Origin: Dickeya fangzhongdai
GTDB taxonomy: Bacteria; Pseudomonadota; Gammaproteobacteria; Enterobacterales; Enterobacteriaceae
Direction: 5' to 3'
NCBI RefSeq assembly: GCF_002812485.1
Contig: NZ_CP025003.1
Span: 3,286,001 to 3,350,000 of the forward strand
DNA: 64,000 nt
Below are positions 1-64,000 of the stretch, piece by piece (position 1 is the first letter of the stretch; the number at the start of each line of letters is the position of its first letter). The position numbers and the translations under genes were made by a program. The notes below the pieces were generated by a model that worked only from the letters and a program-made list of their open reading frames with translations, had not been told where the DNA came from and ran no database searches.

Positions 1-360
1 GGGCAGGCGGCTGGTGGCCTGTTGCACCTTGTTCTGCACCTGCACCTGCGCGGTATCCGGGTTGGTGCCCTGCGTAAACGTGGCGGTGATGCGCACATCG
101 CCGCTCGAATCGCTGGAGGAAGAAAAATAGAGTAACCCGTCCAACCCGGTGAGCTGCTGCTCAATCACCTGGGTCACGCTGTTTTCCAGCGTGTCGGCGG
201 AAGCGCCGGGGTAACTGGCTTTGATGGCGATGGAGGGCGGCGCCACATTCGGGTACTGCGCCACCGGCAGCGATTCAATCGACAGCGCGCCCGCCAGCAT
301 GATGACAATGGCGATCACCCAGGCAAACACCGGGCGATGAATAAAGAAACGGGAGAACAT
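1..360 (-). CDS. RND efflux pump inner-membrane subunit, N-terminal part
   Basis: The first 120 codons of an AcrB/MexB-type (HAE1) proton-driven drug exporter; the rest lies beyond the window edge. The start is the ATG at 360-358. The product opens with [18 protein letters not shown], the first transmembrane helix typical of the family, and continues into the porter domain with the conserved SLPVAQYP and SYPGA segments. It lies 2 bases downstream of the adaptor gene, so the two are co-transcribed and should form a tripartite pump with an outer-membrane channel not seen here. The family is certain; the substrate cannot be told. Confidence 0.93.
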
Positions 361-362
361 GA

Positions 363-1508
363 TCAGCGGGCCTCCGTCGTGCGCGGCGTCGCCGTATCCG
401 ACCGGGCGCTCTCCTCAACGGCGGTGACTTTATCGCCCGTGCGCACCTTGTCGGTGCCTTCGGTAATCAGCCGGTCACCCGCGTTCAGCCCCTGAGTGAT
501 CAGCCAGCGGCTGCCCATCGCTTCGCCGGTTTCCACCTCACGCCGCTCCACCACCTGCTGGTTGTTGACCACCAGCGCATAGGCATTGCCTTTGGTGTCG
601 CGCAGGATGCCTTGCTGCGGCGCCAGAATGGCGTCAGGCACGCTGGCGGTTTCCACGGTGGCGCGCACAAACATGCCCGGTAACAACATATGCCCGGCGT
701 TAGGGAACTCGGCGCGCAGCGTCACTGAACCGGTGGCTTCATCCACCGCCACTTCCGCCAGTTTCAGCACGCCCGGCTGGCTGTAAGGCTGGCCGTTTTC
801 CAGCGTCAGCGTTACCGCCGCCTGCTGCTGTTTCTGGTGCGCCAGCAGCGCCAGCCGCTGACTGCTGGACTGGGTAAGGTCGACGTAGATCGGGTCCAGT
901 TGGCGAATGGTGGCCAGCGCGGTGCTCTGGCTGGCGGTCACCAGCGCGCCCGGCGTGACCGACGAAATACCGATGCGGCCGGAAATCGGCGCGGTAATGC
1001 GGGTATACGCCAGGTTGATTTGCGCGGTTTTCAGGGCGGCGGTTTTTTCCGCAACGCTGGCGACATCCTGCTCATAGGTGGCCTGCGCGTCGTCCGCGTC
1101 CTGCTGCGACACCCCCTCTTCTTTCAGCAGCCGGGCGTAACGTTCGGCTTTCAGTTTGGCCGAGCGCACGGTGGACTGGGCGTTTTTCAGCGCCGCGGCG
1201 GCCTGATCCGCCGCCGCCTGATAACTGGCCGGGTCAATCTGATACAGCATCTGCCCGGCTTTCACTTCGCTGCCTTCGGTAAATAACCGTTGCTGGATAA
1301 TGCCATCCACCTGCGGGCGAACCTCGGATACCATCGCCGCCGTCACGCGGCCGGTCAGTTCGCTGTGCAGCGTGACGGGTGCGCCATGCAGCGTCTGCAC
1401 GGTCACCGCCACCGGCTGTGATGACGCCGGTGAAACAGCGCTGCGATCGCATCCCGTCAACAGCGCAGCGCACGTAGCCACTGTTACAATAAAGTTGTTA
1501 CTTCGCAT
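363..1508 (-). CDS. RND efflux periplasmic adaptor (membrane fusion protein), lipoprotein
   Basis: A 381-residue AcrA/MexA-like adaptor that bridges the inner-membrane RND transporter to an outer-membrane channel. The N-terminus is a lipoprotein signal with lipobox LLTGC (Cys20); Asp at +2 predicts retention in the inner membrane. A lipoyl/barrel-sandwich half-motif ([20 protein letters not shown]), an alpha-helical hairpin rich in Ala/Gln (about 90-160) and the second lipoyl half ([10 protein letters not shown]) follow in the normal order. I chose the ATG at 1508; a TTG lies one codon upstream, and AGGAC precedes both. The gene reads divergently from the TetR gene and is probably repressed by it through the palindrome 17 bases upstream. 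Confidence 0.95.
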
Positions 1509-1524
1509 CAAGTCCTGTCCTAGA

Positions 1525-1550
1525 ATTGAGAATGAACGTTCGTTCTCAAT
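1525..1550. promoter_or_regulatory. Palindromic operator, probable TetR binding site
   Basis: A 26-bp near-perfect inverted repeat. The core half-sites are TTGAGAATGAACG (1526-1538) and TTCGTTCTCAA (1539-1549), with one mismatched pair. It sits 17 bases before the adaptor start and about 80 bases before the tetR start, in the only intergenic gap shared by the two divergent units. Symmetry, length and position are typical of TetR-family operators. Binding by the adjacent regulator is inferred. Confidence 0.75.
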
Positions 1551-1630
1551 ATAAAAAATTTGACGTCAGACTTCTTATAAAATTTGCAAGGATAGCGTTA
1601 GCAACGTTATCCAGGCATTGGAGCAATGCT

Positions 1631-2227
1631 ATGCCATCACCCCATCATGAAGACAAGACGCAGGCCCGGCGTGATCAGATCATCGCCGCCGCCCGCCGCT
1701 GCTTTCGCCAGTCCGGCTTTCACGGCGCCAGCATGGCGGAAATCGCCGCGCAGGCGCAGCTTAGCGTCGGGCAGATTTACCGCTATTTCGTCAACAAAGA
1801 CGACATCATTGAGGAGATCGTGCGGCGTATCGTCGATATCCGGCTACAGCGCATGACGCCGGAAAATGAAGACCCCCGGCGTTTTGCGCCGCTGCTGGCC
1901 CGCCGTCAGTTACCGATCGCCGGGGACAGCGATGACGATGACAACCTGCTGATGCTGGAAGTGGCATCGGAAGCCACCCGTAACCCGCGGGTGGCGAGCA
2001 TCATGCAGGAGGCCGACCAGCAAATGTTTACCCGTGCCAGTACGTTGATGAAACACCGCTTTCCGCATTTTTCGGATGAGGAAATCGCCGCGCGTACCGA
2101 ACTGATGGCGGTATTGTGCGAAGGCACGACATTCCGCAGTGTGATTCCGCAGCGCGCCCCGGTCGCGGTGTTGGAACCGCTGTACCAATCCCTGTTTGAC
2201 TCACTGTTTCCTGATAAGACGCCATGA
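1631..2227 (+). CDS. TetR/AcrR-family transcriptional repressor
   Basis: A 198-residue one-domain regulator. The N-terminal helix-turn-helix (about residues 14-60) carries the family pattern RRDQIIAAARRCFRQSGF...ASMAEIAAQAQLSVGQIYRYF, followed by an all-helical ligand-binding part. The open frame extends upstream to 1526, but the ATG at 1631 has GGAG 7 bases before it and begins the conserved region, so the longer version (which would run through the operator) is rejected. Its stop overlaps the next gene's start (ATGA), so the MFS exporter is translationally coupled. It is likely to control itself, the exporter and the divergent RND pump. Confidence 0.93.
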   Translation: MPSPHHEDKTQARRDQIIAAARRCFRQSGFHGASMAEIAAQAQLSVGQIYRYFVNKDDIIEEIVRRIVDIRLQRMTPENEDPRRFAPLLARRQLPIAGDSDDDDNLLMLEVASEATRNPRVASIMQEADQQMFTRASTLMKHRFPHFSDEEIAARTELMAVLCEGTTFRSVIPQRAPVAVLEPLYQSLFDSLFPDKTP

Positions 2228-3441
2228 CTGAAAAATCATCCCGTTCACGACTCGAATACGCCCTGATTCTGGGTACGCTGGCCGCGCTCGGCCCGCTATG
2301 TACCGACCTCTACCTCCCGGCGCTGCCGCAGATGACCGGCGCGCTCGCCACCTCGACGGCCGCCACCCAACTTAGCCTGACCGCCGGCCTGCTCGGGCTG
2401 GGCGCCGGTCAGTTGATCTTCGGCCCGCTGAGCGACAAGCTGGGCCGGCGCCTGCCGTTGTTGCTGTCGCTGGCGATGCTGCTGTTGACTTCGGTCTGGT
2501 GCGCGCTGGTGCAGGATATCGGCCAGTTGATCGTCGCCCGGTTGTTGCAGGGCATCGCCGGCGCGGGCGGCGCGGTGTTGTCCCGGGCCGTCGCGCGGGA
2601 TCTGTATGTCGGTCATGCCCTGACCCGCTTTTTCTCGTTGCTGATGCTGATCAACGGCCTGGCGCCGATCCTCTCGCCGGTACTGGGCGGTCTGCTGCTG
2701 GGCGTGACCGACTGGCGCGGTATTTTTGTGCTGCTGGCGGTGATTGCTTTTCTGTTACTGGCGATGTGTCTGCTGCGGCTAAACGAGACGCTGCCCGCCG
2801 AGCGGCGCATCGCCGGCGGGGTCGGTTCGATGCTGTCGTCGCTGGGAAGCCTGCTGCGGGAGCGAACATTCATGGGATTGTGTCTGGCGCAGGGGCTGTG
2901 CGGCGCCGGCATGTTCGCCTACATCGGCGCCTCGCCGTTCGTGCTGCAGGAAGTGTACGGGCTCAGCCCGCAGGCGTTCAGCCTGTGTTTTGCGGTCAAC
3001 GGCATCGGGCTGATCGCCGCCGGACAGCTGGCCTCCCACTTTAGCCTGCGCTTTGGCGAGCAGCGCGTGCTGCACGCCGGACTGGCTGTCTCGGTCATCT
3101 CGGCGCTGGTGCTGACGGTGGCCGGGTTGCTGCACGCGCCGCTTATCGGCATTCTGATCCCGCTGTTTTTCGCCATCGCCATGATCGGGATTGTCGGCCC
3201 CTGCGCGTCATCGCTGGCGATGCAGAGCCAGGGCAGCAAGGCCGGCAGCGCTTCGGCGCTGATTGGTCTGAGCATGTTCGCGCTCGGCGCGCTGAGCGTG
3301 CCGTTTACCGGGCTGACCGGCAGCACCAGCGCGCTGTCGATGGCGCTGGTGATTCTGGGATGTTACCTGCTGGCGGTCATCGCCTATCTGCTGTTATCCC
3401 TGAAATGCACCGCTCGGGGAGATCAACCGGAAAAGAGATGA
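2224..3441 (+). CDS. MFS drug exporter, Bcr/CflA family (DHA1)
   Basis: A 405-residue 12-helix major facilitator of the Bcr/CflA drug:proton antiporter group. The first helix contains GPLCTDLYLPALP, typical of the family, and motif A GPLSDKLGRR is at about 67-76. Motif C-like LSPVLGGLLL lies in helix 5. Translation starts 4 bases before the tetR stop, implying one transcript with the repressor. This arrangement suggests the regulator senses a compound handled by both this carrier and the RND pump. The actual substrate is unknown; similarity to bicyclomycin or chloramphenicol exporters is at family level only. Confidence 0.93.
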   Translation: MTEKSSRSRLEYALILGTLAALGPLCTDLYLPALPQMTGALATSTAATQLSLTAGLLGLGAGQLIFGPLSDKLGRRLPLLLSLAMLLLTSVWCALVQDIGQLIVARLLQGIAGAGGAVLSRAVARDLYVGHALTRFFSLLMLINGLAPILSPVLGGLLLGVTDWRGIFVLLAVIAFLLLAMCLLRLNETLPAERRIAGGVGSMLSSLGSLLRERTFMGLCLAQGLCGAGMFAYIGASPFVLQEVYGLSPQAFSLCFAVNGIGLIAAGQLASHFSLRFGEQRVLHAGLAVSVISALVLTVAGLLHAPLIGILIPLFFAIAMIGIVGPCASSLAMQSQGSKAGSASALIGLSMFALGALSVPFTGLTGSTSALSMALVILGCYLLAVIAYLLLSLKCTARGDQPEKR

Positions 3442-3503
3442 ACCGGTACGCGGCGATGAGCAGTCAGTCATCGCGCTGAATCACGGAGTTCCCCTGCGCG
3501 CAC

Positions 3504-3535
3504 AGCCCGTGCCGGCAAGATTCACGGCACGGGCT
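3504..3535. terminator. Hairpin between convergent genes
   Basis: An 11-bp perfect stem AGCCCGTGCCG (3504-3514) with CGGCACGGGCT (3525-3535) and a 10-base loop, in the gap between the convergent MFS and hydrolase genes. No long T-run follows on either strand, so its strength as a terminator is uncertain. Confidence 0.5.
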
Positions 3536-3543
3536 TATCCTGA

Positions 3544-4527
3544 TTACAAACGGCCTTCAGTGGGATCATCGCCGCCAGACAAGGCAGGGGCCGGGGTTGG
3601 TTCACCCAGCGTTTGTTTAAACCAACTGACGACTTTGCTGATGATCACCGGCTGGAACCAGTAAATATCGCCATGCCCAGCTCCTTCCAGCAGCACATAT
3701 TCCGCCCGGTTGCCGCCCGCGACCAATGCCTCGTAGAGCTGTTTGCTTTGCAGCGGCGAAACGATATTGTCGGTGCTGCCGTGCATGATCAGAAACGGCG
3801 GTTTTCTTCCGCTGAGCTGGCCCATCGGGCTGGCGTTAAGCGCTTTGACCGGATCGCTGGTAATGCTGGCGCCGGGGAAATCCATAAACGCAGTGCCATT
3901 CACCAGCAGGGCTTCCGGCACCGCGGGCGATTCGTGGACTTTGCGCATATTTTCCGGAAAGCCCTCGCCAATATTTAGCAAACTGGAAATCCCATACAGG
4001 GTGGCGATCGCCTGCACATCGGACGATTTATCCAGAAACTGCCCTTTGTCAAAGTTTCGCTGCCCATTCGTCGCTCCCGCCATTTGCGCGACATAGCCAC
4101 CGGCGGAATCGCCCAGTACGCCGATTCTGGTCGGGTCAATGCCGTATTCCGCCGCGTGCTCACGCAGGTAACGCACCGCTGATTTGGCATCCTCGATCAA
4201 CGCCGGGTATTGGTCGGCAATAACACGGTATTCCGCCGCCGCGACAACAAATCCGGATTCCGCCAGCGCCATGCGCATTTCAATGAATTTCTCATAGAAA
4301 GCCGAACGGAACCCACCACCGGGAAAATAGACAATCGCCGGTTTCAGGGCGGTAGTACGGGGGACGAGCAGGGACATTTCCAACTGATGTACTTGTTGTA
4401 GGCTTTTAATCTGGGAATAAACGATGCCATTAATAGCATCAATTTGTTGACGTACTTTTTTAACACGAATGACCTGTGCGCCCTGAGTGTATCCCGGCAG
4501 GCGATTAACGTTAGTAGCAGTATTCAT
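3544..4527 (-). CDS. Alpha/beta hydrolase, esterase/lipase-like (HSL/BD-FAE type)
   Basis: A 327-residue alpha/beta-hydrolase. The oxyanion-hole segment is FPGGGF (68-73), the nucleophile elbow is GDSAGG (Ser141), and the probable acid and base are Asp253 (HGSTDN) and His285 (GAGHGD), so the catalytic triad is complete. No signal peptide is evident, so it is probably cytoplasmic. The N-terminal 45 residues have no clear family match, and the C-terminal tail after 310 is Pro/Gly-rich. It is convergent to the MFS gene and stands alone, with its own AT-rich upstream region. Substrate unknown; carboxylesterase or acylaminoacyl-type activity are both possible. Confidence 0.85.
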   Translation of the reverse strand: MNTATNVNRLPGYTQGAQVIRVKKVRQQIDAINGIVYSQIKSLQQVHQLEMSLLVPRTTALKPAIVYFPGGGFRSAFYEKFIEMRMALAESGFVVAAAEYRVIADQYPALIEDAKSAVRYLREHAAEYGIDPTRIGVLGDSAGGYVAQMAGATNGQRNFDKGQFLDKSSDVQAIATLYGISSLLNIGEGFPENMRKVHESPAVPEALLVNGTAFMDFPGASITSDPVKALNASPMGQLSGRKPPFLIMHGSTDNIVSPLQSKQLYEALVAGGNRAEYVLLEGAGHGDIYWFQPVIISKVVSWFKQTLGEPTPAPALSGGDDPTEGRL

Positions 4528-4927
4528 AATAAATACAGTCCTTAAAATGATTTAAAAAAACATTTTATAATCGTTTGTCAGACGATTATTCCTGATGAAC
4601 TAACTGGATAATTCCCGTGAGGCTGCGCCACTATAATGGTTCTTCAGGGTATAAAAAAATCGTGCTTGTCTGTTGGCTGGGGAAAAAACGAGCCGGTCAG
4701 TCGGGTGAGGGAAAAACTATTTAAGAATAAATTCGGGGCAATAAAAGAGATTAAAAATAGCTTCACGCCAATTATTCTATTAGTTTTTTTGATAAAAGAA
4801 TAAATTACTGCCGTAAAAAATAATGCAGCATCGACTGGAATAAAAGCAGAAGAGAGAAAGACCAAATCCACAACAACGGCGTTGGCTCCCGTGAGTCAAC
4901 ACCGTTCCAGCAGGCAACTTATTCCGC
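4528..4927. other. AT-rich intergenic stretch
   Basis: The 400 bases between the hydrolase start and the fdhE stop are clearly richer in A/T than the flanking genes. They should hold the hydrolase promoter. A 75-codon hydrophobic open frame (4871-4644, minus, GTG start) has no ribosome binding site and no recognisable family, so I do not call it. No other feature is visible. Confidence 0.6.
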
Positions 4928-5881
4928 TTACTGACTACTGTCCGGGAACAGGAACGGATTGATGCTGCTGCGGGAGAACCCTTCTTCTTCCATTTTCACA
5001 TCCAGCACCAGTGACGCCAGATCGTCCGCCACCGCTTCCACCCGATGATCCTTTTCCTGATACAACAGTTTCAGGTAGGTGCCGCAGTCGTCGCAGCTTT
5101 CCGCCTTGATGGCAGAGTTCTCATCATCCAGTGACCAGTAGTGCAGTTTACCCGCCTGCTCACAGTTACTGCATTTGATACGCACCATATGCCATTCGGT
5201 TTCGCACAGGTTACAGTGCAGGTAGCGCAGGCCGCTGGTGGCGCCAATCTGTATCACGCCGGAGACCGGCATGCTGCCGCACACCGGACAAAACTGGCGA
5301 TGCTCGCCCTGCTCGGCGTGCGCCCGCCCCGGTAACTGGGTCGCCATTTGCGCCCAGTACAGCGACAACGCCGCCCAGACGAACGGCGCCTTATCGTTGT
5401 TTTCCGGCGTGAATTGTTGCGCGATCAGCGCATCCGCCAGCGCGTCCCACTGCTGCGCCGGCATCTTTTCCAGGTTTTCCAGCGTGGTCAGTACCTGGCC
5501 GCTGGCGGTGGCTTTCAGTTCTTCAATCAACGCCTGCAGCAGAGTATGCCAGTGCGGATCGCGCGCAAACGTGGCGGCATCCAGCGGCGGGCGTCCGGCG
5601 CTGTTTTGCACGCTGCTGTTGTGCGCGCTATCGTGCAACAGGCCGGCGAGGTCCTTCTCCAGCGGATGGTCATGCCGCACTTTTTCCTGCGCGTCCACCA
5701 CTTCGGCGGCAAACAGCAGGTAATCCGCCAGCGGGTGATCCTGCGCCAGCTGGCGCAGGCGCTCGGCACGACCGCTGTACAGGCTTTTTAGGTTAGCGAA
5801 CAGCAAGGGAGGAATCGTGCCGATGGTTGAGGTTTTCTCACTGTCGGCCAGTTGCTCCTGCGGCACAATACGAATACTCAT
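4928..5881 (-). CDS. fdhE: Formate dehydrogenase accessory protein FdhE
   Basis: A 317-residue cytoplasmic protein needed to make active respiratory formate dehydrogenases; it is a rubredoxin-like iron protein that acts on the catalytic subunit. Four zinc-ribbon-like pairs mark it: CPVC (198/201), CNLC (223/226), CSNC (237/240) and CDDC (263/266). Length is close to the E. coli protein. In E. coli fdhE directly follows fdoI. Here it has been separated from fdoGHI by an MFS gene and a structured repeat, so it must use its own promoter or read-through. Confidence 0.96.
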
Positions 5882-6263
5882 CAGGTTATGTTTCCTGTTT
5901 ATCCACGTGGCAGGGGCCGTGCGAATACCACGCCGGCCCCCGTTCTGATGCCCTCATGTTAGCAGGTTATTCCTCACAATAAGGAGTGATTTTCCGAGCC
6001 GTGCCTGGGAATGGAAAACATCAGCCAAACTGGATAGACACGACCGGCTATCGACCGCAAAATTGGGTGGCTGTCTTTCGCCGACAGAACTCAGGCTGTG
6101 CCCTTACTATTGGCGCCGCTGGCGCGCCGGCAGGCACGCGGCGGCGATCCGGCGCACAGGTTCGGACACTCGGTGAAAGGGCGTCAGCCACGGATGCGCA
6201 CGGTCAAGGGACACCGCCTGATAGGTATAACGATAACTCCGTCTAATGCTGGAAACGACATAC
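5882..6263. other. GC-rich gap between divergent fdhE and MFS genes
   Basis: About 380 bases holding the two divergent promoters. An open frame on the plus strand (GTG at 5986) has no usable ribosome binding site and no recognisable product. The stretch 6110-6240 is unusually GC-rich and lacks detectable coding logic. It could be a remnant of DNA brought in with the MFS gene, but nothing in it is recognisable. Confidence 0.5.
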
Positions 6264-7568
6264 ATGACCGCAGTTTATTCTCAGACACCCACGCCGGGCG
6301 CTATCGCGTCGGTTTACCGCAAAATCACCTGGCGGCTGATCCCGTTCCTGTGCCTGTGTTATCTCGCCGCTTACCTTGACCGCATCAATATCGGGCTGGC
6401 GAAACTGCAGATGGCGAATCAGCTGGCGCTCAGCGACGTCGCCTTCGGCCTCGGCGCCGGGCTGTTCTTCGTCGGCTATATTCTGTTCGAGGTGCCGAGC
6501 AACCTGATTCTGCAACGCGTCGGCGCCCGAATCTGGATCGCGCGCATCATGATCAGCTGGGGATTGCTGTCCGCCGCGACGATGTTTGTCACCACGCCGG
6601 TTCAATTCTACGTGCTGCGTTTTCTGCTTGGCGCGGCGGAAGCCGGTTTTCTGCCCGGCGTGTTGTACTACCTGACGCGCTGGTTCCCCTCCTGGCGGCG
6701 CAGTCGCATCATTTCGCTGTTCATGATCGGCCTGCCGCTTTCCAGTGTGGTGGGCGGCCCGCTGTCAGGCTGGATTATGTCGCATTTTGATTTGGCCCAC
6801 GGGCTGCGCGGCTGGCAGTGGATGTTTTTGTTGGAGGGGCTGCCGAGCGTACTGCTTGGCGTGCTGACCCTCTGGCTGCTGCCGGACGGCGTTGATCAGG
6901 CGCGCTGGCTGAGCGAGACGGACAAAGCGCAGGTGCGCGCCGATCTGGCAATCGACGCCCGCGAAGCGCCGTATATGAAACACCGCTTTCGCGACGGCTT
7001 CTTCAACCTGAAAGTCTGGATGCTGGGCGGCATCGATTTCTCGATTCTGCTGTGCGCCTATGCCATGGGGTTCTGGTTGCCGACCTTCATTAAAAAAGCC
7101 GGCGTGGCCGATATCGGGCAGATTGGCCTGCTGACGGCAGTCCCCAGCATCGCGGCGCTGGCAGGCATGGTATTGCTCGGCGCCAGCTCCGACCGGCTGC
7201 GCGAACGGCGCTGGCACATCATCGTGCCGTTCTGGCTGGGCGCGGCGGCGATGGTGGCGAGCACCTTCTTCACCCAGAATATCGTAATGACGGTGCTGCT
7301 GTTCTCGGTGGCGCAGGCCACCATTATTGGCACCGTGCCGGTGTTCTTCAGCCTGCCCGCCACCTTCCTCACCGGCACCGCCGCCGCTACCGGCTTTGCG
7401 CTGGCCTGCTCGCTGGCGAATATCGCCGGCCTGGTCAGCAATTCAATCATGGGGTTCGCTATGGAGCTAACCGGCAGCGGCAGCGGCGCACTGTGGTTCT
7501 TCGCCTTCTGTCTGCTGCTCAGTTCGCTGCTGGTGGTGGCGCTGCCGGCAAAACTGGTAAATCGCTGA
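6264..7568 (+). CDS. MFS transporter, anion:cation symporter (ACS) family
   Basis: A 434-residue 12-helix carrier. The start of helix 1 and the following loop, LAAYLDRINIGLAKLQM, is the hallmark of ACS-family symporters for organic anions such as tartrate, phthalate, glucarate or 4-hydroxyphenylacetate. Helix 4 shows GAAEAGFLPGVLYYLTRWFP, another family signature. I prefer the ATG at 6264 (GGAA 9 bases upstream) to the ATG at 6246, which has none. No catabolic enzyme lies next to it, so the substrate is open. Its insertion between fdoI and fdhE and the repeat immediately after its stop suggest a later arrival. Confidence 0.9.
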   Translation: MTAVYSQTPTPGAIASVYRKITWRLIPFLCLCYLAAYLDRINIGLAKLQMANQLALSDVAFGLGAGLFFVGYILFEVPSNLILQRVGARIWIARIMISWGLLSAATMFVTTPVQFYVLRFLLGAAEAGFLPGVLYYLTRWFPSWRRSRIISLFMIGLPLSSVVGGPLSGWIMSHFDLAHGLRGWQWMFLLEGLPSVLLGVLTLWLLPDGVDQARWLSETDKAQVRADLAIDAREAPYMKHRFRDGFFNLKVWMLGGIDFSILLCAYAMGFWLPTFIKKAGVADIGQIGLLTAVPSIAALAGMVLLGASSDRLRERRWHIIVPFWLGAAAMVASTFFTQNIVMTVLLFSVAQATIIGTVPVFFSLPATFLTGTAAATGFALACSLANIAGLVSNSIMGFAMELTGSGSGALWFFAFCLLLSSLLVVALPAKLVNR

Positions 7569-7570
7569 GT

Positions 7571-7883
7571 TGGGCTGTAGGCAAACAGCCGTATTGCTTT
7601 GTGAACGGTTAAGGTTGTCTGATTAGGGAATAGTTTCGTGCGAGATAAACGGTGTCGTTTCTTTGTTATCTCATCGCACGCACGACAAGGAGAGGCGCAA
7701 CGCCGCCTCTCCTTGACCTCTGGCTGGTGGCTAAACTGTGCCGCTGCGCGGTTCCTTCGGCGTTCGCCTTCGCTGTTCGGGCCGCCTGTGACGTGCTCCC
7801 AGCACGGCACAGGCTTTCGCGGCGTCCATGCCGCTCATCCGGCGAAGTCGCCCACCTCAGCACAGTTTTTGACGCTGAAAAAC
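7571..7883. repeat. Structured dispersed repeat, copy A
   Basis: A 313-bp element starting 3 bases after the MFS stop and ending 41 bases from the fdoI stop. A diverged copy is at 18468-18784 in the same orientation. Shared hairpins are: GGCTGT/ACAGCC (7573-7578/7585-7590); CAAGGAGAGGC/GCCTCTCCTTG (7686-7696/7705-7715); GCCTGTG/CACAGGC enclosing CGTGCT/AGCACG (7784-7814); and GTTTTT/AAAAAC (7865-7870/7878-7883). Several pairs differ between copies by compensatory changes. Open frames crossing it on both strands are not conserved as protein. Whether it is a mobile element, an RNA or a terminator-like block is not known. Confidence 0.88.
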
Positions 7884-7924
7884 CTCACCATCAACCACAG
7901 ACTTCACCAGTTTGCGAATTAGGA

Positions 7925-8557
7925 TCAGTGCTTATCCTGCGCTTTGGATTGCAGCTCGCGATACCAGCGCGGATGGTGTTTCTTCGCCCAGGAACTGGAA
8001 ACCCAGCCCTCCACCATCGCGGTGATGGTGCCTTTCACCCACAAGGCGGCGTACACATGCACCATGATGGTCAGGATCAAACCGACCGCGGACACCGAAT
8101 GCACCACCAGCGCCGCCCGGATCACCGGGATGGAGAACGACGGCGCGAAGTACGGCCGCCAGATCACGATCCCGCTCGCCAGCAACAGCAGCAGACTGGT
8201 AATCGCCAGCCAGAACACGCATTTCTGACCGAAGTTATAACGACCGGTATCGCCGACTTCTTCGTTGCGGGCGATTTTGTGGATGTTTTTCGCCCACTCC
8301 AGGTCGCTGCGTTCAATCAGGTTGTGTTTCCAGTAGCGTAAGAACATCAGCAGGAAAGCGACAAACATCACTACCCCGACAAACGGGTGCAGGATGCGCG
8401 CCAGCTGCGGCGTACCCAGCACATTCATCAGCCAGTTGAGCGACGGGAAGAAAAAACCCAGCCCGCTCAGTGCGGCGAACACAAAGCAGAACGCCACAAT
8501 CCAGTGATTAATGCGCTCGGGTGCGCTGTAACGCTGAATCCGATTACTCTTTTTCAT
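7925..8557 (-). CDS. fdoI: Formate dehydrogenase-O cytochrome b556 subunit
   Basis: A 210-residue inner-membrane diheme cytochrome b that takes electrons from FdoH and reduces the quinone. It has four transmembrane helices; haem-ligand histidines are visible in PERINHW, LHPFVG and the late [12 protein letters not shown] segment. The ATG at 8557 gives the family N-terminus ([19 protein letters not shown]) and overlaps the end of fdoH by 14 bases. The frame is open ten codons further up, but that part is not conserved. It is the last gene of the fdoGHI operon here. Confidence 0.96.
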
Positions 8558-9446
8558 GCTGCTTGCCCTCGTGGTGCGCTTCGTCATCGTCTTCTACCCG
8601 GTTCGGACCGATACCCACGTAGTGGAATACGCTGGCGGCGAAGGTGGCGGCAAAACCGATAGCGGCCAGCGGTTTCCAGATACCTTTCCAGAAGGTCACC
8701 GCCGGGCTGATGCTCGGGTTGGCCGGCAGGCCGTTGTACAACTGCGGCCTGTCGGCGTGATGCAGCACGTACATCACGTGCGTACCGCCGACGCCGGCCG
8801 GGTCGTACAGACCGGCATTGCTGTAACCACGGCTGTTCAGGTCTATTACTCGTTCGGCCGCCAGCACTTTCATCTCTTCCTTGGTGCCGAAATGAATCGC
8901 CCCGGTCGGGCAGGTCTTCACGCAGGACGGTTCCTGACCAACCTCCACACGGTCGACGCACAGGGTGCACTTGTACACCTTGTTGTCGTCCTTGTTCATG
9001 CGCGGCACGTTGAACGGACAACCGGCGATACAGTAGCCGCACCCGATGCAATGCTCCGACTGGAAGTCGACGATGCCGTTGGCGTACTGGATGATCGCCC
9101 CTTCCGACGGGCAGGCCTTAAGGCAGCCCGGATCGGCGCAGTGCATACAGCCATCCTTGCGGATCAGCCATTCCAGCTTGCCGTTCTCCTCGAATTCGGC
9201 GAAACGCATCACCGTCCAGGATTTGGCGCTGAGATCGGTGGGGTTATCGTACACCCCGACGTTGTGTCCGACGTCATCGCGGATGTCGTTCCACTCGGAA
9301 CAGGCCACCTGACAGGCTTTACAGCCGATACAGGTGGTCACGTCGATCAGTTTGGCGACCTGTTCTTTGTGGTTGCGAGCCTGCGGCGGCGGCGTCAGTG
9401 AGTTGGTCGCGGAGCGACGGATGATATCTTGTGATTGCATTGCCAT
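8544..9446 (-). CDS. fdoH: Formate dehydrogenase-O iron-sulfur subunit
   Basis: A 300-residue beta subunit that carries electrons from the molybdenum site of FdoG to the cytochrome. Four ferredoxin-like Cys clusters are visible: [35 protein letters not shown] and [21 protein letters not shown] single C-terminal transmembrane helix (about 255-280, [17 protein letters not shown]) anchors it in the inner membrane with the clusters on the periplasmic side. The gene starts 15 bases after fdoG ends. Confidence 0.97.
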
Positions 9447-9461
9447 AGTGTTTCTCCGCGA

Positions 9462-12400
9462 CTACGCCTTTTCCACATTGACCAGAAACGCCTTGTACTC
9501 CGGCGTCTGACTGTTGGCGTCGCCGACATGCGGCGTCAGGATATTCGCCATAAAGCCTTTCTGGGTGGTGCCTTCAAAGCCCCAGTGACAGGGCACGCCG
9601 ATGGTCTCCACCGGTTTGCCCTGAATCGTCAGGGTGCGGATACGCTTGGTGACGACGGCTTTCGCCTTGATGTATCCCCGCTTGCTGCTGACCTTCACCA
9701 CATCGCCGGCCTGAATCCCCTTCTGCTTCGCCAGTCCTTCGCCGATTTCGACGAACTGCTCCGGCTGCACGATGGCGTTAAGGCGCGCGTGCTTGGTCCA
9801 GTGGCGGAACAACTCGGTGATCGAATAAGTGGTGGCGACGAACGGGAACTCGTCTGCCGTTCCCATACGCGAGCGGTCCGCTTCCAGAATGCGCGCCACT
9901 GGGTTAATCAGCGCCTTGCTGTACACCGGATTGGTTTTCAGCGGCGATTCGGTCGGTTCGTAATGCGCCGGGAACGGCCCTTCCGCCATCTTGTCGATAG
10001 CAAACAGACGGCCCAGCCCTTCGGCCTGCATAATGAACGGACCGGCGGCGCTGCCCGGCGGGACGGTGGCGGCGAAGTCCGGCACGTCGATACCGCTCCA
10101 CTTCTGACCGTTCCAGCTCAGCAGCACGCGTTTCGGATCCCACGGGCGGCCTTGTTCATCCGCCGAGGCGCGGTTGTAGAGAATGCGGCGGTTCTGCGGC
10201 CAGCACCAGGCCCAGCCCGGCGTACAGCCAAGACCAGACGGATCGGCGTTGTCGCGTCGCGCCATCTGGTTGCCCGCTTCGGTCCAGGAACCGGCGTAAA
10301 TCCAGCAAAAACTGGCGGTGGAGCCGTCATCGCGCATCAGGGAGAAGTCAGGCAGCAGTTGCCCTTTCTTCAGCAGCAGGTTGCCTTTGTCATCGAACAG
10401 ATCCGCCAGCGCGCGACCGTTGGCCTCTTTGGTGATCTCCTCGGCGGACGGATCGTCCGGCTCCAGATAATCCCAGCTCATGTTCAGCACCGGCGCCGGG
10501 TTGGCGCCGCCTTCTTTGGCGTACAGCTCGCGCAGACGCAGGAACAGACCGGCGATAATCACGCCGTCGTGGCGTGCCTCACCCGGCGGCTCAGCGCCCT
10601 GATAGTGCCACTGCAGCCAGCGGCCGGAGTTGACGATGGAGCCGTTTTCCTCGGCGAAACAGCTCGACGGCAGGCGGAACACTTCGGTCTGAATCTTGCC
10701 CGGATCGACGTCATTCAGTTCGCCGTGGTTTTGCCAGAAGTTGGAGGTTTCCGTCGCCAGCGGGTCGATGATCACCAGGTATTTCAACTTCGCCAGCGCG
10801 TCGCGCGCCTTGTTGGAGTCAGCAAATGCGGCTATCGGGTTGAACCCCTGCACGACGTAGCCGTTGACCTTGCCGTCCAGCATCATGCGGGAGTAAGCCA
10901 GCGCATCGTAGCTCTTGTCCCATTTCGGCAGCCAGTCGTAGCCCCAGTCGTTTTCTTTCTGCGCCTTATCGCCCCAGAAGCTTTTCATCATGCTGATAAA
11001 AAACTTGGGCGTGTTCTTCCAGTAGTTGACCTGATCCGCCAGCAGCGCTTTCGGGGTGATCTGATCCAGATAATCTTTCAGCGTGGTCTGTTTTTCCGAC
11101 GGCAGCGGCATGTACCCCGGCAGGTTCAGCGACAGCAGCCCCAGGTCGGTATAACCCTGAATGTTGGAGTGGCCGCGCAGCGCATTCACGCCGCCGCCCG
11201 CCATACCGACGTTGCCCAGCAACAGCTGGATCATCGCCGCGGTGCGGATCATCTGGGCGCCGGAGGTGTGCTGCGTCCAGCCCAGCGCGTACATGATGGT
11301 GGCGGTGCGATCCGGCACGCTGGTGGAGGCCAGCAGGTCGCAAATGGTGAGAAAGTCCTGCTTTGGCGTGCCGCAGACGTTGGTCACCAGATCCGGCGTA
11401 TAGCGGCTGACGTGCGTCTTAAGCAGGTTCCACACACAGCGTGGATGGCTTAGCGTCATATCGCGTTTAGCAAAACCGTTCTCATCCAGTTCGTACTGCC
11501 AGGAGGTGCGGTCGTACTTGCGCTCTTTCTCGCTGTAACCGCTGAAAATCCCCTCGTCGAAACTGAAGTCGTCGCGCACGATCAGGCTGGCGTTGGTGTA
11601 TGCCTGCACATACGGCATCTGCACCTTGTCGTGGCTCAACAGGTAGTTCACCACGCCGAGCAGAAAGGTGATATCGGAGCCGGCGCGAATCGGCGAATAG
11701 AGGTCCGCTACCGCGGCGGAGCGGTTAAAACGCGGGTCGACCACGATCAGCTTGGCGCCGTTTTTCACCTTGGCTTCCACCGCCCACTTAAAGCCGACCG
11801 GGTGCGCTTCCGCCGGGTTGCCGCCCATCACCAGAATGACGTTGGCGTTCTTGATGTCCACCCAGTTGTTGGTCATGGCGCCGCGACCGAACGTCGGCGC
11901 CAGCGCCGCCACGGTCGGGGCGTGACACAGGCGCGCCTGGGTATCGATGCCGACCATCCCCAGCGCGCGGGCAAATTTCTGATCCAGAATGCCGGTTTCA
12001 TTGCTGGCCGCCGACGAACACAGCATCCCGGTGGTCAGCCAGCGGTTAACCGTCACCCCGGCGCTGTTTTTCTCGATGAAGTTGGCGTCGCGGTCTTTTT
12101 TCATCAACCGGGCGATGCGATCAAACGCCTCTTCCCAGCTGATGCGCTGCCACTTGTCGGAACCGGGCGCACGGTATTCCGGGTATTTCAGGCGCTGGTC
12201 GCTATGGATGAAGTCCACCAGTCCGGCGCCTTTCGGGCACAACGAGCCGCGACTGACCGGATGGTCCGGATCCCCTTCGATGTGGTAAATGGATGCTTTG
12301 GCGTTTTTGGCGCCGTCGCCGAGACTGTACATCAGAATCCCGCACCCGACTGAACAGTAGGTGCAATTATTCCGGGTTTCTCTGGCGCGTAATAATTTAT

Positions 12401-12512
12401 ATTGCCGCGTTTCGGCTAACGCGGCACTGGGAGAAAAGCCCAGCGCGGTGACCGTGGTTCCAGCCATACCGCCTGCGCATATTTTAAAGAACTGCCTTCT
12501 GCTGACCTGCAT
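9462..12512 (-). CDS. fdoG: Formate dehydrogenase-O catalytic subunit, cysteine form
   Basis: A 1016-residue molybdenum bis-MGD enzyme that oxidises formate to CO2 in the periplasm. A twin-arginine signal (RRQFFK, residues 5-10) and an N-terminal [4Fe-4S] motif (C50-x2-C53-x3-C57...C92) are present. The length equals the E. coli enzyme. The active-site residue at 196, selenocysteine (UGA) in E. coli FdoG, is here Cys encoded by TGT (11927-11925) within QARLCHAPT, so no selenocysteine machinery is needed. The ATG at 12512 has GAGGAA seven bases upstream; the GTG five codons before it is rejected. Confidence 0.97.
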   Translation of the reverse strand: MQVSRRQFFKICAGGMAGTTVTALGFSPSAALAETRQYKLLRARETRNNCTYCSVGCGILMYSLGDGAKNAKASIYHIEGDPDHPVSRGSLCPKGAGLVDFIHSDQRLKYPEYRAPGSDKWQRISWEEAFDRIARLMKKDRDANFIEKNSAGVTVNRWLTTGMLCSSAASNETGILDQKFARALGMVGIDTQARLCHAPTVAALAPTFGRGAMTNNWVDIKNANVILVMGGNPAEAHPVGFKWAVEAKVKNGAKLIVVDPRFNRSAAVADLYSPIRAGSDITFLLGVVNYLLSHDKVQMPYVQAYTNASLIVRDDFSFDEGIFSGYSEKERKYDRTSWQYELDENGFAKRDMTLSHPRCVWNLLKTHVSRYTPDLVTNVCGTPKQDFLTICDLLASTSVPDRTATIMYALGWTQHTSGAQMIRTAAMIQLLLGNVGMAGGGVNALRGHSNIQGYTDLGLLSLNLPGYMPLPSEKQTTLKDYLDQITPKALLADQVNYWKNTPKFFISMMKSFWGDKAQKENDWGYDWLPKWDKSYDALAYSRMMLDGKVNGYVVQGFNPIAAFADSNKARDALAKLKYLVIIDPLATETSNFWQNHGELNDVDPGKIQTEVFRLPSSCFAEENGSIVNSGRWLQWHYQGAEPPGEARHDGVIIAGLFLRLRELYAKEGGANPAPVLNMSWDYLEPDDPSAEEITKEANGRALADLFDDKGNLLLKKGQLLPDFSLMRDDGSTASFCWIYAGSWTEAGNQMARRDNADPSGLGCTPGWAWCWPQNRRILYNRASADEQGRPWDPKRVLLSWNGQKWSGIDVPDFAATVPPGSAAGPFIMQAEGLGRLFAIDKMAEGPFPAHYEPTESPLKTNPVYSKALINPVARILEADRSRMGTADEFPFVATTYSITELFRHWTKHARLNAIVQPEQFVEIGEGLAKQKGIQAGDVVKVSSKRGYIKAKAVVTKRIRTLTIQGKPVETIGVPCHWGFEGTTQKGFMANILTPHVGDANSQTPEYKAFLVNVEKA

Positions 12513-12542
12513 GGAGATTCCTCGCACGACATCACTCAGAGC

Positions 12543-12608
12543 TATACCCTTTATACGTCAAGTTGCCGATGTGTTGGCTTTCCGGCAACTCAAGCTATTT
12601 GGGGTATA
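12543..12608. repeat. Interrupted palindrome, repetitive-element type
   Basis: A 66-bp imperfect palindrome upstream of fdoG. Outer arms are TATACCC (12543-12549) and GGGTATA (12602-12608); inner arms are AGTTGCCG (12561-12568) and CGGCAACT (12583-12590). The pattern TATACCC...AAGTTGC...GCAACT...GGGTATA recalls the short intergenic palindromes common in Serratia, Yersinia and Pectobacteriaceae. That assignment is from memory and needs a genome-wide count. Confidence 0.65.
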
Positions 12609-13244
12609 CATCGTATTTATGTATTAATGCTTTATTGATATGAATGAATGATGGCAGGAATAACGCATAAACCCCCACCAAACATATGTATTATGAACTG
12701 ATGAATAAAAAGCGCCAATTAATTATCTCAACAACAACAAATCCATCACAATCCACCACAGACAGTCCGTTTTTTAACGTTATCACCAGCTTAAATAGAA
12801 TAATTCTCATTACCAAATCGCGCTAACACACCGTGTCGCTGTATATTTTTTTACATAACGGTAACGAGAAAAGACCGCGACGGTGTTATTCCAATTGGAA
12901 ATAATTAAGAATTTCTTTATAAAAAATCCGCTATCTATAATCTATTTTTACACCTTCGTTAATAACAAGAAAATAACGATGACAATCGTCACTAATAAAA
13001 AAATAACGACGATAATCTTCCGGCTGAAAATAAATAAACCAGTCAGATTGAAAAGAAATAAATCGGAAAATTAAATAATCATATTTCCGACAGCGCTTAC
13101 GACGAAAACCGGCGGCAATCACCTGCCGAAGAAAAAAATAAAAATGAACGTCCCGGTATTAATGAACAAGCGGTATCTATGCGGCCATAGCCGGGAGATA
13201 AGTAATGAGCCGACGGCGTCTGGCATTCAACCAGAGTATCGGCG
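12609..13244. promoter_or_regulatory. AT-rich upstream region of the fdo operon
   Basis: About 640 bases without a credible gene, strongly AT-rich from 12610 to 13080. It should contain the fdoGHI promoter, since the upstream neighbour reads in the same direction and ends at 13245. Short open frames here (for example 12883-13074) consist mainly of Lys/Asn/Ile codons, as expected from base composition, and have no ribosome binding site. No perfect FNR or CRP box was found. Confidence 0.5.
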
Positions 13245-14663
13245 TCAGGAAGAGGACAGCCCTTTTTTCAGCAGAGCGGCCAGCGCGATGATGGCGTTTT
13301 CCGTTTTTTCCTGCCATTCGAAAGAGGTATTGATACGAAAATAGCGGTCAAATTTATCGCCGGTGGTGAACATTCTGCCCGGCGCAATGCTGATGCCCTG
13401 CGCCAACGCCTGCTGATACAGTTCAATGCTATTGAACGCTTCCGGCAGCCCCAGCCATAGGAAATAGCCGCCTTCAGCGTAATAAATGTCCACCCCGGCC
13501 GGGAAATGCACCTTCATCGCCTGATACAACCGGTGTTTACGCTGCTCCAGCGTACGCCGTAAACGCCGCAAATGGCTGTCGTAGCTGCTGGTGGCCAGAT
13601 AATCCGCCACCGCCAGTTGCATCGGCGCGCTGGCGGAGAGCGTACTCATCAGTTGCAGCCGCTGAATACCTTGCGCCCAGCGCCCCGCCGCCACCCAGCC
13701 GACCCGGAATCCGGCAACCAGATTCTTTGAGAAAGACGAACAGTGCAGCACCTGCCCGTCACTATCAAGCGCCTTGACCGGCAGCGGGCGATAGGTGCCG
13801 GCGTACAGTTCGCTGTAGACATCATCTTCAATCAGCGGCACCTGATGCTCGCGCAACAGCGCGGCCAGTTGCTGCTTTTTCTCCCACGCCAGCGTGCAAC
13901 CGAGCGGATTGTGAAAGTTGGTCATCAGCCAGCAGGCACGAATCGGATAATCGTGTAACGCCTGGCGCAACGCCGCCAGATCGACGCCGGTGTGCGGGTG
14001 AGTGGCGATAGCGATGGCTTTCAGTTGTAAACGTTCGATCGCCTGCAACGCGCCGTAAAACGACGGCGACTCCACCACCACATAATCACCGGGCCGGGTC
14101 AGCATCTGCAGGCTCAGATTGAGCGACTCCATCGCGCCGCTGGTAATGACGATCTCGTCCGGCGACACGGCGATGCCCTGCAGCGCGTAGCGCTGGGCTA
14201 TCTGCTTGCGTAGCCGCTCGTTGCCGGGCGGCAGGTTGTCCACCGCGTTTTCAGGTTGCATACGGCGCGCCACCGTCGCCAGCGAGCGGGTCAACTGGCG
14301 CTGGGGAAACAGCCGTGGATCGGGAAAGGCGGAACCGAACGGCACTACGCCGGGCGAGCGGCTGGCGTGCAGCACATCGAAAATAAAGCTGTTGATATCA
14401 ACGTGTTCCGTCAGGTGCACCGCGTCGCCGCTGGCGGGCGGCGCGATCGGCCGTTCGCGCGGCGCGGCATAGTAGCCGGACTGCGGGCGTGAAATGATCC
14501 AGCCCTGACTTTCCAGCAGTTGGTAGGCATGCAGCACCGTCATCAGGCTCAGACCGGAATGCACCGCCTTTTCGCGCAGCGACGGCAATTTTTCTCCCGG
14601 TTGCCAGATGCCGGCCTGTAACTGCGCCTGCATCTGATCGGCCAGTTGTTCGAATTTCGCCAG
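13245..14663 (-). CDS. MocR-type regulator: GntR winged helix fused to PLP aminotransferase fold
   Basis: A 472-residue fusion. Residues 1-75 form a GntR winged helix (GIWQPGEKLPSLREKAVHSGLSLMTVLHAYQLLESQGWI). From about 95 on there is a fold-type I aminotransferase domain with the PLP-lysine motif SSFSKNLVAGFRVGW and Asn/Asp/Tyr ligands (TNFHNPLGC, EDDVYSELY). The layout is like E. coli YdcR. No ATG, GTG or TTG fits the family N-terminus. CTG at 14663-14661 does, with AAGGAG (14676-14671) 7 bases upstream, so I infer a CTG start. The next ATG (14633) would remove the first helix and has no ribosome binding site. It follows the amidotransferase gene by 11 bases, implying co-transcription. Confidence 0.88.
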   Translation of the reverse strand: MAKFEQLADQMQAQLQAGIWQPGEKLPSLREKAVHSGLSLMTVLHAYQLLESQGWIISRPQSGYYAAPRERPIAPPASGDAVHLTEHVDINSFIFDVLHASRSPGVVPFGSAFPDPRLFPQRQLTRSLATVARRMQPENAVDNLPPGNERLRKQIAQRYALQGIAVSPDEIVITSGAMESLNLSLQMLTRPGDYVVVESPSFYGALQAIERLQLKAIAIATHPHTGVDLAALRQALHDYPIRACWLMTNFHNPLGCTLAWEKKQQLAALLREHQVPLIEDDVYSELYAGTYRPLPVKALDSDGQVLHCSSFSKNLVAGFRVGWVAAGRWAQGIQRLQLMSTLSASAPMQLAVADYLATSSYDSHLRRLRRTLEQRKHRLYQAMKVHFPAGVDIYYAEGGYFLWLGLPEAFNSIELYQQALAQGISIAPGRMFTTGDKFDRYFRINTSFEWQEKTENAIIALAALLKKGLSSS

Positions 14664-14674
14664 CGGAGAACTCC

Positions 14675-15418
14675 TTAGCGGGATAACGCCAGTGAGCGGG
14701 ATAACGCCAGCCGGACAAAATCCAGCAGCAACCGCCGCGCCCACACCGGCTCGGCGCTGTCGGCCATTTCCGGCAACGCGCAATGACGCAGGCAGGCATT
14801 CATCACCGCCGCATCCATCTCCGGGTGGAACTGAAACGACAAGGTATGCGGCGTATAACGAATAATCTGGCAACCATCCTGTTCCGATGCCGCCAGCACC
14901 TGTGCGCCGGGCGGCGGCGCTACCACCGACTGAAGATGGCTGAGGTAGGCGCTGAACTGCGTCGGTATCGCCGTCAACAGTGCGTCTTCCGCGGCGTCGT
15001 CATGCAGCGTCACGGTCTTCAAGCCCATTTCCCGGCCATTCGGGTTATCCGCCACCGTACCGCCCAGCGCATGCGCCAACAGCTGATGGCCGTAGCACAC
15101 CCCCAGCACCGGCAGCCCGGCATCCACACTCTGGCGCAACCAGTCGGCGGTGCGTTCGCTCCAGTCCAGCCGGTCGGTCACCATCGACCAGGAACCGCTG
15201 ATGATGGCGGCGTCATGCTCGCCGAGGTTCGGCAAAGCGTCGCCGGCGTCCGGCCGCACCACATGCAGGCGCACGCCTTCATCGGCCAGCGCGCTGCCGA
15301 ACCAGTCGGCCTGCTGGCCGACGGCATGAGCGATCGGTTCGGGCGGTTCGCCCATCTGCACAATGAGCAGCGAAGGCGGTCGGGATGAAACGGGGAAATT
15401 CGCGGTTAACGTCGTCAT
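14675..15418 (-). CDS. Class I glutamine amidotransferase-like protein
   Basis: A 247-residue stand-alone GATase domain. The nucleophile elbow GVCYGHQLLAHALGG carries the catalytic Cys, and the His/Glu of the triad are in FQFHPEMD. It lacks an attached synthase domain, like YfeJ or GuaA-type single-domain proteins. It probably removes the gamma-glutamyl amide of glutamine or a gamma-glutamyl conjugate for an unidentified partner. The C-terminus repeats LALSR twice because of an 18-bp tandem duplication that ends across the stop codon. It is co-transcribed with the MocR-type regulator. Function not established. Confidence 0.88.
   Translation of the reverse strand: MTTLTANFPVSSRPPSLLIVQMGEPPEPIAHAVGQQADWFGSALADEGVRLHVVRPDAGDALPNLGEHDAAIISGSWSMVTDRLDWSERTADWLRQSVDAGLPVLGVCYGHQLLAHALGGTVADNPNGREMGLKTVTLHDDAAEDALLTAIPTQFSAYLSHLQSVVAPPPGAQVLAASEQDGCQIIRYTPHTLSFQFHPEMDAAVMNACLRHCALPEMADSAEPVWARRLLLDFVRLALSRSLALSR
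14677..14712. repeat. 18-bp tandem duplication at a gene end
   Basis: Two adjacent copies of AGCGGGATAACGCCAG plus two variable bases (14677-14694 and 14695-14712). They encode the doubled LALSR at the end of the amidotransferase. The first copy on the plus strand includes the stop codon and abuts the ribosome binding site of the downstream regulator. Confidence 0.85.
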
Positions 15419-15544
15419 GGCGCGTCGCTTGCCTCGGGGACTTTAAACAAGATGAGTTTTGAACGTACCACGCGGGACGCGCCCTGTCACCGCCTCATGC
15501 CGTTGAACTTTACTCATATCGGCAACAGGCGGCGCCCATACCGA

Positions 15545-16030
15545 TCAGCCGGGGATTGACCGGGTGGATGAACGGTATGCCAGAGAAAAGACGTCGTAAA
15601 AATAGAGGTAACCCTTGGTCTGTAACAGCCTGGCGACGCCGTCTTTAACCGACCCGGCCACCTGCGGGCTCTGCAGCAACAACTCCAGCGTCTGGGGCGA
15701 CACATGGCGGCTGTTATACCACTCGCCGTTGTAACACACCCGCAAATCCAGCGCGTCGATATCCTCGAAGCGGTAGCGCGGATTGATATCCATCGACATC
15801 GCCAGCGACATCAGCAGCAGAAACAGCGTAAACCCGGCCACATAAGGCGCGCCGAAATAAGGCGCGTACCATAGAATCAGCGCCACCGGCACATAGCTCA
15901 CCAGCATACCGCCGAACAGATAAGGGTGGCTCACCATGAATTTACGGCTGAAGCGGATGCGATTGTCACGCCGCTCTTCACGGTTCAGACGCTCGATTTC
16001 TTCGCTCAGAATACGTTTGACTTCGTCCAC
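15545..16030 (-). CDS. ylaC: Inner membrane protein YlaC
   Basis: A 161-residue membrane protein of unknown function. Two transmembrane helices lie at about 36-57 and 61-80. The soluble C-terminal half contains the conserved run YRFEDIDALDLRVCYNGEWYNSRHV, which closely matches E. coli YlaC, as do the N-terminal RDNRIRFSRKF and the C-terminal GYLYFYDVFSLA segments. It is monocistronic, with about 120 bases to the amidotransferase start. No biochemical role is known for the family. Confidence 0.87.
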   Translation of the reverse strand: MDEVKRILSEEIERLNREERRDNRIRFSRKFMVSHPYLFGGMLVSYVPVALILWYAPYFGAPYVAGFTLFLLLMSLAMSMDINPRYRFEDIDALDLRVCYNGEWYNSRHVSPQTLELLLQSPQVAGSVKDGVARLLQTKGYLYFYDVFSLAYRSSTRSIPG

Positions 16031-16130
16031 GCTAATCCTCCCGGCACAGCGTTATTCATGCGAGAAGGTAGCATAGGCGCGCAAATCAGAACAGATACAG
16101 TCTGACGTAAAAAAACCATAACAGTTAGCG

Positions 16131-18416
16131 CTACGCTGACAGGCGGCTGGCGGCAATCAGCGCCTGACCCAACGCCAGACCGCCATCGCCGGCCGGCAAA
16201 CGCGACGGCATCAACAGGGTAAAATCCGCCAGCCGCTCACGTAACAGATTGACCAGCAAACGGTTATGCATCACCCCGCCGGAACACGCCACCGTATTCA
16301 GCCCCTGTTCCCGCGCCGCCTGACGCACCAATGCCGCCAGCCCGTCGGCCAGCGCCAGATGAAAGGCAAAGGCGCGGTCGGCCGGCGCAGCGTGATACGC
16401 CAGCCACTGCCGCCAGAACGTCGCCAGATCCAGTTGCTTGCCGGAGAGCGGCATGGTCACCGGCGGCGTTTCATCCTGATGCTGCCGGGCCAGCGCTTCC
16501 AGCCAACAGGCCGCCTCGCCTTCCCAGCTTTGTTCGCCGGCAAACCCGCAGGCGGCGGCCACTGCGTCAAACAACCGCCCGGCGGACGACGCTGGCGGCG
16601 CGTTGAGCCCGCGCGCAATAGCGCGCGTCAACAGCGGCGTTGCGTTAGCGGGGATCGCGCCGGCTTGCGGTAAGGTTTCCCAGTTCGGCACAAACGCCAG
16701 AAATTGCGCCAGCAGATTGCGCCACGGCTGACGCGCCGCCAAATCGCCGCCCGGCAGCGCCACCGCGGGCAAACCGCCCAGATGCCGGCACTGCGTGTAA
16801 TCCACCCGCAGGCATTCGCCGCCCCACCAGCGGTTATCGCCGCCGTAGCCGATGCCATCCAGCGCCAGACCGATCACCGGCCCGGCGTCGCGCGGCCACT
16901 GGTGCTCGGCCATGCAGGCGACGATATGCGCGTGATGGTGCAGCACCTCCATGCAGGGTATCCCCAACTGCGCCGCCTGCTGCTGCCCCAGACGGCGGCT
17001 GGCGTAACCGGGGTGCGCATCCACCGCGATGGCTTGCGGTGTAAACCGGTAGATATCGGCGAACAGCGTCTGCGCCTGCCGGTATTGCCGTTCCACCTCG
17101 TCATCGGCCAGATCGCCCAGATGCTGGCTGACGATCGCGGACCCATCGCGCAGCAGGCAGAAGGTGTTTTTGAGATCCGCGCCCATCGCCAGCAACGCCG
17201 GCTGCTCGCTGAACCCCGGCGGTAGCGGCAAGGCATCCGGCACATAGCCGCGCGCGCGCCGCAGCATCTCCGCCCGCTCCCCCTGCATCCGCACCACCGA
17301 GTCGTCGGCCCGCTGCACGATATCGCGATCGTGCAGCAGCCACAGGTCGGCGATACCCGCCAAATCGGCCAGCGCCTGGGTATTATCCAGCGCCGGCGGC
17401 TTACCGCCGGCATTGCCGGAGGTCATCACCAGCGGCCGCGCCACCGCCGCCAGCAGCAGATGCTGCAACGGATTGGCGGGCAGCATCAATCCCACTTCAT
17501 CCAGACCGGGGGCAACTCCTGCCGCCAGCGCGCCATCCTGTCGTAGCGGCATCAGCACAATCGGCGCCGCCGGGCTTTGCATCAGGCGCAGCGCCGACGC
17601 GGGTTCCACAACCGTGCTGCACTGCGTCAGCCAGCCGGCGTCCGGCAACATCACCGCCAGCGGCTTGGCCGGGCGATGCTTGCGCGATCGCAACTGCGCT
17701 ACCGCCTGCGCATCGGTGGCGTCGCAGGCCAGATGAAACCCGCCCAACCCTTTTAGTGCCACGATTCGCCCGGCGCACAAGGCTGCCGCCGTCTGCATGA
17801 TGGCGTCATCGCCGTGGGCCACGATGCGGTGAGCGTCGCTCAGCCACACCTGCGGGCCGCAGGTGTGGCAGGCGTTGGGCTGGGCATGAAAGCGCCGGTC
17901 CGCCGGGTGCTGGTACTCCTGCCGACACGTCGGGCAAAACGGGAACGCCGCCATCGCGGTATTCGGGCGGTCGTAGGGCATCTGCCGAATGAGGGTAAAA
18001 CGCGGGCCGCAGTGGGTGCAGTTGATAAACGGATAACGGTAGCGGCGGTTATGCGGGTCAAACAACTCCTGACGGCACGCCTCGCAGGTGGCGGCATCCG
18101 GCACGATGTGGGTATCCATCTGCCCGGCGCCGCTGTGCTCAATCACGAAATCGTCCGGCAGCGTCTCCCAGCGGTAGGGCTGACATGCTACCTGGTCGAT
18201 CTGCGCCAGCGGCGGACATTCGGCGTACAATGCCGCCACGAAATCGGCCTCGACGCTCGCCGGCCACAGCCGGATCAGCACGCCCGCGCCGTCGTTGAGC
18301 ACGCTACCTTTGGCGCCAAGACGATGGGCGATTTGCCAGACATAGGGGCGAAACCCCACCCCCTGCACCTTGCCTTTAACGCGGATTCCAATTCCGTCGT
18401 GATGTGGTGACATCAT
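16131..18416 (-). CDS. hypF: Carbamoyltransferase HypF
   Basis: A 761-residue maturation enzyme that uses carbamoyl phosphate and ATP to place a carbamoyl group on the C-terminal Cys of HypE, the source of the cyanide ligands of [NiFe]-hydrogenase. Domains in order: acylphosphatase (about 8-98, with Arg23 in GFRPYV and Asn41), a zinc-finger domain with four CxxC pairs (111/114, 133/136, 161/164, 183/186), a YrdC-like domain (about 200-385) and a Kae1-like domain with [13 protein letters not shown]. Start at 18416 or the adjacent ATG 18413. A structured repeat now separates it from hypE. Confidence 0.97.
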
Positions 18417-18467
18417 AAGCTATCACTGTAAGTGTTACTGTATGGACACCGGCGCATCCCGCATATC

Positions 18468-18784
18468 TGGGCTGCTGACAAGCAGCCGGGTTGTTTTGCA
18501 AACGGTGAATTTTTTCTGGTCAGTGAATAATTTCGTGCGGAATAAACAGCATCATTTCTTTGCCACTTCGTCGCTCGCACGACAAGGAGAGGCTCAAACG
18601 CCGCCTCTCCTTGACCACTGGCTGGGAGGCTAAACTGTGCCGCTAACGCGGTCCCTTCGGCGATCGCCTTCGCTATTCGGGCCGCCCGTGACGTGCTCCC
18701 GGCACGACACGGGCTTTCGCGGCATCCATGCCGCTCACCCGGCGAAGTCGTCCACCTCAGCACAGTTTTTGACGCCGGAAAAAC
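18468..18784. repeat. Structured dispersed repeat, copy B
   Basis: A 317-bp second copy of the element at 7571-7883, lying between hypF and hypE. Corresponding hairpins are: GGCTGCT/AGCAGCC (18470-18476/18481-18487); CAAGGAGAGGC/GCCTCTCCTTG (18583-18593/18603-18613); GCCCGTG/CACGGGC enclosing CGTGC/GCACG (18684-18714); and GTTTTT/AAAAAC (18765-18770/18779-18784). Relative to copy A, T:A pairs have become C:G in two stems. A 127-codon open frame on the minus strand (18796-18413) crosses the element, but its counterpart in copy A differs by many non-synonymous changes and a frame slip. Confidence 0.88.
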
Positions 18785-18833
18785 GCCGTCCTGCACGTAC
18801 TGAATGGGCTGGTAGCCTATAACCCACTAACGT

Positions 18834-19862
18834 TCAGCAAATCCTTGGCATGGGCTCGCTGTGGGGTAAATCCAGCAGCCGAGAGGCGCCGAACACGCCG
18901 CACAGGCGCACCTGTTTTTTATCGGTGACGCTGCCGATAACCGCGGCATCTCGCCCCAGCGGATGCGACCGCAAGGCGTCCAGCACCCGGTTTTCCGCCT
19001 CCGGCGACACCGCCAGCACCAGTTTGCCTTCGTTGGCGAAATTCAGCGCCTCCAGCCCCAGCAGTTCGCAGATACCGCGCACCGCCGGTTTGACCGGCAA
19101 GGCGCTCTCCTGCACTTCCATACCGCAGCCGCTGGCCTGCGCGAATTCATGCAGGATCGCCGTCACCCCGCCGCGGGTGGCGTCACGCAGGGCGCGAACG
19201 CCGTCAATCTGACGCAGCGGCGCAATCAGCGGCGTCAGTACTGCGCAATCGCTGGTCAGCTCCGCTTCCAGCCCCAGCTTCTCACGCAGATTCAGGATAG
19301 TGGCGCCATGATCCCCCAGCGTGCCGCTGACGATAAGACGATCGCCGGGACGGATTTCGCCAGTACCCCAACGCAGGTGGTGAGGAATCACGCCGATACC
19401 GGCGGTATTGATGAAAATCTTGTCCGCCGCGCCGCGCGGCACCACTTTAGTATCGCCGGTAACGATCTGGATCCCGGCGTCGCGGGCGGTCTGCGCCATT
19501 GAGGTGACAAGACGCAGCAACGTCTCACCCGCCAGCCCTTCTTCCAGAATAAAGCCGCAGGAGAGATAACGCGGCAGCGCGCCGCTCACCGCCAGATCGT
19601 TAACCGTGCCGCACACCGCCAGTTTGCCGATGTCGCCGCCGGGAAACTCGATCGGATCGATGACGTAGCTGTCGGTGGTGAACGCCAGCCGGTCGCCCTG
19701 CTCGCTTAATGCGGCCAGCGGCAAACGCGCCTGATCCTCGCGCTCCGCCAGCAACGGATTATCAAACGCCTGCAGAAACAATCCTTCGATCAGTTGCTGC
19801 ATCGCCTGCCCGCCGCTGCCGTGCGCCAGGGTAATCTCTTTGGGTAATAACGTGTTCTTCAT
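18834..19862 (-). CDS. hypE: Hydrogenase maturation protein HypE
   Basis: A 342-residue PurM/ThiL-like ATPase. It dehydrates the thiocarboxamide on its own C-terminal Cys to thiocyanate, giving the CN ligands of the active site. The glycine-rich start ITLAHGSGGQAMQQLI and the terminal PRIC, with the essential last-residue Cys, are both present. The ATG at 19862 overlaps the hypD stop (ATGA); the frame is open further upstream inside hypD, but that part is not HypE. It works with HypF, HypC and HypD. Confidence 0.97.
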   Translation of the reverse strand: MKNTLLPKEITLAHGSGGQAMQQLIEGLFLQAFDNPLLAEREDQARLPLAALSEQGDRLAFTTDSYVIDPIEFPGGDIGKLAVCGTVNDLAVSGALPRYLSCGFILEEGLAGETLLRLVTSMAQTARDAGIQIVTGDTKVVPRGAADKIFINTAGIGVIPHHLRWGTGEIRPGDRLIVSGTLGDHGATILNLREKLGLEAELTSDCAVLTPLIAPLRQIDGVRALRDATRGGVTAILHEFAQASGCGMEVQESALPVKPAVRGICELLGLEALNFANEGKLVLAVSPEAENRVLDALRSHPLGRDAAVIGSVTDKKQVRLCGVFGASRLLDLPHSEPMPRIC

Positions 19863-20977
19863 CAGGCGCACTCCCGGCGATACTGATAATAAGCGGCGCA
19901 GGCGCCTTCCGAGGACACCATCAGCGCGCCGATAGCGTTTTGCGGCGTGCAGCGCTGGCCGAACAGCGGGCAGTCGCCCGGTTTGCAACGCCCGGTGAGC
20001 ACCTCGCCGCAGCGCGACAACGGCTCGTCCGCCACCTGCTGTTGCTGCGGATTGAAGCGGCGCTCAGCGTCGAATTCGGCGTATTCCGCCCGCAGTTGCA
20101 TGCCGGAATCGGCGATTTCCCCCAACCCGCGCCACTCGCTGCTGGCTTTGGTTTCGAACACCTCCGCCATCGCCTGCTGCGCCAACGTGTTGCCGCTGTC
20201 CGGCACGATGCGGCGGTACTGGTTTTCCACCTCGCAGCGCTCGTCGTGCAGTTGCTGCACCAGCATCAGCAGCGCCTGCAGAATATCCAGCGGCTCGAAA
20301 CCGGTGACCACAAACGGCTTGTGAAACTGCTCGCACAACGGCTGATAGGGATAAGCGCCAATCACCATGCTGACGTGCCCCGGCGCCAGAAAGCCGTCGA
20401 TACGTAAATCCGGTTGTTCCAGCAGGCTTTTCAACGTCGGGATAATGGTGATGTGCTGGCAGAACAGCGAAAAATTACGGATACCGCGGCGTTTGGCCTG
20501 TTGCAGCGTCAACGCGGTGCTCGGCATGGTGGTTTCGAACCCCAGCCCGAAAAACACCACCTGCCGATCAGGAAACTGTTCCGCCAGCGCCAGCGCGTCC
20601 AGCGGCGAGTAGACTACCCGCACATCAGCGCCGTGGCGGCGAGCGTCCTGCAACGACCCGTTGCGGCCCGGCACCCGCATGGCGTCGCCGAAGGTGCAGA
20701 AAATCACCTCCGGACGGGCGGCGATCTCCAGACAGGCGTCAATCCGCCCCATCGGCAACACGCACACCGGGCAGCCCGGCCCGTGTACAAACTCGATTTC
20801 CGGCGGCAATAATCGGTCGATACCGAATTTAAAGATGGCGTGGGTATGTCCGCCGCACACTTCCATCAACTGCAACGGGCGCGTTTTCAGTTGCGGCATC
20901 GCGTCGACCAGCGCCTGAATGCGCTGCAACAACGCTTTCGCCAGCTCAGGATCGCGAAATTCATCAACGTACTGCAT
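19862..20977 (-). CDS. hypD: Hydrogenase maturation protein HypD
   Basis: A 371-residue iron-sulfur protein that with HypC forms the scaffold on which Fe(CN)2CO is assembled. The catalytic cysteines lie in [11 protein letters not shown] (Cys41) and [16 protein letters not shown] (Cys69/72). A C-terminal Cys cluster (about 325-360: [21 protein letters not shown]) holds the [4Fe-4S] centre. I chose the ATG at 20977 because GGAG lies 6 bases upstream and it fits the E. coli length; an in-frame ATG at 21004 is less likely. It overlaps hypC by 14 bases and hypE by ATGA. Confidence 0.96.
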
Positions 20978-21251
20978 AAATGACTCCGGTTTGCCGTACT
21001 TCATCCAGTTCCAGCCCGACCGCCTGCATGGATTGCAACGCCGCCAGCGTCTCCTGCGCCTCCTGCTCGTCCAGCAGGCTCATGGCGAAGCCGACGTGCA
21101 CCAGCACCCACTGCCCCACCAGCGCCGCCGGGTCACCCTCGCATACCAGCGCGATGTTCACCTCGCGCTGTACGCCGCAGACATCCACCCGCGCCGGGTA
21201 ATGCAGATCCGGCCCAACCGCGACCACTTTTCCGGGAACGCCCAGGCACAT
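20964..21251 (-). CDS. hypC: Hydrogenase maturation chaperone HypC/HybG family
   Basis: A 95-residue chaperone of the HypC/HypG type. The mature N-terminus [10 protein letters not shown] contains the essential Cys2 that binds the iron precursor and the large-subunit apoprotein. The ATG at 21251 has AGGAG eight bases upstream. It is the only HypC-type gene in the cluster, so it must serve both the HypD complex and HybC, tasks divided between HypC and HybG in E. coli. It starts 2 bases after hypB ends. Confidence 0.95.
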
Positions 21252-21253
21252 GA

Positions 21254-22402
21254 TTAGGCTCCTGATAACAGCGACGGTTGTGAGGGCGTTTTCGCCAACT
21301 CGGTTCCCAGCAACTGTGCTTCCAGCCAGGCCAGCCACGCTTCCATCCCCTCGCCGGTGCGGGCGGACAGCGCAATCACCTCGATGTGCGGATTGACGCG
21401 GCGCGCATTGGCGACACAGGCTTCCAGATCAAAATCCAGATACGGCAGCAGGTCGATCTTGTTGATGATCATCAACGAAGCGGCGGCAAACATATGCGGG
21501 TATTTGAGCGGCTTGTCTTCCCCTTCGGTCACCGACAGCACCGCTATCTTGTGACGTTCGCCCAGATCGAAACCGGCCGGACACACCAGATTGCCGACGT
21601 TCTCGATAAACAGCAGGCTGTGCGCCGGCAGTTGCAGCCGATGCATGGCGTCATGCACCATTTGCGCATCCAGATGGCAGCCTTTGCCGGTGTTGACCTG
21701 AATCGCCGGGACGCCGGTAGCACGGATACGCTCGGCGTCGTTGGTGGTCTGCTGGTCGCCTTCAATCACCGCGCACGGCACCTGTTCACGCAGCAAATGC
21801 AGCGTGCTGGTCAACAACGTGGTTTTACCGGAGCCGGGGCTGGACACCAGATTCAACGCCAGAATCCGATCGGCGTCGAAATGCTCGCGGTTGTGCGCCG
21901 CCAGTTGATTGTTTTTGCTCAGCACATCCATCTCGATCTGCAACAGGCGCTGCTGACCAATGCCCGGCGCATGGGTGCCGGCCGCCCCTTGCCCATAGTG
22001 CAGATGCTGCTCTTGTTCCACCGGTTGAAAGCGCGCTTCCGGCTGGGCGTGTTCATGATGAGCATGCGAGTGCTCATCATGAGAGTGTGAGTGATCATGC
22101 GCACGACGCAACGCCAGCGGGCGTGACGCGCCGTGATAATGGTGATGCACATCGCCGTGGTGATAGTAGTAGTGGTGATGATGAATGATCACGCCAGGCG
22201 CGACCGACGCATCGTCATGGTGATGGTCATGTTCATGGTGATGCCCATCGTGATGGTGTTCATGGGGATGCGAGTGGACATGGTCATGACTGTGGCTATG
22301 TTCGTGGTGGTGATCGTGCGTATGGGGATGGTCGTGTGAATGGGTCGGCTCATCGCCTTCGATTCGACGCTCTCCCTCGCCACAACCGCATGTGGTACAC
22401 AT
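21254..22402 (-). CDS. hypB: Nickel-inserting GTPase HypB with long His-rich domain
   Basis: A 382-residue GTPase that inserts nickel into the hydrogenase large subunit. The N-terminal CTTCGCG high-affinity nickel site is intact. An exceptional His-rich stretch follows (residues 21-118) with about 44 histidines, mostly as HxH and HHH, interrupted by HHHHYYYHH. The C-terminal domain has the P-loop SSPGSGKTT, the metal-site GKGCHLDA and the GTPase motif NKID. E. coli HypB lacks the His stretch. It probably also stores nickel, as in other His-rich HypB proteins. Start at 22402 gives MCTTCGCG. Confidence 0.97.
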
Positions 22403-22468
22403 TGATACGACTCCTCCGGTCAACCAGACCGTTTTTTACTGATTGCACGCCGGCATGGCGACGGCGTG

Positions 22469-22810
22469 TTATTCAATCGCCAGTTGCTTCAGTTGCAGGC
22501 TGTCGCCGCTCTCGACCCGCAGGCTATGACTGCCGCAATGCGGGCAGCCGCTGTCGTGGTCGGCTACCTCTACCGCCTGACTACACTGCCAGCACCAGGC
22601 CTGCGCCGGGCGCACCGCCAGATGCAACTGGCAGCCTTCCGCCAGCGTTTGACGACAAACCGATTCAAAACAGAACCGCAACGCGCTCTCTTCGATGCAG
22701 GACAGCGCGCCGATCTCCAGCCAGACGCCGGTCACCCGCCGGGCACCATGCTGACGCGCCTGCTGCTCAATCAACTCCAGCGCGTTGTAGCACATGGAAA
22801 TTTCATGCAT
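22469..22810 (-). CDS. hypA: Nickel metallochaperone HypA/HybF family
   Basis: A 113-residue nickel chaperone that delivers Ni to the hydrogenase with HypB. The N-terminus MHEISMCYNALELI carries the nickel-binding His2, and two zinc pairs CWQC and CPHC lie at about 73-92. It takes the position that hybF has in the E. coli hyb operon and hypA in the hyp operon; only one copy is present. Start ATG at 22810, 4 bases from the hybE stop. Confidence 0.95.
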   Translation of the reverse strand: MHEISMCYNALELIEQQARQHGARRVTGVWLEIGALSCIEESALRFCFESVCRQTLAEGCQLHLAVRPAQAWCWQCSQAVEVADHDSGCPHCGSHSLRVESGDSLQLKQLAIE

Positions 22811-22814
22811 GCCG

Positions 22815-23366
22815 CTAACTCCGGTAACGACTGAACAGCACGCGACGGCTGAGGTTTGCGGGAGCGTCGGCGTCGCGCACCGGCAACGACAGCGCCATAC
22901 ACGCGCTTTGCTGCGCCAGTTGCAGCGCCTGCTCGGCGCCAAGCGCCGAGTCCAGCGGCGACATCAGCGAGCAGGACAGGTACTGCCGCCCGTCGTCACT
23001 CTCGCTGACGACAAACTTTACGCTGCCGCAGGGCAGCTCCAGCGCCAGCCGGGTGGAAAGCACGCGCCGGGGCCACTGCTGTCCTGGTCCCGGCAACACC
23101 AGCAGGCTGAGCATCCACGGCGTCAACAGGCAGCCGAACCACTGCTGTTCAAACAGGGTAAACCCACAGGCCCGCACCGGAATGCCATCGCGATAAAACG
23201 GCAACAGCCGCATCCGCTCTTGCGCGATACGGCTGAACTCAGCCTCCAGCCAGGCCACCGGACTCTGATCATGCCCCGCAATCCAGTCCGATTCTTTGCG
23301 CTCACCGGGTATTGCAGGCGGATTATTACTGCCGTCGAGTGCCGACGCGGAAAAAATGTCAGTCAC
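22815..23366 (-). CDS. hybE: Hydrogenase-2 chaperone HybE
   Basis: A 183-residue HybE/HupJ-type chaperone. It binds the Tat-signal-bearing small subunit HybO and coordinates its assembly with the large subunit. Conserved pieces are FTLFEQQWFGCLLTPWMLS, the PGP-Q-WP motif and YLSCSLMSPL. GTG at 23366 is preferred because AGGAGG ends 6 bases before it; another GTG lies just upstream at 23369. The first about 35 residues are longer and less conserved than in E. coli. It overlaps the end of hybD. Confidence 0.94.
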   Translation of the reverse strand: MTDIFSASALDGSNNPPAIPGERKESDWIAGHDQSPVAWLEAEFSRIAQERMRLLPFYRDGIPVRACGFTLFEQQWFGCLLTPWMLSLLVLPGPGQQWPRRVLSTRLALELPCGSVKFVVSESDDGRQYLSCSLMSPLDSALGAEQALQLAQQSACMALSLPVRDADAPANLSRRVLFSRYRS

Positions 23367-23859
23367 CACACACCTCCTGCGCGCTCTTCTCAGTTACCGC
23401 AACGCCGCTCTGGCGCAGCGCGGCGATGATGCGCTGCAACGCTGGTTCCAGCGCGCGGGTAACGGTATCGGACAGGCCGATGCCGGAATCGAGCGCTTCC
23501 GGCTCCACCCCCACCAGCGTTAGCTGGCGGGGAAACTCGCCGGTCAGTTGCAGCGCCATCAGCACATCGGCCAGCCCCAACTGGTGCGGGGAGATCTTGC
23601 GGGTAAACAGCGCCGGCACGTCACTGTCGCGCAGCACCGTCACACTGCCCGGCGCCTGACCGGTGAGCACGGCGTCGGCCACGATCAGGTGATCGCGCCC
23701 GGCCATGCATTCCATCAGTTCCATGCCGCAGGTGCCGCCGTCCACCACCTCAATGGCGGGCGTGCAGTCGAACCGCTGCTCCAGCCGTTCCACCAGCCGC
23801 ACCCCAACCCCTTCGTCACTCAGCAGGATATTGCCGATCCCCAGCACCAGTATGTTCAT
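23359..23859 (-). CDS. hybD: Hydrogenase-2 maturation endopeptidase HybD
   Basis: A 166-residue protease that removes the C-terminal tail of HybC after nickel insertion. The metal-sensing residues are in LGIGNILLSDEGVG (Glu17-type), VVDGGT (Asp) and SPHQLGLADVL (His), all conserved with E. coli HybD. The ATG at 23859 overlaps the hybC stop as ATGA; a GTG one codon earlier is also possible. Confidence 0.96.
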   Translation of the reverse strand: MNILVLGIGNILLSDEGVGVRLVERLEQRFDCTPAIEVVDGGTCGMELMECMAGRDHLIVADAVLTGQAPGSVTVLRDSDVPALFTRKISPHQLGLADVLMALQLTGEFPRQLTLVGVEPEALDSGIGLSDTVTRALEPALQRIIAALRQSGVAVTEKSAQEVCGD

Positions 23860-25565
23860 CACAGCACCTTCACCCGAGTCACTTCATTGCCGTTGACGGT
23901 ATCCACTACATGCACCGCGCAGGACATGCACGGGTCGAAGGAGTGGATGGTACGCACTACTTCCAGCGGCTTGTGCGGGTCGGCCACCGGCGTGCCCACC
24001 AGCGACTGCTCGTACGGGCCGGGCTTGTCGTCGCCGTTGCGCGGGCAGGAGGTCCAGGTGGACGGCACTACCGCCTGATAATTGGTGATCTTGCCGTTTT
24101 TGAACACGATCCAATGCGACAGCATGCCGCGCGGCATCTCCCCGAAGCCCACGCCGTGAAATTCGGTGTCCGGCGATAGATCCGGTTTGATGAAGGTCTG
24201 GTGATCGCCTTTGCCGATGTTGTCGACCAGCGCCTGCCACTGCTGCGCCAACGTATCTTTCAGCACGCAGCAGTGCACGGTACGGCCAATCACCCGGCCC
24301 AGCGTGGAGTGCAGGTGTTTCTCTTCCAGTTGATGGCCGCTGAGCGCTTTATAAGCGGCTTTTACCTGATCGAAATGCACCAGCGTGTCTTTATGCTTCG
24401 CGGCCAGACCGCACAGCAGCCAGGCCAGCGGCCCTACTTCTACGGTTTTGCCGTAGAAAGTCGGCGATTTTACCCACGAGTACTTGCCGTCTTCATGCCA
24501 GCCGGTGTAGTTAGGACGGGTCAACCCTTCCCACGGCGCCAGCGGCTGATCGTCCTGATACCAGGCGTGCTTGCCGCTCTCGCGGATGCCGTCGATCAGG
24601 AACTTGTCACTGTGGCTGGTGATCGGTCGGTAGCGCGACAGGTCGCTGTTTTCGATATACCCGCCCGCCAGCAGGAAACTGCCGTTTTTGTTGTCGGTCG
24701 GCAGTTCCGGCACGCTCAGGTAGTGATCGGCGCCGCGTCCCAGCGTCAGCCACTGCGGGTAGTGAGCGGCAATCACCGCGCAGTCCACCTTGTAGACCTG
24801 CTCGATAAAATCGCCCAGCCGATCGATAAAGCTTTTCACGTACATCAGCCGTTCCAGGTTGAGCACGCTCGGCGCGTCCAGATTGATCGGGTTCGCCACG
24901 CCGCCGACCGCCAGATTCTGGATGTGCGGCGATTTTCCGCCCAGAATCGCCACGATACGGTTGGCGTCGCGCTGGCATTCCAGCGCCTGCAGATAGTGGG
25001 CGACGGCGATCAGGTTTACTTCCGGCGGCAGCGACATCGCCGGGTGGCCCCAGTAGCCGTTGGCGAAAATCCCCAACTGGCCGCTGGCTACCAGATCTTT
25101 GAGTTTCTGCTGCACTTTGGTGAACTCGGCGGCGGTATTCAGCGGCCAGTCGGACAGCCCTTTGAGCAGCGCCGCCGCTTTCTGCGGATCGGCTTTCAGC
25201 GCCGAGGTCACATCCACCCAGTCGAGCGCCGACAGTTGATAGAAATGCACGATATGATCGTGGATGCTGTGCGCCGCCAGAATCAGGTTACGGATGTACT
25301 GGGCGTTGACCGGCACGTTCAGACCGAGCGCGTTCTCCACCGCGCGCACCGAGGCGATGGCGTGCACCGTGGTGCACACGCCGCAGATACGCTGCACGAT
25401 CATCCAGGCATCGCGCGGGTCGCGCCCTTTGACGATCTCTTCCATACCGCGCCACATGGTGCCGGATGACCAGGCTTTGGTGACCTTGCCGTTTTCAATT
25501 TCGCAATCAATGCGCAGATGCCCTTCGATACGGGTAATGGGATCAATGGTGATGCGTTGGCTCAT
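23859..25565 (-). CDS. hybC: Hydrogenase-2 large (nickel) subunit
   Basis: A 568-residue catalytic subunit of the membrane-bound, periplasm-facing uptake [NiFe]-hydrogenase that oxidises H2. The four Ni-Fe ligands are Cys61/Cys64 (RICGVCTTVH) and Cys546/Cys549 (DPCMSCAVH). Processing after His552 by HybD would release a 16-residue tail ending in VKVL. It has no Tat signal of its own and is exported with HybO. It overlaps the end of hybB by 23 bases. Hydrogenase-2 rather than -1 is shown by hybA/hybB being in the operon. Confidence 0.98.
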   Translation of the reverse strand: MSQRITIDPITRIEGHLRIDCEIENGKVTKAWSSGTMWRGMEEIVKGRDPRDAWMIVQRICGVCTTVHAIASVRAVENALGLNVPVNAQYIRNLILAAHSIHDHIVHFYQLSALDWVDVTSALKADPQKAAALLKGLSDWPLNTAAEFTKVQQKLKDLVASGQLGIFANGYWGHPAMSLPPEVNLIAVAHYLQALECQRDANRIVAILGGKSPHIQNLAVGGVANPINLDAPSVLNLERLMYVKSFIDRLGDFIEQVYKVDCAVIAAHYPQWLTLGRGADHYLSVPELPTDNKNGSFLLAGGYIENSDLSRYRPITSHSDKFLIDGIRESGKHAWYQDDQPLAPWEGLTRPNYTGWHEDGKYSWVKSPTFYGKTVEVGPLAWLLCGLAAKHKDTLVHFDQVKAAYKALSGHQLEEKHLHSTLGRVIGRTVHCCVLKDTLAQQWQALVDNIGKGDHQTFIKPDLSPDTEFHGVGFGEMPRGMLSHWIVFKNGKITNYQAVVPSTWTSCPRNGDDKPGPYEQSLVGTPVADPHKPLEVVRTIHSFDPCMSCAVHVVDTVNGNEVTRVKVL

Positions 25566-26742
25566 GCTTTACCTCAGCCTGATGATGCGTATGTTCGCCT
25601 TTCAGCGCGGGCAGTACCGGCAGCAGGCGGATTAACAAGATGTAGGCGCAGACCTCAATGGCGACGAAGCCAATGGAAATCAGGATCTCCTGCGCTTTGG
25701 GGAAGTAGTGGTAGCCGTTGCCCGGATTGAACGCCAGCAGCGAGTAACTCAGTCGCCACAGGGCTGCGCCGAACAACATGCTGAGCGCGCTGACGAACAG
25801 CCAGCGGGCGTCATGACGGCAACGTTTCAGCCGCAGAAGAACCAGCGGCAGCAGCATCAGACCGGCTTCGCACCAGAACATGACCGAAAACCGGTCGCCG
25901 GCGAACAGCAGCGCGGTTTTCTGGTGCCAGACGATCTCGCCGAAGCGCAGCACCACAAACAGCAGCACCAGCACGTGGGCCAGCCCGGTCAGCTTGCGAA
26001 ACAACGCCTGTTCGTCCGGCCCGCGCCCTTTCAGCCCGGCCTGCACCAGCGAGCCTTCGAAAATCACAATCGAGAAGCCCATGATGAACGCGGTCAGCAG
26101 CGACAACAGCGGCAGCAGTTCATAGCTCTGCCACAGCGGATGCACCTTATAGCCGGCGGCGATCATCAACGACCCCATCGACGACTGGTGCATGGTAGGC
26201 AGCAGCGCTCCCAGCGCAATGATGAAAAACATCACCTTATTGAGCCGTTTCAGCGACACTTTCCAGCCGAAGCGTTCCAGCACCACCGGCGCGAACTCCA
26301 GCGCCATCACCCCGATGTAGATGGTCATGCACACCGCGGTTTCGAACAGCACCGAGTTGGTATTGAAGTAGCCGGGAATGTAAAAGTACGGCAGGTTCCA
26401 GTAACGCCCAACGTCGATGGTGATCGACAACCCGCCCAGCGAATAGCCGAACAGGCTGGCGAGCAGCGCCGGGCGCACCAGCGGGTGGTATTCGCCGCGA
26501 TTGAACACGTACACCGCCCAGGCCAGCGCCCAGCCGCCGCAGGCTAAACCGGTGCCGACCAGCAGGTCGAAGGCGATCCAGATCCCCCACGGGTAGCCGC
26601 CGTTCAGATCCGCCACCGAGCCGATCCCCAGAAACAGACGTTTCACGATCAGGATCGCGCAAATCGCCACCAGCGGAGCCAGCAGCATTACGGGCCAGCT
26701 CACCAGCCGCCCGCCCAACGGACTTGCTTTATGCGCCGTCAT
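25543..26742 (-). CDS. hybB: Hydrogenase-2 membrane subunit HybB (NrfD/PsrC family)
   Basis: A 399-residue integral membrane protein with about ten helices that links the HybA iron-sulfur protein to the quinone pool. It lacks haem and belongs to the NrfD/PsrC group; the conserved [27 protein letters not shown] segment is near residues 45-75. The ATG at 26742 overlaps hybA by 14 bases and gives the family N-terminus ([11 protein letters not shown]). The longer open frame is antisense-like sequence within hybA. A His-rich tail ([15 protein letters not shown]) ends the protein. Confidence 0.96.
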
Positions 26743-27745
26743 GAGGTTTCTCCTGTGAATCGTGCGTCTCTTCCCGCTCGGCGCGGGTATTGCGATGCAC
26801 CAGCACCGACAACCCGGCCAGCACCGCCAGCGGCAGCACCATCCCCTTGTACAAGGTATGCTGGATGTGCTCCGAACGCGCGCCGGTAGACAGCGAATCC
26901 AGCGTCGGCATCTCCAGGTTCTGGTACGGCACCCCGGCCAGCACCAGCACCTGCGTGCCGCCCGCTTCGTTCTCGCCATACACATAACGCTCGTAAGTCG
27001 GCACGGTGTGCAGGTAGGCGTCTTTACTACTCAGCGTCTGGCGCGGATAGGCGTACTCGTCGCCCGGCTTGAGCGCCAGCCGACGTTTCGCCTCATCCAG
27101 CAACTGCTCGCGGGTGCCGTAAATCACCGCGCCGGTCGGACAAACCTCTACGCACCCCGGCATGCCGCCCTTATCAAGCCGCGCCAGTTCCGGCTGGTTG
27201 CACAGCTCGCATTTGTGCAGCTTGCCGAGCGGGTTTTCATAGTCGTACTTCGGCACATTGAACGGACAGGCCACCATGCAGTAACGGCAGCCGGTACAGA
27301 CGCTGGCGTCGTAATGCACCACGCCGGTTTTCGGGTCTTTCTTCAGCGCCGAAACCGGGCACACCGACACGCAGTTGGGGTCGACGCAGTGCATGCACTG
27401 CTTCTTGATGTAGGCGTAGCCGTCTTGTACCTGATCCTTGTTTTTGCCGTCGCCGCTGCGCCATACCTGAATGATGTTGTTGGTATAGGGACTGAGCTTG
27501 TCGTTGTTGGACCAGGTCGCCGCGCCGCCGCTGTAGACCGAGCTATCCGGCTTATAGTCCAGCTTATTGACCTGCTGGCATTTGCTCACGCACGCCTGAC
27601 AGCCCACACACAGCGTGGAGTCGTACAGCATGCCGAGCGAACCGGGAATTGGCGGCCGGTTGGTGGCCGCCGCTTCAGTCGCCAGCGGCGTGCCCGCCAG
27701 CAACGCCCCGGCGGAAGCCAGCTTGAAAAAATTGCGTCTGTTCAC
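26729..27745 (-). CDS. hybA: Hydrogenase-2 ferredoxin-like subunit HybA
   Basis: A 338-residue Tat-exported iron-sulfur protein that passes electrons from HybO to HybB. The signal is [10 protein letters not shown] (residues 2-11). Four Cys clusters follow: [38 protein letters not shown] and [26 protein letters not shown]-terminal transmembrane helix (about 298-316) anchors it. It starts with GTG (27745), preceded by GGAGG, 3 bases after the hybO stop. Confidence 0.97.
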
Positions 27746-27748
27746 GGC

Positions 27749-28876
27749 TTAACCCTCCCGGGATGCGTTGCCGGCGTCCTGCTGTTTTTGCTGACGGCCC
27801 AGTTCACGCACCGCCATCAGGCTGACGCCCGCCACCGCCCCCAGCACGCCGCCGATAAGCCCCGTGGCCGTAGCGGAACTGTTGCCGCCTTCCGGGCTGG
27901 TGACCGCCGGTTTCTCAACGCGCGGCGTCGGGTTTTCCACGTTGGCCAACTGGAAAATGCCCTTGGTAAACCCGATGCCTTGCTCGTTGCAGCCATAACA
28001 CGGGTGACCAATCCCCACCGGCCAGATGCCGCCGCCCACGTCGCAAAACTCCAGCGTCGGGCAGTTGCCGTAGGTTTCCGGCCCCTTGCAACCCAGATGG
28101 TAGAGGCACCATCCCTGCCGGTGTCCTTCATCGCCAAACTCTTTGGCGAAGCGGCCGGCGTCGAAATGCGGGCGACGCTCGCAGTTTTCGTGGATCAGTC
28201 GGGCATAGGCGAAGGTGGGACGGTTCTGGCTGTCGAGCGCCGGCGCGCGCTGATAAGTGATGATGTGCGCCACGGTCGCCAGGAAGTTGTGCGGGTTAGG
28301 CGGACAACCGGGAATATTGATAACGGTTTTGCCCGGCAGCACGTCCTGCAAGCTGGCGGCGCCGGTCGGGTTGGAACCGCTGGCCGGCACCCCGCCCCAG
28401 GCGGAGCAGGAACCGATGGCGACGATCGCCGCGGCATGCTCGGCGGCGGCGCGGATATGCTCGACGATCGGCTTGCCGGCCACCATGCAGTAGATGCCGC
28501 CATCCTTCAGCGGGATGGAGCCATCCACCACCAGTACGTATTTGCCTTTGTACTGCTCGATGGCGCGGTGTTTGTTTTCTTCCGCCTGCTCGCCGAATGC
28601 GGCGGAGAGGACTTCGTGGTATTCCAGCGAGATGGTATTCAGCAGCAGGTTTTCAATGGTCGGGTGGGTGGCGCGCAGCAGGGATTCCGTACACCCGGTA
28701 CATTCCTGCGCGCCAATCCAGATCACCGGCGGACGCTGGGGAGACATCAGTGACTGGGCCATATCTGCGGCGGCGGCCTCTTTCAACCCCATGGTGGCGG
28801 CAAGTGCTGCACATAGCTTCATAAAATCACGGCGATTGATGCCGTGATGGGAAAGCATCATATTTTCCCCATTCAT
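27749..28876 (-). CDS. hybO: Hydrogenase-2 small subunit HybO
   Basis: A 375-residue small subunit with three iron-sulfur clusters. The Tat signal is INRRDFMKLC (residues 13-22). Proximal-cluster cysteines are in ECTGCTES, and medial/distal ligands are in HLGCKGPETYGNC and GHPCYGCNEQGIG. A C-terminal transmembrane anchor (about 335-357, GGVLGAVAGVSLMAVREL) fixes the dimer to the membrane. It is the first gene of the 12-gene hyb-hyp operon, 83 bases downstream of a perfect FNR-type box, so anaerobic induction is expected. Confidence 0.98.
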   Translation of the reverse strand: MNGENMMLSHHGINRRDFMKLCAALAATMGLKEAAAADMAQSLMSPQRPPVIWIGAQECTGCTESLLRATHPTIENLLLNTISLEYHEVLSAAFGEQAEENKHRAIEQYKGKYVLVVDGSIPLKDGGIYCMVAGKPIVEHIRAAAEHAAAIVAIGSCSAWGGVPASGSNPTGAASLQDVLPGKTVINIPGCPPNPHNFLATVAHIITYQRAPALDSQNRPTFAYARLIHENCERRPHFDAGRFAKEFGDEGHRQGWCLYHLGCKGPETYGNCPTLEFCDVGGGIWPVGIGHPCYGCNEQGIGFTKGIFQLANVENPTPRVEKPAVTSPEGGNSSATATGLIGGVLGAVAGVSLMAVRELGRQQKQQDAGNASREG

Positions 28877-29421
28877 TCTTTATTATTCTCCTGTAGCCAG
28901 GTCGAAGTAACACATTTACGTGTCGGCATAGAATAATGAGGAGAATAACGTCACCGATTTGATCTCTATCAATCGGCCGGGGAATAACCATTTTATTTGT
29001 ACGTCTTCTGTGAGGCTCTCCGCGACATTTCTTTTTTAAAAGCACGGCATGTCAGATTAAATGAGAAAATATCTCAATGCGTAACAAACGGATAATTTTT
29101 TTGTGATCCACAATAGCTTAATCGATTTAACAGCGACTTATATCAGTTATAATAAAATTATTATCATATTGATTTTAAATGATTTTACCTCAAATTAACT
29201 TAAAGATGATTTTATTTTCCCGTCATCCGTTTACATTCATCATCTGCTCATCAGTCAATTCAATTATTTTAGATACTTTACTTTTAAAAGTATGATTGCA
29301 GGATAATGTCTCTGCCTAAACGAAAGATAAAAGCGCAGGCTGCGGTTGTTTTTTACCCAGCATTATTTCTCCCTCGCCGCGCCCGATTTCAGTTCGCCGT
29401 CTTTTTAACATTTCGGGCAAT
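28877..29421. promoter_or_regulatory. hyb operon upstream region
   Basis: A 545-base, AT-rich gap between hybO and the ybiT terminator. It contains the FNR-type box described separately and a small symmetric element TGAGA-AAATA-TCTCA (29062-29076). No gene is visible; the plus-strand open frame 29306-29515 runs into the ybiT terminator and antisense to ybiT. Confidence 0.6.
28959..28972. promoter_or_regulatory. FNR-type box upstream of hybO
   Basis: TTGAT-CTCT-ATCAA, a perfect match to the FNR consensus TTGATnnnnATCAA, centred about 90 bases before the hybO start codon. The position fits activation of a promoter whose start site lies 40-60 bases upstream of the gene. Match seen directly; regulation inferred. 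Confidence 0.8.
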
Positions 29422-29453
29422 AAAAAAAGCAGCCGACGAGCGGCTGCTTTTTT
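29422..29453. terminator. Rho-independent terminator of ybiT
   Basis: AAAAAAAGCAGCCG (29422-29435) pairs across a short loop with CGGCTGCTTTTTT (29441-29453). On the minus strand the T-run follows the stem just after the ybiT stop. A-runs and T-runs on both sides make it work in either direction. Confidence 0.9.
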
Positions 29454-29468
29454 CCGAAAGGCAAAACG

Positions 29469-31061
29469 TTATTGGATTCCGCGGCTGCGCAGATAATCTT
29501 CGTAGTTGCCGCTGAAATCGATCACTTTACCCGGAGTGATTTCCACAATGCGGGTCGCCAGCGAGCTGACGAATTCACGGTCGTGAGACACAAACAGCAG
29601 CGTGCCCTGATACATCTCCAGCGACATGTTCAGCGACTCGATGGATTCCATATCCAGGTGGTTGGTCGGTTCGTCCATCACCAGAACGTTCGGTTTTTCC
29701 ATCATCAGCTTACCGAACAGCATCCGACCCTTTTCACCCCCGGACAGCACCTTGACCTTTTTACGGATGTCGTCCTGAGAAAACAGCAGACGCCCCAGCA
29801 CGCTACGCACCGCCTGTTCGTCGTCATTCTCCTGTTTCCACTGGCTCATCCAGTCAAACACGGTGAGATCGCCATCAAACTCGTACTCGTGATCCTGCGC
29901 GTAGTAACCGATACGGACGTTTTCCGACCATTTGGCCATGCCGGATTCCGGCGTCAGTTCACCAACCAGCGTTTTCAGCAGGGTGGATTTGCCGATCCCG
30001 TTAGTACCGAGAATCGCCACCTTCTCCCCCACTTCCACCAGCATTTTCAACTGGCTGAACAGCGGACCGTTATCAAAGCCTTTGGTCAGCCCGTCGATTT
30101 CCAGCGCGTTACGGAACAGTTTCTTGTCCTGTTCGAAACGGATGAATGGGTTCTGACGGCTGGACGCTTTCACTTCCTCCAGCTGGATTTTATCTATCTG
30201 ACGGGCGCGGGAAGTCGCCTGACGCGATTTGGACGCGTTGGCGCTAAAGCGGCTGACAAACGACTGCAGTTCGGCAATCTGCGCCTTCTTCTTGGCGTTG
30301 TCCGCCAGCAGACGCTCGCGCGCTTGCGTCGCCGCCGTCATGTACTCGTCGTAGTTGCCGGGATAGATACGCAATTCGCCGTAATCCAGGTCCGCCATAT
30401 GGGTGCAGACCATGTTCAGGAAGTGACGGTCATGGGAAATGATGATCATGGTGCTGTTGCGCTCGTTCAGCACCTGCTCCAGCCAGCGGATGGTATCGAT
30501 GTCCAGGTTGTTGGTCGGTTCATCCAGCAGCAGAATATCCGGATTGGAAAACAGCGCCTGCGCCAACAAGACACGCAGCTTCCAGCCTGGCGCCACTTCG
30601 CTCATCGGCCCGTAATGTTGCTCCAGCGGGATCCCCACGCCCAGCAGCAGTTCGCCGGCGCGCGATTCAGCGCTGTAACCATCCATTTCGCCGTATTTGA
30701 CTTCCAGATCCGCGACCCGATAGCCATCTTCCTCGCTCATTTCACTCAGCGCATAAATACGGTCGCGTTCTTCTTTGACTTCCCACAGTTCGGCGTGCCC
30801 CATGATCACCGTATCCAGCACGCTGTATTGCTCAAACGCGAACTGATCCTGACGCAGTTTGCCGATACGCTCATTCGGGTCGATGGCGACATTGCCTGCG
30901 CTCGGCGCCAGATCGCCGCCGAGGATCTTCATGAATGTGGATTTGCCGCAGCCGTTAGCGCCGATCAATCCATAGCGGTTACCGCCGCCAAATTTGACAG
31001 AAATGTTTTCAAACAACGGCTTACTGCCGAATTGCATCGTAATATTATTGGTTACCAGCAC
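29469..31061 (-). CDS. ybiT: ABC-F family ATPase YbiT
   Basis: A 530-residue soluble tandem ATPase of the ABC-F type, which act on ribosomes rather than on transport. Two Walker A sites are GANGCGKST (34-42) and GTNGIGKST (about 350). Two Walker B sites are [12 protein letters not shown] and [12 protein letters not shown]. The linker between them is charged and helical. The first signature motif is degenerate ([10 protein letters not shown]) and the second is LSGGEKGR. Length equals E. coli YbiT. It is monocistronic with a strong terminator. Confidence 0.95.
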
Positions 31062-31273
31062 AGCACTTACTCGATTCGGAATGTGATTTGGCGCGCATTA
31101 TGCCACAAGCGAAACACAGAATCCCGGCGATTATTGAACGTTTTTTAATCAGGCGCGGATTTGATGCCCGCCGCAGCGACATCAGCGTGCGATCACGCCT
31201 GACGACAGACACGACAACATCTTGTTAACCGTACATAATGAGCTCTGCTCCCGATCGCAGAAGGAAAGATCAG

Positions 31274-32155
31274 ATGCCGTCATCACGCCGTTTTAAACAG
31301 GTCGATGTGTTCAGCCATCATCCCGCCAAAGGCAATCCGCTGGCCGTCATTCTCGACGCCGACGGCCTCAGCGATGAACAGATGCAGGCCATCGCCCGCT
31401 GGACTAATTTGTCGGAAACTACCTTTGTGCTGCCGCCGGACGATCCGCTGGCTGATTATCGGGTGCGTATTTTCACCCCGTCGGCAGAATTGCCGTTCGC
31501 CGGGCATCCGACGCTGGGAACCGCGCACGCGTTACTGGAATCCGGCCTGACGCCGCATGTGCCGCATCAGGTGATCCAGCAATGCGGCGTCGGGCTGGTG
31601 CCGGTGGCTATCGGCGATAACGGCCAGCTCGCCTTTCGCGCGCCGGACGTCACGATGACTGAGCTCGATCCTCAGTATGACGCGTTGCTCGACAGCGCCA
31701 TCGGAAGCCATCTGCGTCATCCGAATCATCGTCCCGTCAACGTGCAGATGGGTATCCGCTGGCTGACGGTGCGGATGGAAAGCGCGCGCGCCTGTCTGGA
31801 GGCGCGCCCGGACGCCACGCATCTACAACGATTGCAGCAACTCGGACAGACCGACGGCGTAGCGATTTACGGCCCGCATGACCACGCCGGTCCCGCCGAT
31901 TATGAAGTACGGGCCTTCTTTGTCATGAATGATGCGCTGGTGGAAGATCCGGTAACCGGCAGCGCCAACGCCTGTATTGCCAGAGTGATTCAGCACAGCC
32001 CGTTGCCGGAGCAGGCAGACCACACGCTCGGTTATCGGGTACGTCAGGGCACCATGCTGTACCGGGACGGCCGGGTCAATGTTTCCTACATTGACGGCCA
32101 GCCGTGGATTGGCGGCCTCAGCAACACCTTGATTAACGGGCATATTACTCTCTAG
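31274..32155 (+). CDS. PhzF-family isomerase/epimerase
   Basis: A 293-residue protein of the PhzF family, which folds like diaminopimelate epimerase and is named for the phenazine pathway isomerase. The catalytic Glu is in NLSETTFVL (Glu48), and the family motifs FTPSAELPFAGHPTLG and VEDPVTGSANACIA are present. The ATG at 31274 has AAGGA about 9 bases upstream; the in-frame ATG at 31238 lies before that signal. No phenazine genes are nearby, so this is more likely a YddE-like protein of unknown substrate. Confidence 0.92.
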   Translation: MPSSRRFKQVDVFSHHPAKGNPLAVILDADGLSDEQMQAIARWTNLSETTFVLPPDDPLADYRVRIFTPSAELPFAGHPTLGTAHALLESGLTPHVPHQVIQQCGVGLVPVAIGDNGQLAFRAPDVTMTELDPQYDALLDSAIGSHLRHPNHRPVNVQMGIRWLTVRMESARACLEARPDATHLQRLQQLGQTDGVAIYGPHDHAGPADYEVRAFFVMNDALVEDPVTGSANACIARVIQHSPLPEQADHTLGYRVRQGTMLYRDGRVNVSYIDGQPWIGGLSNTLINGHITL

Positions 32156-32174
32156 CACGCGGCTCCGCCCGCTG

Positions 32175-32199
32175 ACAGGCCGCCAGAACGGCGGCCTGT
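32175..32199 (+). terminator. Terminator after the PhzF gene
   Basis: A perfect 10-bp stem ACAGGCCGCC (32175-32184) and GGCGGCCTGT (32190-32199) with a 5-base loop, 20 bases after the stop codon, followed by a short T/A run. Confidence 0.75.
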
Positions 32200-32230
32200 T
32201 ATTCCTCCGACAATGCCATCGCCTTCAAAA

Positions 32231-32252
32231 TAATGTGACTTTCATCACGAAA
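32231..32252. promoter_or_regulatory. CRP-like site 1 upstream of the 29-codon gene
   Basis: TGTGA-CTTTCA-TCACG (32234-32249), nine of ten consensus positions, with AT-rich flanks as in strong CRP sites. The centre is 57 bases upstream of the second site. A TATTAT box at 32276-32281 could be the -10 element. Confidence 0.7.
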
Positions 32253-32290
32253 AAGTTGAAATAGCGTTCCTTATCTATTATTATCAAAAC

Positions 32291-32306
32291 CGTGATGAAC
32301 ATCACA
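32291..32306. promoter_or_regulatory. CRP-like site 2 upstream of the 29-codon gene
   Basis: CGTGA-TGAACA-TCACA, nine of ten consensus positions, ending 32 bases before the ATG at 32339. Being so near the start codon, it may lie at or after the transcription start and could act negatively. Confidence 0.65.
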
Positions 32307-32338
32307 CAAAACCTCAACGACGATAATGGAGACACCAC

Positions 32339-32428
32339 ATGAACGCATTCATCAGCTTCTTCAAAAAACTGGGCGACATCTACGTAAGTTACTGCGAACG
32401 TATCGGTTCCATCATCAGCCCGTTTTAA
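32339..32428 (+). CDS. Small 29-residue protein, unrecognised
   Basis: A 29-codon frame beginning MNAFISFFKKLGDIY and ending GSIISPF. GGAG lies 7 bases before the ATG. It forms its own transcription unit: terminated on the left by the hairpin after the PhzF gene, preceded by two CRP-like sites and followed by a strong Rho-independent terminator. The peptide has one Cys, alternates aromatic/aliphatic with charged residues, and looks amphipathic rather than fully transmembrane. I do not recognise the family. The transcript could also act as a small regulatory RNA. Confidence 0.7.
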   Translation: MNAFISFFKKLGDIYVSYCERIGSIISPF

Positions 32429-32443
32429 CATGAGCGCCGTAAA

Positions 32444-32488
32444 CTAAAAGCCGCCCCAATCATCCAGACGAGGCGGCTTTAGTTTTTT
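32444..32488 (+). terminator. Strong Rho-independent terminator of the 29-codon gene
   Basis: A perfect 9-bp stem AAAGCCGCC (32447-32455) with GGCGGCTTT (32472-32480), a 16-base loop, then AG and six T residues. It lies 18 bases after the stop of the small gene. It may also serve the convergent multicopper oxidase gene. Confidence 0.85.
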
Positions 32489-32548
32489 CACTCCCTTCCG
32501 GCAAATATCCCGCAGTCTTCTTCATTCCTGTATCTGATTTCTTCCTGG

Positions 32549-34759
32549 TCACTTCGTTGACGATGTTTGGCCCTTTTGCGTTTGCGGCAGCACAATCTCG
32601 ACATTTTCCATCATCCCCTGATCCTCATGGTCCAGAATGTGGCAATGCAGTACGAATTCGCCGATATAGCGCTGATAGCGAGTTCTCAGCAGTACGCGAT
32701 AATAGTTTTGCGGCGTACCCGTCAACTGGCCGGGCAACAGGTTGGTTTTGACGAAAATCGTGTCTTTCCACTGCCCTTTCAAGCCGGCGAACTGGCTGTC
32801 GCCATCGGCTTCCGTGACACCGGGCAAACTGACGTCACGCCCCTGCGGGTCATAAATCGCGATAATCTGGAACGGATTCACGTGGATATGAAACGGATGG
32901 CTGACGCTGTACGAACGCAGCTCCCACTCCTGCGACGCCCATAGCGGCAAAGTCAGGTCAATTCGCTTCGGGTCATAAGCCTGTATGTGTTTCGGCAACC
33001 ACACACTGTTAACTTTCTCGACGCCAAAATCGTGACCAATAGCGAAGACGTTGTTTGTATTCGGCTGCGTGCCGCCGGCAAAGAAGACGATTTTCTGTTT
33101 TGGCTGACCGGCAATCTCTTCATCACTCACATCCCTTGTATGCGGCGCGAACCGGGTGAGATAGATCTGGTTATCGTCACGATTCAGATCGCGAATAACC
33201 GCCTGACGCACCTCTTCCGGCATCAGCTTCTGCGCCGAATAGGTCAGTTTCTGCCGTAAGGTAGGCACAACGTCCTGCACGGCAATGCTGTCCGTGCCGG
33301 ATACGGAAACAAACCCCAGCAAACTGTTGCCCTGAGCCTTACCGGTAATGCTGCCCGTCATGGACTGCTGCGGCTGAATCATGCAATACCCACCCGCCTG
33401 CGGAAACATCGCCAGCAGGTCGTAACGGTACCCCGGTTGCAACGTTACCTTATCCGCCGTCAGCGAGTGGGACATGGTTAGGCCATCGGCGGCGACCACC
33501 TGGAACGGCACTTTTTCGCCGGAGCAGAGTTCATTAATCAGCGCCCCCACGTCCTGGCGGCGTAAATTGCCCAGATAAGCCTTGCGATGCAATTCGTTAA
33601 GACTCTGGCCCGGCTTTATCTTGCGGAACTCCAGATTGATGGTTTCCCGCACGCCAGCGTGAATCAGCCGCCAGCGCTCTACCTGCCCGGCCGTGGCTTT
33701 AAAGGTCGGCAACACCACGCCGTTGATGCTGGTCCAGCGGCCGGACGCCTGCCAGGTACCGGGGCCGAACTGATCGTAATCTTCAATTACGCCGGTCTCA
33801 TTCGGGCGGCAATTCCAGTTGATATTGCCCTGCTTATCCCGCTTCAGCTTGCCGTCCTGCCCCAGACAGGCGTACTGAATCTGTTGAAACAATACCGTGT
33901 GCTCGGGAAATGGCTGCTGACTGTCGGGATCGATCAGGAGCGTATCCAGATCGCCGTTCGAGGCTTCGGTAGGTTTGCGGTTGCCATGTACGATAAGTGC
34001 CCCTGCCATGCCGCTGGAAACCTGCAACGCGGTGGAACCATGTCGGTGTGAGTGATACCAGAGAGTGCCGGCCGGAATATCCTGCGAGAAGTTGTACTGA
34101 TATTCGAAACTGTTGCCCGGATTCACCGACAACAGCACATTGTCGCTATTGCCTGCCGGGCTGATCCAGGCGCCGTGGGCATGCAGGTTGGTGCCATTAA
34201 AGCAGTGAGGCGGATCGAACAGTTTCGACGACGGCTGTGAATCCTTCGACGCCGTTTGCGCCATGCTGGCATGAGAATGGGCTATCGCGCCACCATTCAT
34301 CTGATGCGGCTGGCAGCTGCTATCTACCGGCAAATTATTCTTGAGCAGAATACGCACCGTATCGCCGGGCATGACATCAATCTGCGGCGCCACAAACGGC
34401 GCCCCAATAACCGGCTGTCTGTCCGTACTGCCGGTGTAGCCCCGTAAATGCACCTTTTGGAAACGGTTTTGCGACGGATCATAAATTTTTCCGTCTACAT
34501 ACCCGACATCCAGTTCATAATATTTTTCTCTGTTTCCCTCCTGTACCCCGCTAAAATGGTTCTGCAATAGCGACCTGACCAGTCGCTGCAAATGCGGCGG
34601 ATTTTCAAATAGAAAATCAGCCTCTTTATTTTCATCCTGCGTACTTTCATTTACTGCCGGCGGACCATCGGCATGGCTATCAAATACCACTAATGTCATC
34701 AGGAAAATAAAAACATCCCGGAATGTCATTCTGTATCCAACCTTGTCACATGTTGCCAT
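32549..34759 (-). CDS. Large secreted multicopper oxidase
   Basis: A 736-residue three-cupredoxin multicopper oxidase, longer than CueO (about 500). A Sec-type signal (about residues 11-30, FRDVFIFLMTLVVFDSHA) predicts export. All copper motifs are present: HAHG (193-196), WYHSHRHG (234-241), HPFHIHVNPF, and HCHILDHEDQGM (705-716) with Met716 as type 1 axial ligand. It therefore should oxidise phenols, bilirubin-like compounds or metal ions using O2. ATG at 34759 has AGGGG 8 bases upstream; ATG 34729 is an alternative that gives a shorter signal. It stands alone between the CRP-controlled small gene and nuoN. Substrate unknown. Confidence 0.9.
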   Translation of the reverse strand: MATCDKVGYRMTFRDVFIFLMTLVVFDSHADGPPAVNESTQDENKEADFLFENPPHLQRLVRSLLQNHFSGVQEGNREKYYELDVGYVDGKIYDPSQNRFQKVHLRGYTGSTDRQPVIGAPFVAPQIDVMPGDTVRILLKNNLPVDSSCQPHQMNGGAIAHSHASMAQTASKDSQPSSKLFDPPHCFNGTNLHAHGAWISPAGNSDNVLLSVNPGNSFEYQYNFSQDIPAGTLWYHSHRHGSTALQVSSGMAGALIVHGNRKPTEASNGDLDTLLIDPDSQQPFPEHTVLFQQIQYACLGQDGKLKRDKQGNINWNCRPNETGVIEDYDQFGPGTWQASGRWTSINGVVLPTFKATAGQVERWRLIHAGVRETINLEFRKIKPGQSLNELHRKAYLGNLRRQDVGALINELCSGEKVPFQVVAADGLTMSHSLTADKVTLQPGYRYDLLAMFPQAGGYCMIQPQQSMTGSITGKAQGNSLLGFVSVSGTDSIAVQDVVPTLRQKLTYSAQKLMPEEVRQAVIRDLNRDDNQIYLTRFAPHTRDVSDEEIAGQPKQKIVFFAGGTQPNTNNVFAIGHDFGVEKVNSVWLPKHIQAYDPKRIDLTLPLWASQEWELRSYSVSHPFHIHVNPFQIIAIYDPQGRDVSLPGVTEADGDSQFAGLKGQWKDTIFVKTNLLPGQLTGTPQNYYRVLLRTRYQRYIGEFVLHCHILDHEDQGMMENVEIVLPQTQKGQTSSTK

Positions 34760-35092
34760 CTCATCATCCCCTTGACCTGATAAAACTCATTATTTATTGA
34801 ATTTAATGGATAAAATAACCAGCCTTCTTTATTAGTCCGACGTGTTGCAGAAGGACTGTAAATAAAAAAAGATCTTGTCATTATTTCCAGACCGAAAACG
34901 TCTGGGGAAAGTAAATAGCATGCTCATTTCGGGCAATCAGATATTTTCCTAAACCGGGAAAAGACACTGTATCGATATTTTTCCGTACAGAATGAAACCC
35001 GATAACTGATTCAAAAGAAGGGAAATTAGAAATAGAGGCAGGATTTGGATACAGAACCACGAAGGTGAAGGCGATAAACCCGCAATAATAAA
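34760..35092. promoter_or_regulatory. Upstream region of the multicopper oxidase gene
   Basis: About 330 bases, AT-rich, without a gene. A small hairpin CCAGAC/GTCTGG is at 34887-34892 and 34900-34905. No CueR-type or CopR-type operator was recognised. Confidence 0.5.
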
Positions 35093-35115
35093 AAAGCCGC
35101 GATATTCGCGGCTTT
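35093..35115 (-). terminator. Terminator of the nuo operon
   Basis: A perfect 10-bp stem AAAGCCGCGA (35093-35102) with TCGCGGCTTT (35106-35115) and a 3-base loop. On the minus strand the stem is followed by a run of T, about 20 bases after the nuoN stop. Confidence 0.9.
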
Positions 35116-35135
35116 CAGTACGGGATACTGAGGGA

Positions 35136-36593
35136 TTACATCAGCGGTTGCGCCAGTTGCACCAGCGAAATCAGCGGCTGCGGATAGAGACCCAGCAGCA
35201 GAACCAACACCGACGAAATCAGTACCACAACGCCACCTGCGGTCAACGCCCAGTTATTCGGCGTATCGCGGTTCAGGGTTTGCGGCGCGCTCAGATACAG
35301 ACTTATCAATACGCGCAGGTAGTAATACAGGCCGATGGCGCTACCTACCACCACTGCCGCGCTCAGCCACCACAGGTGGGCATTCACGCCTACCGCCAGC
35401 ACGTAGAATTTGCCGAAGAAGCCCAGCGTCATCGGAATACCCGCCAGCGACAGCATCATCACCGTCATCACCGCAGACAGGATCGGCTTATGCCAGAACA
35501 GACCGCGGTAAGAGAACAGCGAATCCGCATCCGGCCCCCGATACGGGCTGGACATCAGGCTGACCACGCCAAACGCGCCCAGGCTGCTGAACAGGTAACC
35601 AGCCAGATACACGCCGATAGTTTCCAGCGCCAGTTGCTGAGTCTGCACCGCGATCAGCGCCACCAGCAGGTAGCCCAGATGCGCGATGGACGAGTACCCC
35701 AGCAGACGCTTGATGTTGCTCTGCGCCACCGCCATCAGGTTACCGAACAGGATCGACGCGAAAGCGATCACACCCAGCGTAGTGCGCACCGATTCGGCGT
35801 CCACCAACGGCGCATACAGGAACAAACGCATCACCGCGCCGAAGATAGCGATCTTACTGGCGGTCGCCAGGAAGGTAGACACCGGCGCCGGCGCCCCCTG
35901 ATACACATCCGGCGTCCACAGGTGGAACGGCACCAGCGACAGCTTGAAGCCCAGCCCGACCAGCATCATACCCAGGCCGACCAACAACAGCGGCGCATGC
36001 AACTGGTGGTCGTTCAGGCTCTTGCCAAGGCTGGCGAAGCTCAGGCTGCCGGAATCGGCATACACCAGCGCCATACCGAACAGCAGGAACGAGGACGCGG
36101 CGGCGGACAGCAGCATGTATTTGATGGCTGCTTCCAGCGAACGCTTCTGACGGAAGGCATAGCCCACCATACCGAACAGCGGCAGGGAGATCAGTTCGAT
36201 GCCGATGAAGAACGCCGCCAGATGGTTGGCGCTCGCCAGCAGAATACCGCCCAGTGCGGCAATCAGCACCAGCAGATAGAACTCATCTTTGTTGTCCGGG
36301 TAGCCTTCCAGCCACGGGTAGGCGAACGTGCTGGTCGCCAGACTCGCCGCCAGCACCAGGCCGGTATAGAACATCGAAAATCCGTCCACCCGGATCAACG
36401 GGGTGACATCGGTCGGCCCAACCTGGCCGACCAGATACAGCGATAACAACGCGATGTTCAGGCCGATGACCGTCAGCGTAGCGTTGACAAAATGGTTGCG
36501 TCGCCACGCAATGCACAGCATCACAACCACGACTGTCAATCCAACGATTAACAGTGGCGATATCGCGATTAGTTGTTGAGGAGTTATTGTCAT
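35136..36593 (-). CDS. nuoN: NADH:quinone oxidoreductase subunit N
   Basis: A 485-residue antiporter-like membrane subunit of complex I, one of three (L, M, N) that pump protons. Fourteen helices are expected; the conserved Lys in helix 7-8 lies in [29 protein letters not shown] and [21 protein letters not shown]. It is the last gene of the operon, 6 bases after nuoM, and is followed by a Rho-independent terminator. Confidence 0.97.
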
Positions 36594-36599
36594 GGCGAA

Positions 36600-38135
36600 T
36601 TACAGCCCTGTCGTTGAAATTGTTGAACCCTGAACCGATGACGTAAACCATTGCTGGATATTGGCCATCGCCGCGCTGGACGTATCCAGGATCGGCTGCG
36701 GATAAACGCCCAGCAGCACCAGCAACACCACCAGCAGCAGAATAAGCGACAGTTCGCGCGCGCTCATTGCCTGCAAAGGCGTGTCCGATTTGGCGGCGCC
36801 GTAGAAAGCGCGCTGCATCATCACCAGCGAATAAACGGAAGCAAACACCAGACCGAAAGTGGAAATCACCGTAATCACCGGCACTACCGGGTAGCTGCCG
36901 AACAGAATCATGAATTCGCCGACAAAGTTACCGGTACCCGGCATCCCGAGCGTGGCTACCGCGAAAAACAGCGACAGCGCAGGCAAGTAGCGAATACGCC
37001 CCCACAAACCGCCCATCTGACGCAAATCGCGAGTGTGAAGGCGTTCATACAGCTGACCGCAAATGATGAACATACCGGCGGCAGACAGGCCGTGGGCAAT
37101 CATCTGCACCACCGCGCCCTGATAGGCCAGTTGACTGCCGGAATAGATGGCAATCATCACAAAGCCCATGTGCGACACCGAGGTGTAAGCGATAAGACGT
37201 TTGATGTCGGTCTGTTTGAACGCCATCCAGGCGCCGTAGAAGATGCCGATGACACCCAGCCACATGGCGATCGGCGCAAAATCGTGAGAAGCGTTCGGGA
37301 ACAGCGGCAGGCTGAAACGCAACAGACCGTAGGCGGCGGTTTTCAGCAGAATCCCCGCCAGGTCGACCGAACCGGCGGTCGGCGCCTGACTGTGCGCATC
37401 CGGCAACCAGCCATGCAGCGGCACCAGCGGCATTTTCACCGCGAAGGCGATAAAGAAGCCCAGCATCAACGCATATTCCAGACCGTAGGACATCGGCGTT
37501 TTCAACAGACGGGAATAATCGAAGGTCCATTCGCCGGTGGCATTATGGTGTACGAACACCAGCGCCAGAATGGCGATCAGCATCACCAGACCGCTGGCCT
37601 GCGTATAGATGAAGAACTTGGTCGCCGCCGCGATACGGGTCTTGCCATCAGAGCCTTTGTGTCCCCACAGAGCGATCAGGAAGTACATCGGCACCAGCAT
37701 CATTTCCCAGAAGAAGAAGAACAGGAACATGTCGATGGACAGGAAGACGCCAATCACACCGCCGAGAATCCACAGCAGGTTGAGATGGAAGAAGCCCTGA
37801 TAGCGTTGAATCTCACGCCAGGAACAGAGGATCGCCAGCACGCCCAGCAGGCCGGTCAGCACGACCATCAGCAATGACAGTCCGTCCAGCGCCAGGTGAA
37901 TCGAGATACCAAAGCGCGGTATCCAGTTCAGCACGAACTCCGACTGCCATTGCGGCAGGCCCGTCGGTGTCGCCAGCGAAAAGCCGCCCTGCAGCCACAA
38001 CTGCAGTGACAGCGCCAGTGTCAGCCCCATGGAGATCAGCGCGATCCAGCGCGGCACGCGAGTGCCAAAACGCTCGAGCTGCCAGCACAGCAGGCCGCCG
38101 ATAAAGGGGATAAGAATCAGCCAAGGTAGTAGCAT
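36600..38135 (-). CDS. nuoM: NADH:quinone oxidoreductase subunit M
   Basis: A 511-residue antiporter-like proton-pumping subunit. Conserved motifs include the pumping-path residues in KMPLVPLHGWLPDAHSQAPTAGSVDLAGILLKTAAYGLLRF and QTDIKRLIAYTSVSHMGFVMI. The start at 38135 gives the family N-terminus MLLPWLILIPFIGGLLCW. The 96-base gap to nuoL is the longest in this half of the operon. Translation of the upstream open part (to 38195) is not conserved. Confidence 0.97.
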   Translation of the reverse strand: MLLPWLILIPFIGGLLCWQLERFGTRVPRWIALISMGLTLALSLQLWLQGGFSLATPTGLPQWQSEFVLNWIPRFGISIHLALDGLSLLMVVLTGLLGVLAILCSWREIQRYQGFFHLNLLWILGGVIGVFLSIDMFLFFFFWEMMLVPMYFLIALWGHKGSDGKTRIAAATKFFIYTQASGLVMLIAILALVFVHHNATGEWTFDYSRLLKTPMSYGLEYALMLGFFIAFAVKMPLVPLHGWLPDAHSQAPTAGSVDLAGILLKTAAYGLLRFSLPLFPNASHDFAPIAMWLGVIGIFYGAWMAFKQTDIKRLIAYTSVSHMGFVMIAIYSGSQLAYQGAVVQMIAHGLSAAGMFIICGQLYERLHTRDLRQMGGLWGRIRYLPALSLFFAVATLGMPGTGNFVGEFMILFGSYPVVPVITVISTFGLVFASVYSLVMMQRAFYGAAKSDTPLQAMSARELSLILLLVVLLVLLGVYPQPILDTSSAAMANIQQWFTSSVQGSTISTTGL

Positions 38136-38231
38136 GGCGTTTTGTGTCCCTAAATTAAAGAAAACGAAAAACTTGCTGCCTGCGGGGCCACTCATCAGCG
38201 AGCGCCCCGCCCCTCTGCATTACCGCATCGC

Positions 38232-40082
38232 TTAGACCAGCAACAGCAGCGCCAGCACCACCACGGCGCCGACCCCCATTGAGGCGACATACCAGCGCAC
38301 CTGCCCGTTTTCGCTGACGATCAGCGCACGGTTGCCCCAGCGGGTCAGGATGGCCGGAATGTTCATCAGCGCATTGAGCGGGTCACGCTGCAGCAACGTC
38401 GCAATAGCCAGATACGGTTTGACGAAGACCTTGTCATACAGCCAGTCGAATCCCCACGCATGGAACCACCATGTCGAGAAGAAACGGCCCGGCGCGCTGT
38501 TGGCGATGCTCGTCACCAACTGACGTTTGCCCAGCCACAGCGCGGCCGCCAGCAGAATACCGGCAATAGCCACCACGCCGGAGGCGATCTCCAGCGTCAT
38601 GACCTGACCGTGCTCAAGCTCGGTCGTGGCCGGCAGTACGCCGTGCAGCGGCAGCGCAATCTGAGCGCCGACAAAGGTGGACAGCACCAGCAGCACCAGC
38701 AACGGCAGGTGATGGGAAATCCCCCTGCCTGCGTGGGCCTTGGTTTTTGCTTCACCGTGGAACACGATAAAAATCATCCGGAAGGTGTACAGCGACGTCA
38801 TGAACGCCCCCACCAGACCGGCAATCACCAGATTAATGTGACCGTTGGCCCAGGCGCCTGCCAGAATTTCATCCTTACTGAAGAAGCCGGCAGTGACCAT
38901 CGGCAACGCCGCCAGCGCGGCGCCGCCCACCAGGAAGCAGGCATACACCAGCGGAATGGTTTTACGCAGACCGCCCATCTTGAAGATGTTCTGCTCGTGA
39001 TGGCAGGCCAGGATCACCGAACCGGACGACAGGAACAGCAGCGCCTTGAAGAACGCATGGGTCATCAGGTGGAAAATAGCGGCGTCCCACGCCTGTACGC
39101 CAAGCGCCAGGAACATGTAACCAATCTGACTCATCGTCGAGTAGGCCAGCACGCGTTTGATATCGGTTTGCACCAGCGCGGCGAAACCGGCCAGCAACAG
39201 CGTGACGGCGCCCACATTGGCGACCAGATTCAGCACGTCCGGCGCCAGCAGGAACAAGCCGTGGGTACGGGCGATCAGATACACGCCCGCGGTCACCATG
39301 GTCGCGGCGTGGATCAACGCGGAAACCGGCGTCGGACCGGCCATCGCATCCGCCAGCCAGGTCTGCAACGGCAACTGTGCCGATTTACCGACCGCACCAC
39401 CCAACAGCATCAGCGTCGCCCAGGTGATCGCCGGGGAGCCTTCGGCCAGATGCTGCGGCGCCAGTACCATCAGATCGCGGAAGTTCAGCGTCCCCAACTC
39501 GCGGTACAGGATAAACAGCGCGAACGCCAGGAACACGTCGCCCACGCGGGTCACGATGAACGCTTTCATCGCCGCGGCGCCGTTGTTCGGGTTGGTGTAG
39601 TAGAAACCGATCAGCAGATAACTGCACAGCCCCACCCCTTCCCAACCGAGGTACATCAGCAGCAGGTTGTCCGCCAGCACCAACACCACCATGCTGGCGA
39701 TAAACAGGTTGGTGTAGGCGAAGAAGCGGGAATAGCCCTCTTCACCGCGCATGTACCAGGAAGCGAACAGGTGGATGAAGAAACCCACGCCGGTCACGAC
39801 CGACAACATGGTCAGCGACAATCCGTCCAGCGCCAGCGTGACGCCGATGTCGAACTTGCCGACCGTCATCCAGCTCCACAGATGCTGGCTGAAGAAGGTC
39901 ACCCCACCAGGCTGTTGCTGGCTGAGGAAATCCACCACGGCTCCGCCAGTCACCAGCGCAGCCAACCCAATAGACCCCACCCCGACGGTGGCGGAAACAT
40001 TTTCCGACCAGCGCCCGCGAGAGAAGGCCAGCAACAGGAATCCGATCAGCGGAAACAGAATTGTTAAGTAGAGTAAGTTCAT
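38232..40082 (-). CDS. nuoL: NADH:quinone oxidoreductase subunit L
   Basis: A 616-residue distal antiporter-like subunit with 16 helices, including the long lateral helix that runs along the membrane arm. Hallmarks are [37 protein letters not shown], the pumping region [34 protein letters not shown], and [25 protein letters not shown]. Its start overlaps the nuoK stop as ATGA. Confidence 0.98.
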
Positions 40083-40381
40083 CCGCGCATCTCACTGACA
40101 GTATCAATATTCAGGGTCTGACGGCGACGATACAGCTGCAGCAGCAGCGCCAGGCCAATACTGGCTTCCGCCGCGGCCAGCGTAATAGCCAGGATATACA
40201 TCACCTGACCATCCGGTTGCCCCCAATAGCTGCCGGCGACCACGAAAGCCAACGCCGCAGCGTTAATCATGATTTCCAGGCAGATCAGCATGAACAGAAG
40301 ATTGCGGCGAATCACCAGCCCGGTCAGCCCCAGCACGAAGAGGATGGCCGCCAGCAGCAAGCCATGTTGTAGCGGAATCAT
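40079..40381 (-). CDS. nuoK: NADH:quinone oxidoreductase subunit K
   Basis: A 100-residue, three-helix membrane subunit. The conserved Glu residues required for proton movement are in [14 protein letters not shown] (helix 2) and [14 protein letters not shown] (helix 3). It overlaps nuoL and nuoJ by 4 bases each. Confidence 0.97.
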
Positions 40382-40929
40382 GCGCGTTCCTCCGTTATTT
40401 TCTTGTCGGCATCCTGATCTTTGGCAATCAGCTCTCCGCGCTTGTCTTCACGGCCGATGTGGAAAGCCACCACCAGACCCGCCAGCAGCAGCATCGACGC
40501 CAGCTCCACCGCCAGCACATACGGCCCGAACAGGCTGATGCCGACCGCTTTGGCATCCACGATATTGCCCGCGATGTTCTGACCGGTGACGCTAAGAATC
40601 CCTTTGACGATAACCGCCAGCAGAATCAGGGACAGCACGCCCGGCCCTACCCATACGCTGGGTTTCAGCCACAGTTTTTCCTGCTCATCCACCGAGTTGC
40701 CGAGGTTCAGCATCATCACCACGAAGACGAACAACACCATGATGGCGCCGGCGTAAACGATTATCTCCAGCGCCCCGGCGAAATACGCCCCCAGCGAGAA
40801 GAACACACCGGCCACCGCCAGTAACGAAACAATCAGATAAAGTAATGCATGTACTGGATTGGTATGGGTAATGACACGCAATGTTGCCAGTACCGCAATA
40901 ATCGCAGTCGCATAAAAAGCGAATTCCAT
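40378..40929 (-). CDS. nuoJ: NADH:quinone oxidoreductase subunit J
   Basis: A 183-residue, five-helix membrane subunit. The region [25 protein letters not shown] matches the pi-bulge helix 3 that couples quinone reduction to pumping. ATG at 40929 gives the family start [10 protein letters not shown]; the open frame upstream to 41010 is inside nuoI and not conserved. It lies 10 bases after nuoI. Confidence 0.96.
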
Positions 40930-40939
40930 GCTTGGCTCC

Positions 40940-41482
40940 TTAGGGCAGCAGGCCTTTAACGTCAATGGGTTTGGCTTCGTTTTCGGCTTCGCCCTTCTCT
41001 TTCCCATCAACAGCCATACCGGCCATCCGGTAGAAGTTGTATTCCGGATATTTACCCGGCCCCGAGATCAGCAGATCGTCTTTTTCGTACACCAGATCCT
41101 GACGCTTGAACTCACCCATTTCGAAATCGGGAGTCAGCTGAATAGCCGTGGTGGGGCAGGCCTCCTCGCACATGCCGCAGAAAATGCAGCGGGAGAAGTT
41201 GATGCGGAAAAACTCCGGATACCAGCGGCCATCCTTCATTTCCGCCTTCTGCAGGGAGATACACCCTACCGGGCAAGCCACGGCGCACAGGTTGCAGGCT
41301 ACGCAACGCTCCTGTCCGTCCGGATCGCGGGTCAGCACAATGCGGCCGCGAAAACGCGGCGGCGGATTCACCGGCTCTTCCGGATACATTTTGGTTTCAC
41401 GCTTTTTAAACGCGTTGGAACCCACCATGCAGATACTGCGTACCTGGGTGCCGAAACCAATCAAAAGTTCTTTCAGTGTCAT
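40940..41482 (-). CDS. nuoI: NADH:quinone oxidoreductase subunit I
   Basis: A 180-residue ferredoxin-like subunit carrying two [4Fe-4S] clusters (N6a and N6b) in the peripheral arm. The cluster motifs are [15 protein letters not shown] and [15 protein letters not shown]. The N-terminal helix places it against NuoH and NuoB. The gene follows nuoH by 16 bases. Confidence 0.97.
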
Positions 41483-41498
41483 GGTTTATTCACCCCTA

Positions 41499-42473
41499 TC
41501 AAGCGTTGTACAGAATGACTGCGGCGGTCGCCAGCAGGTTCAGCAGCGTCAGCGGCAGACACACCCGCCAGCCGAATGCCATTACCTGGTCATAACGCGG
41601 ACGTGGCAACGAAGCGCGAATCAGGATGAACATCATCATGAAAAACGCCGTCTTCAACGCAAACCAGACGAACGGCGGCAGGAAAGGTCCGTGCCAGCCA
41701 CCGAAGAACAGCGTCACGATCAACGCGGAAACCGTCACGATACCGATGTATTCGCCAACGAAGAACAGACCGAACTTCATCCCGGCATATTCGATATGGT
41801 AGCCATCCGCCAGTTCCTGCTCGGCTTCCGGCTGGTCGAACGGATGACGGTGACATACCGCTACGCCGGCGATCGCAAAGGTAATAAAGCCAAAGAACTG
41901 CGGGACCACGTTCCACACCGTGGACTGCGCATTAACGATATCGGCCATGTTGAACGAGCCGGCCTGCGCCACCACGCCCATCAGGGACAACCCGAGGAAC
42001 ACTTCATAACTCAGCGTTTGCGCAGAGGCGCGCACCGCGCCCAGCAGCGAGTATTTGTTGTTACTGGACCAGCCGGCGAACAGCACGGCATAAACCGCCA
42101 GGCCCGCCATCATCAGGAAGAACAGCACCCCAATGTTCAGATCGGCCACCTGCCAGGTCGGGCTGACCGGTACGATGGCGAACGACAGCAACAGCGAAGT
42201 AAAGGCAATCACCGGCGCCAGGGTGAAAATCACCTTGTCGGCAAACGGCGGCGTCCAGTCTTCCTTGAAGAACATCTTGAGCATGTCCGCCACCAGTTGC
42301 AGCGAACCGCCCCAGCCCACGCGGTTAGGCCCGTAACGCCCCTGGAACAGCGCCAGCAGACGGCGCTCCCCCATACTCATGAGCGCGCCGCAGCTCACCA
42401 CGACCAGCAGAATCACGATCGCTTTGCCGACGGTGGCCAGAATGTCCAGTACTTCCGGAGTCAACCAACTCAT
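41499..42473 (-). CDS. nuoH: NADH:quinone oxidoreductase subunit H
   Basis: A 324-residue membrane subunit that forms the quinone chamber at the joint of the two arms. Conserved loops include [40 protein letters not shown] and the acidic loop [32 protein letters not shown]. Eight helices are expected. It overlaps nuoG by ATGA. Confidence 0.97.
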
Positions 42474-45205
42474 TGCGCAGCCTCCCGCAGCATTTCAACG
42501 GTCGCGCCCGCCAGCACCGGAGCAATCCCCGGGAAGCCCAGCGGCAAACCAACCTGGCCCTGACGCAGCTCAGTGCTCAGACGCACCGGCAGACGCAGCG
42601 TCTGACCACCACAGGTGATGTCCAGCAACGCACCGGCATTGACGCCCAGCAATGCGGCATCGGCCTGATTTACTACCGCGCAAGCCTGCGGCATACGCTG
42701 CTGGATAACGCCGGAGCGCTGCGACAGCTCGTCACTGCCGAACAGGTTGTAGTAAGGCGCAACCTGCCACTGCCCTTGTTGCGGGGCAAACGGCGCAGGA
42801 ATCTGGCTGAAATACGCCAGCGAAGCGTCGCCGGCTTCGATCAGGCGCACGCCCGGATCGCCGTGGCGCAGATGTCCGCCCACTTCATCCTGGAATTTGT
42901 TCCACGCCTGCGGCGAGTTCCAGCCCGGCGCCCAGGCAAACGGCACCTGCTGACGCTCGGCCAGCGGACTGTTGTTCCCTTCCATTGAGAAGGTGAACAT
43001 GGTGTCCTTATCCTGCGGCTGACGCGGCTCATGGACGCTGATGTTGGCGCGCATGGCGGTACGACCGCTGTAACGATGCGGTTCACGCGCCAGTTTCTGG
43101 CCCTTGACGCGGAAGGAGGCATCCGGCGCGGCGTCTTTGATCGCGGCCAACTGCGGCAACGCATTAACGCAAGCGTCAATCACGTGGTCCAACTGCGTCC
43201 AGTCCACCTGACGGCTGTTGTAGGTGATGTACAGGGAATGCAGCCAGCGCCAGCTTTCCAGCATCACCACCTTGCTGTCGTAGTAGGTCGGGTCATAGAC
43301 CTGGAAGAAACGCTGAGCGCGGCCTTCCTGGTTGACGAGCGTACCGTCGCTTTCCGCAAAGCTGGCGGAGGACAGCACCAGCCCAGCCTTGTCCATGATC
43401 GCGGTGCGTTGGTGATCCAGCACAATCAGGTTGGCGGCTTTCGCCAACGCGGCATCCACACGGGCGGCAGGCGCATGACGATACAGGTCGTTTTCCAGCA
43501 CCACCACGCTGTCGGCTTCGCCGGTTTCCAGTTGCGACAGCGCTTCATCCAGCGAACCGCCGCCCATCATGGTTACGCCCATGCTGTTGGCGGAGGCAGC
43601 CACAAAGGTAATGCCGACATCGGAGCCACGGCCTTTCAGCGCCTTGGCGACGTTGGCGGCGGCGGCGATCACATCGTCGCTGCCTGCGTTGGTGCCGGAG
43701 ATAATCAGCGGCTTACGCGCGCCAGCCAGCGCCTGAACAATCACGTCCACTTTCTGGCTGAGATCGGCCGGCAGATCGCTGACCGCCGGCGCGGCATTGT
43801 CGAGCGCGTGGGCAATCGCAAAACCGAGTCGGGCCTGCTCAGCCACCGGCGCGCGATAACTCCAGGCGGCGATATCGTCCAGACGGGTGCTGTCGACGTT
43901 GGTGACGAACAGCGGGTGTTTGGCGTGCTGACCGATGTTCAGGATCGCCGCAATCTGCCAGTCGGCCACTTTCTGAGCCGCCGCCATTTCACGGGCTTTA
44001 CCTTTCACCGCCTGACGCACCGCCAGCGCAATGCGCGCGCCGGTCTGGGTCAGATCTTCGCCCAACACCAGCACGGCGTCGTAGCCTTCGATTTCACGCA
44101 GAGACGGCGTATGCACCCCGCTCTCTTTCAGCACTTTCAGCATCAGCTGCAGGCGATGTTGTTCCGCCTGAGAGACGCCAGTGTAGAAGTTGCCGGTGCC
44201 GACCAGTTCGCGCAACGCGAAGTTGCTTTCCACGCTGGCGCGCGGCGAACCAATACCGATCACCTTCTTCGCCTGACGCAGCACATCGGCGGCGCCCTGC
44301 AGCGCCTGCTCGGCGTTCAGCGCGATCCAGTCATCACCGCGGCGTTGCAGCGGCTGACGCGGACGATCTTTCAGGTTGACGTAGCCGTAACCAAAACGGC
44401 CGCGGTCGCACAGGAAATAGTGGTTCACGCTGCCGTTATAGCGGTTTTCGATACGGCGCAATTCGCCATAACGCTCGCCCGGACTGGTGTTGCAACCCAC
44501 GCTGCACTGCTGGCAAATGCTGGGCGCGAACTGCATGTCCCATTTGCGGTTATAACGCTCGGAATGGGTTTTGTCGGTGAAGACCCCGGTCGGACAGACT
44601 TCCACCAGGTTGCCGGAAAATTCGCTTTCCAGCACACCGTCTTCCGGACGACCGAAATAGACGTTGTCATGCGCGCCGTAAACGCCCAGGTCTTTGCCGT
44701 CGGCGTAATCCTTGTAATAACGCACGCAACGGTAACAGGCGATGCAGCGGTTCATTTCGTGGGAGATGAACGGGCCGAGATCCTGATTGTGGTGTGTACG
44801 TTTGGTGAAACGGTAACGACGGAAATTGTGGCCCGTCATTACGGTCATATCCTGCAGATGACAGTTGCCCCCTTCCTCACAAACCGGACAGTCGTGCGGA
44901 TGGTTGGTCATCAGAAATTCCACAATCGTCTTGCGGAACTGCTTCGCCTCATCATCGTCAATGGCGATAAAGGTGCCATTCGACGCCGGCGTCATACAGG
45001 ACATCACCAGACGACCACGGGTATCTTCCGCGTTCTGGTACTGCTTGACCGCACACAGGCGACAAGCACCGACGCTCCCCAGCGCCGGGTGCCAGCAAAA
45101 GTAGGGGATATCAAGTCCCAGAGACAGACAAGCCTGCAGCAGGTTATCCGCTCCGTCCACTTCATATTCTTTGCCGTCTACATGAATCGTTGCCATAGTC
45201 AGCAT
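42470..45205 (-). CDS. nuoG: NADH:quinone oxidoreductase subunit G
   Basis: A 911-residue subunit related to molybdopterin oxidoreductases and carrying the chain of iron-sulfur clusters. A [2Fe-2S] motif ([15 protein letters not shown]) is near residue 34, a [4Fe-4S] set with a His ligand is at about 90 ([12 protein letters not shown]), and two clusters are at CIACYRC...CPTG and CQQCSVGC. Start at 45205 or the ATG three codons later (45196); the further upstream open part is not conserved. A 104-base gap with two hairpins separates it from nuoF. Confidence 0.97.
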
Positions 45206-45217
45206 GCTTCCATAACA

Positions 45218-45300
45218 GCCCGCCTCGGCGGGCACTAATCAAAAATTCTGTCTGCGGGATGAATCGGCGTTTAATCCCGGCGTGATGCTCAACACGCCGG
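45218..45300. repeat. Twin hairpins in the nuoF-nuoG gap
   Basis: Two perfect stems: GCCCGCC/GGCGGGC (45218-45224 and 45227-45233, 2-base loop) and CCGGCGTG/CACGCCGG (45277-45284 and 45293-45300). They lie in the only large intercistronic space in the 5' half of the operon and could protect mRNA ends or reduce read-through. No T-run follows. Confidence 0.6.
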
Positions 45301-45309
45301 ATTGCGCGA

Positions 45310-46659
45310 TTACCAGCGCTGTTTCAGCAGGTTGGGCTGAATGCCGCCAATCGGTTTGGCGTTACTGACAACCTGTCTGGCGATGCCTGCCTCGAATTCG
45401 TCCCGGAAATATTTAATGGCGCTCTGCAGCGGTTCGACCGCCCCCGGCGCGTGGGCGCAGAAGGTGTTGCCCGGCCCCAGGAAGCGGCACAGCTGCTCCA
45501 GCGTTTCAATGTCGCCCGGCTGCCCTTCCCCACGCTCCAGCGCGCGCAGAATCTTGACGCTCCACGGCAGGCCGTCGCGGCACGGCGTACACCAGCCGCA
45601 AGACTCGCGAGCGAAGAACTCTTCCAGATTGCGCGTCAGCGATACCATGTTGATTTCATTGTCGACCGCCATCGCCAGCGCCGTACCCAGACGGCTGCCG
45701 GCCTTGCCGATATTTTCGAAATCCATCGGCAGATCCAGATGCGCATCGGTCAGGAAGTCGGTACCGGCGCCGCCGGGCTGCCAGGCTTTCAGCGTCAAAC
45801 CATCACGCATACCGCCGGCGTAATCTTCCAGAATCTCGCGGGCGGTGGTACCAAACGGCAACTCCCACAGGCCCGGGTTTTTCACCCGACCGGAGAAGCC
45901 CATCAGCTTGGTGCCGGCGTCTTTACTCTTACCGGCAGACAGCCCCTGATACCATTCCACACCATGCTCGATGATGGCCGGCACGTTGCACAGCGTTTCC
46001 ACGTTGTTTACGCAAGTGGGTTTGCCCCATGCGCCGGCGGAAGCCGGGAACGGCGGTTTAGAGCGCGGGTTGGCGCGACGGCCTTCCAGCGAGTTGATCA
46101 GCGCCGTTTCTTCACCACAGATGTAGCGACCGGCGCCGGTGTGCACAAACAGCTCGAAATTAAAGCCGGTGCCCATAATGTTTTTACCAAGCAGCCCTGC
46201 TTCTGTCGCTTCAGCGATAGCACGACGCAAATTAGCCGCCGCTTCAACGTATTCGCCGCGCAGGAAGATATAGCCGCGATAGGCTTTCAGCGCATAAGCG
46301 CCGATCAGCATACCTTCCACCAGTAGATGCGGCATCTGCTCCATCAGCAGGCGGTCTTTGTAAGTGCCCGGCTCCATCTCATCCGCGTTACACAGCAGAT
46401 AGCGGATATTCATGCTTTCATCTTTCGGCATCAGGCTCCACTTGAGACCCGTGGAGAAACCCGCGCCGCCGCGACCACGCAGGCCGGCATCCTTGACCAG
46501 GGTCACCACCTCATCCTGCGCCATGCCGGTCAGCGCCTTTTGGGCTCCTGCATAACCGTTCTTGCTGCGGTATTCGTCCAGCCACACCGGCTGTTTGTCT
46601 GCGCGCAGACGCCAGGTCAGGGGATGCTGTTCAGCCGTCAGAACAATGTTTTTACTCAT
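45310..46659 (-). CDS. nuoF: NADH:quinone oxidoreductase subunit F
   Basis: A 449-residue NADH-binding subunit with FMN and cluster N3. The NADH site [16 protein letters not shown] is at about 58-73, the FMN-binding [16 protein letters not shown] and [19 protein letters not shown] follow, and the [4Fe-4S] ligands are in [12 protein letters not shown]. It overlaps nuoE by ATGA and is followed by the gap before nuoG. Confidence 0.98.
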
Positions 46660-47186
46660 TGATACTGCTCCAGTAACGAATCGATATCTTCAGGCTTCAG
46701 CTGACTGTGGGTGTCCTCGTCGATCATCATGGTCGGACCCTTGTCGCAGTTTCCCAGACAGCAGGTCGGCAGCAGCGTAAAGCGGCCGTCAAATGTAGTC
46801 TGGCCGGGCTTGATATTCAGCTTTCTTTCCAGCGCCGCCTGGATCCCCTGATAACCGGTGATATGGCACACCACGCTGTCGCAGTAACGGATTACATGGC
46901 GCCCGACCGGCTGACGGAAAATCTGGCTGTAGAACGTCGCCACGCCTTCCACGTCGCTGGCAGGAATACCGAGAACCTCGGCAATGGCGTCAATCGCGCC
47001 ATCCGGCACCCAGCCACGGTGTTTCTGCACAATCTTCAGCGCTTCAATAGACGCGGCGCGCGCATCTTCGTAGTGGTGTTTTTCATGCTCGATAGCGTCG
47101 CGCTCTGTGTCACTTAACACAAAAACATCGCTGGCGGCCTGCGCCGGAGCATCGATCGAATCCTGAGTGTTGTTATGTTCGTGCAT
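46656..47186 (-). CDS. nuoE: NADH:quinone oxidoreductase subunit E
   Basis: A 176-residue thioredoxin-fold subunit that carries the [2Fe-2S] cluster N1a beside NuoF. Ligands are in CDSVVCH (first pair) and [13 protein letters not shown] (second pair). Slightly longer than the E. coli protein at the N-terminus. It begins 2 bases after nuoCD ends. Confidence 0.97.
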
Positions 47187-47188
47187 AA

Positions 47189-48988
47189 TTAGCGGTCCAC
47201 ATCTGACATGACAAAATCAATACTACCGAGGTATACGATCAGGTCGGATACCAGACAACCGCGAATCACCGACGGAATCTGTTGCAAATGCGGGAAACTC
47301 GGCGTGCGGATACGGGTGCGGTAGCTCATGGTGCTGCCGTCACTGGTCAGGTAGTAACTGTTAACCCCTTTGGTGGCCTCGATCATCTGGAATGACTCGT
47401 TAGCAGGCATCACCGGCCCCCAGGAAACCTGCAGGAAGTGGTTAATCAGCGTTTCAATGTGTTGCAGCGTACGCTCTTTCGGCGGCGGCGTGGTCAGCGG
47501 ATGGTCGGCCTTGAACGGACCTTCCGGCATATTTTTCAGGCATTGTTCCAGAATACGCAGACTCTGACGCAGCTCTTCCACTTTCAGCATCACGCGGCTG
47601 TAGCAGTCGCTGATGCCGTCGCCTACCGGCACTTCAAAGTCGAAGTTTTCATAACCGGAGTAAGGCCGTGATTTACGCACGTCGAATGCGATGCCGGTAG
47701 CGCGCAGACCGGCGCCGGTTACGCCCCACTCCAGCGCTTCTTTGGCGTTATAGGCGGCCACGCCTTGTGAACGCCCTTTCAGGATGCTGTTTTGCAACGC
47801 CGCCTTGATGTAGGTATCCAGACGCGCCGGCATCCAGTCGAGGAATTCACGCAGCAAACGTTCCCAGCCGCGCGGCAGATCGTGCGCCACGCCGCCGATA
47901 CGGAACCAGGCCGGATGCATGCGGTAGCCGGTAATCGCTTCCACCAGATCGTAAATTTTCTGACGATCGGTAAACGCAAAGAACACCGGCGTCATCGCGC
48001 CGACGTCCTGAATAAAGGTACTGATGTACAGCAGGTGGCTATTGATGCGGAACAGTTCGGACAGCATGACGCGGATAACGTTCACGCGCTCAGGCACCTC
48101 GATACCGGCCAGCTTTTCCACCGCCAGTACATACGGCATTTCGTTCACGCAGCCGCCGAGGTATTCGATACGGTCGGTGTAAGGGATATAGCTATGCCAG
48201 GACTGGCGTTCACCCATTTTTTCCGCGCCGCGGTGGTGATAGCCGATATCCGGAATACAGTCGACGATCTCTTCGCCGTTAAGCTGCAGAATGATACGGA
48301 AAGCACCATGCGCGGACGGGTGGTTCGGCCCCAGGTTCAGGAACATGAAGTCTTCGTTGTCGGTACCGCGCTTCATCCCCCACTCTTCCGGTTTGAAAGT
48401 CAGGGATTCCATCTCCATGTCTTCACGCTGTTTGGTCAGCACGAAGGGATCGAACTCGGTGGCGCGCGCCGGGAAATCCTTACGCAACGGATGCCCCTGC
48501 CAGGTCTGCGGCATCATGATGCGCGTCAGGTGCGGGTGCCCTTTGAAGGTGATGCCAAACATGTCCCACACTTCGCGTTCGTACCAGTTAGCGTTGGGGA
48601 ACAGTTTGATCAGGGTCGGCATGTTCAGATCGTTTTCCGACAGTGCCACCTTCAGCATGATATCGCGGTTGCGCTCAATCGAAATCAGGTGATAGAAAAC
48701 GGTGAAGTCGGCGTCCGGCAGGCCCTGGCGATGGGTACGCAGACGCTCATCCACGCCATGCAGGTCAAGCAGCATCACATAAGGTTTGGGCTGTTTTTTC
48801 AGAAAAGCCACTACGTCCAGCAACTGCTCACGTTTCACCCAAACCACCGGCAGGCCAGTGCGGGTTGCCTGAACGGTAAATGCTTCCGGTCCAAAACGGT
48901 TACACAGCTCGCTGACGACCGGATCATCCAGATGATCACGGGTTTGCCACGCAGGCAGAGCGACATCGTGCGTCGTTAAATCTGTCAT
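47189..48988 (-). CDS. nuoC: NADH:quinone oxidoreductase fused subunit C/D
   Basis: A 599-residue fusion of the 30-kDa (residues about 1-190) and 49-kDa (about 200-599) subunits, as in other Enterobacterales (nuoCD). The NuoD part has the quinone-site segment [21 protein letters not shown] and the closing [11 protein letters not shown]. The C part contains [34 protein letters not shown]. The 116-base gap to nuoB contains a 12-bp direct repeat. Confidence 0.98.
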
Positions 48989-49104
48989 AAATATGTCACC
49001 ACAGTAAACGTGCTATTTCTGTGACTGATAATGGCTACACACGATTTATCGTGATATGAATTTATCGTGATCTTACGTAGCCACTACAGCCTTCACTCAC
49101 AGGG

Positions 49105-49779
49105 TCAAATCTCATCAGGAGAACGCAGATTGGTTACCGCAATGCGCTCTCCCCGTTTACGTTCGCGCTCGGATTGCATATTGGCGCGGTAAACCCCCTG
49201 ATCGCCTACCACCCATGACAGAGGGCGGCGCTCCTTACCGATGGACTCTTTCAGCAGCAACAGCGCCTGCATGTAGGCTTCCGGACGCGGCGGGCATCCC
49301 GGGATGTACACATCAACCGGCAGGAACTTGTCCACGCCTTGCACCACGGAATAAATATCGTACATACCGCCGGAATTCGCACAGGCCCCCATGGAAATTA
49401 CCCATTTTGGCGCCAGCATCTGGTCGTACAAACGCTGAATGACCGGCGCCATTTTCAAAAACGGCGTACCGGCCACAACCATGAAATCCGCCTGACGTGG
49501 TGAGGCGCGGATAACTTCAGAACCAAAACGCGCAACGTCATGCACCGAAGTAAACGACGTCGCCATTTCCACGTAGCAGCAGGAAAGACCGAAGTTGTAA
49601 GGCCACAGGGAATTGCTGCGCCCCCAGTTGACCATGCTGTGCAGCGACTGTTCGAGGTTGCCCATGAAAACGCTGCGATTGACATGCTGTTCAAGCGGAT
49701 CGCTGACAATCTCTTGCTTCTGGAGGGGGTAACGGTCGTTCTCACCGTCCGGGTCAATGCGGGTGAGCGTATAATCCAT
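49105..49779 (-). CDS. nuoB: NADH:quinone oxidoreductase subunit B
   Basis: A 224-residue subunit holding cluster N2, the last before the quinone. The four cysteines are in [19 protein letters not shown] and [13 protein letters not shown], including the adjacent Cys pair typical of the family. It starts 18 bases after nuoA. Confidence 0.98.
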
Positions 49780-49797
49780 CTTCTAAATGCCTCGCTA

Positions 49798-50241
49798 TTA
49801 CTGCTGATGAGTGTTGGTGGTCTGAGTCACGACATTGGATTTCACGACTTGTCTTTTTGAACGCGACGGCGTCCAGTCCAACGCGCCGATACGCACCAGA
49901 TAGATCAAACCAGCCAACAACACCAAAATGAAAATTGTGGCCTCGACGAAGCCTATCCAGCCGCTTTCCCGGATAGATACGGACCAGGCGTAGAGATAGA
50001 GGGCTTCAACGTCGAAAATAACGAAAAACATGGCGACCAGGTAAAACTTGGCGGAGAGGCGCAACCGCGCGGAGCCAACGGAATCGATACCTGATTCATA
50101 AGGAATGTTTTTGTGTCTGGCCCGGGCTCTGCCTCCCAACAGGAAGCCGCCGAGCAGCATAAAGCCGCAGAGACCTACAGCAACGATAACGAATAGCGCA
50201 AAAGCCCAGTGATGGGCGAGGACTTCAGTAGTTGTTGACAT
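49798..50241 (-). CDS. nuoA: NADH:quinone oxidoreductase subunit A
   Basis: A 147-residue, three-helix membrane subunit near the quinone site. Conserved [44 protein letters not shown] is the family signature. It is the first gene of the operon, with a 640-base upstream region shared with lrhA, whose product is encoded on the same strand. Confidence 0.97.
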
Positions 50242-50777
50242 ACTCTTGCTTACTCATCAAAAGTGATCAGACACCTGCTCTTTTGTCGGCAGTTCGTCGC
50301 CACATCGATTAAAAGGAAGGATTTTTCGCCACAAAAACACCACAACTTATAAGGTTAAGCGGCTGTTTAATGAGGCCTGATTCCCTGTTATGTAACCTTA
50401 TTTTCAACGCCACTAAAAATAACAGCACATTACTTTACATGCACGCAGTTTCGTTAACATTTTGTGTGTAACACGTTGACTAAATCGAGTCAGTCAACCG
50501 CTTCACGTTAACGATTCCACCCACACAAAGCCCTTATTGGCAGGGTGACTATAACATTTTCGGCAAGAATTCCTGTTCCCCCATAGTGTTAATAGGGGTA
50601 TTTTTTGATCCAGGGCACACTTTTTTCATTTATGTTAGTAAAAAAATTGCATCAATTGCTCAACCATTAACCTTTTCATTCGGTCAACATGGCTTTAAAA
50701 AAATAGAAATGCAGTTTTAATAAAAAAAGAACACAAACAGCGCATTAGACAAAGAGGGACAAAACGGACGCACAGAA
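50242..50777. promoter_or_regulatory. nuo operon promoter region
   Basis: About 540 bases upstream of nuoA with AT-rich tracts (50360-50740). Several GTTAA-type motifs (for example 50452-50460 and 50506-50512) resemble parts of ArcA sites, but no complete consensus could be assigned. No gene is called here. Confidence 0.5.
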
Positions 50778-50844
50778 GTGAACGGACAAACCGTGGTGAG
50801 AAAATCAGCATGGCAAAGACTGACTGGAGGATGGAAGCCTAAGC

Positions 50845-50871
50845 CATAGCGGGGCCTTTCACCCCGCTATG
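50845..50871. terminator. Hairpin downstream of lrhA
   Basis: A perfect 10-bp stem CATAGCGGGG (50845-50854) with CCCCGCTATG (50862-50871) and a 7-base loop, 8 bases beyond the lrhA stop. A TTTGT run follows on the plus strand and no T-run on the minus strand, so it ends a plus-strand transcript better than the lrhA one. Confidence 0.6.
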
Positions 50872-50878
50872 TTTGTAC

Positions 50879-51829
50879 TCAGGTAATATCTTTTAATGAT
50901 TCATCTGCCGGCGGTTCCCGCGTATCGTTTTCCGTTCCTGTGCTGACCGGCAGCAAATGCGAACGGGTACCGGACTCGATAGCGCTGAAAATGGCATTGG
51001 TCAGCTCGTTGTCATGATCCGGATTCCTGCACAGGTAATAGCGAGTATCAGGCAGTTTCGGCAAGCCTTCCTCTTCACCCAGCACGCGCAGTTCCGGACT
51101 CATCATTTCTACCGAACGCACGGTAATCCCAAGACCGGCTTTTACCGCCGCACGCACCGCAGACAACGTAGAGGCGACGTAAGAGATCTTCCACGGAATA
51201 CCTGCGGCGGTCAGTTGTTCCAGCGCCAGCGCGCGGAACGGGCTCGGTTCATCCAGCACCACCAGCGAAACAGTCTCTCCCGGCTGGTACTGATAATCGG
51301 CCGAGCAATACCATAACGTCGGTGACGTGCGTAGCAACACATGCGGCAAATCGTCGCTGTTGCTCGTAGTAATGACCAGATCAATTTTCCCCTGTTGCAG
51401 CATATCCGCCATTTCTGCGCTGCGTTTGATACTGACGGCGATCGACAGTTTCGGGAACACGGTAGTCACGCGCTGCAGGATGAAAGGCAGGATGGTATCC
51501 GCCGTGTCATCAGACGCGCCGATAGTCAGGGTGCCCTGAATATCGCTATACATCAGAGAGGCGCAGGCCTCATCGTTAAATTGCAGGATTTTTCTGGCAT
51601 ATCCAAGAAACTGGATGCCATGCTCGGTCAGCAGCTTGTTTCGCCCGTGGCGGGCAAACAGCTCCTTACCAATCAACTGCTCCAGACGCTGCATCTGTTG
51701 GCTCACTGCCGACTGTGTTCTGCACACAGCCACAGCGGCGGCTGCAAACGTGTTCAAATCTGCAACAGCGACGAACGTTCTCAACAGATCGAGATCAAGG
51801 TTGAGGACAGGGCGACTTGTATTTGTCAT
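50879..51829 (-). CDS. lrhA: LysR-family regulator LrhA (PecT/HexA)
   Basis: A 316-residue LysR-type regulator. The winged helix-turn-helix at about 10-70 ([41 protein letters not shown]) is nearly identical to E. coli LrhA. The effector domain has the family segments [18 protein letters not shown] and [15 protein letters not shown]. In Dickeya the orthologue is PecT and in Pectobacterium HexA, repressors of pectate lyases, exopolysaccharide and motility. ATG at 51829 matches the E. coli N-terminus; the GTG at 51841 is less likely. Position just upstream of nuoA is conserved in E. coli. Confidence 0.95.
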
Positions 51830-53160
51830 ACGGTTCTTCACTTATCTATTTTAATTTTTAACAAACATACCTGGTGTTGATGTTGATGCCCCGGCAAGGG
51901 CCGGACGCACAATATAAGACGGACAGTATCGCAGACGAACGGTTACGGCAAAAGGCCATGTATATTCCTTTGTCCGAATCGCCTCTTCCCTCAGCCTCCT
52001 TATTTAAGCATCTTATGACGTAATCAGACTTTCAAAAAGAACCCTTTTATTTATTTTAGATAATAAAATAAAAATCAAAAAAAAACCAGCTGTCTCACTT
52101 CACCGGCAATTTACAATGAAGGGATATAAGATTTTGATTGCGCTTACGTTATGACACACGCTCACCCAAATAAACGACATCTCTTATTTTTCACTTTTAA
52201 CGCATGCTTTGTGCATCATTGATTCTCCGTTTGCTTGAAAAAGACATTACGTTTAAAACATCAGCAAACTCTTAAATCGCGCTATTCAATTTGAAATCCC
52301 GTTTTAATTCAATCATAAAAACCATCAAGCCACCTGATGAATTCACTTCACTATCCTTTCACTTCCCCAAAAGTAGCTCTCAGACCAAACCTGGCGCCGT
52401 TCGCACGCAAATACCATTAATACAGTGAGTTACTATCACCATGTGACTCAGTTTTTATGTAAAGATTAATAAATTTTTGTAAATTTGTTAAATAACACGC
52501 AAGAATGTCACATGTAACATAAATTTTCATGAAGTTACGCGAGGAGGTTTTCTCCAGTCAAAGAATTATCTTATGAGCAATGAGATATACCCTGTCTTTT
52601 TTATTCTTACCCTGATTTCTTCACTATTCGTTTAAATAACTCCATTTTTTATTATCAGCGAGTTGGCTGCGTTTTATTTTTTTCGGATAAGATACGCCCC
52701 CTTCATTTCCACATAGAGAAACATTTCCTTGCTCTTCTGCCATTACCGTATTTAAAAAATGGTTTTTTTATAACCCTCACGGCAGCCATCATTTTATGAT
52801 ACCGGTTTCAGCGTTTGAATCAGGTATAAAAAATACCTCAATTGCTGCCGAGATTATTCCTTGCGGCCACCATCTGGACATGATTAATGCTTCGTCATGC
52901 GATCCGGCTGGATAATTTACCGGCACCAGAGGCTGTTTTATAGATCCCGCTCTCAATCTCGGGTCAAAAACCCAAAGCGCCATCACAGATCAATTACAAT
53001 TCATTAACAATGATGTCATTTGTCGCTCTGGCTCTGAGCGTTATCTGGAACCGGCTTCACAGCCATGGTAATGATTCTTCAAAACACACGGCGGGAAGAG
53101 TACATTAGGCGGGTTAGGCGATTACTCATCAGGAATAGGATCCTGTAAAAGGTTTGTTAA
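51830..53160. promoter_or_regulatory. Long AT-rich gap between divergent lrhA and alaA
   Basis: About 1330 bases without a convincing gene, far longer than other gaps in the window, with A/T-rich tracts (52010-52080, 52450-52540, 52640-52800). It holds both divergent promoters and probably a long lrhA leader or an H-NS-type silenced region. Open frames here are short and lack ribosome binding sites, including a 20-codon frame at 52573-52635 and a minus-strand frame at 52986-52789. GAGGAGG at 52541-52547 followed by CTCC forms a small hairpin but precedes no start codon. Confidence 0.55.
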
Positions 53161-54375
53161 ATGTCACCGATAGAAAAATCGAAAAAACTGGAAAACGTTT
53201 GTTACGATATTCGTGGTCCGGTATTAAAAGAAGCAAAACGGCTGGAAGAAGAAGGCAACAAGGTACTCAAACTGAACATCGGCAACCCGGCGCCTTTCGG
53301 GTTCGATGCGCCGGATGAAATTCTGGTGGATGTCATCCGCAATCTGCCGACTGCGCAAGGCTACTGCGATTCCAAAGGACTCTATTCCGCCCGCAAGGCC
53401 ATCGTACAGCACTATCAGGCTCGCGATATGCGCGACGTGACGCTGGAAGACGTCTATATCGGCAACGGCGTTTCCGAACTGATCGTCCAGTCGATGCAGG
53501 CATTGCTGAATACCGGTGACGAAATGCTGGTGCCGGCGCCGGATTACCCGCTGTGGACCGCGGCCGTGTCGCTTTCCAGCGGCCATGCGGTGCATTACCG
53601 CTGTGACGAAGAGTCGGGCTGGTTCCCGGATCTGGATGACATTCGCAGTAAAATCACTCCTCGTACCCGCGGGATCGTGATCATCAACCCCAATAACCCG
53701 ACCGGGGCGGTGTACAGCAAAGAACTGCTGCTGGAAGTGGTCGAGATTGCCCGCCAGCATAACTTGATCATTTTCGCCGACGAGATTTACGACAAGATCC
53801 TCTACGATGACGCTCAGCACCATTCGATTGCCGCGCTGGCGCCTGACCTGTTAACCGTCACCTTCAACGGTCTGTCCAAAACCTATCGTGTGGCCGGGTT
53901 CCGTCAGGGCTGGATGGTGCTGAACGGACCGAAAAAGCACGCTCGCGGTTATATTGAAGGGCTGGAAATGCTGGCGTCGATGCGTCTGTGCGCCAACGTG
54001 CCGATGCAGCATGCTATTCAGACCGCGCTGGGCGGTTACCAAAGCATCAGCGAATTCATTCATCCTGGCGGGCGTCTATACGAGCAGCGTAATCGCGCCT
54101 GGGAACTGATCAACCAGATTCCCGGCGTATCCTGTGTCAAACCGAGCGGAGCGCTGTATATGTTCCCCCGCATTGACGCCAAACGCTTCAACATTCATGA
54201 CGACCAGAAGCTGGTACTGGATCTGCTGCTGCAGGAAAAAGTGCTGCTGGTACAAGGCACCGCCTTCAACTGGCCGGAGCCAGACCACCTGCGTATCGTA
54301 ACCCTGCCGCGTGTTGACGAACTGGAAATGGCGATCAACAAATTTGGCCGTTTCCTGGAAGGTTATCACCAGTAA
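53161..54375 (+). CDS. alaA: Glutamate-pyruvate aminotransferase AlaA
   Basis: A 404-residue class I PLP aminotransferase that makes alanine from pyruvate and glutamate. The PLP Lys is in TFNGLSKTYRVAGFRQGWM (about 240), and other cofactor ligands are in NPNNPTGAVYS and FADEIYDKILYD. The N-terminus MSPIEKSKKLENVCYDIRGPVLKEAKRLEEEG matches E. coli AlaA (YfbQ). AAAGG lies 9 bases before the ATG. It is transcribed away from lrhA. Confidence 0.97.
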   Translation: MSPIEKSKKLENVCYDIRGPVLKEAKRLEEEGNKVLKLNIGNPAPFGFDAPDEILVDVIRNLPTAQGYCDSKGLYSARKAIVQHYQARDMRDVTLEDVYIGNGVSELIVQSMQALLNTGDEMLVPAPDYPLWTAAVSLSSGHAVHYRCDEESGWFPDLDDIRSKITPRTRGIVIINPNNPTGAVYSKELLLEVVEIARQHNLIIFADEIYDKILYDDAQHHSIAALAPDLLTVTFNGLSKTYRVAGFRQGWMVLNGPKKHARGYIEGLEMLASMRLCANVPMQHAIQTALGGYQSISEFIHPGGRLYEQRNRAWELINQIPGVSCVKPSGALYMFPRIDAKRFNIHDDQKLVLDLLLQEKVLLVQGTAFNWPEPDHLRIVTLPRVDELEMAINKFGRFLEGYHQ

Positions 54376-54383
54376 TCAGGATG

Positions 54384-54412
54384 ATGCCCGGCACCGCACT
54401 GGCGCCGGGCAT
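54384..54412 (+). terminator. Hairpin after alaA
   Basis: A 9-bp stem ATGCCCGGC (54384-54392) with GCCGGGCAT (54404-54412), 9 bases after the alaA stop, followed by GTTTGCT. Weak T-run. Confidence 0.65.
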
Positions 54413-54521
54413 GTTTGCTCCCCTGCAGCCTGAGCCTTTTCCCGCTCCCCCCGGCCTGATTTGCTTCTTGATGCCGGAGCCGCCACAATGAACCCCTAAT
54501 GCTGTACACCGAGAGACACTT

Positions 54522-55121
54522 ATGGTTCAAAGTCATTTCTTCGCCCACTTGTCCCGCCTGAAACTGATTAGCCGCTGGCCGCTGATGCGCAATGTCCGGA
54601 CCGAAAATGTCTCCGAGCACAGCCTGCAGGTAGCGTTTGTCGCTCATGCCCTCGCGGTGATCAAAAACCGCAAATTCAATGGCAACCTCAATGTTGGTCG
54701 CATTGCCCTGCTGGCGATGTACCATGACGCCAGTGAAGTGCTGACCGGCGACATGCCCACCCCCATCAAGTATTACAACGCGCAGATTGCCCACGAATAC
54801 AAGAAGATTGAAAAGATTGCCCGCCAGAACCTGATTGCGATGCTGCCTGCCGAACTGCAGCAGGATTTCAGCCCGCTGCTTGATGAATCCCATATCAGCG
54901 AAGAAGAGCACGCCATCGTGAAACAGGCGGATGCGCTTTGCGCGTACCTGAAGTGTCTGGAAGAACTGTCGGCCGGCAATAACGAATTTTTGCTGGCCAA
55001 AGCCCGACTGGAAAAGACGCTCCAGCAGCGCCAGAGCCCGGAAATGGATTATTTCATGACGGTGTTTATTCCAAGCTTCAGCCTGTCGCTGGATGAAATC
55101 AGCCAGGAGTCGCCGCTTTAG
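54522..55121 (+). CDS. yfbR: 5'-deoxynucleotidase YfbR
   Basis: A 199-residue HD-domain phosphohydrolase that removes phosphate from deoxyribonucleoside 5'-monophosphates and takes part in the dCTP-to-dTMP salvage route. Metal ligands are His33 (SEHSLQ), His68/Asp69 (YHDASE) and Asp137 (KQADAL). Length and sequence closely follow E. coli YfbR. The gap to alaA holds a hairpin. Confidence 0.96.
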
Positions 55122-55146
55122 TCAGCCACCAATGAGCGCGGCGCAC

Positions 55147-55171
55147 AGCCTGACAGCAGGTCAGTCAGGCT
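55147..55171. terminator. Hairpin between convergent yfbR and yfbS
   Basis: An 8-bp stem AGCCTGAC (55147-55154) and GTCAGGCT (55164-55171) in the short gap between the two stops; probably bidirectional, without a long T-run. Confidence 0.6.
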
Positions 55172-55189
55172 GTTCACACATGTTTGCAT

Positions 55190-57025
55190 TCAAAATGGGT
55201 ACAGCCACGGCACCATCACCACGCTGACCGCCATCACCAACAGCGTGAACGGCACCCCAACCCGAACAAAATCACTGAAACGATACCCGCCGGGCGCCAG
55301 CACCAGCGTATTCACCGGCGAAGAAACCGGCGTCATAAACGCAGCGGAAGCGGCAATAGCGATAATCATCGCGAAAGGATACGGCGAAACCTGCATCTGC
55401 TCCGCCGCCGCCACGGCGATCGGCGCCATCAGCACCGCCGTCGCCGTATTGGAAATGAACAAGCCCGTCAGCGCACAAAGCAGGAACAAGCACACCAACA
55501 TCATATGCGGACCGGCATCGCCGCCAATTTCCATCAACCCTTTGACGGCCAAGGCCACGCCGCCGGTTTGCTGCAACGCCAGAGCAAACGGCATCATTCC
55601 CACAATCAGGATCAGGCTCGGCCAGTGCACGGCGCGATAGGCGCTTTCCATGTCGATGCAGCGAAACTGACCCATTAGCAGGCAGGCGATCAACGCGGCG
55701 ATAGCGTTGGGGATTTCATCGGTAAGCATCATCGCCACCATCAGCGCCAGACAAAACAGCGCATGCGGCGCCTGATTACTGGCTGGCGCCACTTCATCCA
55801 CTTCCGCCGGCAGGTTGAGCACAATAAAGTGGTGCTTGTGCTGGTGCAGCAGGCGGATGTTTTTCCAGTCGCCAATCACCAGTAAAATATCCCCCAGCTT
55901 TAATGCTTCGTCAGCCAGCGTGCCTTCCAGCGCCTCGCCGTCCCGACGAATGCCCACCACCGTCAACCCATAGCGGCTGCGAAACGACGCCTCCTGCAAC
56001 GTTTTGCCCAGCAGTCCGGAATCCGGGATCAGCGACACTTCAGCCATGCCCACATCCCGCGCCTGTTCGGAGAAATACTCGCCGCGCAGCACCATCGGTT
56101 CCAGGCGCTGGGTGGCGCAGAACTCACGCAGATCCACGTCTGATGCCGACATATCGATCAGCAGCACATCATTCAAGCGCAATTCGCTATTGCCGCTGAC
56201 GCTGACCATAATGCGCCGGAATTTTTGCCAGCGCTCAATCCCCACCACGTTGGCGCCGTAGCGCTGGCGTAATTGCAAATCATCCAGGCGCTGACCAATC
56301 AGCGGTGAGCCGGTGCGGATCGCCAGCCGGCGCGCGCGCCCGGTCAGTCGATATTCCCGGATCAGGTCACGAAACGTTTTACGTTTCCACCCTTCCTTGA
56401 AGTTATCGCTGTCCGTCGTGGTCAGCCAAAAACGGGCCACCAACATATACGCGATACCGATCAGCAACACCACCACACCAATAGGCGTGACGCTAAAAAA
56501 GCTGAACCCGGCCATACCGGTACGCATCAGCTCACTGCTGACCACCATATTGGGCGGAGTCGCCACCAGCGTCATCATGCCGCTGATCAACCCGGCGAAG
56601 GCCAGCGGCATCATCAGGCGGGCCGGGGTGGTTTTCATCCGCGCGGCGACGTTCAGCACCACTGGAATAAAAATAGCCACCACGCCGGTCGAACTCATGA
56701 AGGCGCCCAGCAGCGCCACGGTGCACATCAGCAGAATCAGCATGCGGGTTTCACTCTGCCCGGCCACGCGCATCAACCAGTCGCCGACCTGATAGGCCAC
56801 CCCGGTTCGCACCAGACCTTCGCCGATCACAAACAGCGCGGCGATCAGGAATACGTTCGGATCGCTGAAACCGATCAGCGCCTCCTGTAGCGTCAGCGTG
56901 CCGCTTAGCACGAACGCCACAATCACCAGCAAAGCAATCACATCCATGCGCAGTTTGCCGGTAGCAAACAGCGCAATGGCAATCAATAACAGCATGACAA
57001 CCCAGACCAGCGAACTGCTCAACAT
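55190..57025 (-). CDS. yfbS: Putative sodium-coupled anion transporter YfbS with two RCK_C domains
   Basis: A 611-residue inner-membrane protein of the SLC13/DASS-like (CitMHS/ArsB-related) group. Two blocks of transmembrane helices (about 1-190 and 400-611) flank two cytoplasmic TrkA-C type domains (about 205-385, for example [26 protein letters not shown] and [25 protein letters not shown]). The RCK_C pair probably senses a ligand and gates transport. Substrate unknown. It is oriented against yfbR. Confidence 0.94.
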
Positions 57026-57118
57026 GCCTCCTCCTGACGTTAACAGTCCTTATTCATCAGGCGGTATTCCAGCTGGAAACGCATTCCCCGGAGAAACCGC
57101 TGAAAATCAGCATGCCAT

Positions 57119-57145
57119 AAAAAAACCCTGACAAAGCAGGGTTTT
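57119..57145 (-). terminator. Terminator of yfbT
   Basis: AAAACCCTG (57122-57130) pairs with CAGGGTTTT (57137-57145) across a 6-base loop. On the minus strand the stem is followed by a T-run. It lies 27 bases after the yfbT stop. Confidence 0.88.
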
Positions 57146-57171
57146 GATCATGTTTACTCCGGTTTGGGGCA

Positions 57172-57828
57172 TCATTTCAGGGTGATATTGACCCAGCCAC
57201 CCGCTGTACGCGAAATCTGCAATTGCTCAAGGGAATGTAATACGGCATCCACCTCGTCCAGACGCGGCGTGTCGGCCGGCGCATTCACCGCGACAACCTT
57301 ACACCCCGCAGTCAGACCAGACAGCACGCCGGCCGGCGCATCCTCGACCACCACGCACTCGGCAGGAGCCAGCCCCAACCGCTGCGCGCCCAGCAGATAC
57401 GCGTCCGGATTCGGTTTGCCATGCGCCACCTGCTCCGCAGTGATGAACTCGCGCGGAGCAGACAACCCCGCGGCGCGATGGCGAGCATGCGCAATCGGCA
57501 CCGTTCCCGACGTCACGATCGCCCACGGAATATTCAACTCGTCCAGCCTGACCAACAGCGCCTGAGCGCCCGGCATAGCCGCAATACCGGTGGTATCGGT
57601 CGCTTCCACCTGCTCCAGCGCGACAAACTCGCGCTGAATCGTCTCTTCACTGGCGCCAGCCAGAAAATGACGCAACGAGGTGATGGCCTGCTTGCCATGA
57701 ATAAAATCCAGAACCGTCTGCGGGTCGATATCATGATCTTTTGCCCAGTTGCTCCAGGCCCGTTCCACCGCGGGCAGTGAATCCACCAGCGTGCCGTCAA
57801 GATCAAACAGAAAACCTTTACACTCCAC
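57172..57828 (-). CDS. yfbT: Sugar phosphatase YfbT (HAD family)
   Basis: A 218-residue HAD hydrolase, beta-phosphoglucomutase-like subgroup. Catalytic DxD is in FDLDGTLVDS (Asp9/Asp11), motif II is in IVTSGT, the Lys is in HGKPNPDAY and the metal acid in VVVEDAPAGVLSG. E. coli YfbT dephosphorylates sugar phosphates such as fructose-1-phosphate and phosphorylated hexitols. Both flanks are gene-poor, so it is probably monocistronic. Confidence 0.94.
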   Translation of the reverse strand: MECKGFLFDLDGTLVDSLPAVERAWSNWAKDHDIDPQTVLDFIHGKQAITSLRHFLAGASEETIQREFVALEQVEATDTTGIAAMPGAQALLVRLDELNIPWAIVTSGTVPIAHARHRAAGLSAPREFITAEQVAHGKPNPDAYLLGAQRLGLAPAECVVVEDAPAGVLSGLTAGCKVVAVNAPADTPRLDEVDAVLHSLEQLQISRTAGGWVNITLK

Positions 57829-57864
57829 AGAAAGCCCCTTCTTTATTTACCGGCCCCGAACTTA

Positions 57865-58359
57865 TCAGGCATTAATGATTTGCGCGATCTCCACCGCACT
57901 CAGGTGATACTGACGCGGGCAGGATTGCCAAATCGCCAGCATGCGGATGTATTTATCCCACATTTTGGTCTGTGAGTTAAAGCCATGCGTGCCGGAATCA
58001 AAGTGGGGATAGCGCCCTTCCACGTGCACCATAAAGCGCACGTAACCCAGGTAGCGCGCCTCGGTAGCGGCATCAAAGCCAAGAAACGCCACACGGCGCT
58101 CATCCATGTCCGGTTTCTCTTTCAGGTTGGCCCAGGAAACCTGCAGCGCATGATGCATTTCCATAATATTAATGAGGGTACGGCACACATCTTCGTTTAA
58201 ATCGCCAAAATCACGATCCAGTTCCCGCATTTGCAACCCATAACCCCGTTCGATGATAGTTTGCAGGCGGCGGTAACGTTCCGCATTATCGGGATCCAGC
58301 ATTGACATCATTTTGTACTGATTGGACAGGATAAGTCTCTGAGCATTAGTCATTTCCAT
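57865..58359 (-). CDS. yfbU: YfbU family protein
   Basis: A 164-residue conserved protein of the UPF0304/YfbU family, unknown function. Typical segments are [38 protein letters not shown] and [18 protein letters not shown] at 58359 gives the E. coli length; ATG 58353 is an alternative. It is cytoplasmic and mostly helical. Confidence 0.95.
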
Positions 58360-58495
58360 GGTGCACTCCTGAATCTGATTCCGGCTAAAGGGATATTGAC
58401 AGCAGAATCGCATACTGGCTGGCGTTCGTTTCTTGATTTAAAACAGAATCCAATGGAAAAAATGTCAGCGTCTTTGGCTAAAAACCGGGTTTACA

Positions 58496-58951
58496 TCAAA
58501 GATCGTCCAGGAACGTCTTGTCGAGCTGCCTGAAGGCACGATTCAGCACGTCCGCCAGCATCTGATAAGTGGGCTGTCCTTCCACCGGCGCCAGCGCCAT
58601 TCCCGACGCCAGCAGCTTATTACGAATTTCATGAAACCACTGTAATAAGGAAGGCGGCAACGGAGTGACAGAACGTCGCCCCAGCCACCATAATCCCTGC
58701 ATCGGCAAGCCAAGGGCGAATAGCGCGGTAGCCACGCTCGGCCCCAGTTGCCCGCCCAGCGCGATTTGCCAGGTCAGGGTAAAGACGGCCAGCGGCGGCA
58801 TGATACGAATGGCAAACCGGGTGGCGCGCGCCACGCGATTTTCAGGAAACACCGGCGCCAAACGTTTATCCGTCGGCCAGGTTTTCATATAGTGCTGGCC
58901 CAGACGGAATAATTGTAGCCATCCTGTCTTACCGGAGGGTTTCGTCGTCAT
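58496..58951 (-). CDS. yfbV: Membrane protein YfbV (terminus macrodomain-insulation factor)
   Basis: A 151-residue inner-membrane protein with two transmembrane helices (about 47-65 and 70-92). E. coli YfbV insulates the Ter macrodomain from neighbouring chromosome. Here it lies next to ackA, as in E. coli. ATG at 58951 gives the usual [11 protein letters not shown] start. Confidence 0.93.
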
Positions 58952-59415
58952 GCTCAACCTCAACTTCACATATAAAAAATAAAAAATTTGTATAAATCAC
59001 CAACTGTAATTGACAAGCTTAAAATATATTTTGTGTTTAATGATTGCTATCGGTATCCTAAAATAGCCTTTTGGGCTGCGATAAAAAGCCGTATGACACC
59101 GTTGTTCTGCACTCGCTGTTTAGCCATCCGCTGTTTCAGGCAGCGTTTCGTTGCGTCGGCTGGCGAATCCGGTCACTGTTGATTCAGCGCGTAGCGAACG
59201 TCATGTGTGTCTGCTGTCGCCGTTTTTGCCGCGCCGATGTCGCCAGGCCGGGGCGTTTCATACGCTGCCGGGCGGTTGTTACATCGGCGTTTTCCGCCGT
59301 CATGTCTGGAAAAATCACCCGGCCATGATGTTAATCATAAATGTCAACCGCCTTCTGCGCTACGCTGGCTGTTGTGTGACATTTTTTTAACCATGTATAA
59401 CAAGTAGGTACTTCC
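58952..59415. promoter_or_regulatory. Divergent promoter region of yfbV and ackA
   Basis: A 464-base gap with an AT-rich left part and a GC-richer centre (59100-59330). It must contain the ackA-pta promoter. The stretch at 59328-59343 (TTAATCATAAATGTCAA type) has one FNR-like half-site, but no full box. Overlapping open frames in three frames (59071-59407) show no coding preference. Confidence 0.5.
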
Positions 59416-60618
59416 ATGTCGAGTAAGTTAGTACTGGTCCTTAACTGTGGCAGCTCTTCCCTGAAGTTCGCCATCATTGATGCCGTCAACGGAGACGAAT
59501 ACCTGTCTGGCCTGGCCGAGTGTTTCAATCTGCCTGAAGCGCGCATCAAATGGAAAATTGACGGTGGCAAGCAGGAAGCTGAACTGGGTGCCGGTGCCGC
59601 CCACAGCGAAGCACTGAGCTTCATCGTTAACACCATCCTCAGCCAGAAGCCGGAACTGTCTGCTCAACTGGTAGCAATCGGTCATCGTATCGTCCACGGC
59701 GGCGAAAAATTCACGCAATCAGCAGTGATCAATGCCGACGTGTTGCAGGGCATCAAGGACGCCGTGCCGTTCGCGCCGCTGCACAACCCGGCTCATCTGA
59801 TCGGCATCGAAGAAGCACTGAAGGAATTCCCGCACCTGAAAGACAAGAACGTCGCTGTCTTCGACACCGCGTTCCATCAGACTATGCCGGAAGAAGCCTA
59901 CCTGTATGCCCTGCCGTACAAATTATACAAAGAACATCACATCCGCCGTTATGGCGCTCACGGTACCAGCCACTACTTCGTTTCTCGTGAAGCGGCGAAA
60001 GTCCTGAACAAGCCGGTAGAAGAACTGAACGTGATCACCTGCCACCTGGGCAACGGCGGTTCCGTTTCCGCTATCCGCAACGGCAAGTGCGTGGATACCT
60101 CTATGGGTCTGACCCCGCTGGAAGGCCTGGTGATGGGCACCCGTAGCGGTGACATCGACCCGGCGGTGGTTTTCCACCTGCACGATTCCCTGGGCATGAG
60201 CGTGGAAAGCATCAACAAGCTGCTGACCAAAGAATCCGGCCTGCTGGGCCTGACTGAAGTCACCAGCGACTGCCGTTATGTGGAAGACAACTACGAAACC
60301 AAAGAAGACGCCAAACGCGCCATGAACGTGTACTGCCACCGTCTGGCGAAGTACATCGGGTCTTACTCTGCGCTGATGGAAGGTCGTCTGGACGCGGTGA
60401 TCTTCACCGGCGGCATCGGTGAAAACGCGGCTATGGTGCGTGAACTGACGCTGAAACAGCTGGGTCTGCTGGGCTTCGAAGTCGACCACGAACGTAACCT
60501 GGCCGCCCGCTTCGGCAAAGGCGGCAACATCGCCAAAGACGGCGCCCGTCCGGCTCTGGTTATCCCGACCAACGAAGAGTTGGTCATCGCTCAGGACGCG
60601 CTGCGCCTGACCGCCTGA
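59416..60618 (+). CDS. ackA: Acetate kinase AckA
   Basis: A 400-residue acetate/propionate kinase that converts acetyl phosphate and ADP into acetate and ATP. Conserved motifs are [15 protein letters not shown] at the start, [62 protein letters not shown] and [10 protein letters not shown] near the end. It forms an operon with pta, from which a terminator-like hairpin separates it. Confidence 0.98.
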
Positions 60619-60630
60619 TAAGTCTCCCCA

Positions 60631-60661
60631 CTCCGTCAGCTTCGGCTGACGGAGTTGTTTT
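60631..60661 (+). terminator. Intercistronic terminator between ackA and pta
   Basis: A perfect 10-bp stem CTCCGTCAGC (60631-60640) with GCTGACGGAG (60645-60654), a TTCG tetraloop, and TTGTTTT. It lies 12 bases after the ackA stop and 49 before pta, and may reduce pta expression relative to ackA. Confidence 0.85.
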
Positions 60662-60709
60662 AGAAGCATCGTTTTTGAACAACGAGCAACCGCAAACAGA
60701 GGTTAAGCC

Positions 60710-62851
60710 GTGTCCCGTACAATCATGTTGATTCCTACTGGCACCAGCGTGGGCCTGACCAGCGTCAGCCTGGGTGTCATTCGTTCCATGGAACAGAAAG
60801 GCGTGCGCCTGAGCGTATTCAAGCCTATCGCACAGCCGCGTTCCGGTGAAAACGCACTGGATCAGACCACCACCATCGTCCGCGCCACCTCCGCCATTCC
60901 GGCCGCCGAGCCGCTGACGATGAGCTATGTGGAGTCGATGCTGAGCAGCAACCAGCAGGACGTGCTGCTGGAAGAGATCATCGCCCGCTATCACGAAAAC
61001 ACCAAAGACGCGGAAGTCGTGCTGGTAGAAGGCCTGGTGCCGACCCGCAAACACCAGTTCGCCAACGCGCTGAACTATGAAATCGCTAAAACGCTGAACG
61101 CGGAAATCGTCTTCGTACTGGCGCTGGGCAACGATTCCCCGGCTCAGTTGAAAGAGCGTCTCGACATCGCCCGTTCCAGCTTCGGCGGCAGCAAGAATAA
61201 AAACATCACCGGCGTTATCATCAACAAGCTGAACGCACCGGTGGATGAACAGGGTCGCACCCGTCCCGATTTGTCCGAAATTTTCGATGATTCCACCAAA
61301 GCCAGCGTCGCCAATATCGATCCGAAGCTGCTGTTTGCCAACAGCCCGCTGCCGATTCTGGGTTGCGTGCCGTGGAGCTTCGATCTGATCGCTACCCGTG
61401 CCATCGACATGGCCAACCACCTGAACGCACGCGTGATCAACGCCGGCGACATTCAGACCCGCCGCGTGAAATCGGTGACCTTCTGCGCCCGCAGCATTCC
61501 GCATATGCTGGAACATTTCCGTCCGGGTTCGCTGCTGGTCACCTCCGCCGACCGTCCGGACGTACTGGTTGCCGCCTGTCTGGCCGCCATGAACGGCGTT
61601 GAAATCGGCGCCCTGCTGCTGACCGGTGGCTACGAAATCGACCCGGCCATCAGCAAACTGTGCGAACGCGCCTTCCAGACCGGCCTGCCGGTATTCATGG
61701 TTAATACCAACACCTGGCAGACCTCGCTGAACCTGCAGAGCTTCAACCTGGAACTGCCGGCCGACGACCACGAACGCGTGGAAAAAGTACAGGAATACGT
61801 GGCGCGCCATATCGATACCCAGTGGATCGATTCGCTGACCGCAGCGTCTGAACGCTCACGCCGCCTGTCTCCGCCGGCTTTCCGCTATCAGCTGACCGAA
61901 CTGGCACGTCAGGCAAGCAAACGCATCGTGCTGCCGGAAGGCGACGAACCGCGTACCGTCAAGGCTGCCTCCATCTGTGCCGAACGCGGCATCGCGCAGT
62001 GCGTGCTGCTGGGCAACCCGGATGAAATTCAGCGCGTAGCGGCTGCGCAGGGCGTTGAACTGGGCAAAGGCATCGAGATCGTCGATCCGGTCGAAGCTCG
62101 TGAGCGCTATGTACCGCGTCTGGTCGAACTGCGTAAGAGCAAAGGCATGACCGAAGTGGTCGCCCGCGAGCAGTTGGAAGACAACGTGGTGCTGGGCACC
62201 CTGATGCTGGAACAAGGCGAAGTAGACGGTCTGGTATCCGGCGCCGTTCACACCACCGCCAACACCATCCGTCCGCCGTTGCAGTTGATCAAAACCGCAC
62301 CGGGCAGCTCGCTGGTATCCTCCGTGTTCTTCATGCTGCTGCCGGAGCAGGTTCTGGTCTATGGCGACTGCGCCATCAACCCGGATCCGACCGCTGAACA
62401 GCTGGCTGAAATCGCTATTCAGTCCGCCGACTCCGCCGCCGCTTTCGGCATCGAACCGCGCGTAGCGATGATCTCCTACTCGACCGGTAACTCCGGCGCC
62501 GGCAGCGATGTGGATAAAGTCCGCGAAGCGACCCGCCTGGCGCAGGAAAAACGCCCGGATCTGGTGATCGACGGTCCGTTGCAGTACGACGCCGCCATCA
62601 TGGCCGACGTAGCGCAGTCCAAGGCGCCGAACTCACCGGTTGCCGGTAAAGCCACCGTGTTCGTGTTCCCGGACCTCAACACCGGCAACACCACCTATAA
62701 AGCGGTACAGCGTTCCGCCGACCTGATCTCCATCGGGCCGATGCTGCAAGGCATGCGTAAGCCGGTTAACGACCTGTCCCGCGGCGCGCTGGTGGACGAC
62801 ATTGTCTACACCGTAGCGCTGACCGCCATTCAGGCCACCCAGATCGCCTGA
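60710..62851 (+). CDS. pta: Phosphate acetyltransferase Pta
   Basis: A 713-residue long-type enzyme that makes acetyl phosphate from acetyl-CoA. Domains in order are an N-terminal P-loop-like domain (from [17 protein letters not shown]), a DRTGG domain (about 220-330) and the C-terminal catalytic PTA_PTB domain (about 390-713) with [18 protein letters not shown] and [17 protein letters not shown]. One residue shorter than E. coli Pta. It ends the ackA-pta unit. Confidence 0.98.
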
Positions 62852-62902
62852 TCGACGGCATGACCGGCGCATCTTTCGATACGCCGGTAAGACAGAAGCA
62901 AA

Positions 62903-62926
62903 AACGCCAGCAAACGCTGGCGTTTT
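62903..62926. terminator. Terminator after pta
   Basis: A perfect 9-bp stem AACGCCAGC (62903-62911) with GCTGGCGTT (62916-62924), a 4-base loop and a T-run. It is flanked by A-runs on the left, so it should work in both directions between convergent pta and yfcD. Confidence 0.9.
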
Positions 62927-62955
62927 TTATGGATAACCCTTCGGAACAACCTAAC

Positions 62956-63567
62956 TCAATGCTCTTCTTCCACCGCGTCGCGATCTTCCGTTCCAGCCGA
63001 ATCATCGTTCTGGGCGCGTGACGACACACGTTGCGGTTTAACGTAGTCGTTGCTGCCGCTGTTGCGGCTTAGCCATAACGACAACGCCTTGAGTGAATCC
63101 GGGGTGAACTCATCGCAGCGCGCCGTGATCTCCTCCGGCGTCAGCCAGCTGACTTCGTCAATCTCTTCCGCCTGCAGGGCGAACGGGCCGTGCATTACGC
63201 AACTGAACAGCGCGCCCCATACCCGGCAGTCATCGCTTTCATAGTAAAACAGACCGTGCTCGGCAAACGGCACGCCGGCGATTCCCAGCTCCTCTTCCGC
63301 TTCACGGCGCGCCGATTCCAGCAGATTTTCACCGCTTTGCACCACGCCACCTGCGGTTGCATCCAGCCAGCCGGGGTAAAAATCTTTGGTTTCGGTGCGG
63401 CGCTGGACCAGAATTTTGCCCATGCCATCATGTACAACAATGTAGGTAGCACGGTGCCGCAGGTGCTGAGCGCGCATCTGCTGGCGACTCGACTGGGCGA
63501 TAACCTCGTTGTTTTCATCAACGATGTCGACCCACTCCGTGCCTGCCGTCTGTGTTTGTTCCACCAT
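62956..63567 (-). CDS. yfcD: Nudix hydrolase YfcD
   Basis: A 203-residue Nudix-family pyrophosphohydrolase. The Nudix box [24 protein letters not shown] (about 93-116) has all catalytic acidic residues. An isopentenyl-diphosphate isomerase-like arrangement ([15 protein letters not shown] at the N-terminus) resembles E. coli YfcD, which is otherwise uncharacterised. The C-terminal about 25 residues are acidic and longer than usual. E. coli has yfcC between pta and yfcD; it is absent here. Confidence 0.92.
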
Positions 63568-63657
63568 CCTCTGAAACCCTTTCGTCGTGGCGCGGTCACG
63601 CGCATCAGTTTTTAAAAATATTGGAATTATTGATGTGATGTGAGAGTAGCGTCTAAG

Positions 63658-64000
63658 TTAGTGGCTAATCGCAACCTGTGCAATAGCCTCCCCACCCTGC
63701 AATGGCACAACCTGCAACACGCCGTTATCCAGCAGGCCGTAACTGGCGGGATAGCCGCCTTTTGGCAGGCTGACAGAGCCGGGATTGAAACAGTAAATAT
63801 CGTCACGTCGCTCGGCCACCGGGATATGGGTATGACCGAACACCAGTACGTCGCCGGCGTGCAGCGGCGGCCGTTTTTCCGGGTGATAAAGGTGCCCGTG
63901 AGTCACAAATAAGCGGTTGTCAGGCAGCAGCACCTGTTGCCAGGGCGCGGTGATCGGAAACTGCAACAGCATCTGGTCAACTTCGCTGTCGCAGTTACCC
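63658..64000 (-). CDS. yfcE: Phosphodiesterase YfcE, C-terminal part
   Basis: The last 113 codons of a metallophosphoesterase; the N-terminus lies beyond the window. The visible part opens with GNCDSEVDQML, a metal-binding segment of the family, followed by FVTHGHLYHPEKRPP and DVLVFGHTHIPVAE, which supply His ligands. Sequence agrees with E. coli YfcE, a phosphodiesterase active on model substrates. The frame runs uninterrupted to the window edge. Confidence 0.94.
   Translation of the reverse strand, partial: GNCDSEVDQMLLQFPITAPWQQVLLPDNRLFVTHGHLYHPEKRPPLHAGDVLVFGHTHIPVAERRDDIYCFNPGSVSLPKGGYPASYGLLDNGVLQVVPLQGGEAIAQVAISH

What the first reader, a model, noticed from the sequence alone, without database searches (positions are those of the whole stretch)
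7571..18784. Structured dispersed repeat with compensatory base changes (two copies)
Two same-orientation copies (7571-7883 and 18468-18784) align end to end. All major hairpins are kept although the sequence has diverged. In the first stem GGCTGT/ACAGCC in copy A becomes GGCTGC/GCAGCC in copy B, a T:A to C:G change. In the third stem GCCTGTG/CACAGGC becomes GCCCGTG/CACGGGC, another T:A to C:G double change; the inner CGTGCT/AGCACG becomes a T:G wobble. The second stem CAAGGAGAGGC/GCCTCTCCTTG is unchanged while its loop differs. Such covariation argues for selection on nucleic-acid structure. I recognise no named family; it could be a non-autonomous mobile element, a structured RNA or an mRNA-processing signal.
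Basis: seen in the sequence. Interest (0 to 1): 0.8.

Follow-up and report, generated by a model that had tools for sequence, protein, structure and literature searches.

The report
Terminator-targeting mobile DNA repeat in Dickeya
The two repeats are copies of a short mobile DNA element, without genes of its own, that inserts into transcription stop signals behind bacterial genes, duplicates the stop hairpin, and carries conserved hairpins that may bind the regulator CsrA/RsmA.

Summary
The element is about 352 bp, some 39 bp longer than reported. It occurs at 28 places in this Dickeya genome (my grouping of 41 matches) and in 11 of 117 genomes searched, own included. Its ends, TGAGGCTGTTGACAAAC and TCAGACTGCTGACAAAC, are those of the published repeat YPAL/RU-2 and, with few mismatches, of complete IS1182-family elements. 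Over 42 two-ended sites (this element, short relatives, IS1182), 27 have an 18-28 bp target duplication, centred on a terminator-like hairpin in 25. Relatives show an empty site with one hairpin. So it is a non-autonomous IS1182/YPAL-type MITE: a new variant of a known kind. New here: the YPAL-IS1182 link (no held paper has both names) and, on the minus strand, two adjacent covarying hairpins with GGA in the loop (23 of 23 and 24 of 24), the mark of CsrA/RsmA sites. That function is untested. Against: no IS1182 transposase in this genome; both window copies have decayed 3' ends and no duplication.

The parts
7571..7922 (+). Copy A of the element (352 bp as cut; 5' end recognisable, 3' end decayed); fills the gap between the stop codons of two convergent genes
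   Evidence: gene ends
18468..18822 (+). Copy B of the element (355 bp as cut; 3' end decayed); lies in the gap between the HypE-like and HypF-like genes
7573..7590 (+). 5' terminal inverted repeat and terminal hairpin of copy A (GGCTGTAGGCAAACAGCC)
   Evidence: helix 1
18470..18487 (+). 5' terminal inverted repeat and terminal hairpin of copy B (GGCTGCTGACAAGCAGCC)
   Evidence: helix 1
7686..7715 (+). Central hairpin CAAGGAGAGGC/GCCTCTCCTTG of copy A; the same hairpin in other copies is the insertion site of an IS110-family element
   Evidence: (helix 4)
18583..18613 (+). Central hairpin CAAGGAGAGGC/GCCTCTCCTTG of copy B
   Evidence: helix 4
7784..7814 (-). Copy A, helix 10; minus-strand loop carries GGA
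   Evidence: L005 row
18684..18714 (-). Copy B, helix 10; minus-strand loop CGGGA
   Evidence: L001 row
18679..18740 (-). Sub-threshold match to RF01731 TwoAYGGAY over helices 10 and 11 of copy B
   Evidence: 32.8 bits, E 0.0019, gathering score 43
6246..7568 (+). Upstream neighbour of copy A: 440 aa ORF (transporter-like by eye) whose stop codon lies 2 bp before the element
7925..8587 (-). Other neighbour of copy A: 220 aa ORF (formate dehydrogenase cytochrome subunit by eye), convergent
16131..18416 (-). Neighbour of copy B: 761 aa ORF (HypF-like by eye)
18834..19988 (-). Neighbour of copy B: 384 aa ORF (HypE-like by eye), its stop codon next to the 3' end of the element

Best explanation
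The repeat is a non-autonomous transposable element (MITE) of about 352 bp whose ends are those of a subgroup of IS1182-family insertion sequences and of the Yersinia repeat YPAL. SHOWN: dispersed copies, inverted ends, target duplications that coincide with terminator-like palindromes, a single-palindrome empty site in relatives, full-length IS1182 elements in other bacteria with nearly the same ends and the same kind of duplication, and positions just downstream of genes. INFERRED: an IS1182-type transposase mobilised the copies in trans; it recognises the palindrome as a hairpin or cruciform and joins at the feet of the two arms, so that filling in duplicates the whole hairpin (a branch drawn hypothetically in Fig. 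13 of Wan et al. 2017). Insertion leaves a hairpin with little U-tract on the entry side and a hairpin with its native tract on the exit side, so transcripts of the flanking genes should read into the element and stop behind it. The conserved internal hairpins would then be a selected RNA (or DNA) feature carried in 3' UTRs; what they do is a separate, less certain claim.
For: 41 matches in the own genome; 11 of 117 genomes, own included, 3 of 96 genera. Genus named through contigs of Dickeya oryzae and D. undicola (strict pattern, 6 stretches; contig lengths 387993 and 214414 equal those of G002:C3 and G003:C15). YPAL/RU-2 as printed in PMC2759123 Table 1b (passage) begins TTCAGACTGCTGACAAACCCC; its first bases align (16-20 nt, 85-100%) with the 3' end of 10 of 24 copies at E <= 1. 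The end TCAGACTGCTGACAAAC with up to one mismatch occurs in 30 of 195 genomes, 23 of 154 genera; the reversed control in 2 of 195. Five IS1182 elements (L156-L160) carry TCAGACTGCTGACAAAG (TCAGACTGCTGACAAAGG in L159) at one end and a form with 1-3 mismatches to TCAGACTGCTGACAAA at the other; transposase of L156 NF033551 486.7 bits, cut-off 270. Target duplications at 27 of 42 two-ended sites (9 of 22 of this element, 14 of 15 short elements of other genera, 4 of 5 IS1182), counted at score 6 or more, 26 of them at 8 or more; mismatched flank pairs reached 8 in 5 of 1710; stem centre within 1.5 bp of the duplication centre in 25 of 27. Empty site of L004 with one palindrome in 6 relatives: 4 aligned over all or all but one of the 500 nt, 2 past the junction only (to 257 and 308). 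At 23 of the 27 duplicated sites, five or more T in the 8 bases behind the exit hairpin in 34 of 46 cases, behind the entry hairpin in 5 of 46. Neighbours of 45 copies: 24 convergent, 11 and 8 co-directional, 1 divergent, 1 with one neighbour only.
Against: The own genome has no IS1182 transposase match (0 at E <= 0.001, 4 candidates scored); no Dickeya genome searched has one over the cut-off, six have weak partial matches. Nine full-length or near-full IS1182 loci of relatives with other ends (L126-L134) showed no hairpin-long duplication in a simple search. Neither window copy has a recognisable 3' end or duplication, and 15 of 42 two-ended sites have none. The second empty-site test (L012) was uninformative: the 8 relatives aligned on one side only. 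IS1272, the studied IS1182 member, deletes its target hairpin and makes no duplication (PMC4923244, PMC5678879, passages). Sites were chosen by length windows set by hand; some are orthologous (L046/L053, probably L036/L051 and L034/L045). A first null mixed rows of the same loci and reached 20 at its top 0.1%; the null leaves those out. The review PMC2229807 lists YPAL as having internal, not terminal, inverted repeats.
Confidence: 0.86

Rival explanations
1. The element is primarily a structured RNA module: its minus-strand RNA presents two adjacent GGA-loop hairpins that bind CsrA/RsmA, so that copies in 3' UTRs act as local CsrA targets or collectively as a sponge; mobility is only how it spread.
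For: Minus-strand loops hold GGA in 23 of 23 (helix 10; L016 lacks it) and 24 of 24 (helix 11, ANGGA or AGGA) copies while the stems covary. Rfam TwoAYGGAY over both hairpins of copy B, 32.8 bits; TwoAYGGAY was proposed as CsrA-binding, such hairpins generally coming in pairs (PMC4333381, passages). GGA-loop hairpins: 70 on the minus strand of 24 copies against 20.1 in shuffles, 10 against 15.3 on the plus strand. Both loops present in 5 of 5 diverged copies looked at (L040, L050, L193, L196, L197; the last three orthologous and cut out with a motif that includes helix 11) and a GGA loop at the helix-10 place in 5 of 6 longer forms that were parsed. The genome encodes one CsrA. The published YPAL sequence has two such hairpins on the same strand.
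Against: The Rfam score is below the gathering score of 43; the same call gave an equally low E-value (0.0017) to an unrelated thermometer family on the plus strand at 19.6 bits against 125; a scan of 19 loci gave one further weak hit only (L006, E 0.81; L001 itself was not listed). 31 of 52 unpaired columns of the domain are invariant anyway. 14 other short elements plus YPAL show little enrichment (8 on the minus strand against 5.3). L017, a longer form, has a GAAAA loop instead. Genes read into the minus-strand side in 32 of 45 copies and into the plus-strand side in 36 of 45: no orientation preference. The stems are long; most SELEX ligands of CsrA had four or fewer contiguous pairs (PMC7652899, passage). 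No transcript data.
Confidence: 0.33
2. Covariation without function: the stems are kept matched by template-switch (quasipalindrome) correction during replication and by exchange of segments between copies, and the interior is just the remnant of a decayed transposon.
For: Cells with both sides changed outnumber those with one side changed (74 against 18 by my sum of the table), which fits concerted correction; the mechanism is recalled, not tested. Copies are mosaic, with alternative modules at helix 10.
Against: Long-range helices covary too: helix 6 (columns 173-177 with 299-303) and helices 8 and 9, where local template switching is less likely.
Confidence: 0.3
3. It is YPAL itself, extended in Dickeya.
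For: Same ends and same target habit.
Against: Length 352 against 168 bp; outside the ends, matches of YPAL to the 24 copies are at most 14 nt.
Confidence: 0.1

Closest known systems
YPAL / RU-2 (Yersinia palindromic sequence; De Gregorio et al. 2006 recalled and as cited in PMC2229807; sequence in PMC2759123)
   Same: Terminal sequences, variable-length target duplications at dyad symmetries, intergenic; two GGA-loop hairpins on the same strand
   Different: 168 bp against about 352 bp; interior unrelated in sequence; listed for Yersinia sp. and Erwinia carotovora in the review's table
IS1182-family insertion sequences (NF033551)
   Same: Ends (few mismatches) and duplication of a terminator-like palindrome in L156-L159
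   Different: 1593-1607 bp with a transposase gene; no match in this genome; members with other ends showed no such duplication
IS1272 / TnSha1 of staphylococci (IS1182 family)
   Same: Targets hairpins and terminators with little sequence specificity (PMC4923244, PMC5678879, passages)
   Different: Deletes the hairpin and makes no duplication
TwoAYGGAY RNA (RF01731) and CsrA-binding sRNAs
   Same: Two adjacent hairpins with GGA loops; TwoAYGGAY and CsrC carry the same clan number CL00106
   Different: Below gathering score; here a dispersed repeat rather than a single RNA gene
ERIC / RU-1
   Same: Dispersed enterobacterial MITE
   Different: 127 bp, TA at its termini (PMC2229807 Table 1; PMC2759123); not compared by alignment

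Membership tests
YPAL / RU-2 | Terminal sequences TTCAGACTGCTGACAAAC.../...TTGTCAATAACCTCA | tested here: met
   3' end aligned in 10 of 24 copies at E <= 1; 5' end by comparison with the family consensus
YPAL / RU-2 | Target duplications of variable length (3-26 bp) at dyad symmetries | tested here: met
   9 of 22 two-ended sites of this element, 18-22 bp
YPAL / RU-2 | About 168 bp with the YPAL interior | tested here: not met
   329-355 bp as cut; no interior match over 14 nt
MITE of an IS1182 element | Inverted ends matching an IS with a transposase gene | tested here: met
   L156-L160 ends, NF033551 486.7 bits for L156; matches are to elements of other bacteria
MITE of an IS1182 element | Same kind of target duplication as that IS | tested here: met
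   4 of 5 IS1182 elements with these ends; not seen for 9 loci with other ends
MITE of an IS1182 element | Autonomous partner in the same genome | tested here: not met
   0 matches to NF033551 in G000
MITE of an IS1182 element | Mobilisation in trans by the transposase | not testable with these tools
   needs a transposition assay
CsrA/RsmA-binding RNA | GGA in hairpin loops, in pairs | tested here: met
   minus strand, 23 of 23 and 24 of 24
TwoAYGGAY (RF01731) | Rfam gathering score 43 | tested here: not met
   32.8 bits, 30.8 bits
CsrA/RsmA-binding RNA | Transcription of that strand and binding by the protein | not testable with these tools
   no expression data on hand
Any Rfam family | Match at gathering score in the window | tested here: not met
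   0 matches in 64 kb

The most novel reading that the evidence does not exclude
A terminator-seeking IS1182-type MITE has been exapted as a mobile CsrA/RsmA-binding module: each insertion hands the 3' UTR of a flanking gene a pair of covarying hairpins with ANGGA/NNGGA loops between a duplicated terminator hairpin and its U-tract, so that some 28 dispersed copies both tag individual mRNAs for RsmA and together titrate it, with YPAL an independent version of the same arrangement in Yersinia.
Probability: 0.3. Interest if true: 0.85.

Novelty: new variant of a known kind. Interest (0 to 1): 0.62.

Why it matters
What moves YPAL-type repeats was open in the 2007 review of which I read passages (PMC2229807: no experimental support for a transposase, end comparisons not made or not found except for RUP). 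Shared ends and the same target habit point to IS1182 transposases, and duplications centred on the hairpin at 25 of 27 duplicated sites fit the cruciform-foot branch that was only drawn for IS1272. Placement between terminator hairpin and U-tract would explain how such elements enter 3' UTRs with little harm. If the GGA hairpins bind RsmA, a transposon would be distributing post-transcriptional control sites in a genus where RsmA is a major regulator (recalled).

Tried and rejected
Known RNA family: no gathering-level Rfam hit in the window. E. coli, plasmid and phage collections: no match to the 371-nt query from L003. IS110 as parent: the IS110-family gene found inside three copies looks like an intruder, because it sits in the middle of the repeat at one fixed point. 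The yajD-like gene between two element pieces in L028 (named by eye) was judged native and not followed. Group II intron: considered because of the terminator target; dropped because the ends and the Rfam scan give no support. In-place inversion: at the orthologous gaps the element has the opposite orientation in some species, but its place in the gap seems to differ too, so I do not claim inversion. GGA hairpins as a general trait of such MITEs: not supported (8 against 5.3 over 14 other elements plus YPAL). Wobble departures as a strand indicator: looked at by eye in the table (more A-C than G-U), too few and not independent, not used. No covariance model was built and no structure prediction or protein-database search was run. 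In one search the parse of L018 and L024 missed the element, so they are left out of the loop count.
Full report
1. What was checked. Single-strand folding is better than that of shuffles (z -3.0 for A and -5.3 for B plus strand, -3.9 for B minus strand). A search of the own genome (5.03 Mb, two contigs) with copy B gave 41 matches (52 candidates, 40 scored); grouping pieces that lie together I count 28 places. Of 117 genomes searched, own included, 11 matched: the nine of the genus, and one genome each of two other genera, the last at 75% identity.

2. The true extent. The two ends are imperfect inverted repeats (14 of 17 positions, TGAGGCTGTTGACAAAC with TCAGACTGCTGACAAAC). As cut for alignment, 27 of 28 full copies are 351-355 bp and one is 329. 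Copy A spans about 7571-7922 and copy B about 18468-18822; in both the 3' end has decayed. Longer copies have an extra hairpin module at helix 10, and shorter forms exist: L079 (115 bp) and a 162-163 bp form at the site of copy A in three other Dickeya genomes.

3. Structure. Of 28 full-length copies, 24 below 95% mutual identity were aligned (mean identity 80%; 23 in Dickeya, L036 in genus g15). RNAalifold gives 72 pairs. Counted on the alignment, 98.0% of cells pair (shuffled 94.2), 19 pairs have changes on both sides (7.9 +/- 1.5, 0 of 500 reach it), 74 cells (23.0 +/- 4.8, 0 of 500), covariation score 0.131 (0.063, 0 of 500); further pair types are not exceptional (29 against 27.1, 63 of 500). 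Structures slid by 1-3 columns pair in 31-47% of cells; as the structure was derived from the same sequences it is favoured over the slid ones. It does not by itself say RNA: the stems would covary for a DNA hairpin, or under template-switch correction (recalled), although long-range helices 6, 8 and 9 covary too.

4. Mobility. Several copies are flanked by direct repeats that are themselves palindromes, for example AAGGCCGCTATCGCGGCCTT on both sides of L004. I took 42 sites with two recognisable ends (length windows set by hand; some orthologous): 22 of this element (L036 in g15, the rest in Dickeya), 15 short elements of other genera, 5 complete IS1182 elements. A duplication of 18-28 bp is present in 27 (9, 14 and 4) at score 6 or more, 26 of them at 8 or more; mismatched flank pairs gave 8 or more in 5 of 1710. 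In the rebuilt empty site the best stem is centred within 1.5 bp of the duplication centre in 25 of 27 (an earlier null that mixed rows of one locus was set aside). The joined flanks of L004 align through the junction in 6 of the 8 relatives, 4 over all or all but one of the 500 nt and 2 past the junction only (to 257 and 308), each with a single palindrome; 2 relatives gave no match. The same test for L012 was uninformative: the 8 relatives aligned only on one side. The window copies themselves offer no duplication.

5. The partner. The end TCAGACTGCTGACAAAC (up to one mismatch) occurs in 30 of 195 genomes and 23 of 154 genera; the reversed control in 2 of 195. Forty loci around such ends, chosen by me, were fetched; besides 90-317 bp elements in terminators, one draft genome, G127, had pieces of an IS1182 transposase directly inside the end. 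Complete elements came from plasmid records: five IS1182 elements of 1593-1607 bp, one end TCAGACTGCTGACAAAG and the other with 1-3 mismatches to TCAGACTGCTGACAAA; the L156 protein scores 486.7 bits for NF033551 against a cut-off of 270. Four have exact hairpin duplications; L160 has two different hairpins at its ends. Against a general rule: nine IS1182 loci of relatives (L126-L134), those with clear ends having other ones (such as CAGGCTGTGTGAAAAC or GAGGCTGTAGAATTTATC), showed no hairpin-long duplication in a simple search. The own genome has no IS1182 transposase, and no Dickeya genome searched has one over the cut-off, so these copies look stranded, or depend on an enzyme that comes and goes; this is inference.

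6. Known relatives. Delihas 2007 (PMC2759123, passages) prints YPAL/RU-2, 168 nt; its first bases align at 85-100% with the 3' end of 10 of 24 copies, and no interior match exceeds 14 nt. The review PMC2229807 (passages and section 11) says YPAL duplications vary from 3 to 26 bp and targets span or adjoin dyad symmetries, lists its inverted repeats as internal, and finds transposase mobilisation unproven. IS1272, an IS1182 member, targets hairpins and terminators but deletes them (PMC4923244 and PMC5678879, passages); Wan et al. draw, as one hypothetical branch of Fig. 13 (legend read), attack at the 5' feet of a cruciform with duplication of the stem-loop, which is what these sites show. A library search for papers with both YPAL and IS1182 found none; this covers only the open papers held.

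7. Placement. With a simple codon-score gene call on 45 of 57 loci (12 with fragmentary or duplicate hits left out), neighbours are convergent in 24, both forward in 11, both reverse in 8, divergent in 1, and one copy has one neighbour only. The element thus nearly always lies behind a gene. At 23 of the 27 duplicated sites, read in both directions, the hairpin met first is followed by five or more T in eight bases in 5 of 46 cases, the hairpin met last in 34 of 46. This follows partly from the fixed sequence of the ends and is a description, not a test; it predicts read-through into, and termination behind, the element.

8. A possible function. On the minus strand the domain folds into two adjacent hairpins closed by a longer stem in the three domain stretches folded. 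The loop of helix 10 holds GGA in 23 of 23 copies (L016 lacks the helix) and that of helix 11 A(N)GGA in 24 of 24, while their stems covary. GGA in hairpin loops, with an ANGGAN loop in RsmE complexes, is the CsrA/RsmA signature (PMC7652899, passages), and Rfam finds TwoAYGGAY, a proposed CsrA-binding RNA (PMC4333381, passages), over both hairpins of copy B at 32.8 bits, below its gathering score of 43. The genome has one CsrA gene. Against this: the same Rfam call gave an equally low E-value to an unrelated family on the other strand; 31 of 52 unpaired columns of the domain are invariant anyway; 19 loci gave one further weak hit; 14 other short elements plus YPAL show little enrichment (8 against 5.3), although YPAL itself has two such hairpins; one longer form has lost the GGA at helix 10; and copies show no preferred orientation to their neighbours. 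I put the CsrA reading at about 0.3.

9. Verdict. A non-autonomous IS1182/YPAL-type MITE; the mode of insertion is well supported by sequence, the enzyme by shared ends only, the function of the interior is open.

Noticed in passing
L187, L188, L189 (G000 C1:1241088, 4608262, 503850): The 3 matches to an IS110-family protein (NF033542) in this genome, 99-100% identical, all sit inside the repeat at one point of the central hairpin, consistent with a CT core in GGAGAGGCT/CAAACGCC; the repeat looks like its programmed target.
   Followed up: partly
L058 (G000 C1:1872300-1873100): A copy of the repeat with a short remnant starting with the IS110 left-end sequence at the same point.
   Followed up: partly
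window 18392-18833 and 7569-7924; orthologous gaps L190-L198, L202-L207: At the gap of copy B the element lies in the opposite orientation in 4 of 9 Dickeya genomes, and at the gap of copy A in 2 of the 6 genomes with both anchors: the same gaps seem to be hit repeatedly.
   Followed up: partly
L193, L196, L197 (gap of copy B in three Dickeya genomes): A different element that shares mainly the two-GGA-hairpin module, at 76-83% identity, occupies the gap.
   Followed up: partly
L160 (Providencia plasmid): An IS1182 copy whose two flanks carry different complete palindromes, as expected from recombination between two insertions.
   Followed up: no
L092 2408-2466 and L117 2592-2628: Sub-threshold naRNA4 matches inside two short elements of other genera, i.e. 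REP-like sequence inside such MITEs.
   Followed up: no
L013 3152-3313: Truncated match to RF02741 Rev44 antisense RNA of soft-rot bacteria, 111 bits (gathering 178), cut off by the end of the locus.
   Followed up: no
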